This document shows, piece after piece, positions 1-64,000 of a DNA stretch of 64,000 bases. Position 1 is the first letter of the stretch. Every line of letters begins with the position of its first letter. The notes beneath the pieces are model-generated. The model searched no databases. It was not told the origin of the DNA and was given only the letters and a program-made list of their open reading frames with translations. A program made the translations under genes and the position numbers. The stretch is from Crossiella cryophila (GTDB lineage Bacteria > Actinomycetota > Actinomycetes > Mycobacteriales > Pseudonocardiaceae), in the NCBI RefSeq assembly GCF_014204915.1, contig NZ_JACHMH010000001.1:2997001-3061000 (forward strand), read 5' to 3'.

Positions 1-29
1 TGACCGTGTGGATCGGGAGCAGGGCATGA
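1..29 (+). CDS. qcrC: 3' tail of qcrC (cytochrome bc1 diheme subunit), partial
   Basis: Only the last codons are inside the window, reading ...TVWIGSRA and ending in a TGA at 27-29. That stop overlaps the ATG of the Rieske gene (ATGA at 26-29), the tight spacing expected of a qcrCAB operon. A short hydrophobic TVWIG followed by a basic residue fits the end of a C-terminal membrane anchor. The identity rests on position and operon order, because nine codons cannot identify a protein. Confidence 0.5.
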
Positions 30-1153
30 GCGACTCGCACGAGAAGAAGACACCCAGCGACGCCGAACTGGCCGAGCTGAGCCGCGACGAGCTGGTCACC
101 CTCGGCCTGGCCGCCGACGGGGTCGTGCTCAAGCACCGGGACCCGCACTTCCCGGTGCCGGGCACCAGGGCCGAGCGCCGCACCGAGCGCGCGGTGGCCT
201 CCTGGTTCGGCCTCGGCGCGCTGGCCGGTCTCGCCTTCCTCGGCGTGTACATCTTCTGGCCCTCGCACTACATCGCGCCGGATCAGCCGGGCAGCTTCTG
301 GTACGACCTCTACACCCCGATGGTTGGCCTGACCCTGGGTCTGTCCATCCTCGGCATCGGCGTTGGCGTCATCGCCTACGCCAAGCGGCTGCTGCCGCAC
401 GAGGTCGCGGTGCAGGACCGGCACGACGGCGGGTCGAGTGAGTTCGACAAGGAGACCACGGTCGCGCTGCTGGCCGACTCCGGCGCCAAGGCCGAGATCG
501 GCCGCCGGTCGCTGATCCGGCGCAGCCTGCTCGGCGCGGGCACCGTGTTCGGCCTTGGCGTCGGCGTCTTCGCCATCGGCGGCCTGGTCCGCAACCCGAA
601 GGCCTACGACGAGGACGGCGCGCTGGCCACCAGCGGCTGGAAGAAGAAGGACGCCAAGGAGAAGGTCTTCCTGCGGCGCGACACCGGCAACCCGCACGAT
701 GTCGTGCTGGTCCGCCCGGAGGACGTCGAGGCCGGTGGCTTCGAGACCGTCTTCCCGTTCCGCGAGTCCGAGCGCGGCGACAACCACGCGCTGCTCAAGG
801 CACTGCGCCGGTCGGACAACCCGGTCATGCTGATCCGGCTGCGCCCCGGCCAGCCGGTGACCAAGCGCAAGGGCCAGGCGGACTTCAACTTCGGCGACCT
901 GTACGCCTACTCGAAGGTCTGCACCCACCTGGGCTGCCCGACCTCGCTGTTCGAGCAGCAGACCGGCCGCCTGCTCTGCCCGTGCCACCAGTCGCAGTTC
1001 GACGTCTTCACCTACGCCAAGCCGATCTTCGGCCCAGCGACCCGCTCGCTGCCGCAGCTGCCCATCACGGTGGACCCGGAGACGGGTTTCCTGGTGGCCC
1101 GCGGTGACTTCATCGAGCCGGTGGGCCCGGCCTACTGGGAGCGTAAGTCATGA
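26..1153 (+). CDS. qcrA: Rieske iron-sulfur subunit of the cytochrome bc1 complex
   Basis: The 375-residue protein carries the 2Fe-2S electron-transfer centre of the menaquinol:cytochrome c reductase (complex III), which in actinobacteria forms a supercomplex with aa3 oxidase. The Rieske ligand motifs CTHLGC (about residues 299-304) and CPCH (about 318-321) are intact. Three hydrophobic segments precede them, near residues 60-80, 100-120 and 170-190, the extended three-helix N-terminus typical of actinobacterial QcrA. I chose the ATG at 26 over the GTG at 8 because it makes the ATGA overlap with the upstream stop. The gene overlaps qcrB by four bases (1150-1153), so translation is probably coupled. 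Confidence 0.96.
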
Positions 1154-2805
1154 GTTCGATCACCACGCCGACCAAGCAGGCGAACCCGGCGGCCAGGGCG
1201 GCCGGCGGCGCGGCCAAGTGGGCCGACGACCGCTACCACGTCGCGGGCGGGCTGCGCAGGCAGATCAACAAGGTCTTCCCGACGCACTGGTCGTTCATGC
1301 TCGGTGAGATCGCGCTGTACAGCTTCATCGTGTTGCTGCTCTCCGGTGTCTACCTCGCGCTGTTCTTCGACCCCTCGATGGAGGAGGTCCAGTACGCCGG
1401 GGTGTTCACCAACCTCAAGGACGTGTGGATGTCGCGGGCCTTCGAGTCCGCGCTGAACATCTCCTTCGAGGTGCGCGGCGGCCTGTTCGCCCGGCAGGTG
1501 CACCACTGGGCGGCGCTGCTGTTCATGGCCTCGATCGTGGCGCACATGTTCCGGGTGTTCTTCACCGGCGCGTTCCGCCGCCCGCGCGAGGTCAACTGGA
1601 TCATCGGCATCCTGCTGTTCGTGCTGGGCATGTTCGAGGGCTTCACCGGCTACTCGCTGCCTGACGACCTGCTCTCCGGTGTCGGCCTGCGGATCGCCTC
1701 CGCGCTGATCCTGACCATCCCGGTGCTGGGCACCTGGGTGCACTGGGCGCTCTTCGGCGGGGAGTTCCCCGGCACGGACATCATCCCCAGGCTCTACACG
1801 GTGCACATCCTGCTGCTGCCGGGCATCATCCTCGGCCTGGTCGCGGTGCACCTGGCGCTGGTCTGGTACCAGAAGCACACCCAGTTCCCCGGTGTCGGCC
1901 GCACCGAGAGCAACGTGGTCGGCGTCCGGATCATGCCGGTGTTCGCGGCCAAGGGCGGCGGCTTCTTCGCCGTCACCGTGGGCGTCATCGCGCTGATGGG
2001 CGGGCTCCTGCAGATCAACCCGATCTGGAACTTCGGGCCGTACAACGCCGCGCAGGTCTCCGCCGGCAGCCAGCCCGACTGGTACATGGCCTGGACGGAC
2101 GGCCTGGTCCGGTTGTGGCCTGCCTGGGAGATCTACATCTTCGGGCACACCATCCCGGCCTCGTTCTTCCCGTTCATGGGCAGTATCGGGTTCTGCGTCA
2201 CCCTGGCGATCCTCTACCCGTGGATCGAGCGCAAGATGACCAAGGACGACGCGCACCACAACCTGCTGCAGCGGCCGAGGGACGTGCCGGTCCGCACCAG
2301 CCTCGGCGCGATGGCCATCACCTTCTTCATGGTGATGATGCTGTCCGGCTTCAACGACATCATCGCGTGGCAGTTCACCATCTCGCTGAACGCGATGACC
2401 TGGGCAGGCCGGATCGGGCTGATCATCCTGCCGCCGATCGCCTACATCCTCACCTACCGGCTTTGCCTCGGCGCCCAGCGGCACGACCGCGAGGTGCTGG
2501 AGCACGGGGTGGAGACCGGCATCATCAAGCGGCTGCCGCACGGTGAGTTCATCGAGATCCACCAGCCGCTCGGCCCGGTGGACGACCACGGCCACCCGGT
2601 GCCCCTGGCCTACCAGGGCGCCTCGGTGCCGAAGAAGATGAACGCGCTGGGCGCGGCAGGCGAGCCGGTGGCCGGCAGCCTGCTCAGCCCGGACCCGGTG
2701 GAGGAGACCGTCGCACTCAAGCGCGCCAAGCACGAGGGCGAGCTGCGCGGCGGCGACAACACCAGGGAGCTGACCGCGGGCAAGCCCGCGGAGCCCAAGG
2801 AGTAA
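1150..2805 (+). CDS. qcrB: Cytochrome b subunit of the cytochrome bc1 complex
   Basis: The 551-residue multi-helix membrane protein holds hemes bL and bH and the quinol oxidation and reduction sites of complex III. The N-terminal cytochrome b half contains HHWAA and [13 protein letters not shown], typical of helix B heme ligation. Several long hydrophobic helices follow, then an actinobacteria-type hydrophilic tail of more than 100 residues after the last helix. It is the last gene of the qcrCAB operon and is followed by a strong hairpin. QcrB is the target of the anti-tubercular drug telacebec in mycobacteria (established knowledge). Confidence 0.96.
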
Positions 2806-2817
2806 GCGAGAAACACG

Positions 2818-2860
2818 AAGGCGCGGCCCGCGAGCACTGTTCGCGGGCCGCGCCTTTTTC
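2818..2860 (+). terminator. Rho-independent terminator of the qcr operon
   Basis: Two 16-base arms, AAGGCGCGGCCCGCGA and its complement, flank the loop gcactgt and are followed by a run of T residues. It begins about 13 bases after the qcrB stop, a textbook intrinsic terminator. Confidence 0.9.
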
Positions 2861-2932
2861 TTGTCCTAATTCTCGTGTGCTGACGGCGAACTAGGACCTC
2901 CCCTGTCCTCTTAGCCCAATACCGTCCCGTTC

Positions 2933-3457
2933 ATGACGACCGAGCGCACCCAGACCCTGGCCATGCTGGCCGAAGCCCGCGAATCCCTGCTGATCACCCT
3001 GCGCGACCTGACCGACGAGCAGGCGGGCACCCGGACCACGGTGAGCGAGCTGACCCTCGGCGGCGTGCTCCGCCACCTGAGCACGGCCGAGCGCGTGCTC
3101 ACCCGGATCCTGCTGACCGCGGACGGCGTAGAGCCCGAGGGCATGTACGACATGGACCAGTACAAGATGCCGACCGACCGGACCCTGGATGAGCTGCGCG
3201 CGGAGTACCTGGCCGCCGCCAAGATCACCGACACGGCCTTCGCCACCGTCGACCTGGACAGCATGGTCCTGCTCCCGCAGAACCCGTGGTCCCCGCCGGA
3301 ACCCCAGTACTGGTCGGCCCGCCAGATCCTGTTGCACCTGTTCCGCGAGACCGCGCAGCACGCGGGTCACGCCGACATCATCCGCGAGTCCCTGGACGGG
3401 GCCAGCACCACTGAGCAGCTGGGCGCGGCGGCGCAGGCCCAGCCGAGCGGCGACTAG
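2933..3457 (+). CDS. DinB-like DUF664 family protein (possible mycothiol-dependent enzyme)
   Basis: The 174-residue all-helical protein resembles the DinB/DUF664 superfamily, whose actinobacterial members are often metal-binding, mycothiol-dependent transferases or isomerases. Visible hallmarks are an N-terminal helix ending in a T..LTDEQAG turn, a histidine in the helix LGGVLRHLSTAER (about residues 43-55), and a late HLFRETAQHAGHAD segment (about residues 138-151) with the His-x3-His pattern that supplies further metal ligands. It is a single gene, convergent with the downstream AsnC-like gene and overlapping its stop by four bases. The substrate cannot be told from the sequence. Confidence 0.75.
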   Translation: MTTERTQTLAMLAEARESLLITLRDLTDEQAGTRTTVSELTLGGVLRHLSTAERVLTRILLTADGVEPEGMYDMDQYKMPTDRTLDELRAEYLAAAKITDTAFATVDLDSMVLLPQNPWSPPEPQYWSARQILLHLFRETAQHAGHADIIRESLDGASTTEQLGAAAQAQPSGD

Positions 3458-3732
3458 TCGACGCCGATGTTGAACGCGGCCTCGGTGTCGGCCTTGGAGT
3501 AGGAGCGGAACGCGATGTGCGTGTCCGTGTTGAGCACCCCGGCCACCTTGCCGATCCGGCCGGGCACCAGCTCCGCCAGATCCTCGTGCCGGGACACCTG
3601 GACCACCGCGATCAGGTCCACGTCACCGGCACAGGAGTAGACCTCCAGCACACCCTCGAAGTCGGCGATGGTCTGCGCGGCCTCCGGGATGCTCGCGGCG
3701 TCGGACTGGATCAGCACGATGGCCTTGATCAC
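3454..3732 (-). CDS. Stand-alone Lrp/AsnC ligand-binding (RAM) domain protein
   Basis: The 92-residue protein is just the effector-binding half of an Lrp/AsnC regulator. It has the pattern I.LIQ, then EV..CAGDVDLIAVVQV, then GVLNTDTHIAF of the RAM fold and no helix-turn-helix. Such stand-alone domains form decamer rings that bind amino acids and may modulate full-length Lrp proteins. I chose the GTG at 3732 because AAGGAG lies six bases upstream and the family starts with an I-K-A-.-V-L-I strand; the longer open frame upstream has no family resemblance. It sits next to the qcr region in many actinobacteria (from memory). Confidence 0.85.
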   Translation of the reverse strand: MIKAIVLIQSDAASIPEAAQTIADFEGVLEVYSCAGDVDLIAVVQVSRHEDLAELVPGRIGKVAGVLNTDTHIAFRSYSKADTEAAFNIGVD

Positions 3733-3939
3733 GGTGTGCTCCTTGGGCGCTGAGGTGGTGGACCGATCGTAGCCAGCGGGTTTTCCACCGCGCGGGGTGG
3801 CCGGACCCGATCGGGTGGCGGGGACTGGGTTGACCCTGTGGCAAGGGGGAAACTGGGGAAGGGCGGGGAGGCCGGGGGAGGGCCGGTGGGACAGGCGGCA
3901 GTGGGGTGGGCGGCAGTGGGACGGGCAGGGGAGCGGGCG

Positions 3940-4248
3940 ATGAGGCTGGGACCGGGGCATCCGGACTGGGTGGATGTGGCCAAGACGGGGCCTGCGGTGT
4001 GGGCGGCGCTGGACGGCGAGGCCCGTTCCAGGTTCGAGGAGCTGTTCCGCGCGGCACTGGCCCAGGCCGCCGAGGATTTTGACCTCGCCCCGGTGCAGGA
4101 GGTCGTGCACGCCTGGTGGCCGATGGCCATCCTCGGGGTCAACCCGGACCCGGAGGTGGAAGCGGAGATCAAGCGGTTCCGGGACAGCGGCGAGGACTTC
4201 TCCCTGTTGCCGCCGCCGATCCGCGATGAGGACGAGGCCCGGCCGTGA
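3940..4248 (+). CDS. Probable antitoxin (first gene of a two-gene TA-like module)
   Basis: The 102-residue protein is mostly alpha-helical and acidic, with a helix around FRAALAQAAEDFDLAPVQEVVHAWW and a charged C-terminus (DEDEARP). I do not recognise it with certainty, but it resembles small actinobacterial proteins found in front of RelE/ParE-like genes (DUF6247-like, inferred). I chose the ATG at 3940 because AGGGGAG lies just upstream; the longer frame from a GTG at 3838 adds only Gly/Ala-rich sequence. Its stop overlaps the GTG of the next gene (GTGA), so the pair is translationally coupled. Confidence 0.6.
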   Translation: MRLGPGHPDWVDVAKTGPAVWAALDGEARSRFEELFRAALAQAAEDFDLAPVQEVVHAWWPMAILGVNPDPEVEAEIKRFRDSGEDFSLLPPPIRDEDEARP

Positions 4249-4487
4249 GGTACGAGGTCATCCTGGCCGAGGTCGCGCAGCGCACCTTCGACAGCATGCC
4301 GTCGTCCGGGCAGCAGGCGTTCACCGCGAAGCGTCGTCGGCTGGCGGTCGCGCCGGAGCAGGAAGGCACCTGGAGTCCCAAGACCCATCGGTGGACCACA
4401 CACATGGGGCCGCACGGGGTGATCGAGTACACCGTGCACGGCTCGGTGGTCCGGGTGGTGGTCTGGCGGATCCAGTTCTACGGCTAA
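4245..4487 (+). CDS. RelE/ParE-like toxin candidate
   Basis: The 80-residue basic protein has the size and layout of RelE/ParE toxins. An N-terminal strand (YEVILAE) is followed by two short helices with PSSGQQAFTAKRRRLA, and C-terminal strands (GVIEYTVHGSVVRVVVWRI) match the antiparallel sheet of the fold. RelE members cut ribosome-bound mRNA and ParE members poison gyrase; nothing here decides between them. It overlaps its putative antitoxin by four bases and overlaps the stop of the convergent exonuclease gene by four bases. Confidence 0.6.
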   Translation: MRYEVILAEVAQRTFDSMPSSGQQAFTAKRRRLAVAPEQEGTWSPKTHRWTTHMGPHGVIEYTVHGSVVRVVVWRIQFYG

Positions 4488-6217
4488 TCCGCCCCCGCGT
4501 ACCCCTGCCGCCCAGCCTCCGCCCGCTCCAGCCACTCCCGCCACCGGGCCGCCCCCCTGGCAGGCGAGCGCCACGGCTCCGCCACCCGCACCAGCCGCGT
4601 CCCCGGTTGCTCCACCCAGCGCAGGATCACCCTGACCTCCTCCGCGGGCGCCCCGAACAGCGGGCCCGCCCCCAGCAGCACCGTCTCCGCGCCCAGTACC
4701 AGCGCCTCCACCACCGGCATCGGCGCCACCCCGCGCCGGGCGCCGCCCGCGGAGGCCAGGCGTCCGTGCCGCACGATCGCGAACTGCCAGCCGCCGCTGC
4801 CGTCCGGGCGGGCCGCGATGAACTCCGGGATCGCCGCCAACGCCGTCAGCCGCTGGCCGCGGTCCAGGCCCTTGAGCAGGCCCGCGATCCGGTCTCGGTG
4901 CAGGCCTGCCTGCTCGAAGCGTTCGGTGGTGGCGAAGGTGCCGAGTTGGTCCAGGAGCAGGCGGACGGGGTTGTCGTCGTGGCCGGCGACCAGGGCGCGC
5001 AGGGCCTCGACGGCGGGGGCGTAGTCGGCGGGGGACTGGTGGCCCGCGCAGGGGGCGGCGCAGCGGTCGAGGTCGGCCAGGACGCAGGGGCGGCCCTGGG
5101 GGTTGCGGGCGGGGATGCGCTGGTTGCACTGGCGCAGCGGGATGGCCTCGTGGATGGCCTCCACGGCGAGGGTGGCGGTGTTTCGGCTGGTGAAGGGGCC
5201 TAGGGCACCTTCCCTCGGGGTGGTGACCACGGAGAGGCGGGGGAAGGGTTCGTCGGTGAGGGTGATCCACCAGGCGCGGTGCGGCTGGGTGGAGCGACGG
5301 TTGTACCGGGGGCGGTGCGCGGCGAGCAGGCGCAGTTCGCGGACCGCGGCTTCCAGCGGGTGGGCGCATTCGACGTGGTCGACGCGGACGGCGAAGGCGA
5401 CCATGTCCCTGACCCTGGCCCTGGTCTCACCGGCGGTGAAGTACTGGCCGACGCGGCGGCGCAGGTTGGTGGCGGTGCCGACGTAGAGCACCTCCTCGCT
5501 GGGCCCGCGGAACAGGTACACGCCCGGCCGTTCGGGCAGGCCGCCGGCCAGGCCGCGTTTGCCGCGCTGGGCCGCGGTCACCTCGGGCAGGTAGCCGAGC
5601 AGTTCCTCCAGTGAGTGCACGCCAAGCGGGCCGACCCGCTCCAGCAGCGCGTGCAGCACGTCCACGGTGGCCTTGGCATCGTCGAGGGCCCGGTGGTTGG
5701 GGGTGACCGCGGCGCCGAAGAGGGCGGCCAGCGCGGAGAGCCGGCAACTGGGGGCCTCCTCGCGGGAGAGCACCCGGCGGGCCAGCCGGACCGTGCACAG
5801 CACCTGCAGCTTCGGCCACTCGTAGCCGAGCTGCGCGCTGGCCGCTTTGAGGAAGCCGATGTCGAAGGGCGCGTTGTGCGCCACCAGCACCGTCTTGGCG
5901 TCCCCGGTGGCGAACTCCAGGAAGGCGGGCAGCACCTCGGCCAGCTTGGGCGCGTCACGCACCATGGCCTCGGTGATGCCGGTCAGCGCGACCACCTCCG
6001 GCGGGATGCCGCGCTCCGGGTCGACCAGGGTGCCGAACTCGCCGAGCAGCTGCCCGCCGCGGATCTTCACCGCGCCGAACTCGGTGATCGTGTCCGTGCC
6101 GGGCCGCCCGCCGGTGGTCTCCAGGTCCAGCACGACGAAGGTCACCTCGTGCAGTGGGGTGCCCAACTGCTCGAGGCTGAGCTGCACTGGGATGGCCCTC
6201 GGGCGGTCCTGATTCAT
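4484..6217 (-). CDS. DEDDh 3'-5' exonuclease fused to a UvrC/Cho-like GIY-YIG nuclease (Rv2191-type)
   Basis: The 577-residue protein has two nuclease modules. Residues about 25-190 are a DnaQ-type exonuclease with DLETTG (D31, E33), HNAPFDIGF and HRALDDAK, the complete DEDDh set. Residues about 225-330 are a GIY-YIG domain (GVYLF...VLYVGT, then NLRRRV and a glutamate in AAVRELRLLAAHRPRYN), as in UvrC and Cho. The CAAPCAGH stretch near residue 390 matches the UvrC cysteine region. UvrB-binding and helix-hairpin-helix domains are not evident, so it resembles Cho more than UvrC. Its role in repair is inferred. The same fusion lies near qcrCAB in M. tuberculosis (Rv2191). Confidence 0.88.
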   Translation of the reverse strand: MNQDRPRAIPVQLSLEQLGTPLHEVTFVVLDLETTGGRPGTDTITEFGAVKIRGGQLLGEFGTLVDPERGIPPEVVALTGITEAMVRDAPKLAEVLPAFLEFATGDAKTVLVAHNAPFDIGFLKAASAQLGYEWPKLQVLCTVRLARRVLSREEAPSCRLSALAALFGAAVTPNHRALDDAKATVDVLHALLERVGPLGVHSLEELLGYLPEVTAAQRGKRGLAGGLPERPGVYLFRGPSEEVLYVGTATNLRRRVGQYFTAGETRARVRDMVAFAVRVDHVECAHPLEAAVRELRLLAAHRPRYNRRSTQPHRAWWITLTDEPFPRLSVVTTPREGALGPFTSRNTATLAVEAIHEAIPLRQCNQRIPARNPQGRPCVLADLDRCAAPCAGHQSPADYAPAVEALRALVAGHDDNPVRLLLDQLGTFATTERFEQAGLHRDRIAGLLKGLDRGQRLTALAAIPEFIAARPDGSGGWQFAIVRHGRLASAGGARRGVAPMPVVEALVLGAETVLLGAGPLFGAPAEEVRVILRWVEQPGTRLVRVAEPWRSPARGAARWREWLERAEAGRQGYAGAD

Positions 6218-6359
6218 CGTCTTGAAGGTAGGTCAGGGCACCGACAGTTCCGGCGGCAGAAACGGTGTCGGGGTCAACTTCTCTGCCTGGTGCCTGCTCA
6301 AGATCCATTGTTATGTTCCGGCACATTGGCCGTGGTGGGATGATCCGGAGGTCTGGGTA

Positions 6360-7307
6360 GTGGGCAGGCGCGACGAGCAGACACTGGCGCGGATAGGCCG
6401 CACCCTGGCCGCGGGTGAACGACCTGACAGCTGGCAGGACAACCGCGTCTCCTACGCCGAGAACCTGCGCGCCGAGATGGAGATCCTGGACAAGACCGCG
6501 GGCGCCTACTGGCACACCATCGGCTGCACCCCGGCCGAGGCCAGGCTGGTCGAGCCACTGGTGCTGCACTTCCACTCCCTGGTCTTCCAGGGCGAGCGCG
6601 GCTACGCGGCGGCCAGGGCCGAGGGGTCCAGCCGGATCACCGACCACAGCTGGAAGATCCGCCTGCAGGACCTGCTCAAGAACCACAACGTCTATGACAG
6701 CCGCATCCAGGCCACGCTGGACGACCTTGAGCGCTACCACGTGCTGGAAGGCCAGGTCCTGCTCGGCGAGCTGCCGCTGACCGAGGCCGTCCTGGAGGAG
6801 ATCGCGTTCCTGCGCTCCTCGGACCTGCACGTGATGGTCCGGGTGATCGACCGGCTCAAGGGCCGCACCCCGGACGAGGAGTTCTACCAGCTGGTCAAGA
6901 CCTCAACGGCGTTGTTCGACCTCGACCAGGACCTCGACTCCCACCAGCGGGGCAGTGCCGGGGACAGCCACAAGACCCTGCGCCTCTACCTCCGGCTGCA
7001 CGGCGCCGAGCAGGCAGGCCGGCAGCTCCGGGAGCTGCGCAACCGGATCGCGGCCAAGGGCCTGGCGCAGTTCGGCAAGGCCGGCAAGCCCGCGCTGGTG
7101 CGCTACCTGACCAGCACCCCGCTGGTGAACCTGAACCTGCCGGTGCTGCCGGAGCTGCTCGGCCTGCTGCCGCACCGGGTGCTGGCCACGGTGGCCACCT
7201 CGGTCTTCAGGTTCGAGGGATTCGGCGCGCGGGAGATCTCCAAGCCGATCGCGCAGCCGATCGCTGAACTGGACCAGCGGAAGGAAGACCGTGTCCTCTC
7301 GTCGTGA
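6360..7307 (+). CDS. Isoprenoid-fold paralog 1 of 6 (degenerate metal motifs)
   Basis: The 315-residue alpha-helical protein is the first of six tandem paralogs. Shared landmarks are NRVSY (about 28-32), a TPAEARLVEPLVLHFHSLVFQ helix, the LDDLERYHVLEGQVLLGEL block and FLRSSDL. At the position where siblings have D-x-x-Y-E this copy reads GERGYAA, and the second motif is DQDLDSHQRG (about 189-198), so both acidic clusters are damaged. The start is set at the GTG at 6360: GGAGG lies eight bases upstream and VGRRDEQTLARI aligns with VSSRRERQSLERI of paralog 2. It overlaps paralog 2 by 17 bases, which implies coupled translation. The fold assignment is inferred. Confidence 0.7.
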   Translation: MGRRDEQTLARIGRTLAAGERPDSWQDNRVSYAENLRAEMEILDKTAGAYWHTIGCTPAEARLVEPLVLHFHSLVFQGERGYAAARAEGSSRITDHSWKIRLQDLLKNHNVYDSRIQATLDDLERYHVLEGQVLLGELPLTEAVLEEIAFLRSSDLHVMVRVIDRLKGRTPDEEFYQLVKTSTALFDLDQDLDSHQRGSAGDSHKTLRLYLRLHGAEQAGRQLRELRNRIAAKGLAQFGKAGKPALVRYLTSTPLVNLNLPVLPELLGLLPHRVLATVATSVFRFEGFGAREISKPIAQPIAELDQRKEDRVLSS

Positions 7308-8217
7308 GCGGCAGTCCCTGGAGCGCATCCGGGCGACGATCTACAACCAGCCCAAACACGCCACCTGGCGTCAGTCCGGCGTGCCGTACGCGGCCACCCT
7401 CAAGGGCACCTCGGTGCTGAAGTTCAAGGGCGGGGACATCTACCGCCGCCTGCTGGGGTGCAGCCGGGCCGAGTACGACCTGCTGCAGCCGCTGGTCGTG
7501 CAGTGGCTCGCGCTGGTCTACCAGGGCGATGAGATCTACGAGGACGCCCAGGCCAGCGGCCAGTCCAGCGCCGAAGGCGGCTGGAAGCAGCGGATGCGCG
7601 ACGTCGCCGAGGGCCACGGCCTCTACGAGCCCGCCATCGGCAAGGAGATCGAGGAGCTGGAGCGCTACTACGTCCTGGAAGGGCAGATCCTGCTCGGCGA
7701 GGTAGAGCTGACCGATGAGGTGCTCGCCGACGTCCTGCGGATCCGCTCCAGCGACTTCTTCGGCCTGCTGCATGTGGTGTTCCGGGCCCGCGGCGAGCGC
7801 TGCACGCCGGACTACGAGGCGCTGCTGCGTTCGCTGTGGCTGCTCGGTGAGATCAACGACGACCTCACCTCCTACGCCGAGGACGTGGCAGGCAACAGCT
7901 TCAACACCCTGCGCCTGATGGTGTGGCGGCACGGGGCGGGCGGCGCGATCGCCGGGCTGCGCGCGTTGCAGAACAAGGCGATCGCCGACCTGCTCGGCGG
8001 CCTCCGCACCGCGGGCCGGGACGCGCTGGTGCGGATGGTCAGCGGCAGTGAGGTGCTGCCGCTGGAGCACGCCGCCGGGGTGCTGCGCCTGCTGCCCACC
8101 GGGGTGCTGCGCGCGCTGGCCGGCACGCTGCTGAAGATCGAGATGGACATGATCCGCAAGATTCCGGTGCCAGCCCCGATCGCGGAGTCCGGGCCGCTGG
8201 TCGCCGCCACCTCCTGA
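7291..8217 (+). CDS. Isoprenoid-fold paralog 2 of 6 (motifs retained)
   Basis: The 308-residue helical protein has the best-preserved pair of acidic motifs in the cassette: GDEIYED (D80, E81, E84, D85) and NDDLTSYAED (D190, D191, S194, D198), about 110 residues apart. The second has the N/D-D-x-x-S-x-x-x-D/E pattern of the class I terpene synthase NSE triad; the first is a relaxed DDxxD/E. In that superfamily these motifs bind three magnesium ions and the diphosphate of a prenyl substrate. The GTG start at 7291 has AAGGA upstream and overlaps paralog 1. The C-terminus ends in a family-typical P-x-P-A-P-I-A-E-S stretch. Activity is inferred only from motif geometry. Confidence 0.72.
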   Translation: MSSRRERQSLERIRATIYNQPKHATWRQSGVPYAATLKGTSVLKFKGGDIYRRLLGCSRAEYDLLQPLVVQWLALVYQGDEIYEDAQASGQSSAEGGWKQRMRDVAEGHGLYEPAIGKEIEELERYYVLEGQILLGEVELTDEVLADVLRIRSSDFFGLLHVVFRARGERCTPDYEALLRSLWLLGEINDDLTSYAEDVAGNSFNTLRLMVWRHGAGGAIAGLRALQNKAIADLLGGLRTAGRDALVRMVSGSEVLPLEHAAGVLRLLPTGVLRALAGTLLKIEMDMIRKIPVPAPIAESGPLVAATS

Positions 8218-8268
8218 CCCGGCGGCGCCGAGGGCACCAGCACACACCTGAGAACGGGGAGAACGATC

Positions 8269-9126
8269 GTGACCGAGGCGGCGGTGCAGCGGCTCAAGGC
8301 GCGGATGGTTCCGGCGGAGCCGCCTGCGGCCTGGCAGGGACTGGACATCAGCTACCGGGACAGCCTGCGGGCCAACCGCGCGCTGCGGTGGGACAACTGG
8401 GGCGCGCGGTACGCGCTCGGCTTCACCAGGGCCGAGTTCGACGTCATCCGCCCGTTCGTCCGGCACTACATCGCACTGGCCTACCAGGCCGAGGCCGACC
8501 CGTCGCTGGTCGGCGAGCTGTCCGCGCTGGCCGACAGCTACGGCCTGCTCGACGAGCAGGTCAGGGCCGGGCTGGCCGATCTCGGCCATGCCCTGCTGAC
8601 CAGGGACCGGATCCGGCGTGGCGAGCTGGCGGTGGACGAGCAGGTCGTCACCGAGCTGACCAGGGACCGGATCGCCGACCACCGGGTGCTCAACCGGCTG
8701 CTCTACCTGCTGCGGGACCAGCCGGTCGACGAGGAGCACCTGGCCCTGCTGGATCCGTGGCTGCGCCTGCAGGACCTGCGTGCCGACCTGGCGAACTACG
8801 CGGAGGACATCGCCTGGGACCGGTTCAACCTGCTCCGGCTCTTCGTCCAGGGCCACGGGCACAGCCAGGCCACGCACAAGCTGCGCGCCTACCGGTCCGC
8901 GCTGCTGCGCCAGGCGCTGGGCAGGCTGCCGGGCGCGAGCACCCCGGCGTTGCGCAAGCTGCTCCTGGCCGGCCTGCCCGACCTGGGCCTGGAACTGACC
9001 GCGGCGGTGGTGTCGAAGCTGCCGAGGGCGGTGCTGCTGCCGCTGCTGACCTCGCTCGGGCGCACCGGGGAGCTGGCCACCGCGCCGGTACCCGCACCGT
9101 TGCCCGAAAGTGCCAATTCTCGATAG
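8269..9126 (+). CDS. Isoprenoid-fold paralog 3 of 6 (degenerate metal motifs)
   Basis: The 285-residue paralog keeps LDISY (25-29), the TRAEFDVIRPFVRHYIALAYQ helix and the second-motif helix RADLANYAEDIAWDRFN (171-187). The first acidic motif has become AEADPSL (74-80), and the loop after it is about 12 residues shorter than in paralog 2. The second motif keeps one leading Asp (D173), has N176 in place of Ser and retains E179 and D180. This looks like a copy that kept the fold but lost full metal coordination, as in non-catalytic partner subunits of heteromeric prenyl synthases (inference). The GTG at 8269 follows GGGGAGAAC, 51 bases after paralog 2. Confidence 0.68.
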   Translation: MTEAAVQRLKARMVPAEPPAAWQGLDISYRDSLRANRALRWDNWGARYALGFTRAEFDVIRPFVRHYIALAYQAEADPSLVGELSALADSYGLLDEQVRAGLADLGHALLTRDRIRRGELAVDEQVVTELTRDRIADHRVLNRLLYLLRDQPVDEEHLALLDPWLRLQDLRADLANYAEDIAWDRFNLLRLFVQGHGHSQATHKLRAYRSALLRQALGRLPGASTPALRKLLLAGLPDLGLELTAAVVSKLPRAVLLPLLTSLGRTGELATAPVPAPLPESANSR

Positions 9127-9258
9127 AAATAGCCGAAGACCCCGGCAGTTCTGCGGTTACCGGGATGCCAACAGTTTCCTCAGGTTCCGCTGACTGCCGG
9201 GCCAGCAGCCGCCCTTGCTGCTAGCTTCGCCCCCAGTCCGTGTGGCGAGGAGGAGTCG

Positions 9259-10053
9259 TTGTCCAGGTGGGGAAACAAACCGCTGACGAATGTCCGGGAT
9301 AATGTGTACGGGCGTTCGGCGCCGGAGTTCTGGGAACAGAGCAGTGTCAGCTACCGGGACAAGGTGACCTCGACCGCCCGGCTCTTCTCCTGTGGCGGGC
9401 TGCGGTACTGGGAACTGCTGGGGGCTTCCAGGGCGGAGATCCGGCTCATCCAGCCGCTGGCCTATCACTACCTCGCGCTGTGCGCCCAGGCCCGCCGCCT
9501 GGAAACCGCGGACGGCTCCTGGAAGAAGGAGATCGAGACCTTCTTCAAGAGCTACGGGGTCTATGACACCGATGTGCAGAAGGGCCTCTACGACCTCGAG
9601 CACGCGCACACGCTGACCGCCTCGCTGCGGGCCGGCCTGGTCGAGCCGACCGAGTCCCTGCTGACCGAGCTGGCCCGGCTGCGCGCCGGTGAGCTGCTGG
9701 CCCTGGTCAAGGTCATCAGCACCCTGTGCGGCAGGCCGCTGTCCACCTTCGCCCTCGGCGCCTACGAGGCCGCGGTGCGGCTGGCCCAGCTCGACGGCGA
9801 CCTCGCCGACTACGCCAAGGACGTGGCGGCGGGCCGGTACAACCACTACCACGCGCTGCTGGCCATCGCGGGCGCCCAGCAGGTCGGGGCCAGGGTGCGT
9901 GAGCAGCGCCAGGATCTGCTCACCGAGGCGGAGAACCGGTTGCGCGGCGGGCGGATCCGCCTGCGCGGGCACCGCGAGCTGCGTACCTGGCTGGCCCGCA
10001 GGCAGGAACTGCCCGCGCTGCCGCAGCCGATCATCGCGGTCGTCCCCGCCTGA
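9259..10053 (+). CDS. Isoprenoid-fold paralog 4 of 6 (shortest, first motif lost)
   Basis: At 264 residues this is the shortest member. It keeps SSVSY (28-32), RYWELLGASRAEIRLIQPLAYHYLAL and the second-motif helix LDGDLADYAKDVAAGRYN (178-195, with D179, D181, D184 and D188). The first motif is replaced by CAQARRLE, without an acidic cluster. The C-terminal helical region shared by the others is also shortened, although the closing prolines remain. The TTG at 9259 is the only start consistent with the GAGGAGGAG ribosome-binding site a few bases upstream. A 132-base gap precedes it, so an internal promoter is possible. Confidence 0.66.
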   Translation: MSRWGNKPLTNVRDNVYGRSAPEFWEQSSVSYRDKVTSTARLFSCGGLRYWELLGASRAEIRLIQPLAYHYLALCAQARRLETADGSWKKEIETFFKSYGVYDTDVQKGLYDLEHAHTLTASLRAGLVEPTESLLTELARLRAGELLALVKVISTLCGRPLSTFALGAYEAAVRLAQLDGDLADYAKDVAAGRYNHYHALLAIAGAQQVGARVREQRQDLLTEAENRLRGGRIRLRGHRELRTWLARRQELPALPQPIIAVVPA

Positions 10054-10115
10054 CCCCGTTGTCGGGGCAAGCGTTTACCTACCTATCGACCCACGACTGA
10101 CCTGGGGTATTCGTC

Positions 10116-11003
10116 ATGGTGCAATCGACAGCCACCGCTGAGGAGTTGCGCGAGCGCATCCTCGGCCCCGACGGTCCCGAGACGTGGACCTCGAGCCGGG
10201 TCTCCTACCTGGAATCGCTCAAGGCCAGCCGGGTGATGTTCCTCGAGGGCTACGACTCGATGCTGCGCATGATCGGCGTCAACGAGGACACCGCCAAGGT
10301 GTTCGAGCCACTGGTGATCCACTTCCTGGCCCTGGTCTACCAGGCCGACCTCGCCTACGAGGAGGCGCAGCTCAACGGCGACTTCGAGGTCGATCTGAGC
10401 TGGCGGCGGGACATGGAGGAGCTGCTGGAGAGCTATGGCCTGCTCGATGAGCGGGGCCGGGAACGCCTTGACGACCTGCAGCGCTACTTCGAGCTGGAGG
10501 GCCAGCTGCTGCTGGGCGAGGTCGAGGTCACCGAGGAGTCGGTCTACGAGGTGCTCTCCATCCGCTCCTCCGACATCGCGCTGGTCACCCCGCTGATGCT
10601 CAACCTGCTCGGCACCGATCCCCGGGTGGTCGAGGAGATGGTCCAGGTCTGCAAGCCGCTGTACATGCTGTGGGAGATCGCCGACGACGTGCCCTCCTAC
10701 GCCAAGGACATCGCCGCGGGCAGCTACAGCACGATCCGGATGTACGCGCGCATCTTCGGCGCCGAGCGGGGCCGGGTGAAGCTGGAGGAGTTCCGCTCCC
10801 GGCTGGTCGAGCGGGCCTGTGTGGAGATCGATCGGATCAGCGTGACCACGATGCTGATGGTGCTCGCCTCCGCGGTCCCGGACTGGCTGCTGCCGGTGCT
10901 GCGCAGGCTGCCGCGCCCGGTGCTGGCGCGGATCCTCAAGACCGTGGCCCGCCAGGACAAGCAGGGCAGGCCGGAACTGCCGGTTCTCATTGACGAGAAA
11001 TGA
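10116..11003 (+). CDS. Isoprenoid-fold paralog 5 of 6 (motifs retained)
   Basis: The 295-residue protein retains both acidic motifs: QADLAYEEAQ (D78, E82, E83) and ADDVPSYAKD (D190, D191, S194, D198), 112 residues apart. Family blocks SRVSYLESLKAS, KVFEPLVIHFLALVYQ, LQRYFELEGQLLLGEVEVT and SIRSSD are all present. This is one of three copies that could still coordinate magnesium and a prenyl diphosphate if the fold assignment is right. The ATG at 10116 is 62 bases after paralog 4, with only a weak purine stretch (CTGGGG) upstream. Confidence 0.71.
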   Translation: MVQSTATAEELRERILGPDGPETWTSSRVSYLESLKASRVMFLEGYDSMLRMIGVNEDTAKVFEPLVIHFLALVYQADLAYEEAQLNGDFEVDLSWRRDMEELLESYGLLDERGRERLDDLQRYFELEGQLLLGEVEVTEESVYEVLSIRSSDIALVTPLMLNLLGTDPRVVEEMVQVCKPLYMLWEIADDVPSYAKDIAAGSYSTIRMYARIFGAERGRVKLEEFRSRLVERACVEIDRISVTTMLMVLASAVPDWLLPVLRRLPRPVLARILKTVARQDKQGRPELPVLIDEK

Positions 11004-11136
11004 CATTTCGCTGTAATTCGATGTTTCCGCAAGCACTTCTGCTGGCATTTATGTGAATTCGCCGACGTGGCCGAGGTGAGATTTTCGAATTCTATCCTGG
11101 ATTCGCATTGGAAGGCGAACTCGGGAGGAATCGGAC

Positions 11137-11997
11137 ATGTCGGATTACTGGCAGGAACATCACATCAGCTACCAGATGAACGCGCGGGCGCACAGGTTCC
11201 TGGACTACCTCAACGGCTTCAACCTCAGGTTCGGCCACTACACCGCCGCCGAGGCGGCCAGGGTGCGGCCGTTGATGGTCCAGTACTACGGCCTGATGTA
11301 CAAGGGTGACTTCTTGTACGAACAGGCCCAGCGGATGGGCAGCTCGACCATCACCGACCACTCGTGGAAGCACGAGATGATCGAGCTGATCAAGGGTTAT
11401 GACGCCTGGGACGGCGGAGTGGCGCACGTGGTGGACGAGCTGGAGCGGTACTACGTCCTGGAAGGCCGGATCATGCTCGGCGAGGTCGAGCTGACCCAGG
11501 AGGTCTTCGCCGAGGTCTGCGACATCCGGTCGCTGGTGGTCAACGGGTTGACCAGGGTGCTCAACAACATCAAGGGCGTGCCGACCGACGACGGGCTGTT
11601 CCACGTGCTGCGCCCGCTGGCCGCCTTCCTGGACATGATCGACGACTTCGAGTCCTATGCCGAGGACGTGGCCGAGGACTGCTTCAGCTCGCTGCGGTTG
11701 CTGGTCCGGATGCACGGGGTGGACCAGGCCAGGGTCAAGGCCCGGGAATACCTGTCGGGGCAGCTGGCCGAGGCCGTGGCGCGGATCCGCCGGGCGCCCC
11801 GGCACACCGTGCTCGGCGTCTACCAGGTGCTGCTGCTGGACAAGGAGAACGTGGCGCCGGTGCGCGCGGTTCTGCGGGCACTGCCGACCAGGGTGCTGGC
11901 CGCGCTGGCGGAGAAGCTGGTGCGCCTGTACTTCGCCATGCCCGCCGAGATCCCGGCCCCGGTGGCCGAGCGGACCCCGGTCCCGGCCCTGGCGTGA
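11137..11997 (+). CDS. Isoprenoid-fold paralog 6 of 6 (motifs retained)
   Basis: The 286-residue protein has KGDFLYEQAQ (D58, E62) and MIDDFESYAED (D169, D170, S173, E176, D177), 111 residues apart. It shares HHISY (8-12), the DELERYYVLEGRIMLGEVELT block and a C-terminal arm ending in P-A-P-V-A-E-R. Its N-terminus is about 20 residues shorter than those of paralogs 1, 2 and 5. The ATG at 11137 has GGGAGGA at a good distance. The preceding 133 bases are noticeably richer in A and T than the surroundings and could hold a separate promoter. It is the last member of the cassette; a NYN-domain gene follows. Confidence 0.71.
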   Translation: MSDYWQEHHISYQMNARAHRFLDYLNGFNLRFGHYTAAEAARVRPLMVQYYGLMYKGDFLYEQAQRMGSSTITDHSWKHEMIELIKGYDAWDGGVAHVVDELERYYVLEGRIMLGEVELTQEVFAEVCDIRSLVVNGLTRVLNNIKGVPTDDGLFHVLRPLAAFLDMIDDFESYAEDVAEDCFSSLRLLVRMHGVDQARVKAREYLSGQLAEAVARIRRAPRHTVLGVYQVLLLDKENVAPVRAVLRALPTRVLAALAEKLVRLYFAMPAEIPAPVAERTPVPALA

Positions 11998-12075
11998 TCA
12001 GCTTGTTGTGCAAGCGTCGCCGAGCGTGACGGTGGCTGCGCGCCAGGGGCGCTGACGACGGCTAACCTTATCCGG

Positions 12076-13449
12076 GTGTTCCCGTTGCCCGCGCAGACCA
12101 GCCACGACCGGCCGGAACCCGATCCGGGTCCGTCCGCTGTGGACGGTGCGCCGCCGCCGGAGCCCGAGGTGGAGTTCGACGCTCTGCCCGAGGCCGTCCG
12201 CGCGCGACTCGCCGAGTTGTCCGCCGAGGCGCTGGGCACCATGCCCCAGCTCGACATCCCGCAGCCACTGCGGCCGGTGGCCCGGTTCGCCCCGGCCAAG
12301 CGGGCGAAGCTGGGCACCGGTCCGCTGCTGGCCGCGCTGCGGGATTCGGCGGTCTTCCGCAACGCGGTGGTGCAGTGGTGCCGGGAGCACCGGCCCAGCA
12401 CCCTGGAGCTGGCCCCCGGTGATCCGGTGGCCACCGCGGCCGCGGCCGTGCTGCTGGCCGATCCGGCCGCGCCACTGCACGTGGAGCTGGTCGCCCGGCG
12501 CTCGGTGGACGCCCAGCTGCGCTCCGAACGCGACGCCGGCGTGTCCCGGATCGAGCGCCTGGAGGCCGAACTGGCCAGGATGCGCGCCGAACTGGACGAG
12601 GCCAGGGGCGCGGCCGAGCGGGTCCGGCAGGAGGGCGAGGCCGAACTGGACCGGCTGCGCAAACGCCTCCGCGAGCAGGGCGTGAAACTGCGTCAGGCCA
12701 AGGACGAGGCCGAGGCGGCCAGGACCGCGCTGACCAAGGGACACGGCGAGACCGAGGCGGTGGTCGCCGCGATCACCGCCGAACGGGACAAGGAACGCGA
12801 ACGCGCCGACACCGAGCGGGTCAAGGCCGGTCGCGCGCTGGCCGAGGCCGAGGTGGCCAGGCAGTCCGCCAGGGAGGCCCGCCAGGCCGACGAGGTCCGG
12901 CTCGGCCTGCTGGTGGACACCCTGGCCGGCGCGGTCACCGGCCTGCGCCGGGAACTCGCCCTCGGCGGCAGTGGGCCGCGGCCGGCCGACACCGTGCGCG
13001 GGGCCACCCCGGCCACCGGCGCGGTCGGCCGGGTGGAGGATCCGGCCGCACTGGACCGGCTGCTGGCGCTGCCCACCGTGCACCTGGTGGTGGACGGCTA
13101 CAACGTCACCAAGACCGGCTACCCCGAGCTGACCCTCTCCGAGCAGCGGGACCGGCTGGTGCACCAGCTCGCGGTGCTGGCCGCGCGCACCGGGGCCGAG
13201 GTCACGCTGGTCTTCGACGGCGCCGGCGTGGTCGCGGTGCCCACCTCGGCGCCGCGCGGGGTGCGGGTGCTCTTCAGCGATCCCGGCGTGCTCGCCGACG
13301 ACGTGATCAGGGCCCTGGTCACCGCCGAGCCGGAGGGTCGCCCGGTGGTCGTGGTGACCTCCGACCGCGCGGTGGCCGATTCCATCCGCCGCCGGGGCGC
13401 GCACCCGGTGCCCTCGGCGGTGTTGCTGGCCAGGTTGGGCCGGGTGTGA
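12076..13449 (+). CDS. NYN (YacP/PIN-like) domain protein with coiled coil
   Basis: The 457-residue protein has an N-terminal helical part, a long charged coiled coil (about residues 140-280, rich in E, A and R, beginning near RSERDAGVSRIERLEAEL) and a C-terminal NYN domain (about 335-457). The NYN domain shows VHLVVDGYNVTK, EVTLVFDGAG and DVIRALV...VVVTSDRAVAD, which supply the Asp residues of PIN-like RNases (D344-type in VDGYN, D in FDGAG, D in TSDRA). These domains cut structured RNA and actinobacterial members are often called RNA-binding. The GTG at 12076 follows the cassette by 78 bases. It belongs to the conserved backbone rather than the cassette (inference). Confidence 0.85.
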   Translation: MFPLPAQTSHDRPEPDPGPSAVDGAPPPEPEVEFDALPEAVRARLAELSAEALGTMPQLDIPQPLRPVARFAPAKRAKLGTGPLLAALRDSAVFRNAVVQWCREHRPSTLELAPGDPVATAAAAVLLADPAAPLHVELVARRSVDAQLRSERDAGVSRIERLEAELARMRAELDEARGAAERVRQEGEAELDRLRKRLREQGVKLRQAKDEAEAARTALTKGHGETEAVVAAITAERDKERERADTERVKAGRALAEAEVARQSAREARQADEVRLGLLVDTLAGAVTGLRRELALGGSGPRPADTVRGATPATGAVGRVEDPAALDRLLALPTVHLVVDGYNVTKTGYPELTLSEQRDRLVHQLAVLAARTGAEVTLVFDGAGVVAVPTSAPRGVRVLFSDPGVLADDVIRALVTAEPEGRPVVVVTSDRAVADSIRRRGAHPVPSAVLLARLGRV

Positions 13450-13779
13450 GCGCGCACATACGCGGTTGGCGTGTGGCGCTCGTCACTTTTCTCGGGTGAA
13501 CCGGGTTGCAACCAGGAACGGACCGTGTCGGTGGGTATTGACAGTTGATCTCTAGGGAACGGCAACACCGCAGGTCGCGCTGAATATGGTGAGTGATTAC
13601 ACAGCGCTGTTGTGTCGCTGGGTAACTAGTCCGATCGGGCGGCCGGGTCACGGCCGAACATCGGCCGCCCCGCGGCGGTGGACTGGGGGCCTCACTACTC
13701 GTAACCTGTCCGAGATCTCGCGGCGGACCGTCGTCCAACCGAGGGCGACACCGCGAGACACCGCCGAATCGGCTTGTCG

Positions 13780-13897
13780 GGGGCCGAACCGGGGACCCAG
13801 GCAGTTGGGGTGAATCGGGCGGGCCTGTACCTGGGCGCCGCGCGTAGGGCGACTTCGGGCCCGAACCCGTCAGCTAACCCGGTAAGCGGTAGCGAGC
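13780..13897 (+). promoter_or_regulatory. c-di-AMP riboswitch (ydaO-yuaA type)
   Basis: The leader of the NlpC/P60 gene contains the characteristic conserved blocks of the ydaO aptamer in order: GGCCGAACCGGGGACCC, GTTGGGGTGAATC, GTAGGGCGACTT and CCCGAACCCGTCAGCTAACC followed by GGTAAGCGG. In actinobacteria this riboswitch commonly controls peptidoglycan hydrolases (NlpC/P60, Rpf), and c-di-AMP binding usually turns expression off. The aptamer ends about 20 bases before the GTG start. The 330 bases between it and the NYN gene stop (13450-13779) hold no gene; I saw a TTGACA at 13538 but no convincing -10 partner. Confidence 0.88.
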
Positions 13898-13917
13898 ACG
13901 AAGGAGTAGTACGCCAC

Positions 13918-14958
13918 GTGGCGTCGCATCGACTCAAGCGCACGATGCGCGGGGCCCTCGCGGCCTCCGCAGTTGTGGTCGCCGTCGGCCTCGCGCCGAC
14001 GACCCCCGCGCTGGCCGACCCGGAACTGCCCGCCAACGCCTCCGAGGCGATGAAGCAGCTCCAGGAAATGTCCAAGGAAACCGAGAAGATCGCGGAATCC
14101 CTGCACGAGGCCAAGGACGACCTCAACAAGAAGAACGCCGACCTGGAGAAGGCCAACAAGGAGGCCGAGGAAGCCAGCAAGCTCGGCGCCCTGGCCCGCG
14201 AGCAGGAACGGCAGCTCCGCGGGGACGTCGACAAGATGGCCTCCGCCGACTTCGAGGGCGCGCGGCTGAACCAGCTCAGCGCGCTGCTGATGTCGCGTTC
14301 GCCGAATGAGTTCCTGGACAAGATGGCGTTGCTGGACATGCTCGCTGGCGACAACAAGGACGCCATCGACAAGCTGCACGCCACCATCAAGCAGGCCGAG
14401 GACGCCGGCAAGCGCGCGGTGGACGCCAAGGACCGCGCGCAGAAGGCCACTGACGAGGCCAAGCGCATCACCACCGAGCTGGACAAGCGCCGGGCCGAGC
14501 TGGAGACCCGCCGGTCCAAGGTGAAGGCGCAGTACGACAAGCTCACCCAGGACGAGCGGAACAAGCTCAAGGGGCCCGAGGACAACTCGGTCATCAACAT
14601 CCCCGGCAACAGCGGGATCGCGGGCGCGGCGCTGGAGAAGGCGCTGAGCAAGCGTGGCTCGAAGTACGTCTACGGCGACGAGGGTCCCAACACCTTCGAC
14701 TGCTCCGGCCTGATCTACTGGGCCTACCGGCAGGTCGGCATGGAGCTGCCGCGATCCAGTTCGCAGCAGGCCCGGATCGGCACCGCGGTGCCGATCAGCG
14801 CCATCCAGCCGGGCGACCTGGTCGCCTACAAGGGCCACATCGGCATCTCGGTCGGCAACGGCAAGATGGTGCACGCGCCCACCACCGGCGACGTGGTCAA
14901 GATCGCCCCGCTGCAGAGCGGCATCGTCGCGGTCCGCCGGGTCGGGGTCGGCTCCTGA
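13918..14958 (+). CDS. ripC: Secreted NlpC/P60 peptidoglycan endopeptidase (RipC-type)
   Basis: The 346-residue exported hydrolase cuts peptide stems of peptidoglycan. A signal peptide spans about residues 1-35 (RLKRTMRGALAASAVVVAVG, cleavage after PALA). A long coiled coil (about 45-225) resembles FtsX-activated hydrolases, and the NlpC/P60 domain (about 235-346) has the catalytic Cys in FDCSGL, His in KGHIGIS and a third residue in VHAPTT. I chose the GTG at 13918 because GAAGGAG lies upstream and a basic signal peptide follows. The position next to PimB matches Rv2190c (RipC), which is activated by FtsEX. Control by the upstream c-di-AMP riboswitch links wall cleavage to turgor signalling. 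Confidence 0.9.
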   Translation: MASHRLKRTMRGALAASAVVVAVGLAPTTPALADPELPANASEAMKQLQEMSKETEKIAESLHEAKDDLNKKNADLEKANKEAEEASKLGALAREQERQLRGDVDKMASADFEGARLNQLSALLMSRSPNEFLDKMALLDMLAGDNKDAIDKLHATIKQAEDAGKRAVDAKDRAQKATDEAKRITTELDKRRAELETRRSKVKAQYDKLTQDERNKLKGPEDNSVINIPGNSGIAGAALEKALSKRGSKYVYGDEGPNTFDCSGLIYWAYRQVGMELPRSSSQQARIGTAVPISAIQPGDLVAYKGHIGISVGNGKMVHAPTTGDVVKIAPLQSGIVAVRRVGVGS

Positions 14959-14986
14959 GCCACTCGTCCAGGTAAGTCCGTTTTTT

Positions 14987-15023
14987 CCGCGGGGCCGTCA
15001 CCGATCGGGTGTCGGCCCCGCGG
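14987..15023 (+). terminator. Hairpin terminator after ripC
   Basis: Eleven-base complementary arms (CCGCGGGGCCG at 14987-14997 and its complement at 15013-15023) surround a 15-base loop, 29 bases after the ripC stop. The T-run (TTTTTT) lies before rather than after the stem on this strand, so it is a strong hairpin but not a classic intrinsic terminator. Confidence 0.55.
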
Positions 15024-15047
15024 CCTGTCCGGCCCTAGGATGCAGCT

Positions 15048-16406
15048 GTGTCCGGGGTTGGCCGGTACAGGAGCTGGCTGGTCGCCGCGGTGGCCGCCGT
15101 GCTGCTTGCTGGGCTCGCCGTGGTCGCCACCCCGCAGGCCCGCGATGTGGTCGACCCGCAGCCCCAGGTCACCACGCTGGACGCGGCGGGCCGCCCGGTC
15201 CCGCCGGAGGCCCCGGCCACCACCGCGGAGGCCCCGCGCGCCGCGGCCGTGTCCGAGCTGATGCGCCGCCGGGCCGAGGCGATCCTGCGCCGGGACGAGA
15301 CCACCTTCCTGGCCACCCTGGACCCCAACGCCGACTCGGCCTTCGCCACCGCGCAGCGCAACCTGTTCGTCAACCTGGCCGGCGTGCCGCTGAGCAGCTG
15401 GCGCTACCACCTCGAACCGGCCGAGGCCCTCGGCACTTCCGGGCTCACCTCCTACGCCCCCGACGCCGAGGAGCTGTTCGCGCCCAGGGTGGAGCTGAGC
15501 TACGCCCTGGGCGGCGGCGACGCGGTGGCCACCACCCGGCCGATGGGCTACCTGTTCGCCCGCTACGGCGACAGCTGGTACCTGACCTCCGACTCCGCGC
15601 TGGAGGCCCAGGGCAGGCGCACCTGGCGCGGCCCGTGGGACTTCGGCCCCTGCCTGGTGCTGACCACCAACTCCGGCATCGTGCTGGGCCACCGGGCCAA
15701 CCAGGCACTGGCCCAGCGGGTGGCCAAGGAGCTGGACGCGGCGGTGCGCGCGGTCAGCGAGGTGTGGGGCCGGGAGTGGTCGCAGCGGGTGGTCGTGGTG
15801 CTGCCGGAGACCACCAGGGAACTGCAGGCCATGGTCGGCTCGGAGTTCGCGGTGGACTCCATCGCCGCGGTCGCCCTGGCCGACCGGGTGGACCACGAGC
15901 AGCAGCTGGTCGAGGGCGCCCGGATCGTGTTCAACCCCAAGACCGCCACCCGCCTCTCGGCCAGCGCGCTGCGGGTGGTGCTGCGGCACGAGATCACCCA
16001 CGTGGCCGCCAGGGCCGCCACCGTGGACGGCGCGCCGATGTGGCTGCTGGAGGGCTTCGCCGACTACGTGGGCTACCGCGGGTCGGGCATCGCGCCCACC
16101 GAGGCCGCCCCCGACCTGACCCGCCGGGTCCGCGCCGAGAACGGCCAGCTGGACCTGCCAGCCGACGCCGACTTCCGCTCCGGCGGCCAGAAACTGGACG
16201 TGGCCTACCAGTCGTCCTGGTCGCTGACCACGCACATCGCCGAACGCCACGGCGAGGCCACGCTGGTGGAGCTGTACCGGCGGCTGGCCAGGGCCGGGCA
16301 GACCGACACCGCGGGCCAGGACCGGATGCTGCGCGAGGTGCTGGGCGTGGACCGGGCCAGACTCGTCGCGGGCTGGCGGGAGTTCCTGCGCAAGACCTAC
16401 GGCTAA
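15048..16406 (+). CDS. Membrane-anchored HExxH metalloprotease-like protein
   Basis: The 452-residue protein has a single N-terminal membrane segment (about residues 10-28, WLVAAVAAVLLAGLAVVA), so the bulk is extracytoplasmic. Residues 314-318 read HEITH, and E335 in LLEGFADYVGY is 17 residues downstream, the gluzincin arrangement in which two His and one Glu bind zinc (compare peptidase MA-like families). A domain at about 65-190 looks like an NTF2-like fold (inference). It lies between RipC and PimB and reaches PimB with only 10 bases of spacing, suggesting co-transcription with envelope genes. The substrate is unknown. Confidence 0.72.
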   Translation: MSGVGRYRSWLVAAVAAVLLAGLAVVATPQARDVVDPQPQVTTLDAAGRPVPPEAPATTAEAPRAAAVSELMRRRAEAILRRDETTFLATLDPNADSAFATAQRNLFVNLAGVPLSSWRYHLEPAEALGTSGLTSYAPDAEELFAPRVELSYALGGGDAVATTRPMGYLFARYGDSWYLTSDSALEAQGRRTWRGPWDFGPCLVLTTNSGIVLGHRANQALAQRVAKELDAAVRAVSEVWGREWSQRVVVVLPETTRELQAMVGSEFAVDSIAAVALADRVDHEQQLVEGARIVFNPKTATRLSASALRVVLRHEITHVAARAATVDGAPMWLLEGFADYVGYRGSGIAPTEAAPDLTRRVRAENGQLDLPADADFRSGGQKLDVAYQSSWSLTTHIAERHGEATLVELYRRLARAGQTDTAGQDRMLREVLGVDRARLVAGWREFLRKTYG

Positions 16407-16416
16407 GGTTCGCCTC

Positions 16417-17553
16417 GTGCGCCGCACCCTGTTGGTCACGAACGACTTCCCGCCACGTCCCGGTGGCATCCAGGCGTACCTGCACTCACTGGCCACCGCG
16501 TTGCCGGCGGACCGGCTGGTGGTCTACGCACCCGGCTGGGACGGCCCGCCCGCCTCGGCCGCGGAGTTCGACGCCGCCCAGCCGTTCCCGGTGGTGCGGC
16601 ACGCCTCGCCGGTGCTGCTGCCCGAACCGGAGGTGGTGGCCAGGGCCGCGGACATCCTGCGGGCCGAGGGCTGCACCTCGGTGTGGTTCGGCGCGGCCGC
16701 CCCGCTGGGGCTGCTGGCCGCGCGGTTGCGCTCGGCCGGGGCGCGCCGGGTGGTGGCCTGCAGCCACGGGCACGAGGTCGGCTGGTCGATGTTCCCCGGC
16801 GCGCGCTGGGCACTGCGCCGGATCGGCGCCGCGGCCGACGTGGTCACCTGCGTGAGCCGCTACACCAGGGCCGCCATCGCCTCCGCCTTCGGCCCGCTGG
16901 CCGCCCTGGAACACCTGCCCGCCGGCGTGGACGCCACCTACTACCGGCCGGATTCCGTTGCCCGCCAGGAGATCCGCCGCAGGCACAACCTCGGCAGCGC
17001 GCCGGTGGTGCTGTGCCTGTCCCGGCTGGCCCCGCGCAAGGGCCAGGACACCCTGATCCACGCGCTGCCCCGGATCAGGGCCAGGGTGCCCGGCGCCAAA
17101 CTGCTGCTGGTCGGCGCCGGCCCGTACCGCAAACGCCTGCGTGCCCTCGCCCAACAGTCCACAGTGGACGAACACGTGATCTTCGCGGGCCACATCCCGC
17201 CCAGCGAGACCCCCGCCTACTACGCCGCGGCCGACGTCTTCGCCCTGCCCTGCCGCAACCGCGGCTTCGGCCTGGACGTGGAGGGCCTGGGCCTGGTGTT
17301 CCTGGAGGCCGCGGCCAGCGGTTTGCCGGTGGTGGCCGGTGATTCCGGCGGTGCGCCGGAGACGGTGCGGGACGGGGTGACCGGGCATGTGGTCAACCCG
17401 CGTTCGGTGCGCGCGGTGGCGGAGTCGGTGACCCGGTTGCTGCTGGACCCGGAGCTGGCGGCCGCGATGGGGCGGGCCGGGCGGGAGTGGATGCGGCGGG
17501 CCTGGCGCTGGGACGCGGCTGGGGCGCGGCTGGCGGGTTATCTGGACGGGTGA
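16417..17553 (+). CDS. pimB: Phosphatidylinositol monomannoside mannosyltransferase PimB
   Basis: The 378-residue GT-B, GT4-family glycosyltransferase should transfer the second mannose from GDP-mannose to PIM1, giving PIM2, on the cytoplasmic face of the membrane. Visible features are the N-terminal glycine-rich FPPRPGGIQ loop, SHGHEVGW, CLSRLAPRKGQDTLI at the start of the second Rossmann domain, and GLGLVFLEAAASGLPVVA (E-x7-E type nucleotide-binding motif). The start FVTNDFPP-like sequence and gene position match Rv2188c. The GTG start is 10 bases after the HExxH gene. Its 3' end overlaps the convergent AfsR-type gene by 16 bases. Confidence 0.9.
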   Translation: MRRTLLVTNDFPPRPGGIQAYLHSLATALPADRLVVYAPGWDGPPASAAEFDAAQPFPVVRHASPVLLPEPEVVARAADILRAEGCTSVWFGAAAPLGLLAARLRSAGARRVVACSHGHEVGWSMFPGARWALRRIGAAADVVTCVSRYTRAAIASAFGPLAALEHLPAGVDATYYRPDSVARQEIRRRHNLGSAPVVLCLSRLAPRKGQDTLIHALPRIRARVPGAKLLLVGAGPYRKRLRALAQQSTVDEHVIFAGHIPPSETPAYYAAADVFALPCRNRGFGLDVEGLGLVFLEAAASGLPVVAGDSGGAPETVRDGVTGHVVNPRSVRAVAESVTRLLLDPELAAAMGRAGREWMRRAWRWDAAGARLAGYLDG

Positions 17554-20500
17554 GCGGCGGCCGCTGGGGGCTGCCCCGAGGGCTGGGCCGCGCCGAGTTC
17601 GGCGAGCAGGGCGAGGGTCTCCGCCTCGCCGCGTTCGTGCCCCATGTGCTGGAAGGCGGACAACGCTTCCGCCGCGTGCCCGGTCGCCACGTCGAACGCC
17701 CCCAGCCGGATCTCGGTCCTGGCCAGCACCAGCAGCGCCCTGGCCGCGAAGCCCTCCTGCTGGGTGCGCCGGGCCAGCGCGACCGCCTCGGTGCTGTGCC
17801 GCCTGGCCTCGGCGGGTTCGGCCAGGTCCAGGTGGGCCAGGGCGAGTCCGGTCAGCGCGCGGACCTGCTCGTTGTGTTGCCGCAGCGGCACCGCGAGGTC
17901 GAAGGCGGCGGTGAGGTGCTCGATGGCCAACCGGGACCGGCCCTGCCGGTACTCCGCGAGGCCCTCGGCGTACCGGGCGTAGGGCAGGTTCATCCGGTGG
18001 CTGGCCGGGTCTGGGTCGGCGTGCATCAGATCGAGCTGGTGGCGGACGTTCGGGTAGTCGCCGAGTTCGGCGTAGGCCTCGGCGAGCATGCCGGCGCCGA
18101 GGGTCTCCTGCGCGGCGAACCCGAGTTCCCGGCGTAGCTCCTGGGCCCGCCGCAGACTCCGCACGGCCAGTGCCGGCTGCCCCTCGTGCAGTTCCCGGTC
18201 GCCGACGTCGTTGAGGTAGAGCGACTGCACGCCGATCGCCCCGATCTCCGTCGACAGCTTGTGCGCGGCGGACATCGCCGCCGCGGCCTCGGCGAGCCGC
18301 CCCTGCCGCAGGCCGACCGCGCCGAGATGGGCCAGCGCGTTGGCCTCGGCCAGCCGCGAGCCCGCCCGGATCGCCGCCAGGCGCGCCCGCTCGAGGTACT
18401 CGCCGGAGACCGAGAGCTGGCCTGCCAGGCCGCGGGCGTGGCCGATCCGGGTCAGCGCGATGCTCTCGCCGACGAGCAGGCCGAGCGCGGCGTAGTGCGT
18501 CCTGGCCATCGCGGCCCGCCGCACGCTGGCGCGGTAGTCGCTCTGCCAGAGCAGTGCCTCGCTCCAGGCGGCCAGCGCGTCGGCCAGCGCCCTGCGGTTC
18601 CCGGCCGCCTCCGCCGCCTGGGCGGTCAGTTCGGCGATCGGGGCGCGCTCGTCCTGCCGGAAGTGCACGTAGAGCTGGCTGAGCATGGCGATGCCGAGCA
18701 GCGCGGCCCCCGCCGGGTCGGTCCTGGCCGCCCTGGCGTGCATCGCCAGCAGGGTCGCGAACTCGGTCTCGAACCAGGCGACGCCCTCGGCCGGGGTACC
18801 CAGGGTGAGCCGGGCGGGTGGGGGTGCCCAGTCGTCGAGCGCGGTCTCGGTCGCCGGGCCGTAGAGGAAGTGCTGCAGCTGGACGAGCACGCCCAGGCAG
18901 TGCGCCAGCAATCGTCGCCGCGCCGCGGCCCGCTCCGCCGGGCTGTCCTCGGCCTGGTGCTGTTCGGTGGCGAAGAGCCGGAGCAGGTCGTGGCTGCGGT
19001 AGCGGCCGGGCCGGTACTCATCGAGCAGGTGCGCGTCGGCCAGTTCGCGCAGCAGCGGCGCCGCGGGTGCCTCGGCCAGCGCGCTCGCCTCCGGCTCGGC
19101 GAGGTCGGCGCCCGGCGCCACGCTGAGCAGCCGGAACATCCGCCGCGCCGCGGTGGACAGGGTCCGGTAGGACAGCTCGAAGGCGCGGCGGACCGCGGTG
19201 TCCTGGTCGTCCTCGATGGCCAGTTCGCCGAGGCGGTCGGGCTCGTGCAGCCGGTGCAGGTACTCGGCCAGGTCGGGGACCGGCAGGACGGCGATGTTGG
19301 CCGCGGCCACCCGCAGGGCCAGCGGGAGGCGGGCGCAGAGGTCGGCCAGGCGGGTGGCCGCGGCGGGCTGGGCCTGGACCAGGTCCCGGCCAAGGGTGCG
19401 GGTGAGCAGGGTGGTGGCCTCGGCGGGGCTGAGCACGTCCAGGGTGATGCGCCGGCATTCGGGCAGGCCGGGGATGACGCCGCGGCTGGTGATCAGGGTG
19501 CGGCAGTGCGGGCCGGTGGGGACCAGGGGGGCGACGGTGGCGGCGTCGGCGGCGTTGTCCAGCAGGACCAGGAAGCGGCGCTCGGCGAGCAGGGACTGGT
19601 AGAGCCGGGCCCGGCCGGGTTCGGTCGGCGGGATCTCGGACTCGGCCAGGCCGAAGGCACGCAGGAAACGGGCCAGCACGGCGAAGGGGGTGGGTTTCTC
19701 GCCGGGGGAGTAGCCGCGCAGGTCGACGTAGAGCTGGCCGTCGGGGTAGCGGTCCTTGAGCAGGTGTCCGATGTGGACGGCCAGCGCGGTCTTGCCGACG
19801 CCGGGCTGGCCGTAGACCACCGTGGTGCCCGCTGGTGCGCCGGTGATGGCCTCGACCAGGTCCGCGCGGCCGACGAAATCGTTGATGTCCAACGGAAGCT
19901 GGTGGATGGGCAGGCCGCGGCGGGGTGGCGGGCCGGGCGGCGGGACCGCCTCGGTGAGGATGGCCTGGTGCAGGGCGCGCAGTTCGGCGCCGGGGCGGAC
20001 GGCGAGCAGGTCGGCCAGCACGCCGGTGGCGGCCTGGTAGGTCTGCAGCGCCTCGGCCTGGCGGCCCGCCCTGGTCAGGGCGAGCATGAGCTGGGCCCAG
20101 TGGCGTTCGCGCAGTGGGTCCTGGGTGGTGAGCCGGCGTAGTTCGGCGATCAGGCCGGTGTCCTCGCCGAGTTCCAGGTCCAGGTCGATCCGGCGTTCCA
20201 GCGCGCGCTGGTGTTCGGCCTCCACCCCGGCCACGGCCTGGCGCAGGGCGGGGGAGAAGACGTCGGAGAGCGCGGGGCCGCGCCAGAGCGCGAGCGCGGT
20301 GCGCAGGGTGTCCCGTTCGGCCCTCGGCTCCCCGCCCGCCTTGGCCAGCAGGGCGCGGAAACGGTGCAGGTCAACGGAATCGGCTGGCACGTCGGCCTGG
20401 TAGCCGGTGCCGGTGGTGCGCAGCACCGGTTCGGGCAGGGCGGCGCGCAGGCGGCGGATGTAGGTCTGCAGCGCGTTCTTCGGGTTGCGCGGCGGCTCCT

Positions 20501-20657
20501 CCCACACCTGCGCGGTCAGCTCGGCGATACTCACCGGACGGCCTGGGCGCAGCAGCAGCGCGGCCAGCACGGTGCGGTGTTTTCCGGCCAGGGTGGGCAA
20601 TGGCGTGCCGTCCTGCCGGACCTCGGTGGGGCCGAGCAGGCGGAACTCCAGTGTCAC
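17538..20657 (-). CDS. AfsR/SARP-family regulator with NB-ARC and TPR domains (copy 1)
   Basis: The 1039-residue regulator has an OmpR-like winged helix (about 5-95, RLLGPTEVRQDG... GKHRTVLAALLLRPGRPVS), a bacterial transcriptional activation domain (about 100-245), an NB-ARC ATPase (about 270-560, Walker A GQPGVGKTA, Walker B RFLVLLDNA) and a C-terminal TPR-like helical array (about 650-1020). AfsR-type proteins activate secondary metabolism or developmental genes, with ATP binding and TPR contacts gating activity. The GTG start overlaps the stop of the upstream sibling by four bases, so the two are coupled. No biosynthetic cluster is adjacent, so the target is unknown. Confidence 0.88.
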   Translation of the reverse strand: MTLEFRLLGPTEVRQDGTPLPTLAGKHRTVLAALLLRPGRPVSIAELTAQVWEEPPRNPKNALQTYIRRLRAALPEPVLRTTGTGYQADVPADSVDLHRFRALLAKAGGEPRAERDTLRTALALWRGPALSDVFSPALRQAVAGVEAEHQRALERRIDLDLELGEDTGLIAELRRLTTQDPLRERHWAQLMLALTRAGRQAEALQTYQAATGVLADLLAVRPGAELRALHQAILTEAVPPPGPPPRRGLPIHQLPLDINDFVGRADLVEAITGAPAGTTVVYGQPGVGKTALAVHIGHLLKDRYPDGQLYVDLRGYSPGEKPTPFAVLARFLRAFGLAESEIPPTEPGRARLYQSLLAERRFLVLLDNAADAATVAPLVPTGPHCRTLITSRGVIPGLPECRRITLDVLSPAEATTLLTRTLGRDLVQAQPAAATRLADLCARLPLALRVAAANIAVLPVPDLAEYLHRLHEPDRLGELAIEDDQDTAVRRAFELSYRTLSTAARRMFRLLSVAPGADLAEPEASALAEAPAAPLLRELADAHLLDEYRPGRYRSHDLLRLFATEQHQAEDSPAERAAARRRLLAHCLGVLVQLQHFLYGPATETALDDWAPPPARLTLGTPAEGVAWFETEFATLLAMHARAARTDPAGAALLGIAMLSQLYVHFRQDERAPIAELTAQAAEAAGNRRALADALAAWSEALLWQSDYRASVRRAAMARTHYAALGLLVGESIALTRIGHARGLAGQLSVSGEYLERARLAAIRAGSRLAEANALAHLGAVGLRQGRLAEAAAAMSAAHKLSTEIGAIGVQSLYLNDVGDRELHEGQPALAVRSLRRAQELRRELGFAAQETLGAGMLAEAYAELGDYPNVRHQLDLMHADPDPASHRMNLPYARYAEGLAEYRQGRSRLAIEHLTAAFDLAVPLRQHNEQVRALTGLALAHLDLAEPAEARRHSTEAVALARRTQQEGFAARALLVLARTEIRLGAFDVATGHAAEALSAFQHMGHERGEAETLALLAELGAAQPSGQPPAAAAHPSR

Positions 20658-23600
20658 GGCGCGGCTCCCTGCGCGGCCAGCCGGGCGGGCAGCCCGGTGC
20701 GGTCGACCATGCCCAGCTCACGGTAGAGCGCCAGTGCCTCGGTCCACAGTGGACACGCGGCGGCCGGCCCTGCCAGCACCGATCGGGCGTTGCCCAGCAC
20801 CTCCAGCGCGGTCGCGGTGGCCGGGCGGCGGCCGGTGTAGCGGTGCACCGCCAGCGCGGCCCCGGCCAGCTCGGCCGCGGTGTCGGCCTCGCCGAGGGCC
20901 AGCCGGACCTCGGCCAGTTCGGTGAGCGCGTCGCCGAGCACGGTGCGCAGCCCGCCCGCGCGGGCGATGTGCTCGGCGGCCACCGCGTACGGCAGTGCCT
21001 CGGCAGGCTCGTGCAGCCCGCGGTGCACGGCGGAGAGGCCGACCGAGATCAGCACCGGGAAGGCAGGGTGCCCGGCGGCGTTGGCCAGTTCGCGGGCGGC
21101 CAGGTAGTGGTGGTGCGCGCGGGCCCATTCCCGGTGCCCGCGGTGGATGTCGGCGATCAGCGTGCGGGTGCCGGGGGCCAGCCGGTCCCTGGAGTTGTCC
21201 ACCGCCACGGCCAGCGCCCGGTCCAGGTGCGCGCGGGCGCCGGGCAGGTCGGCGCGGGCCAGCTGCAGCCGGGCGCGGGCCTCGGCCACCATCCGCTCCT
21301 GCAACCCGCCCAGCCGCCTGGCCAGCGCCGCCGCCTCGGCCAGCCGCTGCCCGGCCTCGGCGAACTCGCCCAGCGCGGCCAGCGTGTCGGCCAGCTGCAC
21401 CAGGCACTGCGCCTCGGACTCGTGCGCGTGGTGCCTGCGCATGATCTTGCAGGCGTGCTCGATCCGCACCTTGGCCTCGGCCAGCCTGCCGACCGCGACG
21501 TAGGCGGAGTGCAGGCCCTGGCTGGCGAATGCCTCACCCGCCGGGTAGCGCGCCTCCCGGCTGAGCCGGATCGCCTTGGTGTAGCGGGCGATCGCCCTGG
21601 GGAAGCGGCAGGCCACCTCGTAGGCCATCGCGATGTTGGCCAGCACCAGCCCTTCCCCGCCGAGCGCGCCGACCTCCCGGTAGCGCAGCACGGACAGCGT
21701 GCCGTGCCGCACCGCGTCGGCCACCCGCCCGTAGAGCGAGAGCACCCCGCTGAGCCCGTTGTGCATGTCGGCCTGGCCGAAGACGTAGCCGCGCCGGATG
21801 GCCGCGCGCAGCCCGGTCTCGCAGATGAGCACCTGCTCCTCGAAGTGCCCGTTGGTCCAGAAGTGGTTGGTCAGCGCGGTCGCGAGGTCCACGCACAGCT
21901 CGTCCGGCCGGTCCTCGGTGGCCAGCACGGCGGCGATCAGGGTGGCGCGTTCCTCGTCCAGCCAGTGCTTGGCCGCCACCGGCTCGTCGAAGGGGGCGAG
22001 TTTGCCGACCACGGCCCGGTTGCGCGGGGCCTCGGCGTAGAGCAGCACGGTGGCGTAGTTGGCGCAGTCCAGCAGGTAGTCGAAGAGTCGCTGCCCGGCC
22101 GCGGCGACCTCGTCCTGGCTGTCCTCCAGATCGCGTTGCTGGCCGGTGTAGAGCCGGAGCAGGTCGTGGAACTGGTAGCGGCCCTCGCGGTGTTCCTGGA
22201 CCAGGTGCGCGGTGGCCAGCTGGCGCATCAGCTCCTCGGCCCGGTCCAGCTCGAACCCGGTGAGCGCGGCGGCGTGCGCGGCGGTGAAGTCCGGGCCGGG
22301 CACCAGTCCGATCAGCCGGAAAAGTCGTTGCGCGGCAACGGAGAGCGTGCCGTAGGACAGGTCGAAGGCGCGGTGCACGGCCGCGTCGTCGTCGCCGTCG
22401 ATGGCCAGTGCGGCCAGCCGGTTGCCGGTGGCCAGCTCGTGCACGTAGCCGGGCAGGTCGGGTTCGCCGCGGATGGTCAGGTTGGCCGCGGCGATCCGCA
22501 GCGCCAGTGGCAGCCGGGCGCACAGTCCGGCCAGTTCGGCGGCCGCGACCGGGTGCGCCGCCAGGTGTTCGGCGCCCAGGATCGCGCCGATGAGGGCGAG
22601 GGAGTCCTGTTCCCCCAACGGGTCCAGCCGCACCCGTGGAGTGTCCACAGTGGACAGTATATTGCGGCTGGTGGCCAGGGCGGCGCTGCCGGGGGAGTCC
22701 GGCAGCAGCGGCAGCAGTTGTTCGGCCGAGCCCGCGTTGTCCAGCAGCACCAGCACCCGCCGCCCGGACAGCAGTGCCCGGTACTTGCTGATCCGGTCCG
22801 CCGTGCCGTAGGGCACCTGGTCGGCCGGCACGCCGAGGGCCCGCAGGAACTGGCCGAGCACCTGCGCCGGGTCCAGCCGTTCGCCTGGGCAGTAGCCACG
22901 CAGGTTGACGTAGAGCTGCCCGTCCGGGAAGGCCGGGCGCAGCAGGTGTCCGGCCCGGACGGCCAGCGCGGTCTTGCCGATGCCGGGCTGCCCGCAGACC
23001 AGCACCCGCCGCGCCTGCTGACGCACCAGCAGTCCGGTGAGCGCGCGCAGTTCCTCGCGGCGGCCGGTGAAATCGCCGATGTCGGAGGGCAGCTGGCAGG
23101 CCGGTCGCCAGAGCACGGCCGGGGCCGACGGCGGGGCGAGTTCGGGTGCGTTGGTGAGCACGGCCTCGTGCATCCAGCGCAGCCGCGGTCCCGGCTGCAC
23201 CTGGAGTTCGGCGTGCAGGGTGGCCGCGGCGCTGGCGTATGCCTGCACCGCCTCGGCCGGGCGCTGGGCGCGGTAGAGGGCGAGCATGAGCTGGCTCCAG
23301 AACACCTCGTGCACCGGGTGCTGGCGGGTGAGCAGCTGGAGTTCGCCGATCACCGCGTTGTGCTCGCCGCGGTCGAGGTCGAGCTGGATCCGCCTGGACA
23401 GCGCGGTCAGCCGGAGCCCGGCCCAGCGGGCGGTCTCGGGGGTGGCGAACTCCGGCGCGGGCACGTCCGCGAACGCCTCGCCGCGCCACTGGGCCAGCGC
23501 CGCGGTCAGTTCGGCGTGTTCGGCCGCGGTGTCCTGGGCCTCGTCGGCCCGCCGCAGGTGCGCGGCGAAGCGGTGCAGGTCGACGGCTTCGGCCGGCACG

Positions 23601-23875
23601 TCGAGCAGGTAGCCGCCCTCGACGGTGCGGATGGCCTCGGCGCCGAGCAACCCGCGCAACCGCTGCACGTAGGTGTGCACCGCGCCGCGCGGGTTGCGCG
23701 GTCTGCCGTTGACCGGCCACAGGTGCCCGGCGATGCGCTCGGACTCCACCGGCCTGCGCGGGTTCAGCAGCAGGCAGGCCAGCAGGATCCGGTGCTGGGC
23801 CGCGCCGATCCGCAGCGGCTGGCCGTCCTTGGTCACCTGCAGTGGGCCGAGGACCCGGAAATCCAGCTCGGTCAC
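20654..23875 (-). CDS. AfsR/SARP-family regulator with NB-ARC and TPR domains (copy 2)
   Basis: The 1073-residue paralog has the same architecture as its neighbours: winged helix starting DFRVLGPLQVTKDGQPL, BTAD domain to about residue 250, NB-ARC (Walker A GQPGIGKTA, Walker B RVLVLLDNAGS) and a long TPR region. I placed the start at the GTG at 23875 because V-T-E-L-D-F-R-V-L-G-P aligns with the other two copies; a GTG three codons further upstream is also possible. GGAGAGG precedes both. The reading frame continues upstream without family similarity. It sits 29 bases downstream of copy 3. Confidence 0.87.
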   Translation of the reverse strand: MTELDFRVLGPLQVTKDGQPLRIGAAQHRILLACLLLNPRRPVESERIAGHLWPVNGRPRNPRGAVHTYVQRLRGLLGAEAIRTVEGGYLLDVPAEAVDLHRFAAHLRRADEAQDTAAEHAELTAALAQWRGEAFADVPAPEFATPETARWAGLRLTALSRRIQLDLDRGEHNAVIGELQLLTRQHPVHEVFWSQLMLALYRAQRPAEAVQAYASAAATLHAELQVQPGPRLRWMHEAVLTNAPELAPPSAPAVLWRPACQLPSDIGDFTGRREELRALTGLLVRQQARRVLVCGQPGIGKTALAVRAGHLLRPAFPDGQLYVNLRGYCPGERLDPAQVLGQFLRALGVPADQVPYGTADRISKYRALLSGRRVLVLLDNAGSAEQLLPLLPDSPGSAALATSRNILSTVDTPRVRLDPLGEQDSLALIGAILGAEHLAAHPVAAAELAGLCARLPLALRIAAANLTIRGEPDLPGYVHELATGNRLAALAIDGDDDAAVHRAFDLSYGTLSVAAQRLFRLIGLVPGPDFTAAHAAALTGFELDRAEELMRQLATAHLVQEHREGRYQFHDLLRLYTGQQRDLEDSQDEVAAAGQRLFDYLLDCANYATVLLYAEAPRNRAVVGKLAPFDEPVAAKHWLDEERATLIAAVLATEDRPDELCVDLATALTNHFWTNGHFEEQVLICETGLRAAIRRGYVFGQADMHNGLSGVLSLYGRVADAVRHGTLSVLRYREVGALGGEGLVLANIAMAYEVACRFPRAIARYTKAIRLSREARYPAGEAFASQGLHSAYVAVGRLAEAKVRIEHACKIMRRHHAHESEAQCLVQLADTLAALGEFAEAGQRLAEAAALARRLGGLQERMVAEARARLQLARADLPGARAHLDRALAVAVDNSRDRLAPGTRTLIADIHRGHREWARAHHHYLAARELANAAGHPAFPVLISVGLSAVHRGLHEPAEALPYAVAAEHIARAGGLRTVLGDALTELAEVRLALGEADTAAELAGAALAVHRYTGRRPATATALEVLGNARSVLAGPAAACPLWTEALALYRELGMVDRTGLPARLAAQGAAP

Positions 23876-23903
23876 GCCTACCACCCCCTCTCCGCTGACC
23901 TGT

Positions 23904-26900
23904 CTACTCGACCCCAGCGGGTTCCCGGTGCCTTCCCCACAACTCGGCGTACAGCGCGGCCGCGCGCTGCCGGTGGGACTGGGCCGCCACGCTGTCCGCG
24001 CCGAGGGCCAGCCCGTCGGCGATGAGCACCAGCGTGCGTGCCTCGCCGAGCCGGTGCCCGGTGTCGGTGTGCAGCTCCAGGGCCGCTCGCGCGGTGGCCA
24101 GGGCCACCCCGGCGGCACCGCCGGCCAGCGCGGCCGCGGCCAGCGCGGTCAGCGCCTGGCCGATCTTGACCCGCCTGCCTGCCGCGCGGGCCACCCGTTC
24201 GGCCTCCCGGCCGCAGTGCAGCGCCTCCTCGGCGGCGCCCGCGGCGGTGTGCGCCTGGGTGAGCACGATCAGCGCGTCGATCTCGGTGCCGGCGTGCGCG
24301 ATGTCGCGGGCCAGGCCGAGTGAGCCGGTGGCGGCCCGCAGCGCGGCGGTGTGCTCGCCGGCGGCCAGGTGCAGCGCGGCCTGGGTGCACAGCGCGTCGC
24401 ATTCGGTGCGCCGGTCGTCCACCGCGCGGGCGTTGGCCAGCGCGGCCTCGGCGTGCCGGGCGGCTTCGGCGTGCTCGCCCAGGTCCAGGTGCACCCTGGC
24501 GAGGGCCTCCTGGGTGTTGGCCTGGTCGTAGCGGGAGCCGTGGTCGGCGTAGAAGGCCAGCGCCTCGCGCAGGTGCGCGGCGGCGGTGCGCAGCCTGCCC
24601 AGGTCGGCCAGCACGATGGAGAGGTTGACCAGGGTGCTGTGCGCCAACGCTTCCGCGCCGAGTTCGCGGTGCAGGGTGACCGCGCGCAGCAGGTGGTCGG
24701 CGGCCTCGGTGAGCCTGCCGAAGACCGCGTGTGCGATGCCCAGGTTGTTCAGCGTGGTGGCGGTGGCCTTGGCGGTGGCCACCGTGCGCGGCCGGTCCGC
24801 GCGCAGGCTCAGCGCGCGCTGGAAGTGGTCGACGGCCTGCTGGTAGTCGCCGCCGTTGCTGTGCGCGGTGCCGATGTTGTGGTGCATGGTCGCGGCGGCC
24901 TCGACCTCGCCGTGTTGCTGGGCGGCGCGCAGCGCGGCGTGCCCGGCGGCCAGCCATTCCGCGGTGTGCCGGTGCGAGTAGAAGTACAGCCGCAGCGAGT
25001 CGATGAGGTGCCAGGCGGTCTCCGGCGGCCCGTGGTCGGCGGCGTGGTGCACCGCGGCGAGCAGGTTGGGGCGTTCGGTGTCCAGCCAGGCCAGTGCGGC
25101 CGGACCGCTGTCGAACTCCGGCGCCGGCACCTCCTCGGTGTCCCTCGGCAGCAGCAGCGCGTCGGGGTAGAGCCGCCGGATCGCCTGGTCCGCACCGGCC
25201 AGGTAGGCCGCGAACAGCCGCCGCCTGCCCGCGGCCAGTTCCGCCGCGCTGTCCTCCTCCTCGCCCAGGTCCAGGGCGTAGCGGCGGAGCAGGTCGTGGA
25301 AGTGGAAGCGGCCGGTGCGCGGGGCCGGGTCGGAGAGGTGGCCGACCAGGTTGGCCGCGGCCAACCGGTCCAGCAGCCGGTCGGCCTCGGCCAGGCCGAT
25401 CCCGGCCAGCGCGGCGGCGGCCTGGGCGGTGAAGTCGGGGCCCGGCACCAGGCCGAGGTGCCGGAACAGGTGGCGGGCGTCGGCGGGCAGCGCGGTGTAG
25501 GACAGGTCGAAGGCGGCGTGCACCGCGGTCTGGTCGTCGCCGTCGATGCTGAGCGCGGCGATGGTGCCGGCGCGCAGTTCGTCCCGGTAGCCGCCGAGGG
25601 TGTGCCGGGGGTTGCTGACCAGGTTGGCCGCGGCGATCCGCAGCGCCAGCGGCAGCCGGGCGCACAGCTCGGCCAGCGCGTCCGCGGCCAGCGGTTCGGC
25701 GGCCACCCGCTCCGGCCCCAGGATGGCGGCCAGCAGCCCGCGGGCCTCCGGCCGGTCCAGCACCTCCAGGGTGAGCCTGCGCGCGCCCTGCAACGCGGTG
25801 AGTCCGCGCAGGTCGTCCCGGCTGGTCACCAGCACTCCGCAGCGCGCCTCGGCGGGCAGCAGCGGGCGGACCTGGTCGGCGGCGGCCGCGTTGTCCAGCA
25901 CCACCAGCATCCGGCGGCCGGTGAGCAGCGAGCGGTACAGCGCGGCCTGCTCCTCGATCTCGGCCGGGATCTGCTTCTGCGCCACCCCGAGCACCCGCAG
26001 GAAGTGCGCGAGCGCCTCGGCCACGGTCATCGGCCTGCTGGTGGCGTAGCCGCGCAGGTTGATGTGCAGCTGCCCGTCCGGGAAGCGCTCACCGAGCCGG
26101 TGCGCGGCCCGCACGGCCAGCGCGGTCTTGCCGATGCCCGGCGGTCCGGAGAGCACCACGATCGGCGCCGCGGTGCCCGGCGGGGCCCCGGCCAGCAGCT
26201 CGCCGATCTGGGTCAGTTCCGGCTCGCGGCCCACGAAGTCGGCCAGGTCGGGCGGGAGCTGGCGGGGCACCCCGGCCCGCGGCTGCCCCGCGGTGGGGAC
26301 GCCGGGTTCGACCGGGCAGGGCGCGGCCAGCGCCGGGTCGTTGACCAGGATCGCCCGGTGCAGCTGGCGCAGTGCCTCGCCGGGGTCGATGCCCAGTTCC
26401 TCGGCCAGGGTGTCGCTGACCTGGTGGAAGGTGCGCAGGGCCTCGGCCTGCCGGTCGCAGCGGTAGAGGGCGAGCATGAGCTGGTGCCAGAACCGCTCGC
26501 GCAGCGGGTGTTCGGCGGTGAGCCGCTGCAGCTCGCCCGCCAGTTCGGTGTGCCTGCCCAGTTGCAGGTCCACCTCGATCCGCCGTTCCAGGGCCTGCAG
26601 CCGTTCCTCGGCCAGCCGGGGCGCCTCGTCCCGGCGCAGCGCGTCCGATGGCACCCCGGTGAGTGCCTCGCCGCGCCAGAGCGCCAGCGCGGCCCGCAGC
26701 CGGTCGGCCTCCCCGGCCGGATCGCCGTTGGCGGCCAGTGCCCGGCCCTGTTCGAGCAGCTCGCGGAAGGCGAACAGGTCGAGCTGGGCGGGGGTGAGCC
26801 GGATCAGGTAGCCCTCTGGCCGGGTATGTACGAGCTGGTCAGGGCCTGGTTCGTCGCCAAGGGCCTGGCGCAGCCGCATCACGTAGGTCTGCAGGGTGCC

Positions 26901-27098
26901 GCGGGCGCGGGCGGGCGGGTGGTCGCCCCAGATCCGGTCGGTCAGCTCCTCCAGCGGCACCACCTGGTTGGCCCGCAGCAACAGGGTGGCCAGCAGCGCC
27001 CGGTGTTTTCCGGCTCGTACCTCGATCGGCAGCCCGCCTCGGCGGACCTCGACCGGCCCGAGAATCCGGAAAACCACCTCCTTGGGCGCTGATTCCAT
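23904..27098 (-). CDS. AfsR/SARP-family regulator with NB-ARC and TPR domains (copy 3, first in transcription)
   Basis: The 1064-residue paralog is the promoter-proximal gene of the trio. The winged helix begins EVVFRILGPVEVRRGGLP; BTAD follows to about residue 250, then NB-ARC with Walker A GPPGIGKTA and Walker B RMLVVLDNAAA, then TPR repeats with regular A-L-x-x-x-G helices. The ATG at 27098 has AAGGA upstream and fits the family N-terminus. The 183 bases between it and FadD15 (27099-27281) hold no gene and must contain the promoter of the trio. Confidence 0.88.
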   Translation of the reverse strand: MESAPKEVVFRILGPVEVRRGGLPIEVRAGKHRALLATLLLRANQVVPLEELTDRIWGDHPPARARGTLQTYVMRLRQALGDEPGPDQLVHTRPEGYLIRLTPAQLDLFAFRELLEQGRALAANGDPAGEADRLRAALALWRGEALTGVPSDALRRDEAPRLAEERLQALERRIEVDLQLGRHTELAGELQRLTAEHPLRERFWHQLMLALYRCDRQAEALRTFHQVSDTLAEELGIDPGEALRQLHRAILVNDPALAAPCPVEPGVPTAGQPRAGVPRQLPPDLADFVGREPELTQIGELLAGAPPGTAAPIVVLSGPPGIGKTALAVRAAHRLGERFPDGQLHINLRGYATSRPMTVAEALAHFLRVLGVAQKQIPAEIEEQAALYRSLLTGRRMLVVLDNAAAADQVRPLLPAEARCGVLVTSRDDLRGLTALQGARRLTLEVLDRPEARGLLAAILGPERVAAEPLAADALAELCARLPLALRIAAANLVSNPRHTLGGYRDELRAGTIAALSIDGDDQTAVHAAFDLSYTALPADARHLFRHLGLVPGPDFTAQAAAALAGIGLAEADRLLDRLAAANLVGHLSDPAPRTGRFHFHDLLRRYALDLGEEEDSAAELAAGRRRLFAAYLAGADQAIRRLYPDALLLPRDTEEVPAPEFDSGPAALAWLDTERPNLLAAVHHAADHGPPETAWHLIDSLRLYFYSHRHTAEWLAAGHAALRAAQQHGEVEAAATMHHNIGTAHSNGGDYQQAVDHFQRALSLRADRPRTVATAKATATTLNNLGIAHAVFGRLTEAADHLLRAVTLHRELGAEALAHSTLVNLSIVLADLGRLRTAAAHLREALAFYADHGSRYDQANTQEALARVHLDLGEHAEAARHAEAALANARAVDDRRTECDALCTQAALHLAAGEHTAALRAATGSLGLARDIAHAGTEIDALIVLTQAHTAAGAAEEALHCGREAERVARAAGRRVKIGQALTALAAAALAGGAAGVALATARAALELHTDTGHRLGEARTLVLIADGLALGADSVAAQSHRQRAAALYAELWGRHREPAGVE

Positions 27099-27281
27099 CA
27101 AATCCTTCCCCCTGTGCCCTGGTAGCGGGCACCATGAAACCCGGGTGCAGCGTGCCCCGAACACTGTAGAACGCCGCGTTAGCCACACGTCAGCGAGACG
27201 ACAGCGCCGTCCGGCAATCTTCTTGCCAGGGGGGCCGGGTGGCCCGCGCTACAGGGGGACGAAGCGCGGGTCACCCGATAT

Positions 27282-29075
27282 TTATTTCTGGCTGTACATG
27301 CCGGTGATCTCGGTCGAGTAGGTCTCGTTCACCACGTTCCGGCGCAGCTTCAGACTCGGCGTCAGCTCGCCACCGGCCTCGGTGAAGTCCACCGGCAGGA
27401 TCCGGAACTTCTTGATCGCCTCCGCGTTGGACACCGCCAGGTTGGCCTCGGCCACCGCGGCCTCGATCTCCCCGCGCAGGTCGGCGTCATCGCTCAGCTC
27501 GGCCACGGTGGCGGCGTCCGGCTTGCCGTGCTGCTTCTTCCAGGCCGGGAAGAACTCCGGGTCCACGGTGATCAGCGCGGCGATGAACGGCTGCCGGTCG
27601 CCGACCACCATGCACTGGCTGATCAGCGGGTGCGCCCGGAGCCGGTCCTCCAGCACCGCGGGGGCGACGTTCTTGCCGCCCGCGGTCACGATGATCTCCT
27701 TCTTGCGACCGGTGATGCTGAGGAAGCCCTCGTCGTCGAGTTCGCCCAGGTCACCGGTGTGGAACCACTCGTCCCGGATGGCCTCGGCGCTGGCCGCCTC
27801 GTTCTTCCAGTAGCGCTGGAAGACGATCGGGCCCTTGATCAGCACCTCGCCGTCCTCGTCGATGCGCACCGAGGTGCCCGCCACCGGGCGGCCGACCGAG
27901 CCGATCCGGATCGCGTCCTGGGTGTTCACGCAGGCCGCGGCGCTGGTCTCGGTGAGGCCGTAGCCCTCGTAGACGGTGACGCCGACGCCGCGGAAGAAGT
28001 GCGCCAGCCGGGTGCCCAGCGGCGCGCCGCCGGAGACCGCGGCCTGGCAGCGGCCGCCGAGGGCGTTGCGCAGCTTGACGTAGACCAGCTTGTCGAAGAT
28101 CGCGTGCTTGATCTTGAGCCCGAGCCCGGCGCCGCCGTGGTCCTGCGCCTCGCTGTAGGCGACCGCGGTGGCCTCGGCCAGGTCGAAGATCTTGCCCTTG
28201 CCGTCGCCGTGCGCCTTCTGCTTGGCGCCGTTGTAGACCTTCTCGAAGACTCGCGGCACCGAGACGACCACCGTCGGCCGGAACGTGCCGAGGTCGGCGA
28301 CCAGGTTCTTCACATCGGCGGTGTGCCCGACCGTGGTGCGGGTGTAGACCGCGCACACCGCCAGCACCCTGGCCAGCACGTGTGCCAGCGGCAGGAAGGC
28401 CAGCAGCGAGTTCCCGGCCTGCAGCAGGGTGGGGAAGGCGGAGATGGCGGCCCGGATCTCCGAGAGCAGGTTGCGGTGGGTCAGCTCGCAGCCCTTGGGG
28501 CGCCCGGTGGTGCCGGAGGTGTAGATGAGGGTGGCCAGGTCGTCGGCCTTGATCGCCGCGCGCCGGGCGTGCACCTCGGCGTCGGGGATGTCCTTGCCTG
28601 CCTCGACCAGGGCGGCCACCGCGCCGCCGTCGATCTGCCACACATGCGCCAGCTCGGGCAGGTTGCCGCGCACCCCGTCCAGGGTGCTGCGGTGCGCCGC
28701 GGTCTCCACGACCACCGCGCGCGCTCCCGAGTCGGACAGGTTCCACTCGACCTGGGCGGCCGCCGAGGTCTCGTAGATCGGCACGCTGACCGCGCCGGCG
28801 AACCAGATCGCGTAGTCGAAGAGGGTCCACTCATAGCGGGTCTTGGACAGCAGACCGATCCGGTCGCCCTGCTGGATGCCCGCGGCGATGAAGCCCTTGG
28901 CCACCGCGACGACCTCGGCCGCGAACTCCTTGGCGGTCACATCCAGCCAGGTGCCATCCACCCGTCTGCGGAAACTCACCGCTGTGGCGAACCGCTCGGC
29001 GTTGGCCTGCACCATGTCGGTGAGGTTCTCCTCATCGGCCACGGTGGCGGTGGCCGGGACGCTGAACTCTCGCAC
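27282..29075 (-). CDS. fadD15: Long-chain acyl-CoA/AMP ligase (FadD15-type)
   Basis: The 597-residue ANL-superfamily enzyme should activate fatty acids with ATP via an acyl-AMP, then form acyl-CoA. Key motifs are the P-loop-like IYTSGTTGRPKG, the YGLTE motif (YEGYGLTETSAA), WFHTGDLGELDDEG with the ribose-binding Asp, and GRKKEIIVTAGGKNVAP. The length and the N-terminal DNLTDMV-like start fit the FadD15/FAA1 subgroup. It lies between PimB and the Rv2186c homolog as in M. tuberculosis (Rv2187), apart from the inserted regulator trio. The GTG at 29075 follows GCGAGG. Confidence 0.93.
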   Translation of the reverse strand: MREFSVPATATVADEENLTDMVQANAERFATAVSFRRRVDGTWLDVTAKEFAAEVVAVAKGFIAAGIQQGDRIGLLSKTRYEWTLFDYAIWFAGAVSVPIYETSAAAQVEWNLSDSGARAVVVETAAHRSTLDGVRGNLPELAHVWQIDGGAVAALVEAGKDIPDAEVHARRAAIKADDLATLIYTSGTTGRPKGCELTHRNLLSEIRAAISAFPTLLQAGNSLLAFLPLAHVLARVLAVCAVYTRTTVGHTADVKNLVADLGTFRPTVVVSVPRVFEKVYNGAKQKAHGDGKGKIFDLAEATAVAYSEAQDHGGAGLGLKIKHAIFDKLVYVKLRNALGGRCQAAVSGGAPLGTRLAHFFRGVGVTVYEGYGLTETSAAACVNTQDAIRIGSVGRPVAGTSVRIDEDGEVLIKGPIVFQRYWKNEAASAEAIRDEWFHTGDLGELDDEGFLSITGRKKEIIVTAGGKNVAPAVLEDRLRAHPLISQCMVVGDRQPFIAALITVDPEFFPAWKKQHGKPDAATVAELSDDADLRGEIEAAVAEANLAVSNAEAIKKFRILPVDFTEAGGELTPSLKLRRNVVNETYSTEITGMYSQK

Positions 29076-29186
29076 GTCAACCTCGCTAACGGGGGGACGG
29101 TGTTACTGACGGGTTAACCTAGCTCTTTGTGACGCTGTGACAATAGGGCGTAATCCACCTGTGGCCGTTATGGCACGCTTCGTCCC

Positions 29187-29564
29187 ATGTCCTCGGTAGA
29201 CGTGGTCGACGAACTCTTCATCACGGTCCCGCCGTCCACCCTGGCTCCCAGCCTCGCCGATCCGGCCGCCTGGCGCGAGTACTGGCCGGACCTGGAACTG
29301 TCGGTCTACGCCGATCGCGGGGCCGAGGGCCTGCGCTGGACGGTGGCAGGCGCGCTCACCGGCACGATGGAGCTGTGGCTGGAGGCCGTGCTGGACGGCA
29401 CGGTGGTGCACTACTTCCTGCGCGCCGAACGCCCCGGTGCGGTCCCGTTCACCCCGCGCGAGGCCCAGCGCGAGACCGTGCGCCGCCAGCGAGCGCAGAA
29501 AAAGGTCGCGTTCACCTGGAAGGACCAGTTCGAGGCCGGGCGCCCTGTCGGGGTAGCGCCCTAG
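29187..29564 (+). CDS. Polyketide cyclase/SRPBCC-like small protein (Rv2186c-type)
   Basis: The 125-residue protein starts VDVVDELFITVPP and contains WREYWPDLELSVYADRG, GLRWTVAG and VVHYFLRAERPG, a strand-rich pattern compatible with a START/SRPBCC fold. The tail EAQRETVRRQRAQKKVAFTWKDQ is strongly basic. It is divergent from FadD15 and occupies the Rv2186c position, two genes upstream of other Rv218x homologs. The biochemical function is not known. Confidence 0.7.
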   Translation: MSSVDVVDELFITVPPSTLAPSLADPAAWREYWPDLELSVYADRGAEGLRWTVAGALTGTMELWLEAVLDGTVVHYFLRAERPGAVPFTPREAQRETVRRQRAQKKVAFTWKDQFEAGRPVGVAP

Positions 29565-29573
29565 CCTGCCCCC

Positions 29574-30020
29574 ATGCAGAGCAGCGCGAACACCGTCGAG
29601 GAGTACCTGGCCGAACTGCCGCCGGACCGCCGCGAGATCGTCGCCGCCGTCCGCGAGGTGGTGCTGGCGAACCTGCCGGAGGGCTACGCCGAGGGCATGG
29701 ACTTCGGGATGATCTGCTGGCACATCCCACTGAGCCGCTACCCCAAGACCTACAACGGCCACCCGCTCGGCTACGTCGCGCTGGCCTCGCAGAAGCAGTA
29801 CCTGTCGCTGTACCTGATGGGCATCTACGGCGAGGCGGACCGGGCCGAGGAGTTCCGGGAGCGGTTCGAGGCGACCGGGCGCAAGCTCGACATGGGCAAG
29901 TCCTGCGTGCGCTTCAAGAAGCTGGCCGATCTGCCGCTGGAGCTGATCGGCGAGGTGGTGGCGCAGGTGCCGGTGGAGCGCTACATCGAGATCTACGAGA
30001 AGAGCCGTGGCGCGCGGTGA
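29574..30020 (+). CDS. DUF1801 (YdhG-like) protein
   Basis: The 148-residue protein matches the DUF1801/YdhG fold: helix NTVEEYLAELPPDRREIVAAVREVV, then GYAEGMDFGMICWHIP, and the late helix SCVRFKKLADLPLELIGEVV. Family members are small iron-homeostasis or phosphoribosyl-like proteins of unclear function. It starts 10 bases after the previous gene, and its stop overlaps the GTG of the Uma2 gene (GTGA), so the three form one transcription unit by spacing. It is absent from the mycobacterial segment as I remember it. Confidence 0.8.
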   Translation: MQSSANTVEEYLAELPPDRREIVAAVREVVLANLPEGYAEGMDFGMICWHIPLSRYPKTYNGHPLGYVALASQKQYLSLYLMGIYGEADRAEEFRERFEATGRKLDMGKSCVRFKKLADLPLELIGEVVAQVPVERYIEIYEKSRGAR

Positions 30021-30610
30021 ACCTCGAACGATCGGCGCTCGCCCGCGCCGCTTTCGGGCGCTTGCTGACCATCGCCGAGTACCAGGCCCTGGGTGAGATC
30101 GAGTTCGGCTACAGCGAACTCCAGGAAGGCCGGGTGCTGATGTCGCCGAACCAGGACATCAGGCATGCCCTGGCCGCGCAACGGTTCGCGGACCAGCTCG
30201 CCCGGCAGCTTCCGGCGGGTGTCGAACTCATCGCCAGGGTCGACATCGACCTGGAACTGGCCCCGGCGGACCAGCCGGGATCGTCCCGGCGGCCGGATCT
30301 GATGGTTGTCGACCAAGCGTGCCTGCCCCGGGTACAAGCCGAGGGCGGCATGATCCGCGCAAGCGAGGTGGTGATGGCCATCGAGGTCGCGGCACGTGGG
30401 TCCCGGCGAACCGACCACGTGCTCAAACGCCATGACTACGCCGACGCGGGTATCCCGCACTACTGGATTCTCGACATCGACAAGCCCATCTCGCTGTTCC
30501 CGTGCCGCCTGACCGAGCGCTTTGGCTATCAGGACCAGTCTCGGGCCACCGGTGCCTTCTCCACCAGCACACCGTTCCCGGTCACGGTCGATCTGAGCCG
30601 CCTCGACTAG
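30017..30610 (+). CDS. Uma2-family PD-(D/E)xK nuclease-like protein
   Basis: The 197-residue protein has the Uma2 pattern: LTIAEYQALGEI near the N-terminus, an Asp in SSRRPDLMVVD, then VMAIEVAARGSRRTDHVLKRHDYADAGIPHYWILD, giving the D, E-x-V and K positions of the restriction-endonuclease-like core. The family is widespread in actinobacteria and cyanobacteria and its role is unproven. The GTG start overlaps the previous stop by four bases; the open frame reaches much further upstream but is a shadow of the DUF1801 gene there. Confidence 0.85.
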   Translation: MNLERSALARAAFGRLLTIAEYQALGEIEFGYSELQEGRVLMSPNQDIRHALAAQRFADQLARQLPAGVELIARVDIDLELAPADQPGSSRRPDLMVVDQACLPRVQAEGGMIRASEVVMAIEVAARGSRRTDHVLKRHDYADAGIPHYWILDIDKPISLFPCRLTERFGYQDQSRATGAFSTSTPFPVTVDLSRLD

Positions 30611-30714
30611 CGCCGGTCCGTCCGGGCAGCCGCCCGGTCAACGCCGACCGCACCGTAGGTCCCCTTTGCCTGGCCGCCATCGATCCTGACCGCGGAATCC
30701 AGTACCAAATGGGC

Positions 30715-31554
30715 ATGAGAACTCTCCAGCGGTTCGCCACTGTCGCCGCGGCCCTGCTGGCCACCACGGTGATCACGCCCGCCGCCGCCGCGCCGTCCGC
30801 CTGCCCGTCGGTCAACGCCAACTGGACCGCCCCCGGCCCCTTCGCCGTCACCAGCGCCTCGACCGGCAACGGCCACACCCTCTTCCGCCCCACCACCCTC
30901 GGCTCCCTCGGCTGTGCCAGGCACCCCGTCCTGCTGTGGGCCAACGGCGCGCTGGGCACGGTCGCGGACTACACCCCGCTGCTCACCCACTTCGCCTCAC
31001 ACGGCTTCATCGTGGCCGCCGGCGAGGGCCAGTCCGGCTCCGGCCGGCCGCTGCTCGCCGGACTCGACCACCTCACCGCCGAGAACGCCAGGCCCGGCAG
31101 CGTCTACGCGGGCAAGGTCGACCTGGACCGGGTCGGCGCCACCGGGCACTCCCTCGGTGGCGGGGCCGCGATCGGCGCTGGCGCGGACGCGCGGGTGGAC
31201 ACGGTGGCGCCGCTGTTCGGCGGGCCGTTCAACAACCCCGGCAACCTGCGTGGGCCCGCGTTCTTCACCGCGGGGCAGAACGATCTCGTGGTCGGCTCGC
31301 CGGTGGTGTGGAGCCAGTACGCGCGGGCCGGACAGGTGCCAGCGGTCTTCGGGGAACTGCGTGGGGCCGGGCACCTGGCCAGCTTCGAGCTGCGTGGGCC
31401 GGTGACGGCCTGGTTCCGCTGGCAGCTCATGGCGGACGGGCAGGCGCGCGGGCTGTTCTCCGGGCAGGACTGCGGGTACTGCGGGGCGGGCGCGGGGACG
31501 CCGTGGTCGAAGTTCGAGCGCAACGCGAAGGCGGAAGCCGCCCGCACGCGGTGA
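30715..31554 (+). CDS. Secreted alpha/beta hydrolase
   Basis: The 279-residue protein starts with a cleavable signal peptide (MRTLQRFATVAAALLATTVI... with an AAA-A site near residue 24). The mature part has the chlorophyllase/cutinase-like layout: a strand and oxyanion region around VLLWANGALG, the nucleophile elbow GATGHSLGGGAA and a later GAGHLASFE that should carry the catalytic His. Two near-C-terminal cysteines (QDCGYCG) could form a disulfide. An ATG two codons upstream (30709) is an equally possible start, and no clear ribosome-binding site decides. The natural ester substrate is not evident. Confidence 0.8.
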   Translation: MRTLQRFATVAAALLATTVITPAAAAPSACPSVNANWTAPGPFAVTSASTGNGHTLFRPTTLGSLGCARHPVLLWANGALGTVADYTPLLTHFASHGFIVAAGEGQSGSGRPLLAGLDHLTAENARPGSVYAGKVDLDRVGATGHSLGGGAAIGAGADARVDTVAPLFGGPFNNPGNLRGPAFFTAGQNDLVVGSPVVWSQYARAGQVPAVFGELRGAGHLASFELRGPVTAWFRWQLMADGQARGLFSGQDCGYCGAGAGTPWSKFERNAKAEAARTR

Positions 31555-31568
31555 CCTAAAGTCGTTGT

Positions 31569-32357
31569 GTGCGAGTTCATGTGGTCTCCGACGTCCATGG
31601 CAACGCCGACGCGCTGGCCAGGGCGGGGGAGGGGGCGGACGCGCTGGTCGTGCTCGGCGACCTGCTGGACTTCGTCGACTACCACCAGCACGAGCGCGGG
31701 ATCTTCGGCGCGATCTTCGGCGCGGAGAAGGTGCGCCAGTTCGCCGAGCTGCGCAAGGGCGGGCGGCGGGGTGAGGCCGGGGCGTTCGTGCGCTCGCTGT
31801 GGGCCGGGCTGGCCGATGCCGGCGCGGTGATCGAGGAGGCGGCGCGGGAGCAGTACGCGGCGCTGTTCGGCGCGATGAGCGCGCCCACCTACGCCACCCC
31901 GGGCAACGTCGACCTGCCCTACCTGTGGAAGGAGTTCGCCGGGCCCGATCTCCAGGTCCTCGACGGCGATGTGGCCGAGATCGGCGGGCTGCGGTTCGGC
32001 TTCGTCGGCGGCGCGCTGCTGGCCCCCGGCACCACCCTGCCCAAGCAGGCGCCTTGGCTGCCCTACCTGCGTTCGGAGCAGGAGTACGCCGAGGCTGTGC
32101 TCGATCTCACCGCGGTCGACGTGCTCTGCACGCATATTCCTCCGGCACGCGCCGAACTGACCTACGACGTCGTCGCGCGGCGGGCCGAGTTCGGTTCCAG
32201 GGCCATCCTGGAGGTCATTGACCGGGATCAGCCGCGCTGGTCGGTGTTCGGGCACGTGCACCAGCCGCTGGCCCGGCGGAGCCGGATCGGGCGGACCGAA
32301 TGCGTCAACGTGGGTCATTTCCAGCGCCGGGAGCTGCCCTACGTGCTGCGGTGGTGA
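31569..32357 (+). CDS. Calcineurin-like metallophosphoesterase
   Basis: The 262-residue protein has the phosphoesterase motif set: VVSDVHGNADAL (D-x-H), VLGDLLDF (G-D-x-x-D), TPGNVD (G-N-x-D in place of GNHD), LCTHIPP and VFGHVHQP (G-H-x-H). The Asn-Val-Asp variant of GNHD is common in this actinobacterial subgroup. It would bind two metal ions and cleave a phosphomonoester or diester. The GTG start is 15 bases after the hydrolase stop, and the Rv2185c homolog follows within 30 bases. Confidence 0.86.
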   Translation: MRVHVVSDVHGNADALARAGEGADALVVLGDLLDFVDYHQHERGIFGAIFGAEKVRQFAELRKGGRRGEAGAFVRSLWAGLADAGAVIEEAAREQYAALFGAMSAPTYATPGNVDLPYLWKEFAGPDLQVLDGDVAEIGGLRFGFVGGALLAPGTTLPKQAPWLPYLRSEQEYAEAVLDLTAVDVLCTHIPPARAELTYDVVARRAEFGSRAILEVIDRDQPRWSVFGHVHQPLARRSRIGRTECVNVGHFQRRELPYVLRW

Positions 32358-32383
32358 CCCCCGAACGCGGTAACCTCCCCGAC

Positions 32384-32824
32384 ATGGCCGACCAGTCCAC
32401 CCAGTCCATCGTCATCGACGCCTCGCCCGAGGAGATCATGGCGGTGATCTCCGACTTCGTCAGCTACCCCGACTGGGCCGACCAGTTCAAGGCCGTCGAG
32501 GTGCTGGAGACCGACGACGCGGACCGCCCGAGCCAGGTCAGGTTCAAGGTGGACGCCGGCGCGTTCAAGGACGAGTACGTGCTCGCCTACGAGTACAGCG
32601 AGGACGACCGCTCGCTGGGCTGGAACCTGGTCAAGGGCACCATGCAGAAGGCCCAGAACGGCCGCTACCAGCTGGCCGCCGAGGGTTCCGGCACCAAGGT
32701 CACCTACTCGCTCACCGTCGAGCTGGCCATCCCGATGATCGGGCTGTTCAAGCGCAAGGCGGAGAAGATGATCATGGACATCGCGCTGAAGAACCTCAAG
32801 CGCCGGGTCGAGAGCACCGGCTGA
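32384..32824 (+). CDS. SRPBCC/polyketide cyclase-like protein (Rv2185c, TB16.3-type)
   Basis: The 146-residue START-fold protein opens with STQSIVIDASPEEIMAVISDF and contains SYPDWADQFKAVEVLE, the typical first-helix and coenzyme-Q-binding-like pattern. A strand-rich middle (RFKVDAGAFKDEYVLAYEY) and a C-terminal helix (FKRKAEKMIMDIALKNLKRRVE) complete the hydrophobic-pocket fold. TB16.3 is the matching M. tuberculosis protein by position. The ligand is unknown; a lipid intermediate is plausible given the neighbouring acyl-lipid genes (inference). Confidence 0.86.
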   Translation: MADQSTQSIVIDASPEEIMAVISDFVSYPDWADQFKAVEVLETDDADRPSQVRFKVDAGAFKDEYVLAYEYSEDDRSLGWNLVKGTMQKAQNGRYQLAAEGSGTKVTYSLTVELAIPMIGLFKRKAEKMIMDIALKNLKRRVESTG

Positions 32825-32850
32825 ACCCGCGTCACGGAGAATCGTTCCTC

Positions 32851-34065
32851 GTGCGTGTCCTGCTGTTCACCGGTAAGGGCGGGGTGGGCAAGACAACCCT
32901 CGCCGCCGCGACGGCCGCCCGTCTCGCGGCGGACGGCCACAAGGCGCTGGTCGTCTCCACCGACCCCGCGCACTCCCTGGCCGACGCGCTCGGCGCGCCA
33001 CTGACCTCCGCCCCGGCCGAGGTCGAGGGCGCGAGCGGGCTGTACGCGGCGCAGATCGACGCCAGAGGGCTGGTCGACGGGGCCTGGCAGGAGCTGCGCG
33101 GGCACCTGCACACCGTGCTGGCCGGGGCCGGGGTCGACGAGCTGGACGCCGAGGAGCTGACCGTGCTGCCCGGCGTCGAGGAGCTGCTCGCCCTCGCCGA
33201 GGTCGAACGCGCCGCCCGCCTCGGCCCGTGGGAGACCGTGGTCGTGGACTGCGGACCCACCGCCGAGACGCTGCGCCTGCTCGCCCTGCCCGAGGCATTC
33301 GCGAGCTACCTGGAAAGGCTCTTCCCCACGCATCGCCGGGTGGTCCGCGGGCTGCTGGCCGGGGTCGCCGGCAGTGCCACCGTGGAGAAGTGGGACGCCG
33401 CCGCCGAGGCCCTCGGCCGACTCGCGATCCGCCTCGAGGCCCTGCGCGACCTGCTGGTCAGCCCCGAGCACACCAGCGTCCGGCTGGTGCTGACGCCGGA
33501 ACGGGTGGTCACCGCCGAGACCCGGCGCACGCTGACCGCGCTCGCGCTGCAGGGCATCCGGGTGGACGGACTCGTGGCCAACCGGGTGCTGCCCGACTTC
33601 GGCGTGGCCGGTCGCGGACCCGCCGCGCAGTGGCTGCGCACCCGGCGCGGCGAACAGGACACCGTGCTGGCCGAACTGCACGAGGCCACCGAGGTGCCGG
33701 TGCGCACCGTCGAGCATCGCGCCGAGGAACCGGTCGGCGTGCCCGCGCTGCTGGAACTGGCCGCCGAGCTGTACGGCCAGGGCGATCCCCTGGCCGGCGC
33801 CGCCCGGCCGCCACTGGTCTCGGTCAGCGGCACCGGCCGCGGCCTGGAGGCCAGGTACGAGCTGCACCTGGCGTTGCCGCTGCTCGCCGAGTCCACTGTG
33901 GACCTGGCCAGGGTGGACGATGATCTGGTGGTCACCGTGGACGGCAGGCGCAAACTGGTCGCGCTGCCCGCGGTGCTGCGGCGATGCGAGGTGACCGGGG
34001 CGGCGGCCGGGTCCGAGGGACTCACCGTGCGGTTCCAGCCCGACCCCCGGCTCTGGATGCGGTGA
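32851..34065 (+). CDS. ArsA/GET3-like P-loop ATPase (Rv2184c-type)
   Basis: The 404-residue protein belongs to the deviant Walker A ATPases: FTGKGGVGKTTLAAATAARL (residues about 6-25, signature Lys in KGGVGKT), then VVSTDPAHSLADAL (switch I/A-box) and ETVVVDCGPTAETLRLLALP (switch II). Family members insert tail-anchored proteins or drive metalloid export. The C-terminal ~90 residues form a small beta-rich region (LVVTVDGRRKLVALPAVLRR) seen in actinobacterial homologs. It sits in the Rv2185c-Rv2184c-Rv2183c order; the next gene starts four bases after its stop. Confidence 0.9.
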   Translation: MRVLLFTGKGGVGKTTLAAATAARLAADGHKALVVSTDPAHSLADALGAPLTSAPAEVEGASGLYAAQIDARGLVDGAWQELRGHLHTVLAGAGVDELDAEELTVLPGVEELLALAEVERAARLGPWETVVVDCGPTAETLRLLALPEAFASYLERLFPTHRRVVRGLLAGVAGSATVEKWDAAAEALGRLAIRLEALRDLLVSPEHTSVRLVLTPERVVTAETRRTLTALALQGIRVDGLVANRVLPDFGVAGRGPAAQWLRTRRGEQDTVLAELHEATEVPVRTVEHRAEEPVGVPALLELAAELYGQGDPLAGAARPPLVSVSGTGRGLEARYELHLALPLLAESTVDLARVDDDLVVTVDGRRKLVALPAVLRRCEVTGAAAGSEGLTVRFQPDPRLWMR

Positions 34066-34069
34066 GGCG

Positions 34070-34462
34070 ATGAACGAGCAGAACAACCCCGGCGACGGAC
34101 AGACCAGGCTGGCCGAGGAGGCCAGGCTGCTGCTGGACGCGGTGGCCGACCGCGCCGTGCCCTGGCTGCGCAAGATCGCCGCCGACGCGCCGGTGGACGG
34201 GCACAACCCGGCGAGCTGCGGCTGGTGCCCGCTGTGCGCGGCCGTCGCGGTGCTGCGCGGCGAACGGCCGGAACTGGCCGTGCGCGCCGCCGACCACCTG
34301 GCCGGCCTGCTCGGCACCCTGCGCTCGGCCATGGAGGAACGCGTCCCGGCGCCCCCGGCCGCCCCGCACGACCCCGCGGCCGAGCCGCCCCCGGCCGATC
34401 AGCCCGCACCGCCGCCGGGTGCGCCCCGGGTGCAGCGGATCACCGTGGAGCGGGAGTGCTGA
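34070..34462 (+). CDS. Conserved small protein with CGWCPLC motif (Rv2183c-type)
   Basis: The 130-residue protein has a helical N-terminal half with the cysteine motif CGWCPLCAAVAVLRGERPE (about residues 46-64), which suggests a structural zinc or redox pair, and a Pro/Ala-rich C-terminal tail ending VQRITVEREC. It lies four bases after the ArsA-like ATPase gene and overlaps the ROK gene by seven bases, so all three are likely co-translated. Homologs occupy this position in mycobacteria. The function is unknown; partnership with the ATPase is inferred from the fixed order. Confidence 0.75.
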   Translation: MNEQNNPGDGQTRLAEEARLLLDAVADRAVPWLRKIAADAPVDGHNPASCGWCPLCAAVAVLRGERPELAVRAADHLAGLLGTLRSAMEERVPAPPAAPHDPAAEPPPADQPAPPPGAPRVQRITVEREC

Positions 34463-35406
34463 CTGTCGGCATCGATGTCGGCGGGACCACGGTGCGCGCG
34501 GGAGTCGTCGACAACCACGGATCCGTGCTGGACACCGCCCGCACCGCCACCCCGGCCGGGCAGGACGCGCTGGAGAACGCGATCAGCTCGGTGGTCACCC
34601 AGCTGACCCACCGGCACGAGGTGTCCGCGGTCGGCCTGGCCGTGGCCGGCTTCGTCACCGAGGACCGGCGCGGCGTGCGCTTCGCCCCGCACCTGGCCTG
34701 GCGGCAGTCCCCGGTCGCGGACCGGATGTCCCGCAAACTGCGGCTGCCCGTGGTGCTCGAACACGACGCCAACGCCGCGGCCATGGCCGAGTACCGCTTC
34801 GGCGCCGCCCGCGGCGCGCGGGTGTCGGTGATGGTCGCGCTGGGCACCGGCATCGGCGGCGCGCTGCTCATCGACGGCGAGGTCTTCCGCGGCGCCTACG
34901 GGGTGGCCCCCGAACTCGGCCACCTGCGGGTGGTGCCCGGCGGGCGTCCGTGCCCGTGCGGCAAGCGAGGTTGCTGGGAGCGCTACTGCTCGGGCACCGC
35001 GCTGGCCGCCACCACGGTCGAACTGCTGGCCACCGAACCCGGCCTGTCCACCGTGCTGGCCCGTGAGCCGGTCAGGGACGGCCGCACCGTCACCGGCCGG
35101 GCCGTGGCCGGCGCGGCCCGCGAGGGCGACCCGCTCGCGCTGCGCGCCTTCGCCGAACTGGCCCGCTGGCTCGGCGAGGGCCTGGCCCTGGTCGCCGACG
35201 TCTACGACCCGGAGGTCGTGGTGATCGGCGGCGGGGTGTCCGAATCCGCGCCGCTGTTCCTGGACGAGGCCCGCGAGCACTACGCCAAACAGGTCACCGG
35301 GGCGGGCCACCGGCCACTGGCCCGCATCCGCCCGGCCCAGCTCGGCGACGACGCGGGCATCGTCGGCGCGGCCGCCCTGGCCGCGGACCTGGTCGCCAGG
35401 GTCTGA
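34456..35406 (+). CDS. ROK-family sugar kinase (glucokinase-like)
   Basis: The 316-residue protein has the actin-like ATPase fold of ROK kinases: VGIDVGGTTVRAGVVD (phosphate 1), HDANAAAMAEYRFGAARG with the catalytic Asp, ALGTGIGGALLIDGEVFRG (phosphate 2), the zinc-binding HLRVVPGGRPCPCGKRGCWE (C-x-C-G-x4-C) and VVVIGGGVSE (adenosine). The intact zinc motif marks a kinase; there is no N-terminal helix-turn-helix, so it is not a ROK repressor. The GTG at 34456 overlaps the preceding stop. Glucose is the probable substrate (polyphosphate- or ATP-dependent not decidable). Confidence 0.9.
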   Translation: MLTVGIDVGGTTVRAGVVDNHGSVLDTARTATPAGQDALENAISSVVTQLTHRHEVSAVGLAVAGFVTEDRRGVRFAPHLAWRQSPVADRMSRKLRLPVVLEHDANAAAMAEYRFGAARGARVSVMVALGTGIGGALLIDGEVFRGAYGVAPELGHLRVVPGGRPCPCGKRGCWERYCSGTALAATTVELLATEPGLSTVLAREPVRDGRTVTGRAVAGAAREGDPLALRAFAELARWLGEGLALVADVYDPEVVVIGGGVSESAPLFLDEAREHYAKQVTGAGHRPLARIRPAQLGDDAGIVGAAALAADLVARV

Positions 35407-35427
35407 CCAGCCCCTTCGAAAAGACAA

Positions 35428-35454
35428 CGGACCCGGCGCGAAGGCTCGGGTCCG
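35428..35454. terminator. Bidirectional hairpin terminator
   Basis: Perfect eight-base arms, CGGACCCG at 35428-35435 and CGGGTCCG at 35447-35454, lie between the stop of the ROK kinase (plus) and the stop of a small minus-strand gene. T-rich on neither side strictly, but the convergent position suits a shared terminator. Confidence 0.65.
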
Positions 35455-35507
35455 GAAAGTGAGACGCCTGGCTGAACCGGCGACGCTGCCGGTCAGGCGC
35501 CGCTGGG

Positions 35508-35639
35508 TCAGCGGCCGCTACGGCGGAACAGGCGGCGGCGGAGGCCACCGGTGGTCTTGCGACGGTGCTGCTTCTGCTCACGCGCCCAGCTCGTCTCGGC
35601 GAGCGCCTTGGCGAGCCACATGGCCTGGAGCTGATCCAT
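35508..35639 (-). CDS. Small basic protein, 43 residues
   Basis: This ATG-initiated frame encodes a 43-residue protein beginning MDQLQAMWLAKALAETSWAR and ending in an Arg-rich tail (RRKTTGGLRRRLFRRSGR). Codon third positions are almost all G or C, as in real genes here. An amphipathic N-terminal helix plus a cationic tail suggests a nucleic-acid- or membrane-associated microprotein. An AGG lies nine bases upstream. I do not recognise the family; similar short ORFs are easily missed by gene callers. Confidence 0.6.
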   Translation of the reverse strand: MDQLQAMWLAKALAETSWAREQKQHRRKTTGGLRRRLFRRSGR

Positions 35640-35743
35640 GGAGTCCGGACCTGCCTTCCGTTTCTGTATCGGTTCTGACGAGTCTCAGAATACGGCCCGG
35701 CTGAATCGGTACACAAACGGATAAGCCCAGTTCGTGGCGTAGT

Positions 35744-36361
35744 TCACCGTGTTACGGGTGCTGCTGTGAGCTGGCTCCCGCCAAACCCGGCGAGCAGCAC
35801 CTCCACCGCCCGCGCGAACCGGTCCGCCTGGTCCAGGCCCGTGCCGGTGGCGACCACCTCGGCCAGGTTCGGGTACTCGGCCGGGTCCAGTTCGGGCAGG
35901 TCGGTCTCGGCGGTGTCCTCGTGTCCTGGCGGGCGGCCGACCTCGGCCAGGGTGTGGCCGATGACGAAGGTGCCGATCACGTTGAGCAGGTCCATCGCCT
36001 GCCCCGCGGTCAGCCCGGTGGCGCGCAGGCCGGCCAGGCTGGACTCCATGAACGGCAGCGAGTCGGCGGAGTGCAGCGGCCGGGTGGCGACCAGGGGCAA
36101 CACGCCGGGGTGCCGGATCAGGGTGGCGCGCAGGGCGTGCGCGAAGGCGCGCAGCCGGTCGGCAGGCGGGTCCGCGGCCGCGGCGGCCGTTGGCCGGGAG
36201 AGTTCGGAGACCCGGTCCACCAGCGCGTCCAGCAGGGCGGCCTTGCTGGGCACGTAGTAGTAGAGGGTCATCGCCTCCACATCCAGTTCGGCGCCGAGTT
36301 TGCGCATGGACAGCGCGGCCAGGCCGTGCCGGTCGACGAACTCCAGCGCGGTGTCGAGCAC
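35744..36361 (-). CDS. TetR-family regulator, N-terminus apparently truncated
   Basis: The 205 residues contain a TetR DNA-binding domain (VLDTALEFVDRHG, ALSMRKLGAELDVEAMTLYYYVPSKAALLDALVDRV) and a TetR_C-type ligand domain with the helix AGQAMDLLNVIGTFVIGHTLAE. The homologous frame clearly continues upstream of the only available start (NLSRAR precedes the GTG at 36361), but reaches a TGA without any ATG, GTG or TTG, and no ribosome-binding site precedes 36361. The gene has therefore probably lost its native 5' end. A frameshifted membrane-protein gene lies divergently 47 bases away, so this looks like a decaying regulator-target pair. Confidence 0.72.
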   Translation of the reverse strand: MLDTALEFVDRHGLAALSMRKLGAELDVEAMTLYYYVPSKAALLDALVDRVSELSRPTAAAAADPPADRLRAFAHALRATLIRHPGVLPLVATRPLHSADSLPFMESSLAGLRATGLTAGQAMDLLNVIGTFVIGHTLAEVGRPPGHEDTAETDLPELDPAEYPNLAEVVATGTGLDQADRFARAVEVLLAGFGGSQLTAAPVTR

Positions 36362-36408
36362 TCGCGCCCGGCTGAGGTTCTTGGCCCAGCTCGCCTCGGA
36401 GCAGCCCC

Positions 36409-36643
36409 ATGCGGCCGTTCAACGACCTGCGCTTCGAGAACCGGGCGGCCAACGGCAGGATGCAGGCGTTCCTGTTGCTGCTCACGGTGACCACGCTGCT
36501 GGGGCACCGGTTCGAGCTGGGAGTGGCGGTCGCGCTGTACGCGGTGATGCTGGTGGGTGCCCTACCTGACGGGGTGGCCGAAAGCGGTCATCGCGGCCAG
36601 CGTGCAGCGCGGCTGGACGCCGTTCCCGGTGAGCGGGGACTAG
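36409..36643 (+). pseudogene. Frameshifted small membrane protein gene
   Basis: The frame from ATG 36409 reads MRPFNDLRFENRAANGRMQA followed by a hydrophobic stretch to about 36550 (LLLLTVTTLLGH..., VAVALYAVM). Past that point the codons lose GC-rich third positions, while the +1 frame from TGG 36551 (WWVPYLTGWPKAVIAA...) through the TAG at 36641 has nearly all-G/C third positions. A one-base insertion or two-base deletion near 36550 would join them into a protein of about 77 residues. Sequencing error is the alternative explanation. The final bases overlap the stop of the convergent membrane-protein gene. Confidence 0.6.
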
Positions 36644-37128
36644 ACCTGCGCGCCGTCGTCCCAGCCGGAGTCCGGCGGCGGGCCCTTGCGCATGTTGACC
36701 ACCAGCCAGCCGATGCCGCCGCTGATCAGCAGCAGTCCCAGCGGGAACGCGGTGCTCCACAGCATCCCGAGCAGCCCGTGCACGAAGAACAGCAGCACGC
36801 CGAGCACGATCAGGGCCAGTGAGGCGACCGTGGTGCGGCGCAGCGGGGGCAGGGGTGGCGGTTCGGGGGGTTCGTAGTGGCCCTCGTCCTCTTCGGGCGG
36901 GGCCGCCGGCCGGGACGGCGGGGCGTCCTTCTCGACGGTGGCCGCGCGGTCGGGGCGCGGCGTGCGTTCTGCCTCGGTGGCCTCCGGGGACTCGGCGGCC
37001 TTGGCCGCGGCCTCCGGGCTCTCCGGCCATTCCGGAGCGCTGCCCTCACGGCGCAGACCCGCGACGATCGCCTCGAAGGCGGCGTCGACGTCCTCCGGGC
37101 CGTTGGTCTCCTCCGCGCGGTTGCTCAT
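36640..37128 (-). CDS. Membrane protein with disordered acidic N-terminus (DUF308-like)
   Basis: The 162-residue protein has about 90 residues of acidic, Pro/Glu/Ala-rich sequence (EGSAPEWPESPEAAAKAAE..., PEPPPLPPLRR) followed by two transmembrane helices (TVASLALIVLGVLLFFVHGLLG and STAFPLGLLLISGGIGWLVVNM) and a short tail ending DDGAQV. Actinobacterial homologs with this DGA-[QR]-V end are often labelled DUF308-like (from memory). ATGs at 37128 and 37131 are adjacent and either may be used. The function is unknown. It is divergent from the acyltransferase gene, and about 190 bases separate them. Confidence 0.75.
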   Translation of the reverse strand: MSNRAEETNGPEDVDAAFEAIVAGLRREGSAPEWPESPEAAAKAAESPEATEAERTPRPDRAATVEKDAPPSRPAAPPEEDEGHYEPPEPPPLPPLRRTTVASLALIVLGVLLFFVHGLLGMLWSTAFPLGLLLISGGIGWLVVNMRKGPPPDSGWDDGAQV

Positions 37129-37317
37129 CATCCGCCATCGTCCCACGACCGGGGCGGCTCCGGCAGGCGTCCTGATAGCCCTACCGGCAGAACAAGATGG
37201 GTGTGTCTGGTCACCACTGCACGTCAACGGGTGCGTTGCCGTTGTGCGCAGTCGAACTCGCTCCGTAGTCTGGAGTACACCGGCCTGGTCTGGGCTTTGA
37301 GGGAGGCGCTTTCCGCG

Positions 37318-38031
37318 GTGTTGTGGTGGGTGATGAAGTGGGTCCTGCTCGGGCCGATCTTGCGTCTGTTCTTCCGTCCGTCCATCCAGGGCCTTGAGCA
37401 CATCCCGGAGTCCGGTGGGGCCATCCTGGCCAGCAACCACCTGGCAGTGGCCGACTCGTTCTTCCTGCCGTTGATGGTGCCGCGGCGGGTGACCTTCCTG
37501 GCCAAGCGGGAGTACTTCACCGGCAAGGGCATCAAGGGCCGGTTCAAGCGCGCCTTCTTCGGCGGGCTCGGCCAGGTGCCCATCGACCGGTCCAGTGCGA
37601 TGGCCGCGCAGGCCGCGCTGGACACCGGCGTCCGGCTGCTCAAGGAGGGCAAGCTGCTCGGGATCTACCCCGAGGGCACCCGCTCGCCCGACGGCAGGCT
37701 GTACAAGGGCAAGACGGGCGTGGCCCGGATGGCTCTCGAGGCCGGGGTGCCGGTGGTGCCGGTGATCATGATCGGCACGGACCGGGCGAACCCGATCGGC
37801 TCCCGGATGTGGCGGCCGCACAAGATCCGGATCGTGGTGCTGCCACCGCTGGACTTCTCCCGGTACGAGGGCCTCGGCGGGGACCGGTTCATCGAGCGGT
37901 CCATCACCGACGAGATCATGTACGCCCTGATGGAGACCTCCGGCCAGGAGTACGTGGACGTCTACGCGGCCAAGCTCAAGGATCCGCAGCCCGCCCCGGC
38001 CGCGGCCAAGCCCGCCCGCAAGGCGGCCTGA
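37318..38031 (+). CDS. 1-acyl-sn-glycerol-3-phosphate acyltransferase (Rv2182c-type)
   Basis: The 237-residue membrane-associated acyltransferase has the PlsC motifs: NHLAVADSFF (motif I, in the variant N-H-x4-D), RREYFTGKG-type region, GQVPIDRSS, YPEGTRSPDGRLYKGKTG (motif III) and VPVVPVIMIG (motif IV). It should add the second acyl chain to lysophosphatidic acid, or acylate a mannolipid, as suggested for Rv2182c. The GTG at 37318 (reading VLWWVMKWV) matches the expected N-terminus; GGGAGG lies 11 bases upstream. RNase AS follows 36 bases later. Confidence 0.9.
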   Translation: MLWWVMKWVLLGPILRLFFRPSIQGLEHIPESGGAILASNHLAVADSFFLPLMVPRRVTFLAKREYFTGKGIKGRFKRAFFGGLGQVPIDRSSAMAAQAALDTGVRLLKEGKLLGIYPEGTRSPDGRLYKGKTGVARMALEAGVPVVPVIMIGTDRANPIGSRMWRPHKIRIVVLPPLDFSRYEGLGGDRFIERSITDEIMYALMETSGQEYVDVYAAKLKDPQPAPAAAKPARKAA

Positions 38032-38067
38032 GCGCGGGAGCACCGCGGCGGCGACTAACCTTGGTCG

Positions 38068-38571
38068 GTGCGGTTCTTCTACGACTGTGAGTTCATCGAG
38101 GACGGTGTCACCATCGACCTCGTCTCCATCGGGGTGGTGAGCGAGGACGGCCGCGAGTACTACGCCGTGTCCACCGAGTTCGACCCTGACAAGGCCGGGC
38201 CGTGGGTGCGGCAGAACGTGCTCAACCAGCTGCCCCCGCCATCGGATCCGCACTGGCGCAGCCGCGGTCAGATCCGCCGCGAGCTGCTGGACTTCGTGAC
38301 CGAGTCGGACAACCAGCCCGAGCTGTGGGCCTGGTTCGCCGCCTACGACCACGTGGCGCTGGCCCAGCTCTGGGGCGCCATGCCGGCGTTGCCGCAGGAA
38401 CTGCCCCGGTTCACCAGGGACCTGCGGCAGCGCTGGGAGGACCTGGGCAAGCCAAGGCTGCCCGGACCGCCCGCGGACGCGCACGACGCGCTGGCCGACG
38501 CCCGGCACAACCATCAGCGCTGGCAGATCATGGAGCAGACCCGGCTGCGGAAGGGCTTCACCGTCCGCTGA
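38068..38571 (+). CDS. 3'-5' exoribonuclease RNase AS (Rv2179c-type)
   Basis: The 167-residue DEDDh exonuclease removes adenosines from RNA 3' ends; the M. tuberculosis homolog Rv2179c was shown to be adenosine-specific. Catalytic residues are visible as FYDCEFIED (Asp and Glu of the first motif), WAWFAAYDHVAL (Asp) and AHDALADARHN (His and Asp). The small size and WFAAYDHV motif are distinctive of RNase AS versus DnaQ or RNase T. The GTG at 38068 starts the family-typical MRFFYD. Confidence 0.92.
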   Translation: MRFFYDCEFIEDGVTIDLVSIGVVSEDGREYYAVSTEFDPDKAGPWVRQNVLNQLPPPSDPHWRSRGQIRRELLDFVTESDNQPELWAWFAAYDHVALAQLWGAMPALPQELPRFTRDLRQRWEDLGKPRLPGPPADAHDALADARHNHQRWQIMEQTRLRKGFTVR

Positions 38572-38721
38572 GCGCACGGGCTTAGTTCCGCCGGTTTCGC
38601 GGAAGTTCCGCAGATGTTGCCGGTTCTAGCCACCCCGCTTGCTGCACCGATCCAGCTACCGGCACACTCGGCGGTGACGCGAGACGCCGGTCACATGATC
38701 GGCGTGACGAGGAGGCACTAG

Positions 38722-39747
38722 ATGCGCATTGGTGTGCTCACGGGTGGCGGCGACTGCCCGGGGCTGAACGCGGTGATCCGGGCGGTTGTCCGCAAGGGGG
38801 TCGAGGTCTACGGCCACGACTTCATCGGCTTCCGCAACGGGTGGAAGGGTCCGATCGAGGGCAACACCAAGCCGCTCGGGCTGGACCAGGTCGAGGACAT
38901 CCTGACTCGCGGCGGGACGATCCTCGGCAGCTCCCGGACCAACCCCTACAAGGTGGACGGCGGAGTCGAGGCGATCCGCAAGACGCTGGCCGAGCAGCAG
39001 GTCGACGCGCTGATCGCGATCGGCGGCGAGGACACACTCGGCGTGGCCAAGCGGCTGACCGACGACGGCATCGGCGTGGTCGGCGTGCCCAAGACCATCG
39101 ACAACGACCTGGGCGCGACGGACTACACCTTCGGTTTCGACACCGCGGTGCACATCGCGACCGAGTCGATCGACCGGTTGCGGACCACCGCGGAGTCCCA
39201 CCACCGGGCGCTGGTCGTCGAGGTGATGGGCAGGCACGCTGGCTGGATCGCGCTGCACTCCGGGCTGGCCGGCGGCGCCAACGTGATCCTGGTGCCGGAG
39301 AAGCCGTTCAGCGTGGACAAGGTCGTCGAGTGGGTGCAGCGGCGGTTCGAGCGCGAGTACGCGCCGATCATCGTGGTGGCCGAGGGCGCGGTGCCGGAGA
39401 ACGGGGCCGAGGTCCTGCTCACCGGTGAGAAGGACGCGTTCGGGCACGTCCGGCTGGGTGGCATCGGCACCTGGCTGGCCGAGGAGATCGCGGCGCGCAC
39501 CGGCAAGGAATCGCGGGCCGTGGTGCTGGGGCACACCCAGCGCGGTGGCACGCCGACCGCCTACGACCGGGTGCTGGCCACGCGGTTCGGGCTGCACGCG
39601 GTGGACGCGGTCAACGACGGCGACTTCGGCGTGATGGTGGCGCTCAAGGGCACCGACATCGTGCGGGTCAAGCTCTCCGAGGCGACCGCCGAGCTGAAGA
39701 CCGTGCCGGAGGACCGGTACGCCGAGGCCGAGGTCTTCTTCGGCTGA
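38722..39747 (+). CDS. pfkA: 6-phosphofructokinase with PPi-type active-site residues
   Basis: The 341-residue enzyme phosphorylates fructose-6-phosphate. Motifs are the N-terminal LTGGGDCPGLNAVIR, GGEDT (G101-G102-E103-D104), PKTIDND (K124 to D129) and MGRHAGWIAL. E. coli ATP-PFK has Gly at both 104 and 124; Asp104 blocks the ATP alpha-phosphate site and Lys124 contacts phosphate in pyrophosphate-dependent enzymes. That combination, known from Amycolatopsis methanolica, predicts PPi use and a reversible reaction. GAGGAGG precedes the ATG. Biochemical donor preference is inferred, since some actinobacterial enzymes with mixed residues use ATP. Confidence 0.93.
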   Translation: MRIGVLTGGGDCPGLNAVIRAVVRKGVEVYGHDFIGFRNGWKGPIEGNTKPLGLDQVEDILTRGGTILGSSRTNPYKVDGGVEAIRKTLAEQQVDALIAIGGEDTLGVAKRLTDDGIGVVGVPKTIDNDLGATDYTFGFDTAVHIATESIDRLRTTAESHHRALVVEVMGRHAGWIALHSGLAGGANVILVPEKPFSVDKVVEWVQRRFEREYAPIIVVAEGAVPENGAEVLLTGEKDAFGHVRLGGIGTWLAEEIAARTGKESRAVVLGHTQRGGTPTAYDRVLATRFGLHAVDAVNDGDFGVMVALKGTDIVRVKLSEATAELKTVPEDRYAEAEVFFG

Positions 39748-39755
39748 GTACGACA

Positions 39756-39783
39756 GCGGCGCTCTCAATGGCGAGAGCGCCGC
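39756..39783. terminator. Convergent hairpin terminator between pfkA and fprA
   Basis: Perfect 11-base arms (GCGGCGCTCTC at 39756-39766 and its complement at 39773-39783) enclose six loop bases in the 51-base gap between two converging genes, so it can serve both strands. Confidence 0.8.
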
Positions 39784-39798
39784 ATTCGCTCAGTTCCC

Positions 39799-41160
39799 TC
39801 AGTGCACGGGCGCGGTGCGCAGCCCGGCGGAGATCGCGACCATCTCCTCGCGCGAGACGACCTTGATCCGCTCCCGGCCCGCGGCCAGGCCCAGCTTGAG
39901 TTCGTGCGTGTCCAGCCGGTTCCAGCCTTCGAGCGTGGTGAAGTCCACCCCGCGCTCGGTGAGCAGGTCGATCACCCGCTCCCGGGCGGGTTCGGGGGCC
40001 GAGGCCAGGTTGGGCAGGTCGGCCAGGATGCTGTTGACCGTCTCCAGCGCGTCGCCCTTGGTGTGGCCGATCAGGCCGACCGGGCCACGCTTGATCCAGC
40101 CGGTCACGTAGGCGCGGTCGAACTGCTCCGCCCCGTCCAGGATCCGGCCTGCCTCGTTCGGCACGACGCCCGCGGCGTGGTCGAAGGGCAGCTCGGCCAG
40201 GTGCGTGCTCAGGTAGCCGACCGCCCGGTAGACGGCCTGGACCGGCCAGTCCTGGAAGGCGCCGGTGCCGGTGACATCGCCGGTGCCGTCCAGTTCCATC
40301 CGCTCGGTGCGCAGGCCGGTGACCACGCCGTCGCCCAGGATGGCCACCGGGCGGTGCAGGAAGTGCAGGTGCAGGCGGCGCGGGCGGGTCCCAGGGTCGC
40401 GGATGGCCCAGTCCTGCAGGGTCTTGACCACCTGGCGGACCTGGTTGCTCTTCTCGATCGCGGCCATGCTGCCCTGGTCGAACTCGATGTCCTCGGGGTG
40501 CACGATGACCTCGACGCTCGGGGAGTGGTCGAGTTCGCGCAGTTCGAGCGGGGTGAACTTGGCCTGGGCCGGGCCGCGGCGGCCGAAGACGTGCACGTCG
40601 GTGACCGGGCTGGCCTTGAGGCCCTGGTAGACGTTGTCCGGGATCTCGGTGGTGAGCAGCTCGTCGGCGGACTTGGCCAGGATGCGGGCCACGTCCAGGG
40701 CCACGTTGCCCACGCCCAGCACGGCCACGCTGTTGGCGACCAGCGGCCACTCGCGCGGCACGTCGGGGTGGCCGTCGTACCAGCTGACGAAGTCGGCGGC
40801 GCCGTAGCTGCCGTCCAGGTCCACGCCGGGGATGTTCAGGCCGCGGTCCTTCTCGGCGCCGGTGGCGAAGATCGCCACGTCGTAGTGCCGGCGCAGGTCG
40901 TCCAGGGTGAGGTCGGTGCCGTAGCCGACGTTGCCGAGGAAGCGGATCTCCGGGCGTTCCAGCACGCGCTGCAGGGCGTGCACGATCTGCTTGATCCGCG
41001 GGTGGTCGGGGGCCACGCCGTAGCGGATGAGGCCGTAGGGGGCGGGCAGCTTGTCGAGCAGGTCGATGGACACCGGGGTGTCGGACTTGGCCAGGATGTC
41101 GGCCGCGTAGATGCCAGCCGGACCCGCACCGACGACCGCGACCCGAAGCGGGCGCTGCAT
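39799..41160 (-). CDS. fprA: Ferredoxin-NADP reductase of the adrenodoxin-reductase type (FprA)
   Basis: The 453-residue FAD enzyme transfers electrons between NADPH and ferredoxin. It has the FAD-binding VAVVGAGPAGIYAADIL (residues 7-23), APYGLIRYGVAPDH typical of the adrenodoxin-reductase family, and an NADP-binding GVGNVALDVARIL (about 150-163) with FGRRGPAQAKFT. Near the C-terminus, GWIKRGPVGLIGHTKGDA is the FAD/NADP clamp. The length matches M. tuberculosis FprA. It is likely iron-regulated: a near-perfect DtxR/IdeR box lies about 40 bases upstream of its start, implying a role when iron-sulfur or heme metabolism is stressed. Confidence 0.93.
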   Translation of the reverse strand: MQRPLRVAVVGAGPAGIYAADILAKSDTPVSIDLLDKLPAPYGLIRYGVAPDHPRIKQIVHALQRVLERPEIRFLGNVGYGTDLTLDDLRRHYDVAIFATGAEKDRGLNIPGVDLDGSYGAADFVSWYDGHPDVPREWPLVANSVAVLGVGNVALDVARILAKSADELLTTEIPDNVYQGLKASPVTDVHVFGRRGPAQAKFTPLELRELDHSPSVEVIVHPEDIEFDQGSMAAIEKSNQVRQVVKTLQDWAIRDPGTRPRRLHLHFLHRPVAILGDGVVTGLRTERMELDGTGDVTGTGAFQDWPVQAVYRAVGYLSTHLAELPFDHAAGVVPNEAGRILDGAEQFDRAYVTGWIKRGPVGLIGHTKGDALETVNSILADLPNLASAPEPARERVIDLLTERGVDFTTLEGWNRLDTHELKLGLAAGRERIKVVSREEMVAISAGLRTAPVH

Positions 41161-41196
41161 GAACTCTCCCTCAGCTATGGATGACTCCCTCTATCT

Positions 41197-41215
41197 TAAG
41201 GTTAGCCTGACCTAA
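41197..41215. promoter_or_regulatory. IdeR/DtxR iron box
   Basis: The 19 bases TAAGGTTAGCCTGACCTAA match the DtxR/IdeR consensus (TTAGGTTAGSCTAACCTAA) at 17 positions and are nearly palindromic. The site lies between the divergent fprA (start 41160) and aroG (start 41317). Proximity makes fprA the likelier target; aroG starts about 100 bases away. Confidence 0.85.
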
Positions 41216-41232
41216 CTGGATTGATTCCGTGA

Positions 41233-42705
<1,473 letters not shown>

Positions 42706-42717
42706 CGGCTCGTCTCC

Positions 42718-42752
42718 CCGATGGCGGTCACCCGGCGGGTGGCCGCCATCGG
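42718..42752. terminator. Hairpin terminator between aroG and the HAD gene
   Basis: Arms CCGATGGCGG (42718-42727) and its complement (42743-42752) enclose an inner ACCCG/CGGGT stem in the 58-base convergent gap. Confidence 0.75.
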
Positions 42753-42763
42753 CGTGTCCGGGG

Positions 42764-43597
42764 TCAGCGGAACCAGCGGGCCAGGACCTGGGCCATGCCG
42801 TCCTCGGCGTTGGTGGCGGTGCTGACCTCGTCGGCCAGCGCACGCAGGTCGGGGTGGGCGTTGGCCATGGCCACCCCGTGCCCGGCCCACTTGATCATGT
42901 CCAGGTCGTTGGGCATGTCGCCGAAGGCCAGCACGTCGGCCTGGTTGACGCCAAGGCGCTCGGCGACCCAGCGCAGGCCGGTGGCCTTGGAGATGCCGGG
43001 GGCGGAGAGTTCGATCATGGCGCCCGCACCGGAGTAGGTGATGTCGACCGCGCCGGCCAGCACCGCCTCGGCGGCCAGGCACAGCTCCGCGCTGGGCACG
43101 CCGGCCCGCTGGACCAGCAGTTTGACCGCGGGACGGCCCAGCACCTCGGCCCTGGGCGCGTGCGCAAGGCTGCCGCCGGGCAGCAGTGGTTCCGGCCAGC
43201 CGATCGGGTGCTCCAGTTCGGTGAGGAAGACGCCGTCGGGGAACTCGGGGGCGTGCTCGGGGCTGAGTTCCACCGCGAAGGAGCAGCCGGGGATGGCCTT
43301 GGTCAGCGCGGAGGCGGCGTCGGCGAGCAGCACCGGGTCCAGCGGCCAGCTCCGCACGGCGCGGCGTTCGCCCAGGTGGTGGATGAGGGCGCCGTTGGCG
43401 GTGACCGCGTAGCCGTCCAGGCCGAGCCGGTCGCTGATCGGGTGGGTCCAGCGCGGCGGGCGGGCGGTGGCGAGCACGAACGGGACCCCGGCCGCGGTGA
43501 CCGCGGCAACCGCCGACCTGGTGCCTTCGCTGAGGTGGGCCAGTGGGCCGAGCAGGGTGCCGTCCAGGTCCGAGGCCACCAGCAATGGTTCTCGCAT
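42764..43597 (-). CDS. Cof-type HAD phosphatase
   Basis: The 277-residue protein is a HAD-superfamily class IIB hydrolase. Motif I is VASDLDGTLLG (nucleophile and acid Asp), motif II lies in PFVLATARPP, the Lys is in GRPAVKLLVQR and motif IV is LAFGDMPNDLDMIKWAG. The large cap domain between about residues 85 and 195 is typical of Cof/YidA proteins, which dephosphorylate sugar phosphates, flavin precursors or PLP. It is convergent with aroG. The substrate is not predictable. The ATG at 43597 directly precedes MREPLLVASDLDGT. Confidence 0.88.
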   Translation of the reverse strand: MREPLLVASDLDGTLLGPLAHLSEGTRSAVAAVTAAGVPFVLATARPPRWTHPISDRLGLDGYAVTANGALIHHLGERRAVRSWPLDPVLLADAASALTKAIPGCSFAVELSPEHAPEFPDGVFLTELEHPIGWPEPLLPGGSLAHAPRAEVLGRPAVKLLVQRAGVPSAELCLAAEAVLAGAVDITYSGAGAMIELSAPGISKATGLRWVAERLGVNQADVLAFGDMPNDLDMIKWAGHGVAMANAHPDLRALADEVSTATNAEDGMAQVLARWFR

Positions 43598-43784
43598 GCG
43601 GTTGATCCTGCCCGCCCGGCCGCCCGGCCGGGTTGCGCCGACCGGACGCCGGTGGCGGCCAACCCCCAGTGGTGGCCGCCGCCGGCGCCGCCGCGGCGAC
43701 TCGGGGCCCTGCGTCAGCCACCGCGGCACCGGAAGAGCTTCGCGCCGGCAGGTACAGCGGTGGTCCAATCGGGATACAAGCCGT

Positions 43785-44552
43785 TCAGGCTGCCGTCCGC
43801 CTGCGGAACAACCGGCCGGTCAGCGGGGCCACGACCAGCAGGATCGCGCTCCACCACAGCACGGCCAGCCAGCCCTGCCCGGTGGTCGGCACGCCCAGCA
43901 GCAGTGGGCGCACGGTGTCCATCACCAGCGTCAGCGGCTGGTGCTCGACAAAGGCGCGCAGCCAGTCCGGCAGGGTGTGCGCCGGCACGAAGGCACTGCT
44001 GGCGTACGGCACGAACAGCAGGATCAGGCTCAGTCCGCTCGCCCCCTCCACGGTGCGCGCGAGCAGGCCGAACAGGGCCGCGATCCAGGCCATCGCCGCG
44101 GCCAGCAGCCACAGCAGCCCGAAGATCGCCAGCCAGTCCAGCGGGCTCGCCTGCGGCCGGAACCCGAGCAGCAGGCCGATCAGGATCATGGTCACCGTGG
44201 ACACCGTGGTGCGCACCACGGTGGCTGCCACGTGCCCGATGATCACCGCCGAACTGAGCATCGGCATCGCGCGGAAGCGGTCCACGATCCCGTCGGCCAT
44301 GTCCTGGCGCACGCCGACCGCGGTGGGCATCGAGTTGGTGCCCACGCTGATCACCAGGATGCCCGCGATCAGGTAGTTGACGTAGCTGGTGCCCTGGGTG
44401 GCCACCGCGCCGCCGAACATGTACCGGAAGATCACCAGCATGGCGGTCGGGATCAGCAGCATCACCGCCAGCTGCTCCGGGTTGCGCACGATGTGCCGGA
44501 GATTGCGGCCGATCATCACCTGGGCGTCGACCAGGTAGGACAGTGGTTTCAC
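43785..44552 (-). CDS. ABC-2 type drug exporter, membrane subunit (DrrB-like)
   Basis: The 255-residue protein has six predicted membrane helices in the ABC-2 layout, starting with R-N-L-R-H-I-V-R-N-P-E-Q and including MADGIVDRFRAMPMLSSAVIIGHVA, the conserved cytoplasmic loop of DrrB-like permeases. It should pair with the ATPase upstream, whose stop overlaps its ATG by four bases. Substrate type (antibiotic or lipid) is not visible. A gap of 187 bases separates it from the HAD gene. Confidence 0.88.
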   Translation of the reverse strand: MKPLSYLVDAQVMIGRNLRHIVRNPEQLAVMLLIPTAMLVIFRYMFGGAVATQGTSYVNYLIAGILVISVGTNSMPTAVGVRQDMADGIVDRFRAMPMLSSAVIIGHVAATVVRTTVSTVTMILIGLLLGFRPQASPLDWLAIFGLLWLLAAAMAWIAALFGLLARTVEGASGLSLILLFVPYASSAFVPAHTLPDWLRAFVEHQPLTLVMDTVRPLLLGVPTTGQGWLAVLWWSAILLVVAPLTGRLFRRRTAA

Positions 44553-45508
44553 GCGGCGCCTCCGATGCGCTCGGACTCCGGGTGGGCGCCGGTGAGGGAC
44601 AGGAACACGTCGTCGAGGGTCGGCCTGGTCAGGGCCAGGCCGGTGGGTTCCAGGCCCGCGGCCTCCAGGTGTCCGAGGAGCAGGCGCAGGTGCCGGGCGC
44701 CGTCCACGGCGAGGCTGAGCCGGGCCTGCTCGCCCTCGTGCCGCAGTGGTTCACCGGGTAGCGCGAGCAGGGCGCGGTCCAGCTCCGCGGCGGTGCCGAA
44801 GGTCAGTTCCAGGCGTTCCGCGCCGACCTTGGCCTTCAGCTCGGCCGGGGTGCCCTCGGCGATCACCCGCCCGTGGTCGAGCACCACCACCTGGTCGGCC
44901 AGCCGGTCCGCCTCCTCCAGGTACTGGGTGGTCAGCAGGATCGTGGTGCCCCCGGCCAGCAGCCGTTCGATGGCCGCCCACAGCGTGGTACGGCTGCGCG
45001 GGTCCAGGCCGGTGGTGGGCTCGTCCAGGAACAGCACCGGCGGCGTGGTGATCAGGCTGGCGGCCAGGTCCAGCCGCCGCTTCATCCCGCCGGAGTAGCC
45101 GCTGACCGCCCGGTCCGCCGCCTCGACCAGGTCGAACTCGGCCAGCAGCTCGGCCGCCCTCGCCTTGGCCGCGCGCCGGTCCAGCCGGTGCAGGCGGCCC
45201 AGCATGACCAGGTTCTCCCGGCCGGTGAGCAGCCCGTCCAGTGCGGTCTGCTGCCCGGTCAGGCCGATCATCCGGCGCACCCGGTCCGGCCGCCTGCCCA
45301 CATCGGCCCCGTTGACCAGGGCCGTTCCCCCGTCGGCTGCCAGCAGGGTGCTCAGGATGCGCACCACCGTGGTCTTGCCCGCCCCGTTCTGCCCCAGCAG
45401 CGCGAGCATCCGCCCACGCCGCACGGTCAGGTCCACCCCGCGCAGCACCTCCACCGAACCGAAGGACTTGCGCAGGCCGGACACGCTGATCACGGCGTCC
45501 GTTTCCAT
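44549..45508 (-). CDS. ABC transporter ATPase (DrrA-like)
   Basis: The 319-residue ATPase has Walker A GQNGAGKTT, Q-loop GLTGQQTAL, signature SGYSGGMKRRLDLAASLI, Walker B PVLFLDEPTTGLDPRSR and the H-loop-adjacent LLTTQYLEEADRLAD, where Gln replaces the usual His (TTQYLEEA) as in DrrA proteins. A C-terminal regulatory stretch of about 80 residues follows. With the permease it forms a drug-resistance-type exporter. The ATG at 45508 begins METDAVISV; the open frame extends upstream into the operator region without homology. It is divergent from the TetR gene. Confidence 0.92.
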   Translation of the reverse strand: METDAVISVSGLRKSFGSVEVLRGVDLTVRRGRMLALLGQNGAGKTTVVRILSTLLAADGGTALVNGADVGRRPDRVRRMIGLTGQQTALDGLLTGRENLVMLGRLHRLDRRAAKARAAELLAEFDLVEAADRAVSGYSGGMKRRLDLAASLITTPPVLFLDEPTTGLDPRSRTTLWAAIERLLAGGTTILLTTQYLEEADRLADQVVVLDHGRVIAEGTPAELKAKVGAERLELTFGTAAELDRALLALPGEPLRHEGEQARLSLAVDGARHLRLLLGHLEAAGLEPTGLALTRPTLDDVFLSLTGAHPESERIGGAA

Positions 45509-45518
45509 CTGGCCCCCA

Positions 45519-45561
45519 AACTGTGTATCACGCACACTAGGTGTGTACTTGATACACAGTT
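45519..45561. promoter_or_regulatory. TetR operator: long inverted repeat in the exporter/regulator intergenic region
   Basis: Perfect 12-base arms, AACTGTGTATCA (45519-45530) and TGATACACAGTT (45550-45561), are separated by 19 bases that contain a second, offset inverted repeat CACAC-TAG-GTGTG (45533-45545). The region lies between the start codons of the ABC ATPase (45508) and the TetR gene (45608), so repressor binding would shut off both. Two overlapping dyads suggest two dimers. Confidence 0.85.
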
Positions 45562-45607
45562 CTAGGATGAGGGTCAAGCGAGTGGAGCCGCACAAGATCG
45601 GGGGGCG

Positions 45608-46375
45608 ATGTCAGCCGAGCACGAGGCGATGGGCCGCAGCCTGGAGTTGCTCTGGGGTGAGCGGGCCCAGCCCAGCCGTGGCCCACGGCCGAAGATGTCG
45701 GTGGACAGGATCGTCGAGGCCGCGGTGGCGCTGGCCGACGCCGAGGGGCTGGGCGCGCTGTCCATGCAGCGGGTGGCGGCCGGACTGGGCTACACCACGA
45801 TGTCGCTGTACCGCTACGTCCCGGCCAAGGAGCAACTGGTCGACCTGATGGTGGACCACGCCATCGGGCAGCCACCGGCCGGACTGGCCGGGGCGCCGGA
45901 CTGGCGGGCCGCCCTGGAAGGCTGGACCCGGGCGTTCTGGCAGGTCTGCCACCGGCACCCGTGGCTGCTCAAGGTCCAGGTGGACCGGCCGCCGGTGGGG
46001 CCGAACCAGCTGTCCTGGCTGGAGGCCGGGCTCAAGGCGCTGGCCGGACTGGGCTTCGAGGGCTACGAGCGGGTCTCCGTGGTGACCTTCGTCTTCGCCG
46101 CGGTGCAGGGCCTGGCCAAGGTCTCCATCGACCAGCGGCCGCTCTCCGACGGGGCCGACGGGCCGGTGGCGAATGCCTACGCGGCCGCGCTGGGCCGCTA
46201 CGTGCGCCCGGACCGCTACCCGGAACTGGCCGGGATCATGGCCGGCGGCGCCTTCGACGTGCCCGAGGACTACCCGGAACCCGACGACATACTGCCGGAC
46301 CTGGAGTTCGGCCTGTCCCATCTGCTCAACGGGATCGAGGCGTTCGTCCAGGCCCGGCGGTCAGTCACTGGCTAA
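45608..46375 (+). CDS. TetR-family repressor of the adjacent ABC exporter
   Basis: The 255-residue regulator has an N-terminal extension of about 30 residues, a TetR helix-turn-helix (DRIVEAAVALADAEGLGALSMQRVAAGLGYTTMSLYRYVPAKEQLVDLM, here in parts) and a TetR-C-type ligand domain with FVFAAVQGLAKV and a C-terminal GLSHLLNGIEAFV helix. Regulators of this subgroup bind antibiotics or other aromatic ligands. It is divergent from the DrrAB-like pair and shares the palindromic operator with it, so autoregulation and exporter control are likely (inference). Confidence 0.88.
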   Translation: MSAEHEAMGRSLELLWGERAQPSRGPRPKMSVDRIVEAAVALADAEGLGALSMQRVAAGLGYTTMSLYRYVPAKEQLVDLMVDHAIGQPPAGLAGAPDWRAALEGWTRAFWQVCHRHPWLLKVQVDRPPVGPNQLSWLEAGLKALAGLGFEGYERVSVVTFVFAAVQGLAKVSIDQRPLSDGADGPVANAYAAALGRYVRPDRYPELAGIMAGGAFDVPEDYPEPDDILPDLEFGLSHLLNGIEAFVQARRSVTG

Positions 46376-46515
46376 TGCGCGACGTCGGTGAACAGGCCGT
46401 GCAGCCTGGTGGTGTCCTCCGGCTCGACCGGTCGGAGCGTGCCGCCCCAGCCCGGTTCGCCGAACCGCTGCTCGACACCCTGACGTCCCGAGTTGTCCTC
46501 GTCGTACGGTTCCAT
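46372..46515 (-). CDS. Small acidic protein, 47 residues
   Basis: The 47-residue frame starts MEPYDEDNSGRQGVEQRFGE and continues PGWGGTLRPVEPEDTTRLHG to its end. Tryptophan, glycine and acidic residues dominate, with no membrane segment. AGGGGGA lies upstream of ATG 46515, and an in-frame GTG one codon earlier is possible. Its stop overlaps the stop of the TetR gene by four bases. I do not recognise it. The gene-like codon use and the ribosome-binding site argue that it is real. Confidence 0.5.
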   Translation of the reverse strand: MEPYDEDNSGRQGVEQRFGEPGWGGTLRPVEPEDTTRLHGLFTDVAH

Positions 46516-46615
46516 CACAGAATCCCCCTCCCCAGTGCCGGTCCTCCCACCGGCATCTGTTGAGGGTAGCGAACGGGTTGTGCGGCGCGCGGCGGCAAAC
46601 CGCACAAACTCGCGA

Positions 46616-48118
46616 CTAGGACTTCGCCGGCCCCTGGAAGCTGCTCAGATCCAGGCCACCCTCATTTTTCACAGTGTTGCCGTCCGGGGTGTTTCCTGCT
46701 GCCGGGGTGGTCCCCATGGACTGCATCAGGGTGCGTGCCAGACCCAGTCCGGTGCCGCCAAGGGTCATCGCCTTGGCCAGCAGGTCGGAGAGGCCGTCGG
46801 CGCCGTTGAGCACCACCATGTGGTCCACGTTGCCCAGTGCGCTGGCGCCCGCGGACACGATCTCCGGCCACTTCTCCGCCAGCTGCTGCGCGATGACGGC
46901 CTCCTGGTTCTCCGCCAGCGCGTTCGCCCGTGCCTTGATCGACTCGGCCTCGGCAAGACCCTTGGCCCTGGCGGCCTCCGCCTCGGCCAGACCACGGGCC
47001 TTGGCCGAGGCGGCCTCGGCCTCACCGGTGGCGCGGGTGGCGGCCGCACTGGCCTCACCGCGGGCCTTGGTGGCCTCGGCGTCGGCGATCGCGGCGGTCT
47101 TCACCCTGGTCGCGTCCGCGGTGGCACGCAGCTCGGTCTCCTTGGCCTCGGCCTGCGCGCGGGCGATCTGCGCGTCCCGCTCGGCGTCGGCGTGCGTGCG
47201 GGTCTCATACGCCTTGGCGTCGGCGGGCTTGCGCACCTGGGACTGCAGCCGCTGCTCGGCCAGGTCCGCCTCCAGCTGGGCGGCCCTGGTCTCCTGCACC
47301 ACGACCTCCTGCCGCGCACTGGCCTGGGCCAGCGGGCCGGACTGCTGCGCCTTGGCCGCGGCCTGGTCGATCTCGGCCTGGTAGGAGGCCTGCTTGATCT
47401 TGCTGTCACGCAGCGCGGCCGCCTTGAGCGCGGCGGCGATCTGCTCGGCCTCGGCGGCCTCCTGGTCCCGCTGGGCCTCGGCGATCCGGGCCGAGGCGGC
47501 CACCGCCGCGGCGTAGGGCTTGCCCAGGTTGAGGATGTAGCCGGACTCGTCCTCGATCTCCTGGATCTGCAGCGAGTCCACCACCAGGCCGAGCTTGCTC
47601 ATCTCGATCGCCGAGGACTGCCGCACCTCACCGGTGAGCGCGTCCCGGTTGTGGATCATCTCCTCGATGGTCAGCCCACCGACGATCGAGCGCAGGTGAC
47701 CGGAGAACAGCTCGTGGATGGTCAGGTTCATGGTGTTCTGCTGGTCGAGGAACCGGCGGGCGGCATTGGCGATGGAGACGAAGTCGTCGCCCACCTTGTA
47801 GATCACCACCGCGCGCACGGTCACCGGCAGGCCCTGCTTGGTCACGCAGTGGATCTGCAGGTTGGCCGCGTGCGTGTCCAGCGACAGCCTGCGGGCCACC
47901 TGGAATCCGGGCAGCACCAGGGTGCCCTTGCCGGTCACGATCTTGAAGCCGAGGCTGTCCGCGGTGTCGGCGGTGTTCCCCTTCGCGCCGAAGCCGGAAA
48001 TGATCATGGCCTCGTTCGGCTCCGCCACCCGCCACAGCAGTCGCAGCAGCAGGAAGAGCAGGAGCAGTCCGACGATGCCCCCGATAATCGCGACCAGAAC
48101 CGTCTGATTCATCGTCAT
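46616..48118 (-). CDS. Flotillin-like SPFH-domain membrane scaffold protein
   Basis: The 500-residue protein has one N-terminal membrane helix (about 5-32, LVAIIGGIVGLLLLFLLLRLLW), an SPFH domain (about 35-210, EPNEAMIISGFGAKG... to LVVDSLQIQEIEDESGYI) and a very long Ala/Glu-rich coiled coil (about 215-430, repeated EAEAARAKGLAEAES-like EA repeats). Flotillins organise membrane microdomains and fluidity. The C-terminus ends in a polar tail. It is followed in reverse order by an NfeD-like gene upstream, the usual flotillin-NfeD pairing. MTMNQ (48118) is preferred but MNQ (48112) is possible; no strong ribosome-binding site discriminates. Confidence 0.9.
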   Translation of the reverse strand: MTMNQTVLVAIIGGIVGLLLLFLLLRLLWRVAEPNEAMIISGFGAKGNTADTADSLGFKIVTGKGTLVLPGFQVARRLSLDTHAANLQIHCVTKQGLPVTVRAVVIYKVGDDFVSIANAARRFLDQQNTMNLTIHELFSGHLRSIVGGLTIEEMIHNRDALTGEVRQSSAIEMSKLGLVVDSLQIQEIEDESGYILNLGKPYAAAVAASARIAEAQRDQEAAEAEQIAAALKAAALRDSKIKQASYQAEIDQAAAKAQQSGPLAQASARQEVVVQETRAAQLEADLAEQRLQSQVRKPADAKAYETRTHADAERDAQIARAQAEAKETELRATADATRVKTAAIADAEATKARGEASAAATRATGEAEAASAKARGLAEAEAARAKGLAEAESIKARANALAENQEAVIAQQLAEKWPEIVSAGASALGNVDHMVVLNGADGLSDLLAKAMTLGGTGLGLARTLMQSMGTTPAAGNTPDGNTVKNEGGLDLSSFQGPAKS

Positions 48119-48154
48119 ACCCGCTACGACACCGGTGGGGGGCAAAAGGTTCCC

Positions 48155-48364
48155 TCAGAACGAGGGCAGTTCCCACGGCTCCACGTAGAGCATCCGCGGC
48201 GGCTCGAAATCGACCACCAGCACCCGGGTGTCCACCTCGATGGTGGCGCCCCGATCAGCCGGTTTGGCGTAGTAGGCCTCGGATCCACCGCGGATCTCCA
48301 GCATCACCTCGCCGATCAGCCCAGGGCCGATACGGCCGGTGACCCGGCCGGTCCTGCCGATCAT
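48155..48364 (-). CDS. NfeD-like OB-fold protein, soluble domain only
   Basis: The 69-residue protein consists of a small beta-rich domain: GRTGRVTGRIGPGLIGEVML, then GATIEVDTRVLVVDFEPPRMLYVEPW, which matches the OB-fold domain of NfeD proteins (G-x-G-x-V...V-x-V-x-x-x-G/D...L-x-V). The membrane segments of full NfeD are missing. It lies 36 bases upstream of the flotillin start in the same direction and 11 bases downstream of PknL, so kinase, NfeD-like protein and flotillin may be one unit. Confidence 0.78.
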   Translation of the reverse strand: MIGRTGRVTGRIGPGLIGEVMLEIRGGSEAYYAKPADRGATIEVDTRVLVVDFEPPRMLYVEPWELPSF

Positions 48365-48375
48365 GCGAGACCCCC

Positions 48376-50385
48376 CTACGGGAACGCGTTGACGGTGATC
48401 TTGGATCCCGGGCGGACCCTGGACCCCGGCGGTGGCAGCTGGCCGAACACCCTGGCGTCCTCGCCGCCGCCGAAGGCGTGCTGCACCTCGAAGCCCAGTC
48501 CGCGTTCCCCCGCCCACTGCCGGACCTCGCCGACGGTCTTGCCGATCAGCCCCGGCACGGTGATCGCGTTGGAGATGACCACGCCGACCCGGCTGCCCTT
48601 GGCCACCCTGGCGCCCACCGCGGGATCGGCGCTGATCACCCGGCCGGCCTCGACATCGGCGGAGAAGTCCTGGCTCTTCTCGAACGGCTCCAGGCCCACC
48701 CTGCGCAGTTCGGCGAAGGCGGCGTCCCTGGTCATGCCGACCAGGTTGGGCACGTTCACCGGCGCCGCGCCCTTGGACAGCGCGATGGACACCGCCGCGC
48801 CCATCTGCACCGCGCTGCCGGGGGCCGGGTCGACCTTGAGCACCTTGCCCTCGGGCACCTCGGAGCTGAAGCCGTCCAGCCCTGGATCGCGGCGCGGGGC
48901 GAGCTGGGCGTCCCTGATGAGCACCTCGGCCTCGGTCTGGCTGATGCCCGGCTTGATATCAGGCACGACCGGACGGCCGCGGGAGACCACCACCGAGACG
49001 TTCTCATCGCGCAGCACATCGGTCTTGCCTGCCGGATCGGTGCGGATCACGGTGCCGGCCACCACGTCGTTGTGGTGCTCGACCTTGACCACCGGCACCA
49101 GATCGGCCGCCTTGAGCGAGCTGATCGCGGATTCCTGGGTCTGCCCGGCCACATCGGGCACCTGGGTCCAGCGGCCCGAACCGAGCCACCAGGCCACCAC
49201 GCCGATGGCCACCGCCAGCACCGCGACCACCGAGATCCACAGCGTGAAGCTGCGGCGGCTGCGCGCCCGCTCCCTGGCCCGCTGCTCGGCCAGGTTCGGC
49301 GCGGGCCGCGGCGAGGTGGGCGGACCGGCGGTGGGAGCCGGGGCGAACTGGGGGAGTTCGGCCCGGGACATCGCCCTGGTGCCCTGCGGGCCGATCGGCG
49401 CGGGCGCGGGCGCGGCGGCCCTCGGCACGGCGCGCACGGTCGCCTCCGGATCGTCCACCACCGGCTTCATCTGCTGGGTGACGGCCTCGTCGACCTCCTC
49501 CACCGGCACCGGGACCGGCACGGTGGCCAGGCCGAGCTGCTCCCGCAGCTGCTGCACGGCCAGCAGGAAGGCGGCCGCGTCCAGTGGGCGCTGGGCCGGG
49601 TCGCGGCGGGTGGCGCGCAGCACCAGCTCGTCCAGCGCGGGCGGCAGGCCCGGCTTGGCCAGTCCCGGCGCGGGGACATCGCTGTTGACGTGCCGGTAGG
49701 CCACCGAGATCGCGGTGTCGCCGGTGTAGGGCTGGGCGCCGGTGAGCATCTCGTAGAGCACGATCCCGGCCGCGTAGACATCGCTGCGGGCATCGGCCGC
49801 GCCGGTGGCCACCTGCTCGGGGGAGAGGTAGGCGACCGTGCCCAGGATCATGCTGTCGCTGGTGGTGCCCGCCCCGGCGATCGCCCGCACCAGGCCGAAG
49901 TCGGCGACCTTGACCGCGCCGCCCTTGCCGATGAGCACGTTCTCCGGCTTGATGTCGCGGTGCACCAGCCCGGAGCGGTGCGCCGCGGCCAGCGCGGAGA
50001 GCACCGGCTCGATGACGCTGAGCGCCAGCGGCACCGGCAGCGAGCCCTCCTTGCGCAGCAGATCGCGCAGCGTGCCGCCCTGGACCAGCTCCATCACCAG
50101 GAAGGCCAGTTCGCCCTCTGGCGTGGGATCCACGCCCTGGTCGTACACGCCGACCACGCACGGGTGATGCAACCGGGCGGCGCTGCGGGCCTCGCGTTCC
50201 AGCCGTTCCAGGAAGCTCCGGTCGCCGGAGAGCCGCTGGTCCATGACCTTGATGGCCACCGGACGGTCCAGTCTGGTGTCGAGCCCGCGGTACACGGTGG
50301 ACATGCCACCGTGCGCGATCAATCCCTCGACCCGGTATCGGCGCTCCAACACCGTGCCGGTCAGTACTGAACCCCGCGTCTGCAC
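48376..50385 (-). CDS. pknL: Ser/Thr protein kinase PknL with four PASTA repeats
   Basis: The 669-residue membrane kinase has an N-terminal Hanks domain (about 12-275) with AHGGMSTVYRG, VAIKVMD (Lys), VHRDIKPENVLI (catalytic loop), KVADFGLVRA (DFG) and GTVAYLSPEQV. A juxtamembrane Pro-rich linker and one helix (about 385-405, LWISVVAVLAVAIGVVAWWL) follow, then four extracellular PASTA repeats (about 415-669). It sits opposite the Rv2175c homolog as in M. tuberculosis, where PknL phosphorylates that DNA-binding protein. Mycobacterial PknL lacks PASTA repeats; this one has the sensor architecture of PknB. The start could also be GTG 50430. Confidence 0.92.
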   Translation of the reverse strand: MQTRGSVLTGTVLERRYRVEGLIAHGGMSTVYRGLDTRLDRPVAIKVMDQRLSGDRSFLERLEREARSAARLHHPCVVGVYDQGVDPTPEGELAFLVMELVQGGTLRDLLRKEGSLPVPLALSVIEPVLSALAAAHRSGLVHRDIKPENVLIGKGGAVKVADFGLVRAIAGAGTTSDSMILGTVAYLSPEQVATGAADARSDVYAAGIVLYEMLTGAQPYTGDTAISVAYRHVNSDVPAPGLAKPGLPPALDELVLRATRRDPAQRPLDAAAFLLAVQQLREQLGLATVPVPVPVEEVDEAVTQQMKPVVDDPEATVRAVPRAAAPAPAPIGPQGTRAMSRAELPQFAPAPTAGPPTSPRPAPNLAEQRARERARSRRSFTLWISVVAVLAVAIGVVAWWLGSGRWTQVPDVAGQTQESAISSLKAADLVPVVKVEHHNDVVAGTVIRTDPAGKTDVLRDENVSVVVSRGRPVVPDIKPGISQTEAEVLIRDAQLAPRRDPGLDGFSSEVPEGKVLKVDPAPGSAVQMGAAVSIALSKGAAPVNVPNLVGMTRDAAFAELRRVGLEPFEKSQDFSADVEAGRVISADPAVGARVAKGSRVGVVISNAITVPGLIGKTVGEVRQWAGERGLGFEVQHAFGGGEDARVFGQLPPPGSRVRPGSKITVNAFP

Positions 50386-50459
50386 AACCCGATCGTACGG
50401 AGCGACCTCGATCCGTGGTTCAGCGCACACCCACTCGGAATATGGCAGGCTGATGAGCT

Positions 50460-50825
50460 GTGAGTACGATCCCTGCCGCCGATGACGTGCTGAAGCGCGA
50501 GGTGGAGGTCCTGCCGCTGCCCACGGTCGCGGAGAACCTCGGCCTGCCGATCACCCGGGTGCACCAGATGCTGCGTGACGGGCAGCTGCTGGCCTTGCGC
50601 CGCGACCGGGTGCTCGTGGTGCCCGCGGAGTTCCTCGACGACCACGGTGTGGTGAAGCACCTGACGGGCACGATCACCGTGCTCAAGGACGGTGGTTACA
50701 CCGTGGAGGACATCCTGCGCTGGCTGTTCACCGAGGACGACTCGTTGCCGGGCACCCCGATCGGCGCGTTGCGTTCGGACCGCTCCCGCGAGGTGAAGCG
50801 CCGAGCACAGGCCATGGCTTTCTGA
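50460..50825 (+). CDS. DNA-binding protein, PknL substrate homolog (Rv2175c-type)
   Basis: The 121-residue protein has a winged-helix core (LPTVAENLGLPITRVHQMLRDGQLLALRRDRVLVVPAEFL), followed by GVVKHLTGTITVLKDGGYTVEDILRWLFTEDDSLPGTP and a basic C-terminus. Rv2175c binds DNA, and PknL phosphorylates a Thr in its flexible N-terminus, which abolishes binding. Here the N-terminus (MSTIPAADD) has a Ser and a Thr that could play that role (inference). It is divergent from pknL with 74 bases between start codons. Confidence 0.88.
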   Translation: MSTIPAADDVLKREVEVLPLPTVAENLGLPITRVHQMLRDGQLLALRRDRVLVVPAEFLDDHGVVKHLTGTITVLKDGGYTVEDILRWLFTEDDSLPGTPIGALRSDRSREVKRRAQAMAF

Positions 50826-50877
50826 GAATTTCTTCCAGTCGGTCGGACTGTGGCGGCCACCCGCCACAGTCCTTTTC

Positions 50878-52533
50878 TCATGCCCGCGAGCGCAGCCGCA
50901 GCGGGTCCGGCCGCACCATGGAGAGCGCGGCCAGCGCCGACACGCCGAACGCGCCAGCCAGGTATCCCCAGTCGTAGAGCGCGGAGTCCCCGGTCGGATA
51001 GGTGACCAGCAGCAGCCACACCGAGGCGGCCACCGCGGCCACCACCGCCCGCCCCGACCAGACGAACCCGGCGGCCAGCGCCAGCCCCCAGCTGAAGTAC
51101 CAGGGGAACGTGGTCGGCGAGAGCAGCGCGGCGGCCAGCAGCACCAGCGTGGCCCGGTGCACCGCGCTCACCCCGCCCGCCCTGGCCAGCCACCACTGCC
51201 GCAGGCCGAAGGCGAAGAGCAGGATCCAGCCGGTGGTGCGGGCCACGCCGAGGAACCAGCCGCCGTCGACGGTGAAGAACACGCTGACCAGGCCGTGCAC
51301 CAGCTGACCGGCCGCGGTGGGCAGCGACAGCCAGTTGATCACCGCGGAGGAGTTGCTCAGCGAGCTGAGCCAGCCGAGGCCGACCCCGGCGAACAGGGTG
51401 CTCAGCGCGAAGGTCGCGGTGAACACGGCCAGTCCGGCGGCCACCGCCTTGCCCAGCCGCACCCGCAGCGAGCCGTCCATCCTGGCCGCCCACATCCACA
51501 CCAGGAACGGCAGTGCGAACACCGCGCTGGCCTTGACCGCCACCGCCAGCGTGACCAGGCCGATGCCCAGCACGAACCGGCGGTCCAGGGCGAAGACCAC
51601 GCCCGCGGCGAGCAGGCCGACCATCAGCAGGTCGTTGTGCGCGCCGCCGACCAGGTGCACCAGGATCAGCGGGTTGGCCGCGGCCAGCCACAGCGCCAGC
51701 GGCGCCTTGCCGCCCAGCCGCACGGCCAGCTTGGGCAGTGCCCAGCACAGCAGCACCAGGCCGCCGGTGAGCGCCAGCCGCATCAGCACCACGCCGAGGA
51801 TCATGCTGTTGCCGGTGAGCGCGACCACGCCCTTGGCGATGAGGATGAACAGCGGGCCGTAGGGCGCCGGGGTGTTCTGCCACAGCCAGCTCACGTTCTC
51901 CAGCAGCGGCCCGGTGGCCAGCTGGATCGGCCCGGCCACGTACGGGTCGTAGCCCTGCCAGGCCAGCGCGCCCTGGGCCAGGTAGCTGTAGATGTCCCGG
52001 CTGAACAACGGCGGCGCGACCAGCAGCGGCAGCGTCCACACGCCGATGGCCAGCAGCACCCCTCTGGCGGAACTCCGGCCGGCCCAGACATCGCGGCCCA
52101 GCCGCACCCAGGCCAGCACCAGCAGCGCCAGGCCGGCGTAGAGGGTCAGCGTGGCCAGGTCCTTGCCGTGGCCGTAGCGCAGCCAGCTGAAACCGGTGTC
52201 GGCCAGCAGTGGGTCGCGCACCAGCACGCCGCCCGCGCCGATGCCGCCGAGGGTGATCAACGCGGCGCCGAGGCCGCCCAGCAGCACCGTGCGCACGGAC
52301 ACCGGACGCGGTCGCGGCGCGGGGTCCGGCTCGGGCTGGGGCTCCGGCTTCGACTCGGCGGGCGGCGCCGTCACGGCCGGGCGCGCTGGCGTCTCCGGCC
52401 GGATCATCGGCTGCGTGGCCATGTCCGTGGCGCCCATGATCAGCGGCGCGGCGAGCACCTGCGAAATCTCATGCGAGAACCGCACCGGTTCACCACCGGC
52501 GCTCGAACGAGGAAGCGAAGGAATGGAGGTCAT
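50878..52533 (-). CDS. mptA: Polyprenol-phosphomannose-dependent alpha-1,6-mannosyltransferase (MptA-type)
   Basis: The 551-residue GT-C enzyme has about 12 membrane helices and a Pro-rich cytoplasmic N-terminus (about residues 40-80). The signature first loop is LFSRDIYSYLAQGALAWQGYDPY with the acidic residue needed to bind polyprenyl phosphomannose, followed by NTPAPYGPLF and NPLILVHLVGGAHNDLLM. MptA extends the alpha-1,6 mannan backbone of lipomannan on the outer face of the membrane. Position next to IdsA2 and Rv2175c matches Rv2174. I prefer the ATG at 52533 because GGAGG lies between it and the ATG at 52545. Confidence 0.9.
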   Translation of the reverse strand: MTSIPSLPRSSAGGEPVRFSHEISQVLAAPLIMGATDMATQPMIRPETPARPAVTAPPAESKPEPQPEPDPAPRPRPVSVRTVLLGGLGAALITLGGIGAGGVLVRDPLLADTGFSWLRYGHGKDLATLTLYAGLALLVLAWVRLGRDVWAGRSSARGVLLAIGVWTLPLLVAPPLFSRDIYSYLAQGALAWQGYDPYVAGPIQLATGPLLENVSWLWQNTPAPYGPLFILIAKGVVALTGNSMILGVVLMRLALTGGLVLLCWALPKLAVRLGGKAPLALWLAAANPLILVHLVGGAHNDLLMVGLLAAGVVFALDRRFVLGIGLVTLAVAVKASAVFALPFLVWMWAARMDGSLRVRLGKAVAAGLAVFTATFALSTLFAGVGLGWLSSLSNSSAVINWLSLPTAAGQLVHGLVSVFFTVDGGWFLGVARTTGWILLFAFGLRQWWLARAGGVSAVHRATLVLLAAALLSPTTFPWYFSWGLALAAGFVWSGRAVVAAVAASVWLLLVTYPTGDSALYDWGYLAGAFGVSALAALSMVRPDPLRLRSRA

Positions 52534-52699
52534 CGCGACCTCCATGGTCCCACAACGGCTTCGCTGCCCGGCACGGGATCGGCGCCGAGGAGACGCAGGT
52601 CATCAATCCCCGTCCCGCCGATCCATTCAGGGGTCAGTCGGAAGAGGGAATTCCGGCGATCCTGTTTCCGTGCCGTGTCAGCCGCGTAACGGCAATGGT

Positions 52700-53791
52700 T
52701 CAGTGATCGCGCCGGGTGGCCTCGATCGCGAGTTCGGCGAGCTTGTCGCGGGCCAGTTCCTCGGCCACCGGGGCGGTGGCCAGTGCGGCCAGCGCGGCCT
52801 CGGTGTGCCCGGTGATCCGCTGTTCCACCGCGTCCACCGCGCCCAGTTCGTGCAGCAGCCCCCGGGTGCGGTCCACCCCGGCCTCGTCCAGCGCCGGGTT
52901 GCCGATCGCCTCCTGCAGGGCGGTCAGCGCGGCCCGGTCGCCGCGCTCCTCGGCCCGCTGCAGGCCGAGGGTGACCAGCAGGGTGCGCTTGCCCTCGCGC
53001 AGGTCGTCGCCGGCCGGCTTGCCGGTGACCTTGGGGTCGCCGAAGACGCCGAGCAGGTCGTCCCGCAGCTGGAAGCCGATGCCCAGGTCGGTGCCGAAGA
53101 CGCGCAGCGCGGCGATCAGCTCCGGCTGTGCACCCGCCAGCGCCGCGCCCAGGTGCAGCGGCCGCTCCACCGTGTAGGCCGCGGTCTTGTACCGGTTGAT
53201 CCGCATCGCGGTCTCCGGCTCGTTGGCCGCGCGGGCCTGGGCGAGCACGTCCAGGTACTGCCCGACCAGCACCTCGGTGCGCATGGCCCGCCACACCGGA
53301 CGGGCCCTGGCCAGCGCGGACTGGTCCAGCGCCGCGTCGTAGAGCAGGTCGTCGGCCCAGGCCAGCGCCAGGTCGCCGAGCAGGATCGCGGCGGAGAGCC
53401 CGAAGGCGTCCGGGGTGCCAGCCCAGCCCGCCGCGTGGTGCTGCATGGCGAAGCGCACGTGCAGGGTCGGCTGCCCGCGCCGCCGGTCCGAGGAGTCCAT
53501 CAGGTCGTCGTGCACCAGCGCGCAGGCCTGGATCAGCTCCAGCGAACTCACCGCGCGCAACACCTCGGGCGCGTCCGGTGACTCCGGCCTGCCGCCACCG
53601 GCCCGCCAGCCCCACCAGGCGAAGGTCGGCCGGATCCGCTTGCCGCCGTCGAGGATGAACCGGGTCAGCGAGTCCATGGCCGCGGCCACCGTCTCGTCGA
53701 TCGCGTCGATCTCGGCCCGCCGCTGTTCCAGGAACTCCTGGAGCGCGTTGTGCACGTGCGTGGTCAGGTCGACATCGACCGGATGAAGCAT
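52700..53791 (-). CDS. idsA2: Polyprenyl (geranylgeranyl) diphosphate synthase, IdsA-type
   Basis: The 363-residue trans-prenyltransferase condenses IPP with allylic diphosphates. Motifs are GGKRIRPTFAWW, the first aspartate-rich motif ALVHDDLMDSSDRRRGQPT, GQYLDVLAQ, K-T-A-A-Y-T-V-E-R-P-L and the second motif GIGFQLRDDLLGVFGDP. The chain-length site before the first motif (SSLELIQACALVHDD) lacks bulky aromatics at the fourth and fifth positions, fitting C20 or longer products. Rv2173 is the positional match. It is the one clear prenyl diphosphate source in the window, relevant to the divergent class I-fold cassette at 6-12 kb. Confidence 0.92.
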   Translation of the reverse strand: MLHPVDVDLTTHVHNALQEFLEQRRAEIDAIDETVAAAMDSLTRFILDGGKRIRPTFAWWGWRAGGGRPESPDAPEVLRAVSSLELIQACALVHDDLMDSSDRRRGQPTLHVRFAMQHHAAGWAGTPDAFGLSAAILLGDLALAWADDLLYDAALDQSALARARPVWRAMRTEVLVGQYLDVLAQARAANEPETAMRINRYKTAAYTVERPLHLGAALAGAQPELIAALRVFGTDLGIGFQLRDDLLGVFGDPKVTGKPAGDDLREGKRTLLVTLGLQRAEERGDRAALTALQEAIGNPALDEAGVDRTRGLLHELGAVDAVEQRITGHTEAALAALATAPVAEELARDKLAELAIEATRRDH

Positions 53792-53970
53792 GAGCTGCGG
53801 TGGGGGCACCCTTTAATCCTGCGTGTTCCTCAGCCGCGGCGCATGCCCGGGTGGTGAAACTCCCATTTCGCGCACCTGGTATCGGGCCGATCGGGTGGCT
53901 CGCCCAGCCGTGCCATCCACTTGTTGGAACAACCGATCTGCACCGGGTGCCCGGCCAGTAACCTTGGCGT

Positions 53971-54864
53971 ATGACGTCGGTGGTGGATCGGCTGTGCTCG
54001 GCACGGCCCTCGTTCTCGGTGGAGTTCTTCCCGCCGGGGGATGAGAACGCGGAACGGCAGCTGTGGCGCTCGATCCGTGATCTGGAACCCCTGGAACCCA
54101 GCTTCGTCTCGGTCACCTACGGCGCGGGCGGCACCAAGCGGGACCGCACCATCCGGATCACCGGCCGCATCGCCGCCGAGACCACGCTGACCCCGGTGGC
54201 GCACCTGACCGCGGTCAACCACTCCGTCGCCGAACTGCGCAACATCATCGGCTGGTACGCCTCGGCCGGGGTCACCAACGTGCTCGCGCTGCGCGGCGAC
54301 CCGCCAGGCGACCCGCACGCCGAGTGGATCCCGCACCCGGAGGGCATCACGCACGCCGAGGAACTGGTCCGCCTGGTGCGCGGGCTCGGCGACTTCTGCG
54401 TCAGCGTGGCCTGCTTCCCCAACGGCCACCCGCGTTCCACCGGCCTGGAGGCCGACGCGGACTACCTGGTGCGCAAGTTCGAGGCCGGCGCGAGTTACGC
54501 GGTGTCCCAGACGGTGTTCCGGGTCGAGGAGTTCCTGCGGCTGCGCGACCGGGTGGCCGCGCGCGGCATCGACGTGACCAAGGTGCCGCTGCTGCCCGGC
54601 CTGATGCCGATCACCTCGGTCAAGGGCGTGCGCCGGATGGCCGAGCTGTCCGGCGACCCGATCCCGCCGGAGGTGCTGTCCCGGATCGACCCGATCGCCG
54701 AGGACCCGGCCGCGGTGCGCGAGGAGGGCGTGCGGATCGCGACCGAGCTGTCCCAGCAGTTGCTCGCCGAGGGTGTGCTGAACCTGCACTACTACACGCT
54801 GAACAAGTCCACCGCGACGCGTGAGGTGCTGGAGAACCTGGGATTGGTACCCGCCAGAGCGTGA
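53971..54864 (+). CDS. MetF-like methylenetetrahydrofolate reductase (Rv2172c-type)
   Basis: The 297-residue TIM-barrel flavoprotein has the MTHFR pattern: SFSVEFFPPGDENAE with the catalytic Glu, FVSVTYGAGGTKRDRT, HLTAVNHS (folate side), NVLALRGDPPGDP, ADYLVRKFEAGASYAVSQTVF and PLLPGLMPITSVKGVRRMAELSG. Actinobacteria often have this shorter Rv2172c-type enzyme, reported as a non-canonical MTHFR, instead of or besides MetF. It is divergent from idsA2 with about 180 bases between starts, so both promoters lie there. Confidence 0.9.
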   Translation: MTSVVDRLCSARPSFSVEFFPPGDENAERQLWRSIRDLEPLEPSFVSVTYGAGGTKRDRTIRITGRIAAETTLTPVAHLTAVNHSVAELRNIIGWYASAGVTNVLALRGDPPGDPHAEWIPHPEGITHAEELVRLVRGLGDFCVSVACFPNGHPRSTGLEADADYLVRKFEAGASYAVSQTVFRVEEFLRLRDRVAARGIDVTKVPLLPGLMPITSVKGVRRMAELSGDPIPPEVLSRIDPIAEDPAAVREEGVRIATELSQQLLAEGVLNLHYYTLNKSTATREVLENLGLVPARA

Positions 54865-54867
54865 ATG

Positions 54868-54903
54868 GTCGGCCCTGCGGTCCGCACGGACCGTAGGGCC
54901 GAC
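54868..54903 (+). terminator. Hairpin terminator after the MetF-like gene
   Basis: Seventeen-base arms (54868-54884 and 54887-54903) are complementary with one mismatch around a two-base CA turn, starting four bases after the stop codon. There is no T-run, so it may also act as an mRNA-stabilising hairpin. Confidence 0.65.
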
Positions 54904-55026
54904 TGGTCCACTCAGGTGCAGCCGTTCGTCGCATCCGGTCTCCTTGTGATGAACGGATACGGTGAATGCCGTTGCGCCACATGACTTTCGCTATGGTCAA
55001 CACACCCGGCGAAAGGTGGTGCCCCG

Positions 55027-55263
55027 TTGTCGCTCCACCACCTGACCGCACCGCCGACCGCGCCGGACATCCAGCCACTGTTGTCAGACCAGGCGCAGTT
55101 GACCATCGTGCTGGTGGTCTGGGTCGTGGTGGCGGTGATCCTGGCGGTGGTGGTGGTGCGCTCCTGCTGGCGGCGCAAGCGGGCGGACCGGCGTTCACGG
55201 GCCGATGACGCGGGCCCGTTCATCCGGTTGATGCCACCGGAACCGGACACCAAGGCGAGCTGA
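55027..55263 (+). CDS. Small single-span membrane protein (Rv2169c-type)
   Basis: The 78-residue protein has a polar N-terminus, one strong transmembrane helix (about 25-46, LTIVLVVWVVVAVILAVVVVR) and a basic cytoplasmic-type tail (SCWRRKRADRRSRADD). A TTG at 55027 follows GAAAGG; no other in-frame start is available. Rv2169c is a small membrane protein in the same neighbourhood next to lppM and the GNAT. The function is unknown. Confidence 0.7.
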   Translation: MSLHHLTAPPTAPDIQPLLSDQAQLTIVLVVWVVVAVILAVVVVRSCWRRKRADRRSRADDAGPFIRLMPPEPDTKAS

Positions 55264-55280
55264 GCCGCATCGCCCGCTGA

Positions 55281-55664
55281 TCAGCCCAGCCGGGCGTCCA
55301 CCTCGATCTCGATCCGCGCCCGTGGGTCCAGCAATCCGCCCACGAGCATGGTGGCGGCCGGCCGGGACTGGCCGAAAGCCTTGCGCAGCAACGGCCAGCA
55401 CGGCTCGAAGTCGGCCCGGTCGGGCAGCAGGTAGCGGACCCGGACCACCTCGTCGAAGGTGCAGCCCGCCTCACCCAGCGCGTGCTCGATGTTGCGCAGG
55501 CACTGCGCGGCCTGCGTCACGACGTCCTCGGCGATGGTCATGGTGGCGTAGTCGAAACCGGTGGTGCCGGAGACGTAGACGTGCTCGCCGACCACGACGG
55601 CCCGTGAATAGCCGATCTGCGCCTCGAAGGTCGACCCGCTGGAGATGACCCGTCGTTCACTCAT
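55281..55664 (-). CDS. RidA-family (YjgF/UK114) protein
   Basis: The 127-residue protein has the RidA fold and motif order: GYSRAVVVGEHVYVSGTTG, DVVTQAAQCLRNIEHALGEAG, VRVRYLLPDRADFEPCWPLL and PAATMLVGGLLDPRARIEIEVDA. RidA proteins hydrolyse reactive enamine/imine intermediates. The critical Arg of active RidA lies in the RARIEIE segment (R-I-E-I-E-V). It is convergent with the small membrane protein gene. Confidence 0.88.
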   Translation of the reverse strand: MSERRVISSGSTFEAQIGYSRAVVVGEHVYVSGTTGFDYATMTIAEDVVTQAAQCLRNIEHALGEAGCTFDEVVRVRYLLPDRADFEPCWPLLRKAFGQSRPAATMLVGGLLDPRARIEIEVDARLG

Positions 55665-55762
55665 GGGGTCGAGGCTAGGGCTTGCGCGCGGGCGGCCCTA
55701 AGGGGTTTCCAGGGCCCCGGACGGTCGTGCAGGCGCCAGGCGTGGCGTTGCCTGGCGCCTGG

Positions 55763-55927
55763 TCACGCCGACCGGGGCGCGGGGCGGCGACCCTGGCCGC
55801 GGGAGTCGGCCGACCGGGTCGCGGGCGCGGGCGCCCGGCGTGGGATCCGGACGCCCGGCGGTCGGGCACCGAGGACCACCTGCAGGTCCCCGACCGGCCT
55901 CGCCGTCCGGATCTGTGTCGCCGCCAT
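55763..55927 (-). CDS. Small basic ORF, 54 residues, with strong ribosome-binding site
   Basis: The 54-residue frame starts MAATQIRTARPVGDLQVVLG and continues into an Arg/Pro/Ala-rich tail. A perfect AGGAGG lies eight bases before ATG 55927, an unusually good signal that argues for translation. The first 20 residues look like the N-terminus of a folded domain while the rest looks disordered, so this may be the remnant of a longer gene or a short regulatory peptide. It is divergent from the AraC gene with 169 bases between starts. Confidence 0.45.
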   Translation of the reverse strand: MAATQIRTARPVGDLQVVLGARPPGVRIPRRAPAPATRSADSRGQGRRPAPRSA

Positions 55928-56096
55928 GCTCGTCGCCTCCTGGTCTCGACGCGCACACCCCCAGTGGTCCGCGTCGTGCAGCGAAGGTATTCCGGGCGCT
56001 CCGGCGGGTAAATCCACTTCGCGACAGGATGGGTGCCGCATTCCGGACAACCAGCGCCACGGCTGGGACGTCCTCGTTACGGCACGGGGAGTCAGC

Positions 56097-57110
56097 ATGA
56101 TCTTGTTCGAGGGCCGGGATGTCGACGAGGTGCACGAGGTGGTCAGCAACCACTTCGCGCCGCATCGGCTCCGGGTGGTGGAGAACCAGCCCCTGGCGGG
56201 GCGGTTCACGGCGGTGCACGTCGGGGCGGTGTCAGTGTTCGAGCTGGGTTATGGCGCGGATGTCGAGGTCCGGCCGGGGGAGATGCCCGACATCTACAAC
56301 GTGCACGTGCCGCTGAGCGGACACGGGGAGCTGCGGGTGGACAACCTGGCGGTGGGCACCGAGAGCAGTGTGATCGGGCCGGGGCAACGGTTGCGGATGC
56401 GCTGGAGCGGGGACAGCAACACGCTGATCCTGCGCTTCGCCCGCGCCGCCATCGACGAGGCACTGGCCACCCGGCTCGGCGACCTGCCTGCCACGCCGAC
56501 CCGGTTCGATCCGGAGATCAGGGCCGCGGCCCAGTCCTGGCTGGTGGCCATGCGCGCCTTCGCCGACAACGCCGCGGCCGGCCTGTTCGCCCGGTCCCCG
56601 CTGGCCGCCGCGCACTTCGAGCAGATGCTGGTGCACGGCCTGCTGGACACCCAGCCGCACACCCTGAGCCAGGCGCTGGCCGGACCGGAGCGCACCGAGC
56701 TGCCGCAGGTGCTGCGCCGGGCGATGGCCTACTGCGAGGAGCACGCGGCCGAGCCGATCACCCCGGCGGACATGGCGGTGGCGGCCAGGGTCGGGGTGCG
56801 CTCGCTGCAACGCGCCTTCCGCACCCACCTGGACACCACGCCGCTGGCCCACCTGTACCGGGTCCGGCTGGACCGGGCGCATCAGGACCTGCTGGCCATC
56901 GCCGAGGGCCGGGCCAGCGGGTCGGTGACCGAGGTGGCGCTGCGCTGGGGATTCACCCACCTCGGCCGGTTCTCCGCGCAGTACCGCCAGGCCTACGGGC
57001 ACCCGCCGGTGCGCACGCTGCGGCCCTCAGCCCACGGGTTCGAGCCGGGCCACGTAGCGCCGGTGCGCGACGAAGGCCATCACGTACACCAGCAACGCCA
57101 CCCCGCCTGA
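56097..57110 (+). CDS. AraC-family transcriptional regulator
   Basis: The 337-residue regulator has an N-terminal AraC_binding_2-like cupin domain (about 1-180, RPGEMPDIYNVHVPLSGHGELRV, GPGQRLRMRWSG) and C-terminal double helix-turn-helix (about 215-320, ITPADMAVAARVGVRSLQRAFRTHLDTTPLAHLYRVRLDRAHQDLL and VTEVALRWGFTHLGRFSAQYRQAYGHPP). Homologs normally stop soon after YGHPP; here the frame runs on about 30 residues into the 3' end of lppM. GGGGAG precedes ATG 56097. Targets are unknown; the divergent 54-residue ORF is the nearest candidate. Confidence 0.88.
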   Translation: MILFEGRDVDEVHEVVSNHFAPHRLRVVENQPLAGRFTAVHVGAVSVFELGYGADVEVRPGEMPDIYNVHVPLSGHGELRVDNLAVGTESSVIGPGQRLRMRWSGDSNTLILRFARAAIDEALATRLGDLPATPTRFDPEIRAAAQSWLVAMRAFADNAAAGLFARSPLAAAHFEQMLVHGLLDTQPHTLSQALAGPERTELPQVLRRAMAYCEEHAAEPITPADMAVAARVGVRSLQRAFRTHLDTTPLAHLYRVRLDRAHQDLLAIAEGRASGSVTEVALRWGFTHLGRFSAQYRQAYGHPPVRTLRPSAHGFEPGHVAPVRDEGHHVHQQRHPA

Positions 57111-57698
57111 ACCACCGGCGACCACCAGCGCCCAGTACTGCCAGGACTCGGTGCGCTGGTCGGCGTAGGAGACGGTGGCGGCCAGCTCGGTGATCTCCCC
57201 GGCCTTGGGGGACCAGGCGATGCCGTCGGCGACGTGCCTGCCGTTGGTGCTGGCGATCCGGCCCGGGAAGTTGATCCGGATCTGGACGTCGGTGCGGTCC
57301 GGGGCCAGCGAGGTGAGGTCGACCGAGCCGGACAACGTGACCAGTCCACCGGAGCGGCGCAGCTGCAGCCGGTAGTTGGTGGACATCAGGTCGGTGGCCG
57401 AGGAGAGCTGGCGCAGCTCCTCGAAGGTCAGCCCGTTGAAGAACAGCTGCGAGCCGGCGTAGCCCTCCCGGCTGTGCGGCAGCACCCGGACCCGGCTGGC
57501 CAGCTCGGCAGGCACCTTGAGCTGCGGGCCCAGGTCGCCGTCGCGGGCGGGCAGGGTGAGCAGCACCAGTTCCCCGGAGACCCGGTCGTCCTCGGTGACC
57601 GCCATGGTCAGCGAGGCGCGCACGCAGCCGGAGAGGAACAGCACGCACAGCAGCCCGAGCAGCGGCAGGGCGACCAGTCGCGGGCGGGACAGGGGCAC
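57027..57698 (-). CDS. lppM: Lipoprotein LppM
   Basis: The 223-residue protein has a type II signal peptide with lipobox LSGC (Cys about residue 26). A beta-rich outer-facing domain follows (SLTMAVTEDDRVSGELVLLTLP..., LTFEELRQLSS, GLVTLSGSVDLTSL, ADGIAWSPKAGEITELAATVSYADQ), then a C-terminal transmembrane helix (YWALVVAGGSGGVALLVYVMAFVA) and the RRYVARLEP tail. This is the LppM layout (Rv2171), a protein linked to phagosome interference in mycobacteria. The GTG at 57698 is the sensible start. Its last 28 codons overlap the AraC gene on the opposite strand by 84 bases. Confidence 0.88.
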   Translation of the reverse strand: MPLSRPRLVALPLLGLLCVLFLSGCVRASLTMAVTEDDRVSGELVLLTLPARDGDLGPQLKVPAELASRVRVLPHSREGYAGSQLFFNGLTFEELRQLSSATDLMSTNYRLQLRRSGGLVTLSGSVDLTSLAPDRTDVQIRINFPGRIASTNGRHVADGIAWSPKAGEITELAATVSYADQRTESWQYWALVVAGGSGGVALLVYVMAFVAHRRYVARLEPVG

Positions 57699-57792
57699 CG
57701 CGCCATCCTGCCAGCCGTTCGGGTGAGCTGTCCTTGACGGCGCACAAGAACTCGAAAGCGTCCACCCATACCCGCCCGGTAGCGTCCGCTGC

Positions 57793-59478
57793 ATGTCCGC
57801 GACCGAAGGCGTCCATCAGATCAGCGAGCGGTACGTGCGAGACCTCGCCGCGCTCGACCCGAACACCGCCACCTACCTCGGTGTCCCTGGTCATGACGAC
57901 AAGCTCACCGACTATTCGCCGGAGGGCCACGGCGCCCGCGCCGAGCTGGCCCGCACCGCCCTGCGCGACCTGCGCGCCGCCACCGCCGCGGACGCCGACG
58001 AGCAGGCCGCCAAGGACGTGTTCCTGGAACGGGTCGGGCTGACCGTGGAACGGCACGAGGCCGGTCTGGACGTCAGCGAGCTGAACGTCATCGCCAGCCC
58101 AGTGCACGAGCTGCGGCAGACCTTCGACCTGATGCCCAGTGACACCGCGCAGGACTGGGCGGTGATCTCGGCCAGGCTCGGCGGCATGCCGGTCGCGCTG
58201 GAACAGGTGCGCGCCGCGCTGAGCCACTCCGCCGCGCACGGCCGCACCTCCGCGCTGCGCCAGGTCCGCCGGGTGGCCGAACAGTGCGAGACCTGGGCGG
58301 GCCGCCGCGGCGGGGAGTCCTTCTTCAGCACCATGATCGCCGCCGCCGACCAGGTCCAGGGCGTCTCCGCGGCGCTGACCGGCGAACTGCGCGCGCACGC
58401 CGAGTCCGCCTCGGCCGCCTACGCCGACTTCGGCCGCTTCCTGCGCGAGGAACTGGCCCCCAGCGCCCCGGAGAAGGACGCGGTCGGCCTGGAGGTCTAC
58501 CAGCTCTCCTCCCGCTTCTTCACCGGCGCCGAGCTGGACCTGCAGGAGGCTTATGACTGGGGCTGGGAGGAGTTCTCCCGGATCGAGGCCGAGATGAAGC
58601 AGGTGGCCGGCCGGATCCGGCCTGGCGCCACCCTGGCCGAGGCCGCCGCCGCGCTGGACGCCGACCCGCGGTACCGGGTGCACGGCCAGGACGCCTTCCA
58701 GCACTGGATGCAGGAGCTGTCCGACCGGGCCCTGACCGAGTTGCGCGGCGTGCACTTCGAGATCCCGGACCGGCTGATGAAGCTGGAATGCCGGATCGCC
58801 CCGCCCGGCGGCACCGTGGGCGCCTACTACACCGGCCCCACCGACGACTTCTCCCGCCCCGGCCGCATGTGGTGGTCAGTCCCCGCCGACAAGGAGGACT
58901 TCTCCACCTGGCGCGAGGTCTCCACCGTCTACCACGAGGGCGTCCCCGGCCATCACCTGCAGATCGCCACCGCGGTCGCCGAGGCCGAACGCCTCAACCG
59001 CTTCCAGCGCCTGCTCTGCTGGGTCTCCGGCCACGGCGAGGGCTGGGCCCTGTACGCCGAACGCCTGATGCGCGAACTCGGCTACCTCGACGACGACGGC
59101 AACCTGCTGGGCATGCTCGACGCCCACCTCTTCCGCGCCGCCAGGGTGATCGTCGACATCGGCATGCACCTGGAACTCCCCATCCCCGCAGGCTCCGGCT
59201 TCCACCCCGGCGAACGCTGGACCCCAGAACTCGGCCTGGAATTCCTCCTCACCAGAACCATCACCGACGCCACCCACGTCCGCGACGAGATCGACCGCTA
59301 CCTCGGCTGGCCCGGCCAGGCCCCCAGCTACAAACTCGGCGAACGCCTCTGGCTCCAGGCCCGCGACGAAGCCAAGCAACGCGAAGGCGCCAACTTCGAC
59401 CTCAAACACTTCCACGAACGAGCCCTCAAAATGGGCGCCATGGGCCTAGACCTCCTCCGCACCCGCCTAGGCGCCTAA
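57793..59478 (+). CDS. DUF885 putative zinc-dependent peptidase-like protein
   Basis: The 561-residue protein matches DUF885: a helical body, then YYTGPTDDFSRPGRMWWSVPADKEDFSTW, the metal-site motif TVYHEGVPGHHLQ (H-E-x3-G-H-H), SGHGEGWALYAERLMRELGY (with a Glu for metal binding) and a C-terminal KLGERLWLQARDEA. M32/gluzincin-like carboxypeptidase activity is assumed for the family but rarely shown. The ATG at 57793 is divergent from lppM. In the last ~400 bases the plus strand becomes markedly richer in C than G, a trend that continues into the following repeat block. Confidence 0.82.
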   Translation: MSATEGVHQISERYVRDLAALDPNTATYLGVPGHDDKLTDYSPEGHGARAELARTALRDLRAATAADADEQAAKDVFLERVGLTVERHEAGLDVSELNVIASPVHELRQTFDLMPSDTAQDWAVISARLGGMPVALEQVRAALSHSAAHGRTSALRQVRRVAEQCETWAGRRGGESFFSTMIAAADQVQGVSAALTGELRAHAESASAAYADFGRFLREELAPSAPEKDAVGLEVYQLSSRFFTGAELDLQEAYDWGWEEFSRIEAEMKQVAGRIRPGATLAEAAAALDADPRYRVHGQDAFQHWMQELSDRALTELRGVHFEIPDRLMKLECRIAPPGGTVGAYYTGPTDDFSRPGRMWWSVPADKEDFSTWREVSTVYHEGVPGHHLQIATAVAEAERLNRFQRLLCWVSGHGEGWALYAERLMRELGYLDDDGNLLGMLDAHLFRAARVIVDIGMHLELPIPAGSGFHPGERWTPELGLEFLLTRTITDATHVRDEIDRYLGWPGQAPSYKLGERLWLQARDEAKQREGANFDLKHFHERALKMGAMGLDLLRTRLGA

Positions 59479-59487
59479 CCCCGTCCC

Positions 59488-59643
59488 ACAACAGCCAACA
59501 CCCCGTACAAGAACGGCCAACACGCGGTACAAGAACGGCCAACACGCCGGGAGGGGTTCGGGTTTGAACCCCCTCCGCGCGTGTTGGCCGTTGTCGTACC
59601 CAGTGTTGGCCGTTCTCGTACGCCACGTTGGCCGTTCTTGTAC
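59488..59643. repeat. Inverted-repeat block 1: five or six copies of a 20-base unit in opposed orientation
   Basis: The unit GTACAAGAACGGCCAACACG occurs at 59505-59524 and 59527-59546, with a degenerate partial copy near 59488. Reverse-complement copies with one to three changes follow at 59580-59599, 59602-59621 and 59624-59643. Between the two arms is a compact GGGAGGGGTTC...GAACCCCCTCC hairpin (about 59550-59576). The whole could fold into one stem of about 70 base pairs. It begins 10 bases after the DUF885 stop. Confidence 0.9.
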
Positions 59644-59717
59644 GCCTTAGGCAACTACGACCGGGCGAAGCCCGGAGGAACGAGCAGTCGGGGTGGCTTT
59701 TCAAACACTCCCCGAGC

Positions 59718-59865
59718 GGTTCCCCCATCCCCGTCAGCCTGGAGAGGACACACCACATCCCGGGTGCGCAGACCGCAACCTGCTTGGCCCTAGCCTCCCA
59801 ACCGCAACGGTCTGCGTGCCCGGGATGTGGTTTGGTATCGGAAGGCTGACGGGGATGGGGGAACC
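59718..59865. repeat. Inverted-repeat block 2
   Basis: A perfect 23-base outer arm (59718-59740 against 59843-59865) encloses a second complementary pair, CCACATCCCGGG...GCAGACCG on the left (about 59753-59775) and its complement on the right (about 59809-59830), with a short unpaired centre around 59787-59798. Small hairpins precede it at 59661-59675 and 59689-59715. Confidence 0.9.
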
Positions 59866-59928
59866 GTACGAGCACTGCTCTTCTTCTCTGCTCTTGTCTT
59901 TGATTTTCCCCCCCCCATCCTTTGATTC

Positions 59929-60041
59929 CTGCCCGTCCGGCGAGGACGCTCTTGATCTTGACTGTCGCTCGGGTACCTCAGCAACAGAGGCCAACAACGC
60001 AAAGATCAAGAGCGAAAAAGATGGCCTCGCCGGCCGGGCAG
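59929..60041. repeat. Inverted-repeat block 3
   Basis: The left arm 59929-59945 pairs with 60025-60041 (17 bases, one mismatch), and inside it CGCTCTTGATCTT (59947-59959) pairs perfectly with AAGATCAAGAGCG (60002-60014). A small CCTC...GAGG hairpin occupies the centre. An unusual pyrimidine stretch with nine consecutive C residues (about 59908-59916) lies just before the block. Confidence 0.88.
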
Positions 60042-60129
60042 ACCACCGGAGGGGGGAGGGCAGATCAAACCCCGGGATGAGCAGGTTGCGGGGCTGGGCA
60101 GGCTGCCGGGGCCTGAACCAGCGTGGCTC

Positions 60130-60295
60130 CGAGGGCTCGCGTGTTCTCCGCACGGCCTTCCGCAAGCCAACCACACCCCGAGGAGCGGCCCCGGTCACGT
60201 TGGGTTGGCCGGGCGGCGGTTTGTGTTGCGGGGGCCGCTCCTCGGGGCGCGGTCAGCAAGCTCCAGGCCGTACGGAGAACACACGAGAACCCTCG
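60130..60295. repeat. Inverted-repeat block 4
   Basis: A long imperfect palindrome spans 166 bases. The inner 17-base arms CCCCGAGGAGCGGCCCC (60176-60192) and 60231-60247 are perfect complements, and the outer arms 60130-60160 and 60262-60295 pair with a few mismatches (CGAGGGCTCGCGTG-type sequence against its complement). It ends 45 bases before the stop of the convergent GNAT gene. The stretch 60300-60340 is low-complexity (runs of CCCCAAAA type). Confidence 0.9.
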
Positions 60296-60339
60296 TCGTG
60301 GGGTTTTCACCCCCAACCCCAAAACCCAAACCCCACCGC

Positions 60340-60909
60340 TCAAAGCGGCAAAGACCGCCCCAAAACAGCAAAAGGCCGAGGATCCCCCGTGAACGTGTAA
60401 TGCCGCAACACGTCCTCAAACCCCAACCGCCGATACAACTTCCAAGCCCGAGAAGGCCCCTCCGGAGTCGACAACAACACCGTCCCCGAATCCGCCCGCC
60501 CCATCAACCCCCGCAACAACTGCTCGCCCAACCCCTTGCCCTGCGCGTCCGGCCGCACATGCAACTCGGTCAGCTCGAAGTAATCGCCCATCCACAGATG
60601 CACCTGATCCGGCGCCGCCACCGCGGTCAACCCCCGCCGGACCTGCTCATGCCACCACTGCCCGCTCGCGCCCCGGTAGCCGTAGCCGATCCCGGCCAGC
60701 GCGCCCTGCTCGTCGAAGGCGCCAACGCATCGCCAGCCCACCCGGACCATGTGCGCCAGCCACATCGGGGCCCGCTGCTGCACGGTGCTCGGCGGGTACC
60801 GCATCGCCGCCACGTACAGCGCCAGGGCCTCACCCAGGCGCAGGCGGAGGTCGTCGGCGGTCAGCTCGACGACGGTCTCGCTGATGCCGGGATGCTCTGC
60901 TGCGCTCAC
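60340..60909 (-). CDS. GNAT-family N-acetyltransferase (Rv2170-type)
   Basis: The 189-residue acetyltransferase has the GNAT core: TELHVRPDAQGKGLGEQLLRGLMG (motif A, Q-x-x-G-x-G/A acetyl-CoA loop), STPEGPSRAWKLYRRLGFEDV (motif B) and an N-terminal region with GIGYGYRG. M. tuberculosis Rv2170, in the equivalent place, acetylates isocitrate dehydrogenase. The GTG at 60909 (reading VSAAEHPG) is the best start. Its 5' end is about 97 bases from a LexA box shared with the divergent HEPN gene. Confidence 0.85.
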   Translation of the reverse strand: MSAAEHPGISETVVELTADDLRLRLGEALALYVAAMRYPPSTVQQRAPMWLAHMVRVGWRCVGAFDEQGALAGIGYGYRGASGQWWHEQVRRGLTAVAAPDQVHLWMGDYFELTELHVRPDAQGKGLGEQLLRGLMGRADSGTVLLSTPEGPSRAWKLYRRLGFEDVLRHYTFTGDPRPFAVLGRSLPL

Positions 60910-61005
60910 CGTCCCATCAGACCATGACCGGCCGCACCGGCGGTGTTCCGCCCCACGTCGAGATGGGTTGAGCATTGTCGGTGCCCCAGGCTAGGGTGGA
61001 GTCGT

Positions 61006-61021
61006 TCGAACGCATGTTCGA
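61006..61021. promoter_or_regulatory. LexA (SOS) box
   Basis: TCGAACgcatGTTCGA is a perfect palindromic match to the actinobacterial/mycobacterial SOS box (TCGAAC-N4-GTTCGA). It lies between the divergent GNAT (start 60909) and HEPN gene (start 61140). Either promoter could be LexA-controlled; the HEPN operon is the more attractive candidate. Confidence 0.88.
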
Positions 61022-61139
61022 GAGATCGTGTGTTCGGACCAAGCCGGGCGGCGGGGTGGGGGAAGCACCTCGCCGCCCGGCGCCGCCGGCTTCCCCTCGG
61101 CGGAGTCGTCCTTTGTGGTGACGTTCTGAGGAGGCCGTG

Positions 61140-61583
61140 ATGTCTGTCCCCGTCCACTTCCCGATCCAGCGGCGCAACTCTCCCGAGCTGCCCTACCGGC
61201 CGCGCACGGGTCCGGTGGCCGCGGCCGGTCTGCTCGCCCAGGCCCAGCGTGGCCTGGAAACAGCCCGCAGGGAGCCGCAGCCGGCCGAGCGCTACGCCGT
61301 GGCGCACCTGGCCGCCCTGCGCGCCGCCGCCTCGGTGCTGGCCATCCGGGCGCGTCCCCGCCCCGGCAAGAACCGTCCGACCAGCGTCTGGGTGTTACTC
61401 GCCGCCGCAGCCCCTGAGCTGCGGGAATGGGCCGCCTTCTACGCCTCGGGCGCCCATCGCCGGGCGCAGGTGCAGGCCGGGATCACCCGGCTGGTCACCC
61501 AGCGCGACGCCGATGACCTGCTCCGGCAGACCGAGGACTTCCTCGTGCTCGCCGAGCGGGTCCTGCACGAGGCAGACAGGTGA
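61140..61583 (+). CDS. SAV_6107-type HEPN-domain protein
   Basis: The 147-residue helical protein has the pattern of SAV_6107-family HEPN proteins: GLLAQAQRGLETARREPQPAERYAVAHLAALRAAASVLAIRARP, then SVWVLLAAAAPELREWAAFYASGA and a C-terminal DADDLLRQTEDFLVLAERVL. HEPN folds bind nucleotides or cut RNA; the R-x4-6-H catalytic motif is not obvious here, although RYAVAH (R-x4-H) is present and worth noting. GAGGAGG lies five bases before ATG 61140. A perfect SOS box about 120 bases upstream suggests DNA-damage induction (inference). It overlaps the next gene by four bases. Confidence 0.8.
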   Translation: MSVPVHFPIQRRNSPELPYRPRTGPVAAAGLLAQAQRGLETARREPQPAERYAVAHLAALRAAASVLAIRARPRPGKNRPTSVWVLLAAAAPELREWAAFYASGAHRRAQVQAGITRLVTQRDADDLLRQTEDFLVLAERVLHEADR

Positions 61584-62350
61584 GCGGGCAGGCACTCATC
61601 GACCCGGCCCGGCTGCTCGACGTCCTGGAGAACGAGGGCGAACTGCTCGCCGTCTGCGCGGCCGAGGCCGACCTGACCAGCACCGTGCCCGCCTGGCCGA
61701 GGCGCACCCTCGGCGAGGCGGTCCGCGCGGCCGCGCTCGGCTACCGGCTCGCGCTGAGCTGGCTCCGCACCGGGGCGCCGCCACTGCTCACCAGCGAGGA
61801 GGACGAACCGGACGATCCACTGCCCGACCAGGTGCGCGCCGGACTGCGCGCCCTGGTCGGCGAACTGGCCGGGCACGACCCGTACGCGCCCTGCCCGACC
61901 TGGTGGCCCGCCGATTCCAGCTACGGGTTCTGGCGGCGGCGGATGGCGCACGAGAGCACGCTGCACCGGGTGGACGCCCAGTCCGCCGCCGGCAGCCCGC
62001 TGCTGGAGATCGCGCCGGAGTTCGCCGTGGACGGGGTGGACGAGGCCCTGCAGCTCTGGCTGGGCTACCGGCTCGGGCGGCTGGGCATCACCGGCCCGCA
62101 ACGCGGCACGGTCGGCCTGCGCACCGGCGGCCACGCCTGGCTGGTGCACACCGGACCCGAGGGCACGGTGGCCGAGCGCGTCTCGGCCACCGAGGCCGCG
62201 GGCGCGGACGGCCTGGTCACCGGCGAGCCCATGTCGGTCTACCTGTGGCTGTGGGGCCGGGTCCCGGACCGCACGGTCACCCTGGAGGGCAGCAGGGACG
62301 CCACCGCCCAGCTCTGGGCGCTGCTCCGGCTGGCCACCACGGCCGGGTGA
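61580..62350 (+). CDS. Maleylpyruvate isomerase-like, mycothiol-dependent family protein
   Basis: The 256-residue protein has an N-terminal DinB-like helical domain with metal-ligand-type histidine in MAHESTLHRVDAQSAAG (about 130-146) and a C-terminal domain (about 160-256, DEALQLWLGYRLGRLG... VTGEPMSVYLWLWGRVPD) typical of actinobacterial MDMPI proteins. Family members use mycothiol as a cofactor for isomerisation or transfer. The GTG start overlaps the HEPN stop (GTGA), so both belong to one operon, presumably under the LexA box. The substrate is unknown. Confidence 0.82.
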   Translation: MSGQALIDPARLLDVLENEGELLAVCAAEADLTSTVPAWPRRTLGEAVRAAALGYRLALSWLRTGAPPLLTSEEDEPDDPLPDQVRAGLRALVGELAGHDPYAPCPTWWPADSSYGFWRRRMAHESTLHRVDAQSAAGSPLLEIAPEFAVDGVDEALQLWLGYRLGRLGITGPQRGTVGLRTGGHAWLVHTGPEGTVAERVSATEAAGADGLVTGEPMSVYLWLWGRVPDRTVTLEGSRDATAQLWALLRLATTAG

Positions 62351-62384
62351 ACCGGGTCACCTTCTTCCGTCTTCGCGGTTGACC

Positions 62385-62399
62385 TTGACGCTGCGTCAA
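62385..62399. promoter_or_regulatory. MerR operator palindrome
   Basis: TTGACGC-T-GCGTCAA is a perfect seven-base-arm palindrome 48 bases before the start of the MerR gene. MerR/TipA regulators bind such dyads in the spacer between -35 and -10 and activate their own promoters, so this is the probable autoregulatory site. Confidence 0.7.
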
Positions 62400-62446
62400 C
62401 TTCTACCGTTGCTCTCACCGAAGGAAACAACGAGAGGTGAGCGGCG

Positions 62447-63196
62447 ATGGAGTGGTCGATCCAGGACATCGCACGCTCGGCGGGCACGACCAGCCGCACG
62501 CTGCGCCACTACGGCGAGCTGGGGCTGCTGCCGCCCAGCCGGGTGGGGAGCAATGGTTACCGGTACTACGACCAGGACTCCCTCGTGCGCCTGCAACGCA
62601 TTCTGCTGTTGCGGGAACTCGGCCTGAGCCTCCCGATGATCACCGAGGTGCTCGACGGGCAGCGGGACACCGCCGCCGCGTTGCGCACCCACCTCGAACT
62701 GCTGGAGCAACAGCGACAGCGGATCGGGCGGCAGATCGAATCGGTGCGGACCACGTTGCGCAAGACGGAAGAAGGTGAAGAACTGATGGCTGCCGAGGTT
62801 TTCGACGGCTTCGACCACACGAAGTACGAGCAGGAGGTGACCCAGCGCTGGGGCAGGGAGACCTACCAGCGCGGTGACCAGTGGTGGCGCGGGCTCGGCG
62901 AGGCCGGCCGCCAGGCCCACCTGGACGAGCAGGTCGCGATCGGCACCGCGCTGGCCAAGGCCGCCGCGGCCGGCAGGGACCCCGGTGACGCCGAGGTCCA
63001 GGCCATCGTGGCCCGGCACTACGACTGGGTGGTCGCGGGCTGGCAGGGCAGGCGACCCACCGCGGAGCAGTTCCGCGGGCTCGGCGAGATGTACGTCCAG
63101 GACGAGCGGTTCACCGCGAACTACGAAGGATTCGGCGCGGGCGTGGCCGAGTTCGTCCGGGGCGCGATGGCGGTCTACGCCGACCGCCTGCGGTAA
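62447..63196 (+). CDS. TipAL-like MerR-family regulator
   Basis: The 249-residue protein has a MerR winged helix (SIQDIARSAGTTSRTLRHYGELGLLPPSRVGSNGYRYY), a dimerising coiled coil (about 80-115) and a TipAS effector domain (about 125-249, starting VFDGFDHTKYEQEVTQRWG, ending FTANYEGFGAGVAEFVRGAMAVYA). TipAS domains bind thiopeptide and other cyclic peptides and trigger promoter untwisting. An internal ATG at the TipAS boundary (MAAEVF, about residue 113) could give a TipAS-only product, as in Streptomyces. It stops 40 bases before the Y RNA. Confidence 0.92.
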   Translation: MEWSIQDIARSAGTTSRTLRHYGELGLLPPSRVGSNGYRYYDQDSLVRLQRILLLRELGLSLPMITEVLDGQRDTAAALRTHLELLEQQRQRIGRQIESVRTTLRKTEEGEELMAAEVFDGFDHTKYEQEVTQRWGRETYQRGDQWWRGLGEAGRQAHLDEQVAIGTALAKAAAAGRDPGDAEVQAIVARHYDWVVAGWQGRRPTAEQFRGLGEMYVQDERFTANYEGFGAGVAEFVRGAMAVYADRLR

Positions 63197-63201
63197 ATCG
63201 G

Positions 63202-63230
63202 TTGGGGTGACTGAACATCCCGGCTAATGT
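63202..63230 (+). promoter_or_regulatory. Predicted promoter of the Y RNA
   Basis: TTGGGG (63202-63207) and TAATGT (63225-63230) have 17-base spacing, a plausible sigma-70-type promoter. Transcription would begin about seven bases downstream, near 63237, exactly where the 5' strand of the Y RNA terminal stem starts. This agreement supports both calls. Confidence 0.65.
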
Positions 63231-63236
63231 TCTGCA

Positions 63237-63370
63237 TGTGCCCGGTGCGCAGGCAACGGTTACTTCCACTGATCCTGGCGATGTCGCGGGTTCAACTCCC
63301 GCCCAGGCTTCGGCCTGGTAGCTCAGTCTGGTAGAGCACGCGTACCGTCGCCGCTCTGATCTCGGGCACA
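63237..63370 (+). ncRNA. Y RNA with tRNA-like module (YrlA type), partner of Ro60
   Basis: The ends pair as a terminal stem (TGTGCCCG 63237-63244 with CGGGCACA 63363-63370). Inside is a circularly permuted tRNA mimic: a T-arm (GCGGG-TTCAACT-CCCGC, 63286-63302), then an acceptor-like hairpin CCAGGC-TTCG-GCCTGG (63303-63318), then a D-arm (TA GCTC-AGTCTGGTA-GAGC, 63319-63337). There is no anticodon arm, and the 3' half precedes the 5' half, so it cannot be an ordinary tRNA. This is the organisation of bacterial YrlA RNAs, whose tRNA-like module is known in Salmonella and Mycobacterium. A Ro60 gene starts 53 bases downstream. Confidence 0.87.
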
Positions 63371-63422
63371 CCCAAACTTTCTCTTTCCGTTATCCCACAA
63401 GGAAATCCCCGGGGGGTGTTCC

Positions 63423-64000
63423 ATGAGCAAGTTCAACCTGCTGACGCGGCTGCGTCGGCGCACGTACGAGGGCGGTCTCGCCTACAAACGGGACACCCGC
63501 ACCGAGCTTTTCCTGTTGGCCATCAGCAACCTCGTCGGCGAGGCCACGTTCTACGAGCTGGCCCAGGACCGTGACAACCGTTACGCCGCACTGGTTCGCG
63601 CCGCCACCCTGGCCGATCCGGAGTGGACGGCGCGGCTGCTGGCCTGGCTGCGCGGCTCGGCGAACCTGCGGTCCGCCGCCCTGGTGGGCGCGGCCGAGTT
63701 CGCCAAGGCCCGCCTGGACAACGGCCTGCCCGGCCAGTCCCGGCAGGTCCTCGACTCGGTGCTGCGGCGCGCGGACGAGCCGGGCGAACTGCTGGGCTAC
63801 TGGACCGCGCGCTACGGCCGGACGATCCCGAAGCCGGTCAAGCGCGGCATCGCGGACGCGGCGCGGCGGCTCTACGACGAGCGTTCCGCGCTCAAGTGGG
63901 ACTCGGCAGGCCGGGACTACCGGTTCGCCGACGTGCTGGAGCTGACCCACCCGGCGCCGCTGGACGAACGCCAGGGCCTGCTGTTCCGCCGGCTCATCGA
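63423..64000 (+). CDS. rsr: Ro60/TROVE-domain RNA-binding protein (Rsr), 3' end outside window
   Basis: The first 192 residues are inside the window and open to the end. They match the TROVE domain HEAT-like ring: FNLLTRLRRRTYEGGLAYKRDTRTELFLLAISNLVGEATFYE, DNRYAALVRAATLADPEWTARLLAWLRGSANLRSAALVGAAEFAKA, and YWTARYGRTIPKPVKRGIADAARRLY. Ro60 binds Y RNAs on its outer surface and threads misfolded RNA ends through the ring, in bacteria together with PNPase. The start at ATG 63423 gives the usual short N-terminus. Proximity to the YrlA-type RNA makes this a complete Ro60-Y RNA locus. The C-terminal von Willebrand A-like domain must lie beyond the window. Confidence 0.9.
   Translation, partial: MSKFNLLTRLRRRTYEGGLAYKRDTRTELFLLAISNLVGEATFYELAQDRDNRYAALVRAATLADPEWTARLLAWLRGSANLRSAALVGAAEFAKARLDNGLPGQSRQVLDSVLRRADEPGELLGYWTARYGRTIPKPVKRGIADAARRLYDERSALKWDSAGRDYRFADVLELTHPAPLDERQGLLFRRLI

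What the first reader, a model, noticed from the sequence alone, without database searches (positions are those of the whole stretch)
6360..11997. Cassette of six tandem paralogs with a divergent class I isoprenoid-synthase-like fold
Seen: six consecutive same-strand genes (315, 308, 285, 264, 295 and 286 residues) share an N-terminal [VI]-S/P-Y motif, an R-A/T-E-x-helix, an LEG-x-x-LLGE-type block, and a helix with D-x-D/D-D-x-x-S-Y-A-x-D. The last resembles the NSE triad of class I terpene synthases, about 110 residues after a relaxed DDxxD-like motif. Known: class I prenyl/terpene enzymes use two acidic motifs facing each other. Inference: this is a duplicated and diversified family, not a standard terpene synthase, inserted in otherwise conserved chromosome between the Rv2191-type nuclease and ripC. 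Six side-by-side copies of such a protein are unusual and could form a heteromeric enzyme or a prenyl-lipid binding assembly.
Basis: partly seen in the sequence, partly recalled or inferred. Interest (0 to 1): 0.85.

Follow-up and report, generated by a model that had tools for sequence, protein, structure and literature searches.

The report
Six tandem terpene-synthase-fold paralogs
A soil bacterium carries six side-by-side copies of a barely studied protein family that is predicted to fold like terpene-making enzymes and appears related to a protein needed for the antibiotic gromomycin; three copies keep the predicted active site, three have lost it, and all five genomes of the genus that could be searched carry the set in some form.

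Summary

Seven relatives were found outside Crossiella. In two genomes the relative sits where groH does in gromomycin clusters (GroH is a proposed prenyltransferase whose deletion abolishes gromomycin); in two it follows dxs-ispG-ispH; in one it abuts idi. So this is a probable GroH-like, class I-fold, prenyl-diphosphate-using family with a genus-specific catalytic-plus-degenerate cassette. The chemistry and any heteromer are inferred.

The parts
6360..7307 (+). copy A (315 aa), class I isoprenoid-synthase-like; motif 1 reads ERGYA and motif 2 QDLDSHQRG, so metal ligands lost here; the G300/G301 orthologs keep them (DIIYE, DDFDSYERD)
7291..8217 (+). copy B (308 aa), motifs intact; overlaps copy A by 17 bp; AlphaFold2 model pLDDT 83.9, pTM 0.84
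7528..7542 (+). copy B first acidic motif D80xxxE84
7744..7755 (+). copy B R152xxD155 at a helix break, candidate sensor Arg and linker Asp
7858..7884 (+). copy B NSE-type motif DDLTSYAED, residues 190-198
8269..9126 (+). copy C (285 aa), motif-degenerate; clade present in 5 of 5 Crossiella genomes
9259..10053 (+). copy D (264 aa), motif-degenerate, shortened C terminus; clade present in 5 of 5 Crossiella genomes
10116..11003 (+). copy E (295 aa), motifs intact (DLAYE, RSSD, DDVPSYAKD); AlphaFold2 model pLDDT 82.8, pTM 0.80
10683..10709 (+). copy E NSE-type motif DDVPSYAKD
11137..11997 (+). copy F (286 aa), both metal motifs intact (DFLYE, DDFESYAED); linker Asp replaced (RSLV)
11641..11667 (+). 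copy F NSE-type motif DDFESYAED
4484..6217 (-). left flank: exonuclease (RNase_T) plus GIY-YIG protein, conserved neighbour
12076..13449 (+). right flank: NYN_YacP-domain protein, conserved neighbour
13774..14958 (+). right flank: NlpC/P60 peptidase (ripC-like)

Best explanation
The cassette encodes six proteins of one family with the class I isoprenoid-synthase fold, homologous to the protein in the groH position of gromomycin-type clusters. Copies B (7291), E (10116) and F (11137) most likely bind an allylic prenyl diphosphate through Mg2+ held between D80/E84 and D190/S194/D198 (7291 numbering), with R152 contacting the diphosphate. They ionise it and pass the carbocation to an acceptor (prenyl transfer, as proposed for GroH) or, less likely, cyclise it. 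Copies C (8269) and D (9259), and copy A (6360) in this lineage, cannot hold metal in the standard way and are probably non-catalytic partners. Shown: paralogy, predicted fold, motif spacing, conserved site, isoprenoid context of most relatives. Inferred: chemistry, acceptor, partnership. My confidences: family and fold 0.9; diphosphate chemistry of the intact copies 0.75; transfer rather than cyclisation 0.55; partner role 0.35.
Confidence: 0.6

Rival explanations
1. The intact copies are non-canonical class I terpene cyclases making hydrocarbons or alcohols, not transferases; each copy makes its own product and the degenerate copies are unimportant.
For: Best structural neighbours include terpene cyclases such as BjKS, and Sat1646 is the best sequence profile hit. 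The genus is rich in terpene synthases (15 PF19086 places in the own genome). Non-canonical TPS families outside gene clusters are known (PMC11234867, whole text).
Against: The members nearest to experiment, those in the groH position, are in pathways whose proposed step is transfer, and the accumulated intermediate is a prenylated guanidine. Structural rows also include many chain-elongating prenyl synthases.
Confidence: 0.35
2. Copies A, C and D are decaying by-products of tandem duplication, with no partner role.
For: Between copy A (own, S99.2) and its intact G300/G301 orthologs dN/dS is 0.74-0.89; C and D reach 1.19 and 1.02 in pairs with G298; cassette genes have about one to seven times the dN of the two flanking genes in the same genome pairs.
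Against: C and D are open in all 5 genomes. Outside pairs with G298, dN/dS is 0.13-0.41 for D and 0.29-0.65 for C, against 0.30-0.64 for the intact copy E. R152 is kept in 9 of 10, D191 in 10 of 10 and D198 in 9 of 10 members of C and D although D80 and E84 are each lost in 9 of 10.
Confidence: 0.35
3. The proteins bind or carry prenyl lipids without chemistry.
For: No adjacent isoprenoid genes found at the cassette; half the window copies lack metal ligands.
Against: Three copies keep both metal motifs, and D80, E84 and D198 are each kept in 22 of 24 members outside clades C and D; relatives sit in biosynthetic gene arrays, and groH is essential for an early step.
Confidence: 0.1
4. An unrelated all-helical family with chance motif resemblance.
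For: Foldseek E above 0.001 and weak hhalign scores; VIA Z close to the level the tool calls possible for generic helical bundles.
Against: Models of two paralogs 30% identical, built from the same 12 sequences, give only isoprenoid enzymes among the listed VIA rows; motif residues fall on the expected helices; isoprenoid gene context of relatives.
Confidence: 0.04

Closest known systems
GroH of gromomycin biosynthesis (PMC12105684, PMC13010261)
   Same: Relatives of the cassette lie directly beside a Pyr4-like cyclase, in loci with three Rieske genes, a tyrosine phosphatase and a polyprenyl synthetase (only partly matched in G1043); the A. xinjiangensis order groD-groH-groF-phosphatase is kept as family gene-cyclase-phosphatase in G1043 and synthetase-family gene-cyclase in G892. 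Homology of those relatives to the cassette is clear from a profile of the six window paralogs (E 2e-17 and 3e-16). GroH is likewise described as resembling terpene synthases and prenyltransferases.
   Different: The cassette has six copies, no isoprenoid cluster around it, and half its copies lack metal ligands; the groH-position proteins have His in place of the NSE serine (NDLAHYPRD, NDLSHYQRD). GroH's own sequence was not compared.
Sat1646, class I diterpene synthase (PDB 7e4n; PMC9814573)
   Different: About 10% identity; its sensor Arg is on helix H, whereas here the conserved Arg is at a helix break, the place reported for other bacterial class I enzymes; no shared Pfam model found.
Non-canonical terpene synthase classes ID, IE, IF (PMC11234867)
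   Same: Class I-like predicted fold, sequences not recognised by terpene synthase models, some outside clusters.
   Different: Class ID's RXXKD motif is absent in 34 of 34 family members. IE, IF and types 2-4 could not be compared, since I saw no sequences for them; the family could be one of these.
Heteromeric prenyl diphosphate synthases (e.g. M. luteus hexaprenyl synthase 3aqb, mint GPP synthase 3kra; Foldseek rows)
   Same: Class I-fold paralogs with and without the metal motifs encoded together (that such pairs are typical of these enzymes is partly recalled).
   Different: No PF00348 match; no complex shown; here up to three motif-poor copies.

Membership tests
Class I isoprenoid synthase fold (superfamily) | all-helical class I fold | tested here: met
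   Predicted only: two AF2 models; 50 of 50 listed VIA rows class I in each; no Foldseek E at or below 0.001
Class I isoprenoid synthase fold (superfamily) | two acidic metal motifs on the expected helices | tested here: met
   Met in relaxed form in 3 of 6 window copies (7291, 10116, 11137); lost in 6360, 8269, 9259; facing geometry not measured
Class I isoprenoid synthase fold (superfamily) | prenyl-diphosphate-dependent, Mg2+-dependent activity | not testable with these tools
   needs purified protein
Canonical class I terpene synthases (PF19086 and related) | profile match | tested here: not met
Canonical class I terpene synthases (PF19086 and related) | strict DDxxD first motif | tested here: not met
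   0 of 34 members at the motif-1 place
Canonical class I terpene synthases (PF19086 and related) | (N/D)DxxSxxxE/D second motif | tested here: met
   strict match in 3 of 6 window copies; 6360, 8269 and 9259 do not match
Canonical class I terpene synthases (PF19086 and related) | sensor Arg and linker at the helix G1/2 break | tested here: met
   Arg in all 6 window copies and 24 of 24 members outside clades C and D; linker Asp 18 of 24; helix break in both models
GroH-type prenyltransferases | homology to the groH-position protein | tested here: met
   that those proteins are GroH rests on gene order
GroH-type prenyltransferases | direct comparison with GroH of Streptomyces sp. Je 1-332 | not testable with these tools
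   sequence not held; supplements not available
GroH-type prenyltransferases | location beside groD and groF | tested here: not met
   met in G892 and (groD partly matched) G1043, not met for the Crossiella cassette
Polyprenyl synthetases (PF00348), heteromeric type | PF00348 match | tested here: not met
Polyprenyl synthetases (PF00348), heteromeric type | physical complex of catalytic and non-catalytic subunits | not testable with these tools
   no complex prediction available
Class ID non-canonical TPS | RXXKD motif | tested here: not met
   0 of 34

The most novel reading that the evidence does not exclude
The cassette encodes a hetero-oligomeric class I prenyl-diphosphate enzyme built from one family: obligatory metal-free paralogs (clades C and D, present in every Crossiella genome searched) scaffold or gate interchangeable catalytic paralogs (A, B, E, F, which vary by species), giving each species its own prenylated small molecule, possibly an amine or guanidine, with no biosynthetic cluster around it.
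Probability: 0.28. Interest if true: 0.85.

Novelty: new variant of a known kind. Interest (0 to 1): 0.62.

Why it matters
It places an unannotated protein family on the isoprenoid map. In the passages I saw of the two gromomycin papers, GroH is a hypothetical protein with a proposed prenyl- or guanidinyl-transfer role. Here its probable family gets a predicted fold, a metal-ligand hypothesis and relatives beside dxs-ispG-ispH, idi and a RiPP (TOMM) cluster, which makes the guanidine-prenylation proposal testable by point mutation. Six tandem copies with conserved motif-dead members would, if they work together, be an unusual combinatorial class I enzyme, and the family gives an extra probe for clusters that profile-based mining does not recognise.

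Tried and rejected
Tried without result: Pfam and NCBIfam for the six (only sub-cutoff chance hits); PADLOC (none for the six); viral-fold search (best E 0.061, nothing informative); plasmids by tblastn with three family members (no match); viral contigs (no relative); promoter and terminator consensus scan (no excess over shuffles); GC profile (cassette 64-73% GC by 1-kb bin, not an obvious recent import).

Rejected or weak: hhalign of the family against terpene synthases, polyprenyl synthetases and TetR. The first run included wrong-strand translations; it was repeated with strands checked (26 of 30 TS, 30 of 30 PPS and 30 of 30 TetR rows kept; dropped L081 and L105 for no usable frame, L099 and L107 for scores under 35 bits). 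The best was TS, aligned at the NSE motif (P 0.043), while even PPS against TS gave P 0.34, so the test has little power. G926 counted as a match but is a TetR protein and was dropped. The class ID motif RXXKD was absent. A defence-island reading has no support. Literature: search listings only; passages or sections (part 1 of 3 of PMC13307353); the whole text of PMC11234867. I found no paper describing this cassette in those searches (open PMC full texts only; no search named this cassette's genes, which have no names).
Full report
Observation. The six ORFs are present at the given coordinates and align over most of their length. Searching the own genome with one of them returns the other five plus a seventh, distant copy at G000:C1:8160111. 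No Pfam-A, NCBIfam or PADLOC model describes them; the few hits listed are far below cut-off. A profile of the six finds the seven non-Crossiella relatives with E from 3e-43 to 3e-16 for an 8000-protein database, none of 180 shuffles at E 10, and one of 86 control proteins at E 4.5.

Host and site. A close relative of the whole cassette (87-96% amino-acid identity copy by copy) is in Crossiella sp. S99.2 (contig of 810,412 bases, the G299 contig), so the genus is Crossiella. All 5 of 5 genus genomes held carry tandem copies: six in the own genome and S99.2, five in G298, four in G300 and G301. In all five the copies lie between the exonuclease gene and the NYN gene, followed by ripC (in G300 the nuclease runs off the contig end). 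By tree (repeated with three more rows) the cassette copies fall into six clades: A 6360, B 7291, C 8269, D 9259, E 10116, F 11137. The make-up is A B C D E F (own, S99.2), A C D E (G300, G301) and B C D F F (G298). C and D are the only clades present in all five genomes; as own/S99.2 and G300/G301 are close pairs, that is about three separate lineages.

Active site. In 7291 numbering the family has D80xxxE84 near the end of a long helix, R152xxD155 at a break between two helices, and D190 D191 xx S194 xxx D198 in a later helix. Sat1646, the best PDB profile hit (E 0.34 with six rows; 0.019 with 28 rows), binds Mg2+ with D88 and D92 of EDWQVD and with NDLASYERD (passages of PMC9814573): the same spacing, and the same final Asp instead of Glu. 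Outside clades C and D (24 members) D80 is kept in 22, E84 in 22, E130 in 24, R152 in 24, D191 in 24, S or T at 194 in 20, D198 in 22; position 190 is D or N in only 17. The two members that lack D80, E84 and D198 are copy A here and in S99.2; the G300 and G301 orthologs of A keep all three. In the ten members of C and D, D80 is lost in 9, E84 in 9, E130 in 9, N/D190 in 10 and S/T194 in 10, while R152 is kept in 9, D191 in 10 and D198 in 9. The G298 member of C keeps D80, E84 and E130. So three window copies look catalytic and three do not.

Selection. Pairwise NG86 dN/dS (rough at this G+C). Among the four genomes other than G298: D 0.13-0.41, C 0.29-0.65, intact E 0.30-0.64, B 0.34 and F 0.43 (own against S99.2 only). 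In pairs with G298: B 0.63-0.65, F 0.65-0.91, D 0.75-1.02, C 0.98-1.19. Copy A against its intact orthologs: 0.74-0.89. Flanking genes: 0.10-0.34. So the cassette evolves fast. The degenerate clades look as constrained as the intact ones at short range, but less so over the longest distance.

Distribution. Matches: 2 of 298 genomes of the order (own and G207); 9 of 346 of the family (the five Crossiella, G818, G892, G913 and G926, the last a TetR false positive); 1 of 396 of the phylum, the own genome; 5 of 394 of the class with a broader alignment (own, G207, G1043, G1169, G1281); and only the host itself among 22 and 24 genomes of the genera of G892 and G913. The samples overlap and are draws from larger groups. 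The family is rare and patchy. No match in plasmids for three members or in viral contigs for one.

Context of relatives outside Crossiella (7 genomes). G818 and G913: dxs, ispG, ispH, an FAD oxidoreductase, then the family gene. G892: P450, small multidrug transporter and Pyr4-like transmembrane terpene cyclase, the last overlapping the family gene; a divergently transcribed polyprenyl synthetase, three Rieske oxygenases and a PPDK-type protein; a tyrosine phosphatase next to the P450. G1043: 10 of 13 proteins of the G892 locus are matched at 50-63% identity (not the P450, the zinc dehydrogenase or the TetR), the polyprenyl synthetase only over its last 115 residues, and an LPG-synthase-like gene is present. 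G1169: an isopentenyl-diphosphate isomerase (NCBIfam NF002995, 167 bits, cut-off 127) whose stop codon abuts the start of the family gene. G1281: only an idi homolog about 8 kb away. G207: nothing of the kind within about 27 kb on either side (tblastn with E-IDS, dxs, ispG, ispH, idi, Pyr4-like and sampled synthase queries). For scale, the own genome has 11 polyprenyl-synthetase places in 10 Mb, so I estimate by hand that a few per cent of random 20-kb stretches would hold such a gene; no random-gene control was run.

Link to GroH. The published gromomycin cluster has three Rieske genes, a polyprenyl synthetase (groD), a cyclase (groF, grouped with Pyr4-like cyclases in PMC13307353), a P450, a tyrosine phosphatase (gro3), an LPG-synthase-like gene (gro4) and groH, a hypothetical protein proposed as the prenyltransferase. 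Deleting groH abolished gromomycin; deleting groF left hexaprenylguanidine (PMC12105684; PMC13010261). The second paper lists Frankia casuarinae and Saccharopolyspora phatthalungensis as carrying such clusters. The G1043 contig of 5,433,628 bases has the size that I recall for F. casuarinae CcI3, which is recall and not a call. In the A. xinjiangensis cluster the order is groD, groH, groF, phosphatase; G1043 has family gene, Pyr4-like gene, phosphatase and G892 has synthetase, family gene, Pyr4-like gene. The PPDK-type gene, the small multidrug transporter and a 189-aa protein without Pfam match, shared by G892 and G1043, are not among the gro genes that I saw named.

Other context. The seventh Crossiella copy sits in a TOMM-type RiPP cluster in the own genome: SagD-type YcaO, SagB-type dehydrogenase, leader-binding protein, Rce1-like protease and a beta-lactamase-type protein; the S99.2 copy has ORFs of like length around it, not annotated. 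The cassette itself has no isoprenoid gene beside it in the Crossiella loci searched for these genes (L038, L040, L041 and the window; L039 was not in that call); in the window the nearest is an idsA-like polyprenyl synthetase 41 kb away.

Conclusion. This is a probably GroH-like family with the class I isoprenoid-synthase fold, in which Crossiella keeps a cassette of catalytic-looking and motif-dead paralogs at one fixed site. Fold and family are well supported; prenyl-diphosphate chemistry of the intact copies is likely; transfer rather than cyclisation is a lean; a mixed complex is a hypothesis.

Noticed in passing
L043 7845-13868 (own genome C1, about 8.16 Mb): A lone family member lies in a TOMM-type RiPP cluster (SagD-type YcaO, SagB-type dehydrogenase, leader-binding protein, Rce1-like protease), which raises the question of peptide prenylation; L042 of S99.2 has ORFs of like length there, not annotated.
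   Followed up: partly
L187 7547-10827: idi, the family gene and a TPP-dependent enzyme abut or overlap, beside ketoacyl synthase and enoyl reductase genes: an isoprenoid-containing cluster that I could not name.
   Followed up: partly
L074 and L075, about 3700-10300: dxs-ispG-ispH-FAD oxidoreductase-family gene array in two genera, with no prenyl synthase, idi or Pyr4-like gene found in about 38 kb around it.
   Followed up: partly
L188 1318-1662: In the gromomycin-type cluster of G1043 the polyprenyl synthetase is matched only over its C-terminal third, so it may be truncated or broken.
   Followed up: no
L044 8362-9117 (G207): A family member in a genome with PE-PGRS-like neighbours (Mycobacterium-like, by recall), without isoprenoid genes found in about 56 kb.
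   Followed up: partly
own genome, whole: 15 canonical terpene synthase places (PF19086) and 11 polyprenyl synthetase places (PF00348) in one 10-Mb Crossiella genome.
   Followed up: no
window 12076-13449: NYN_YacP protein whose middle gives weak PADLOC hits (JetC3, PbeC), probably coiled-coil chance.
   Followed up: no
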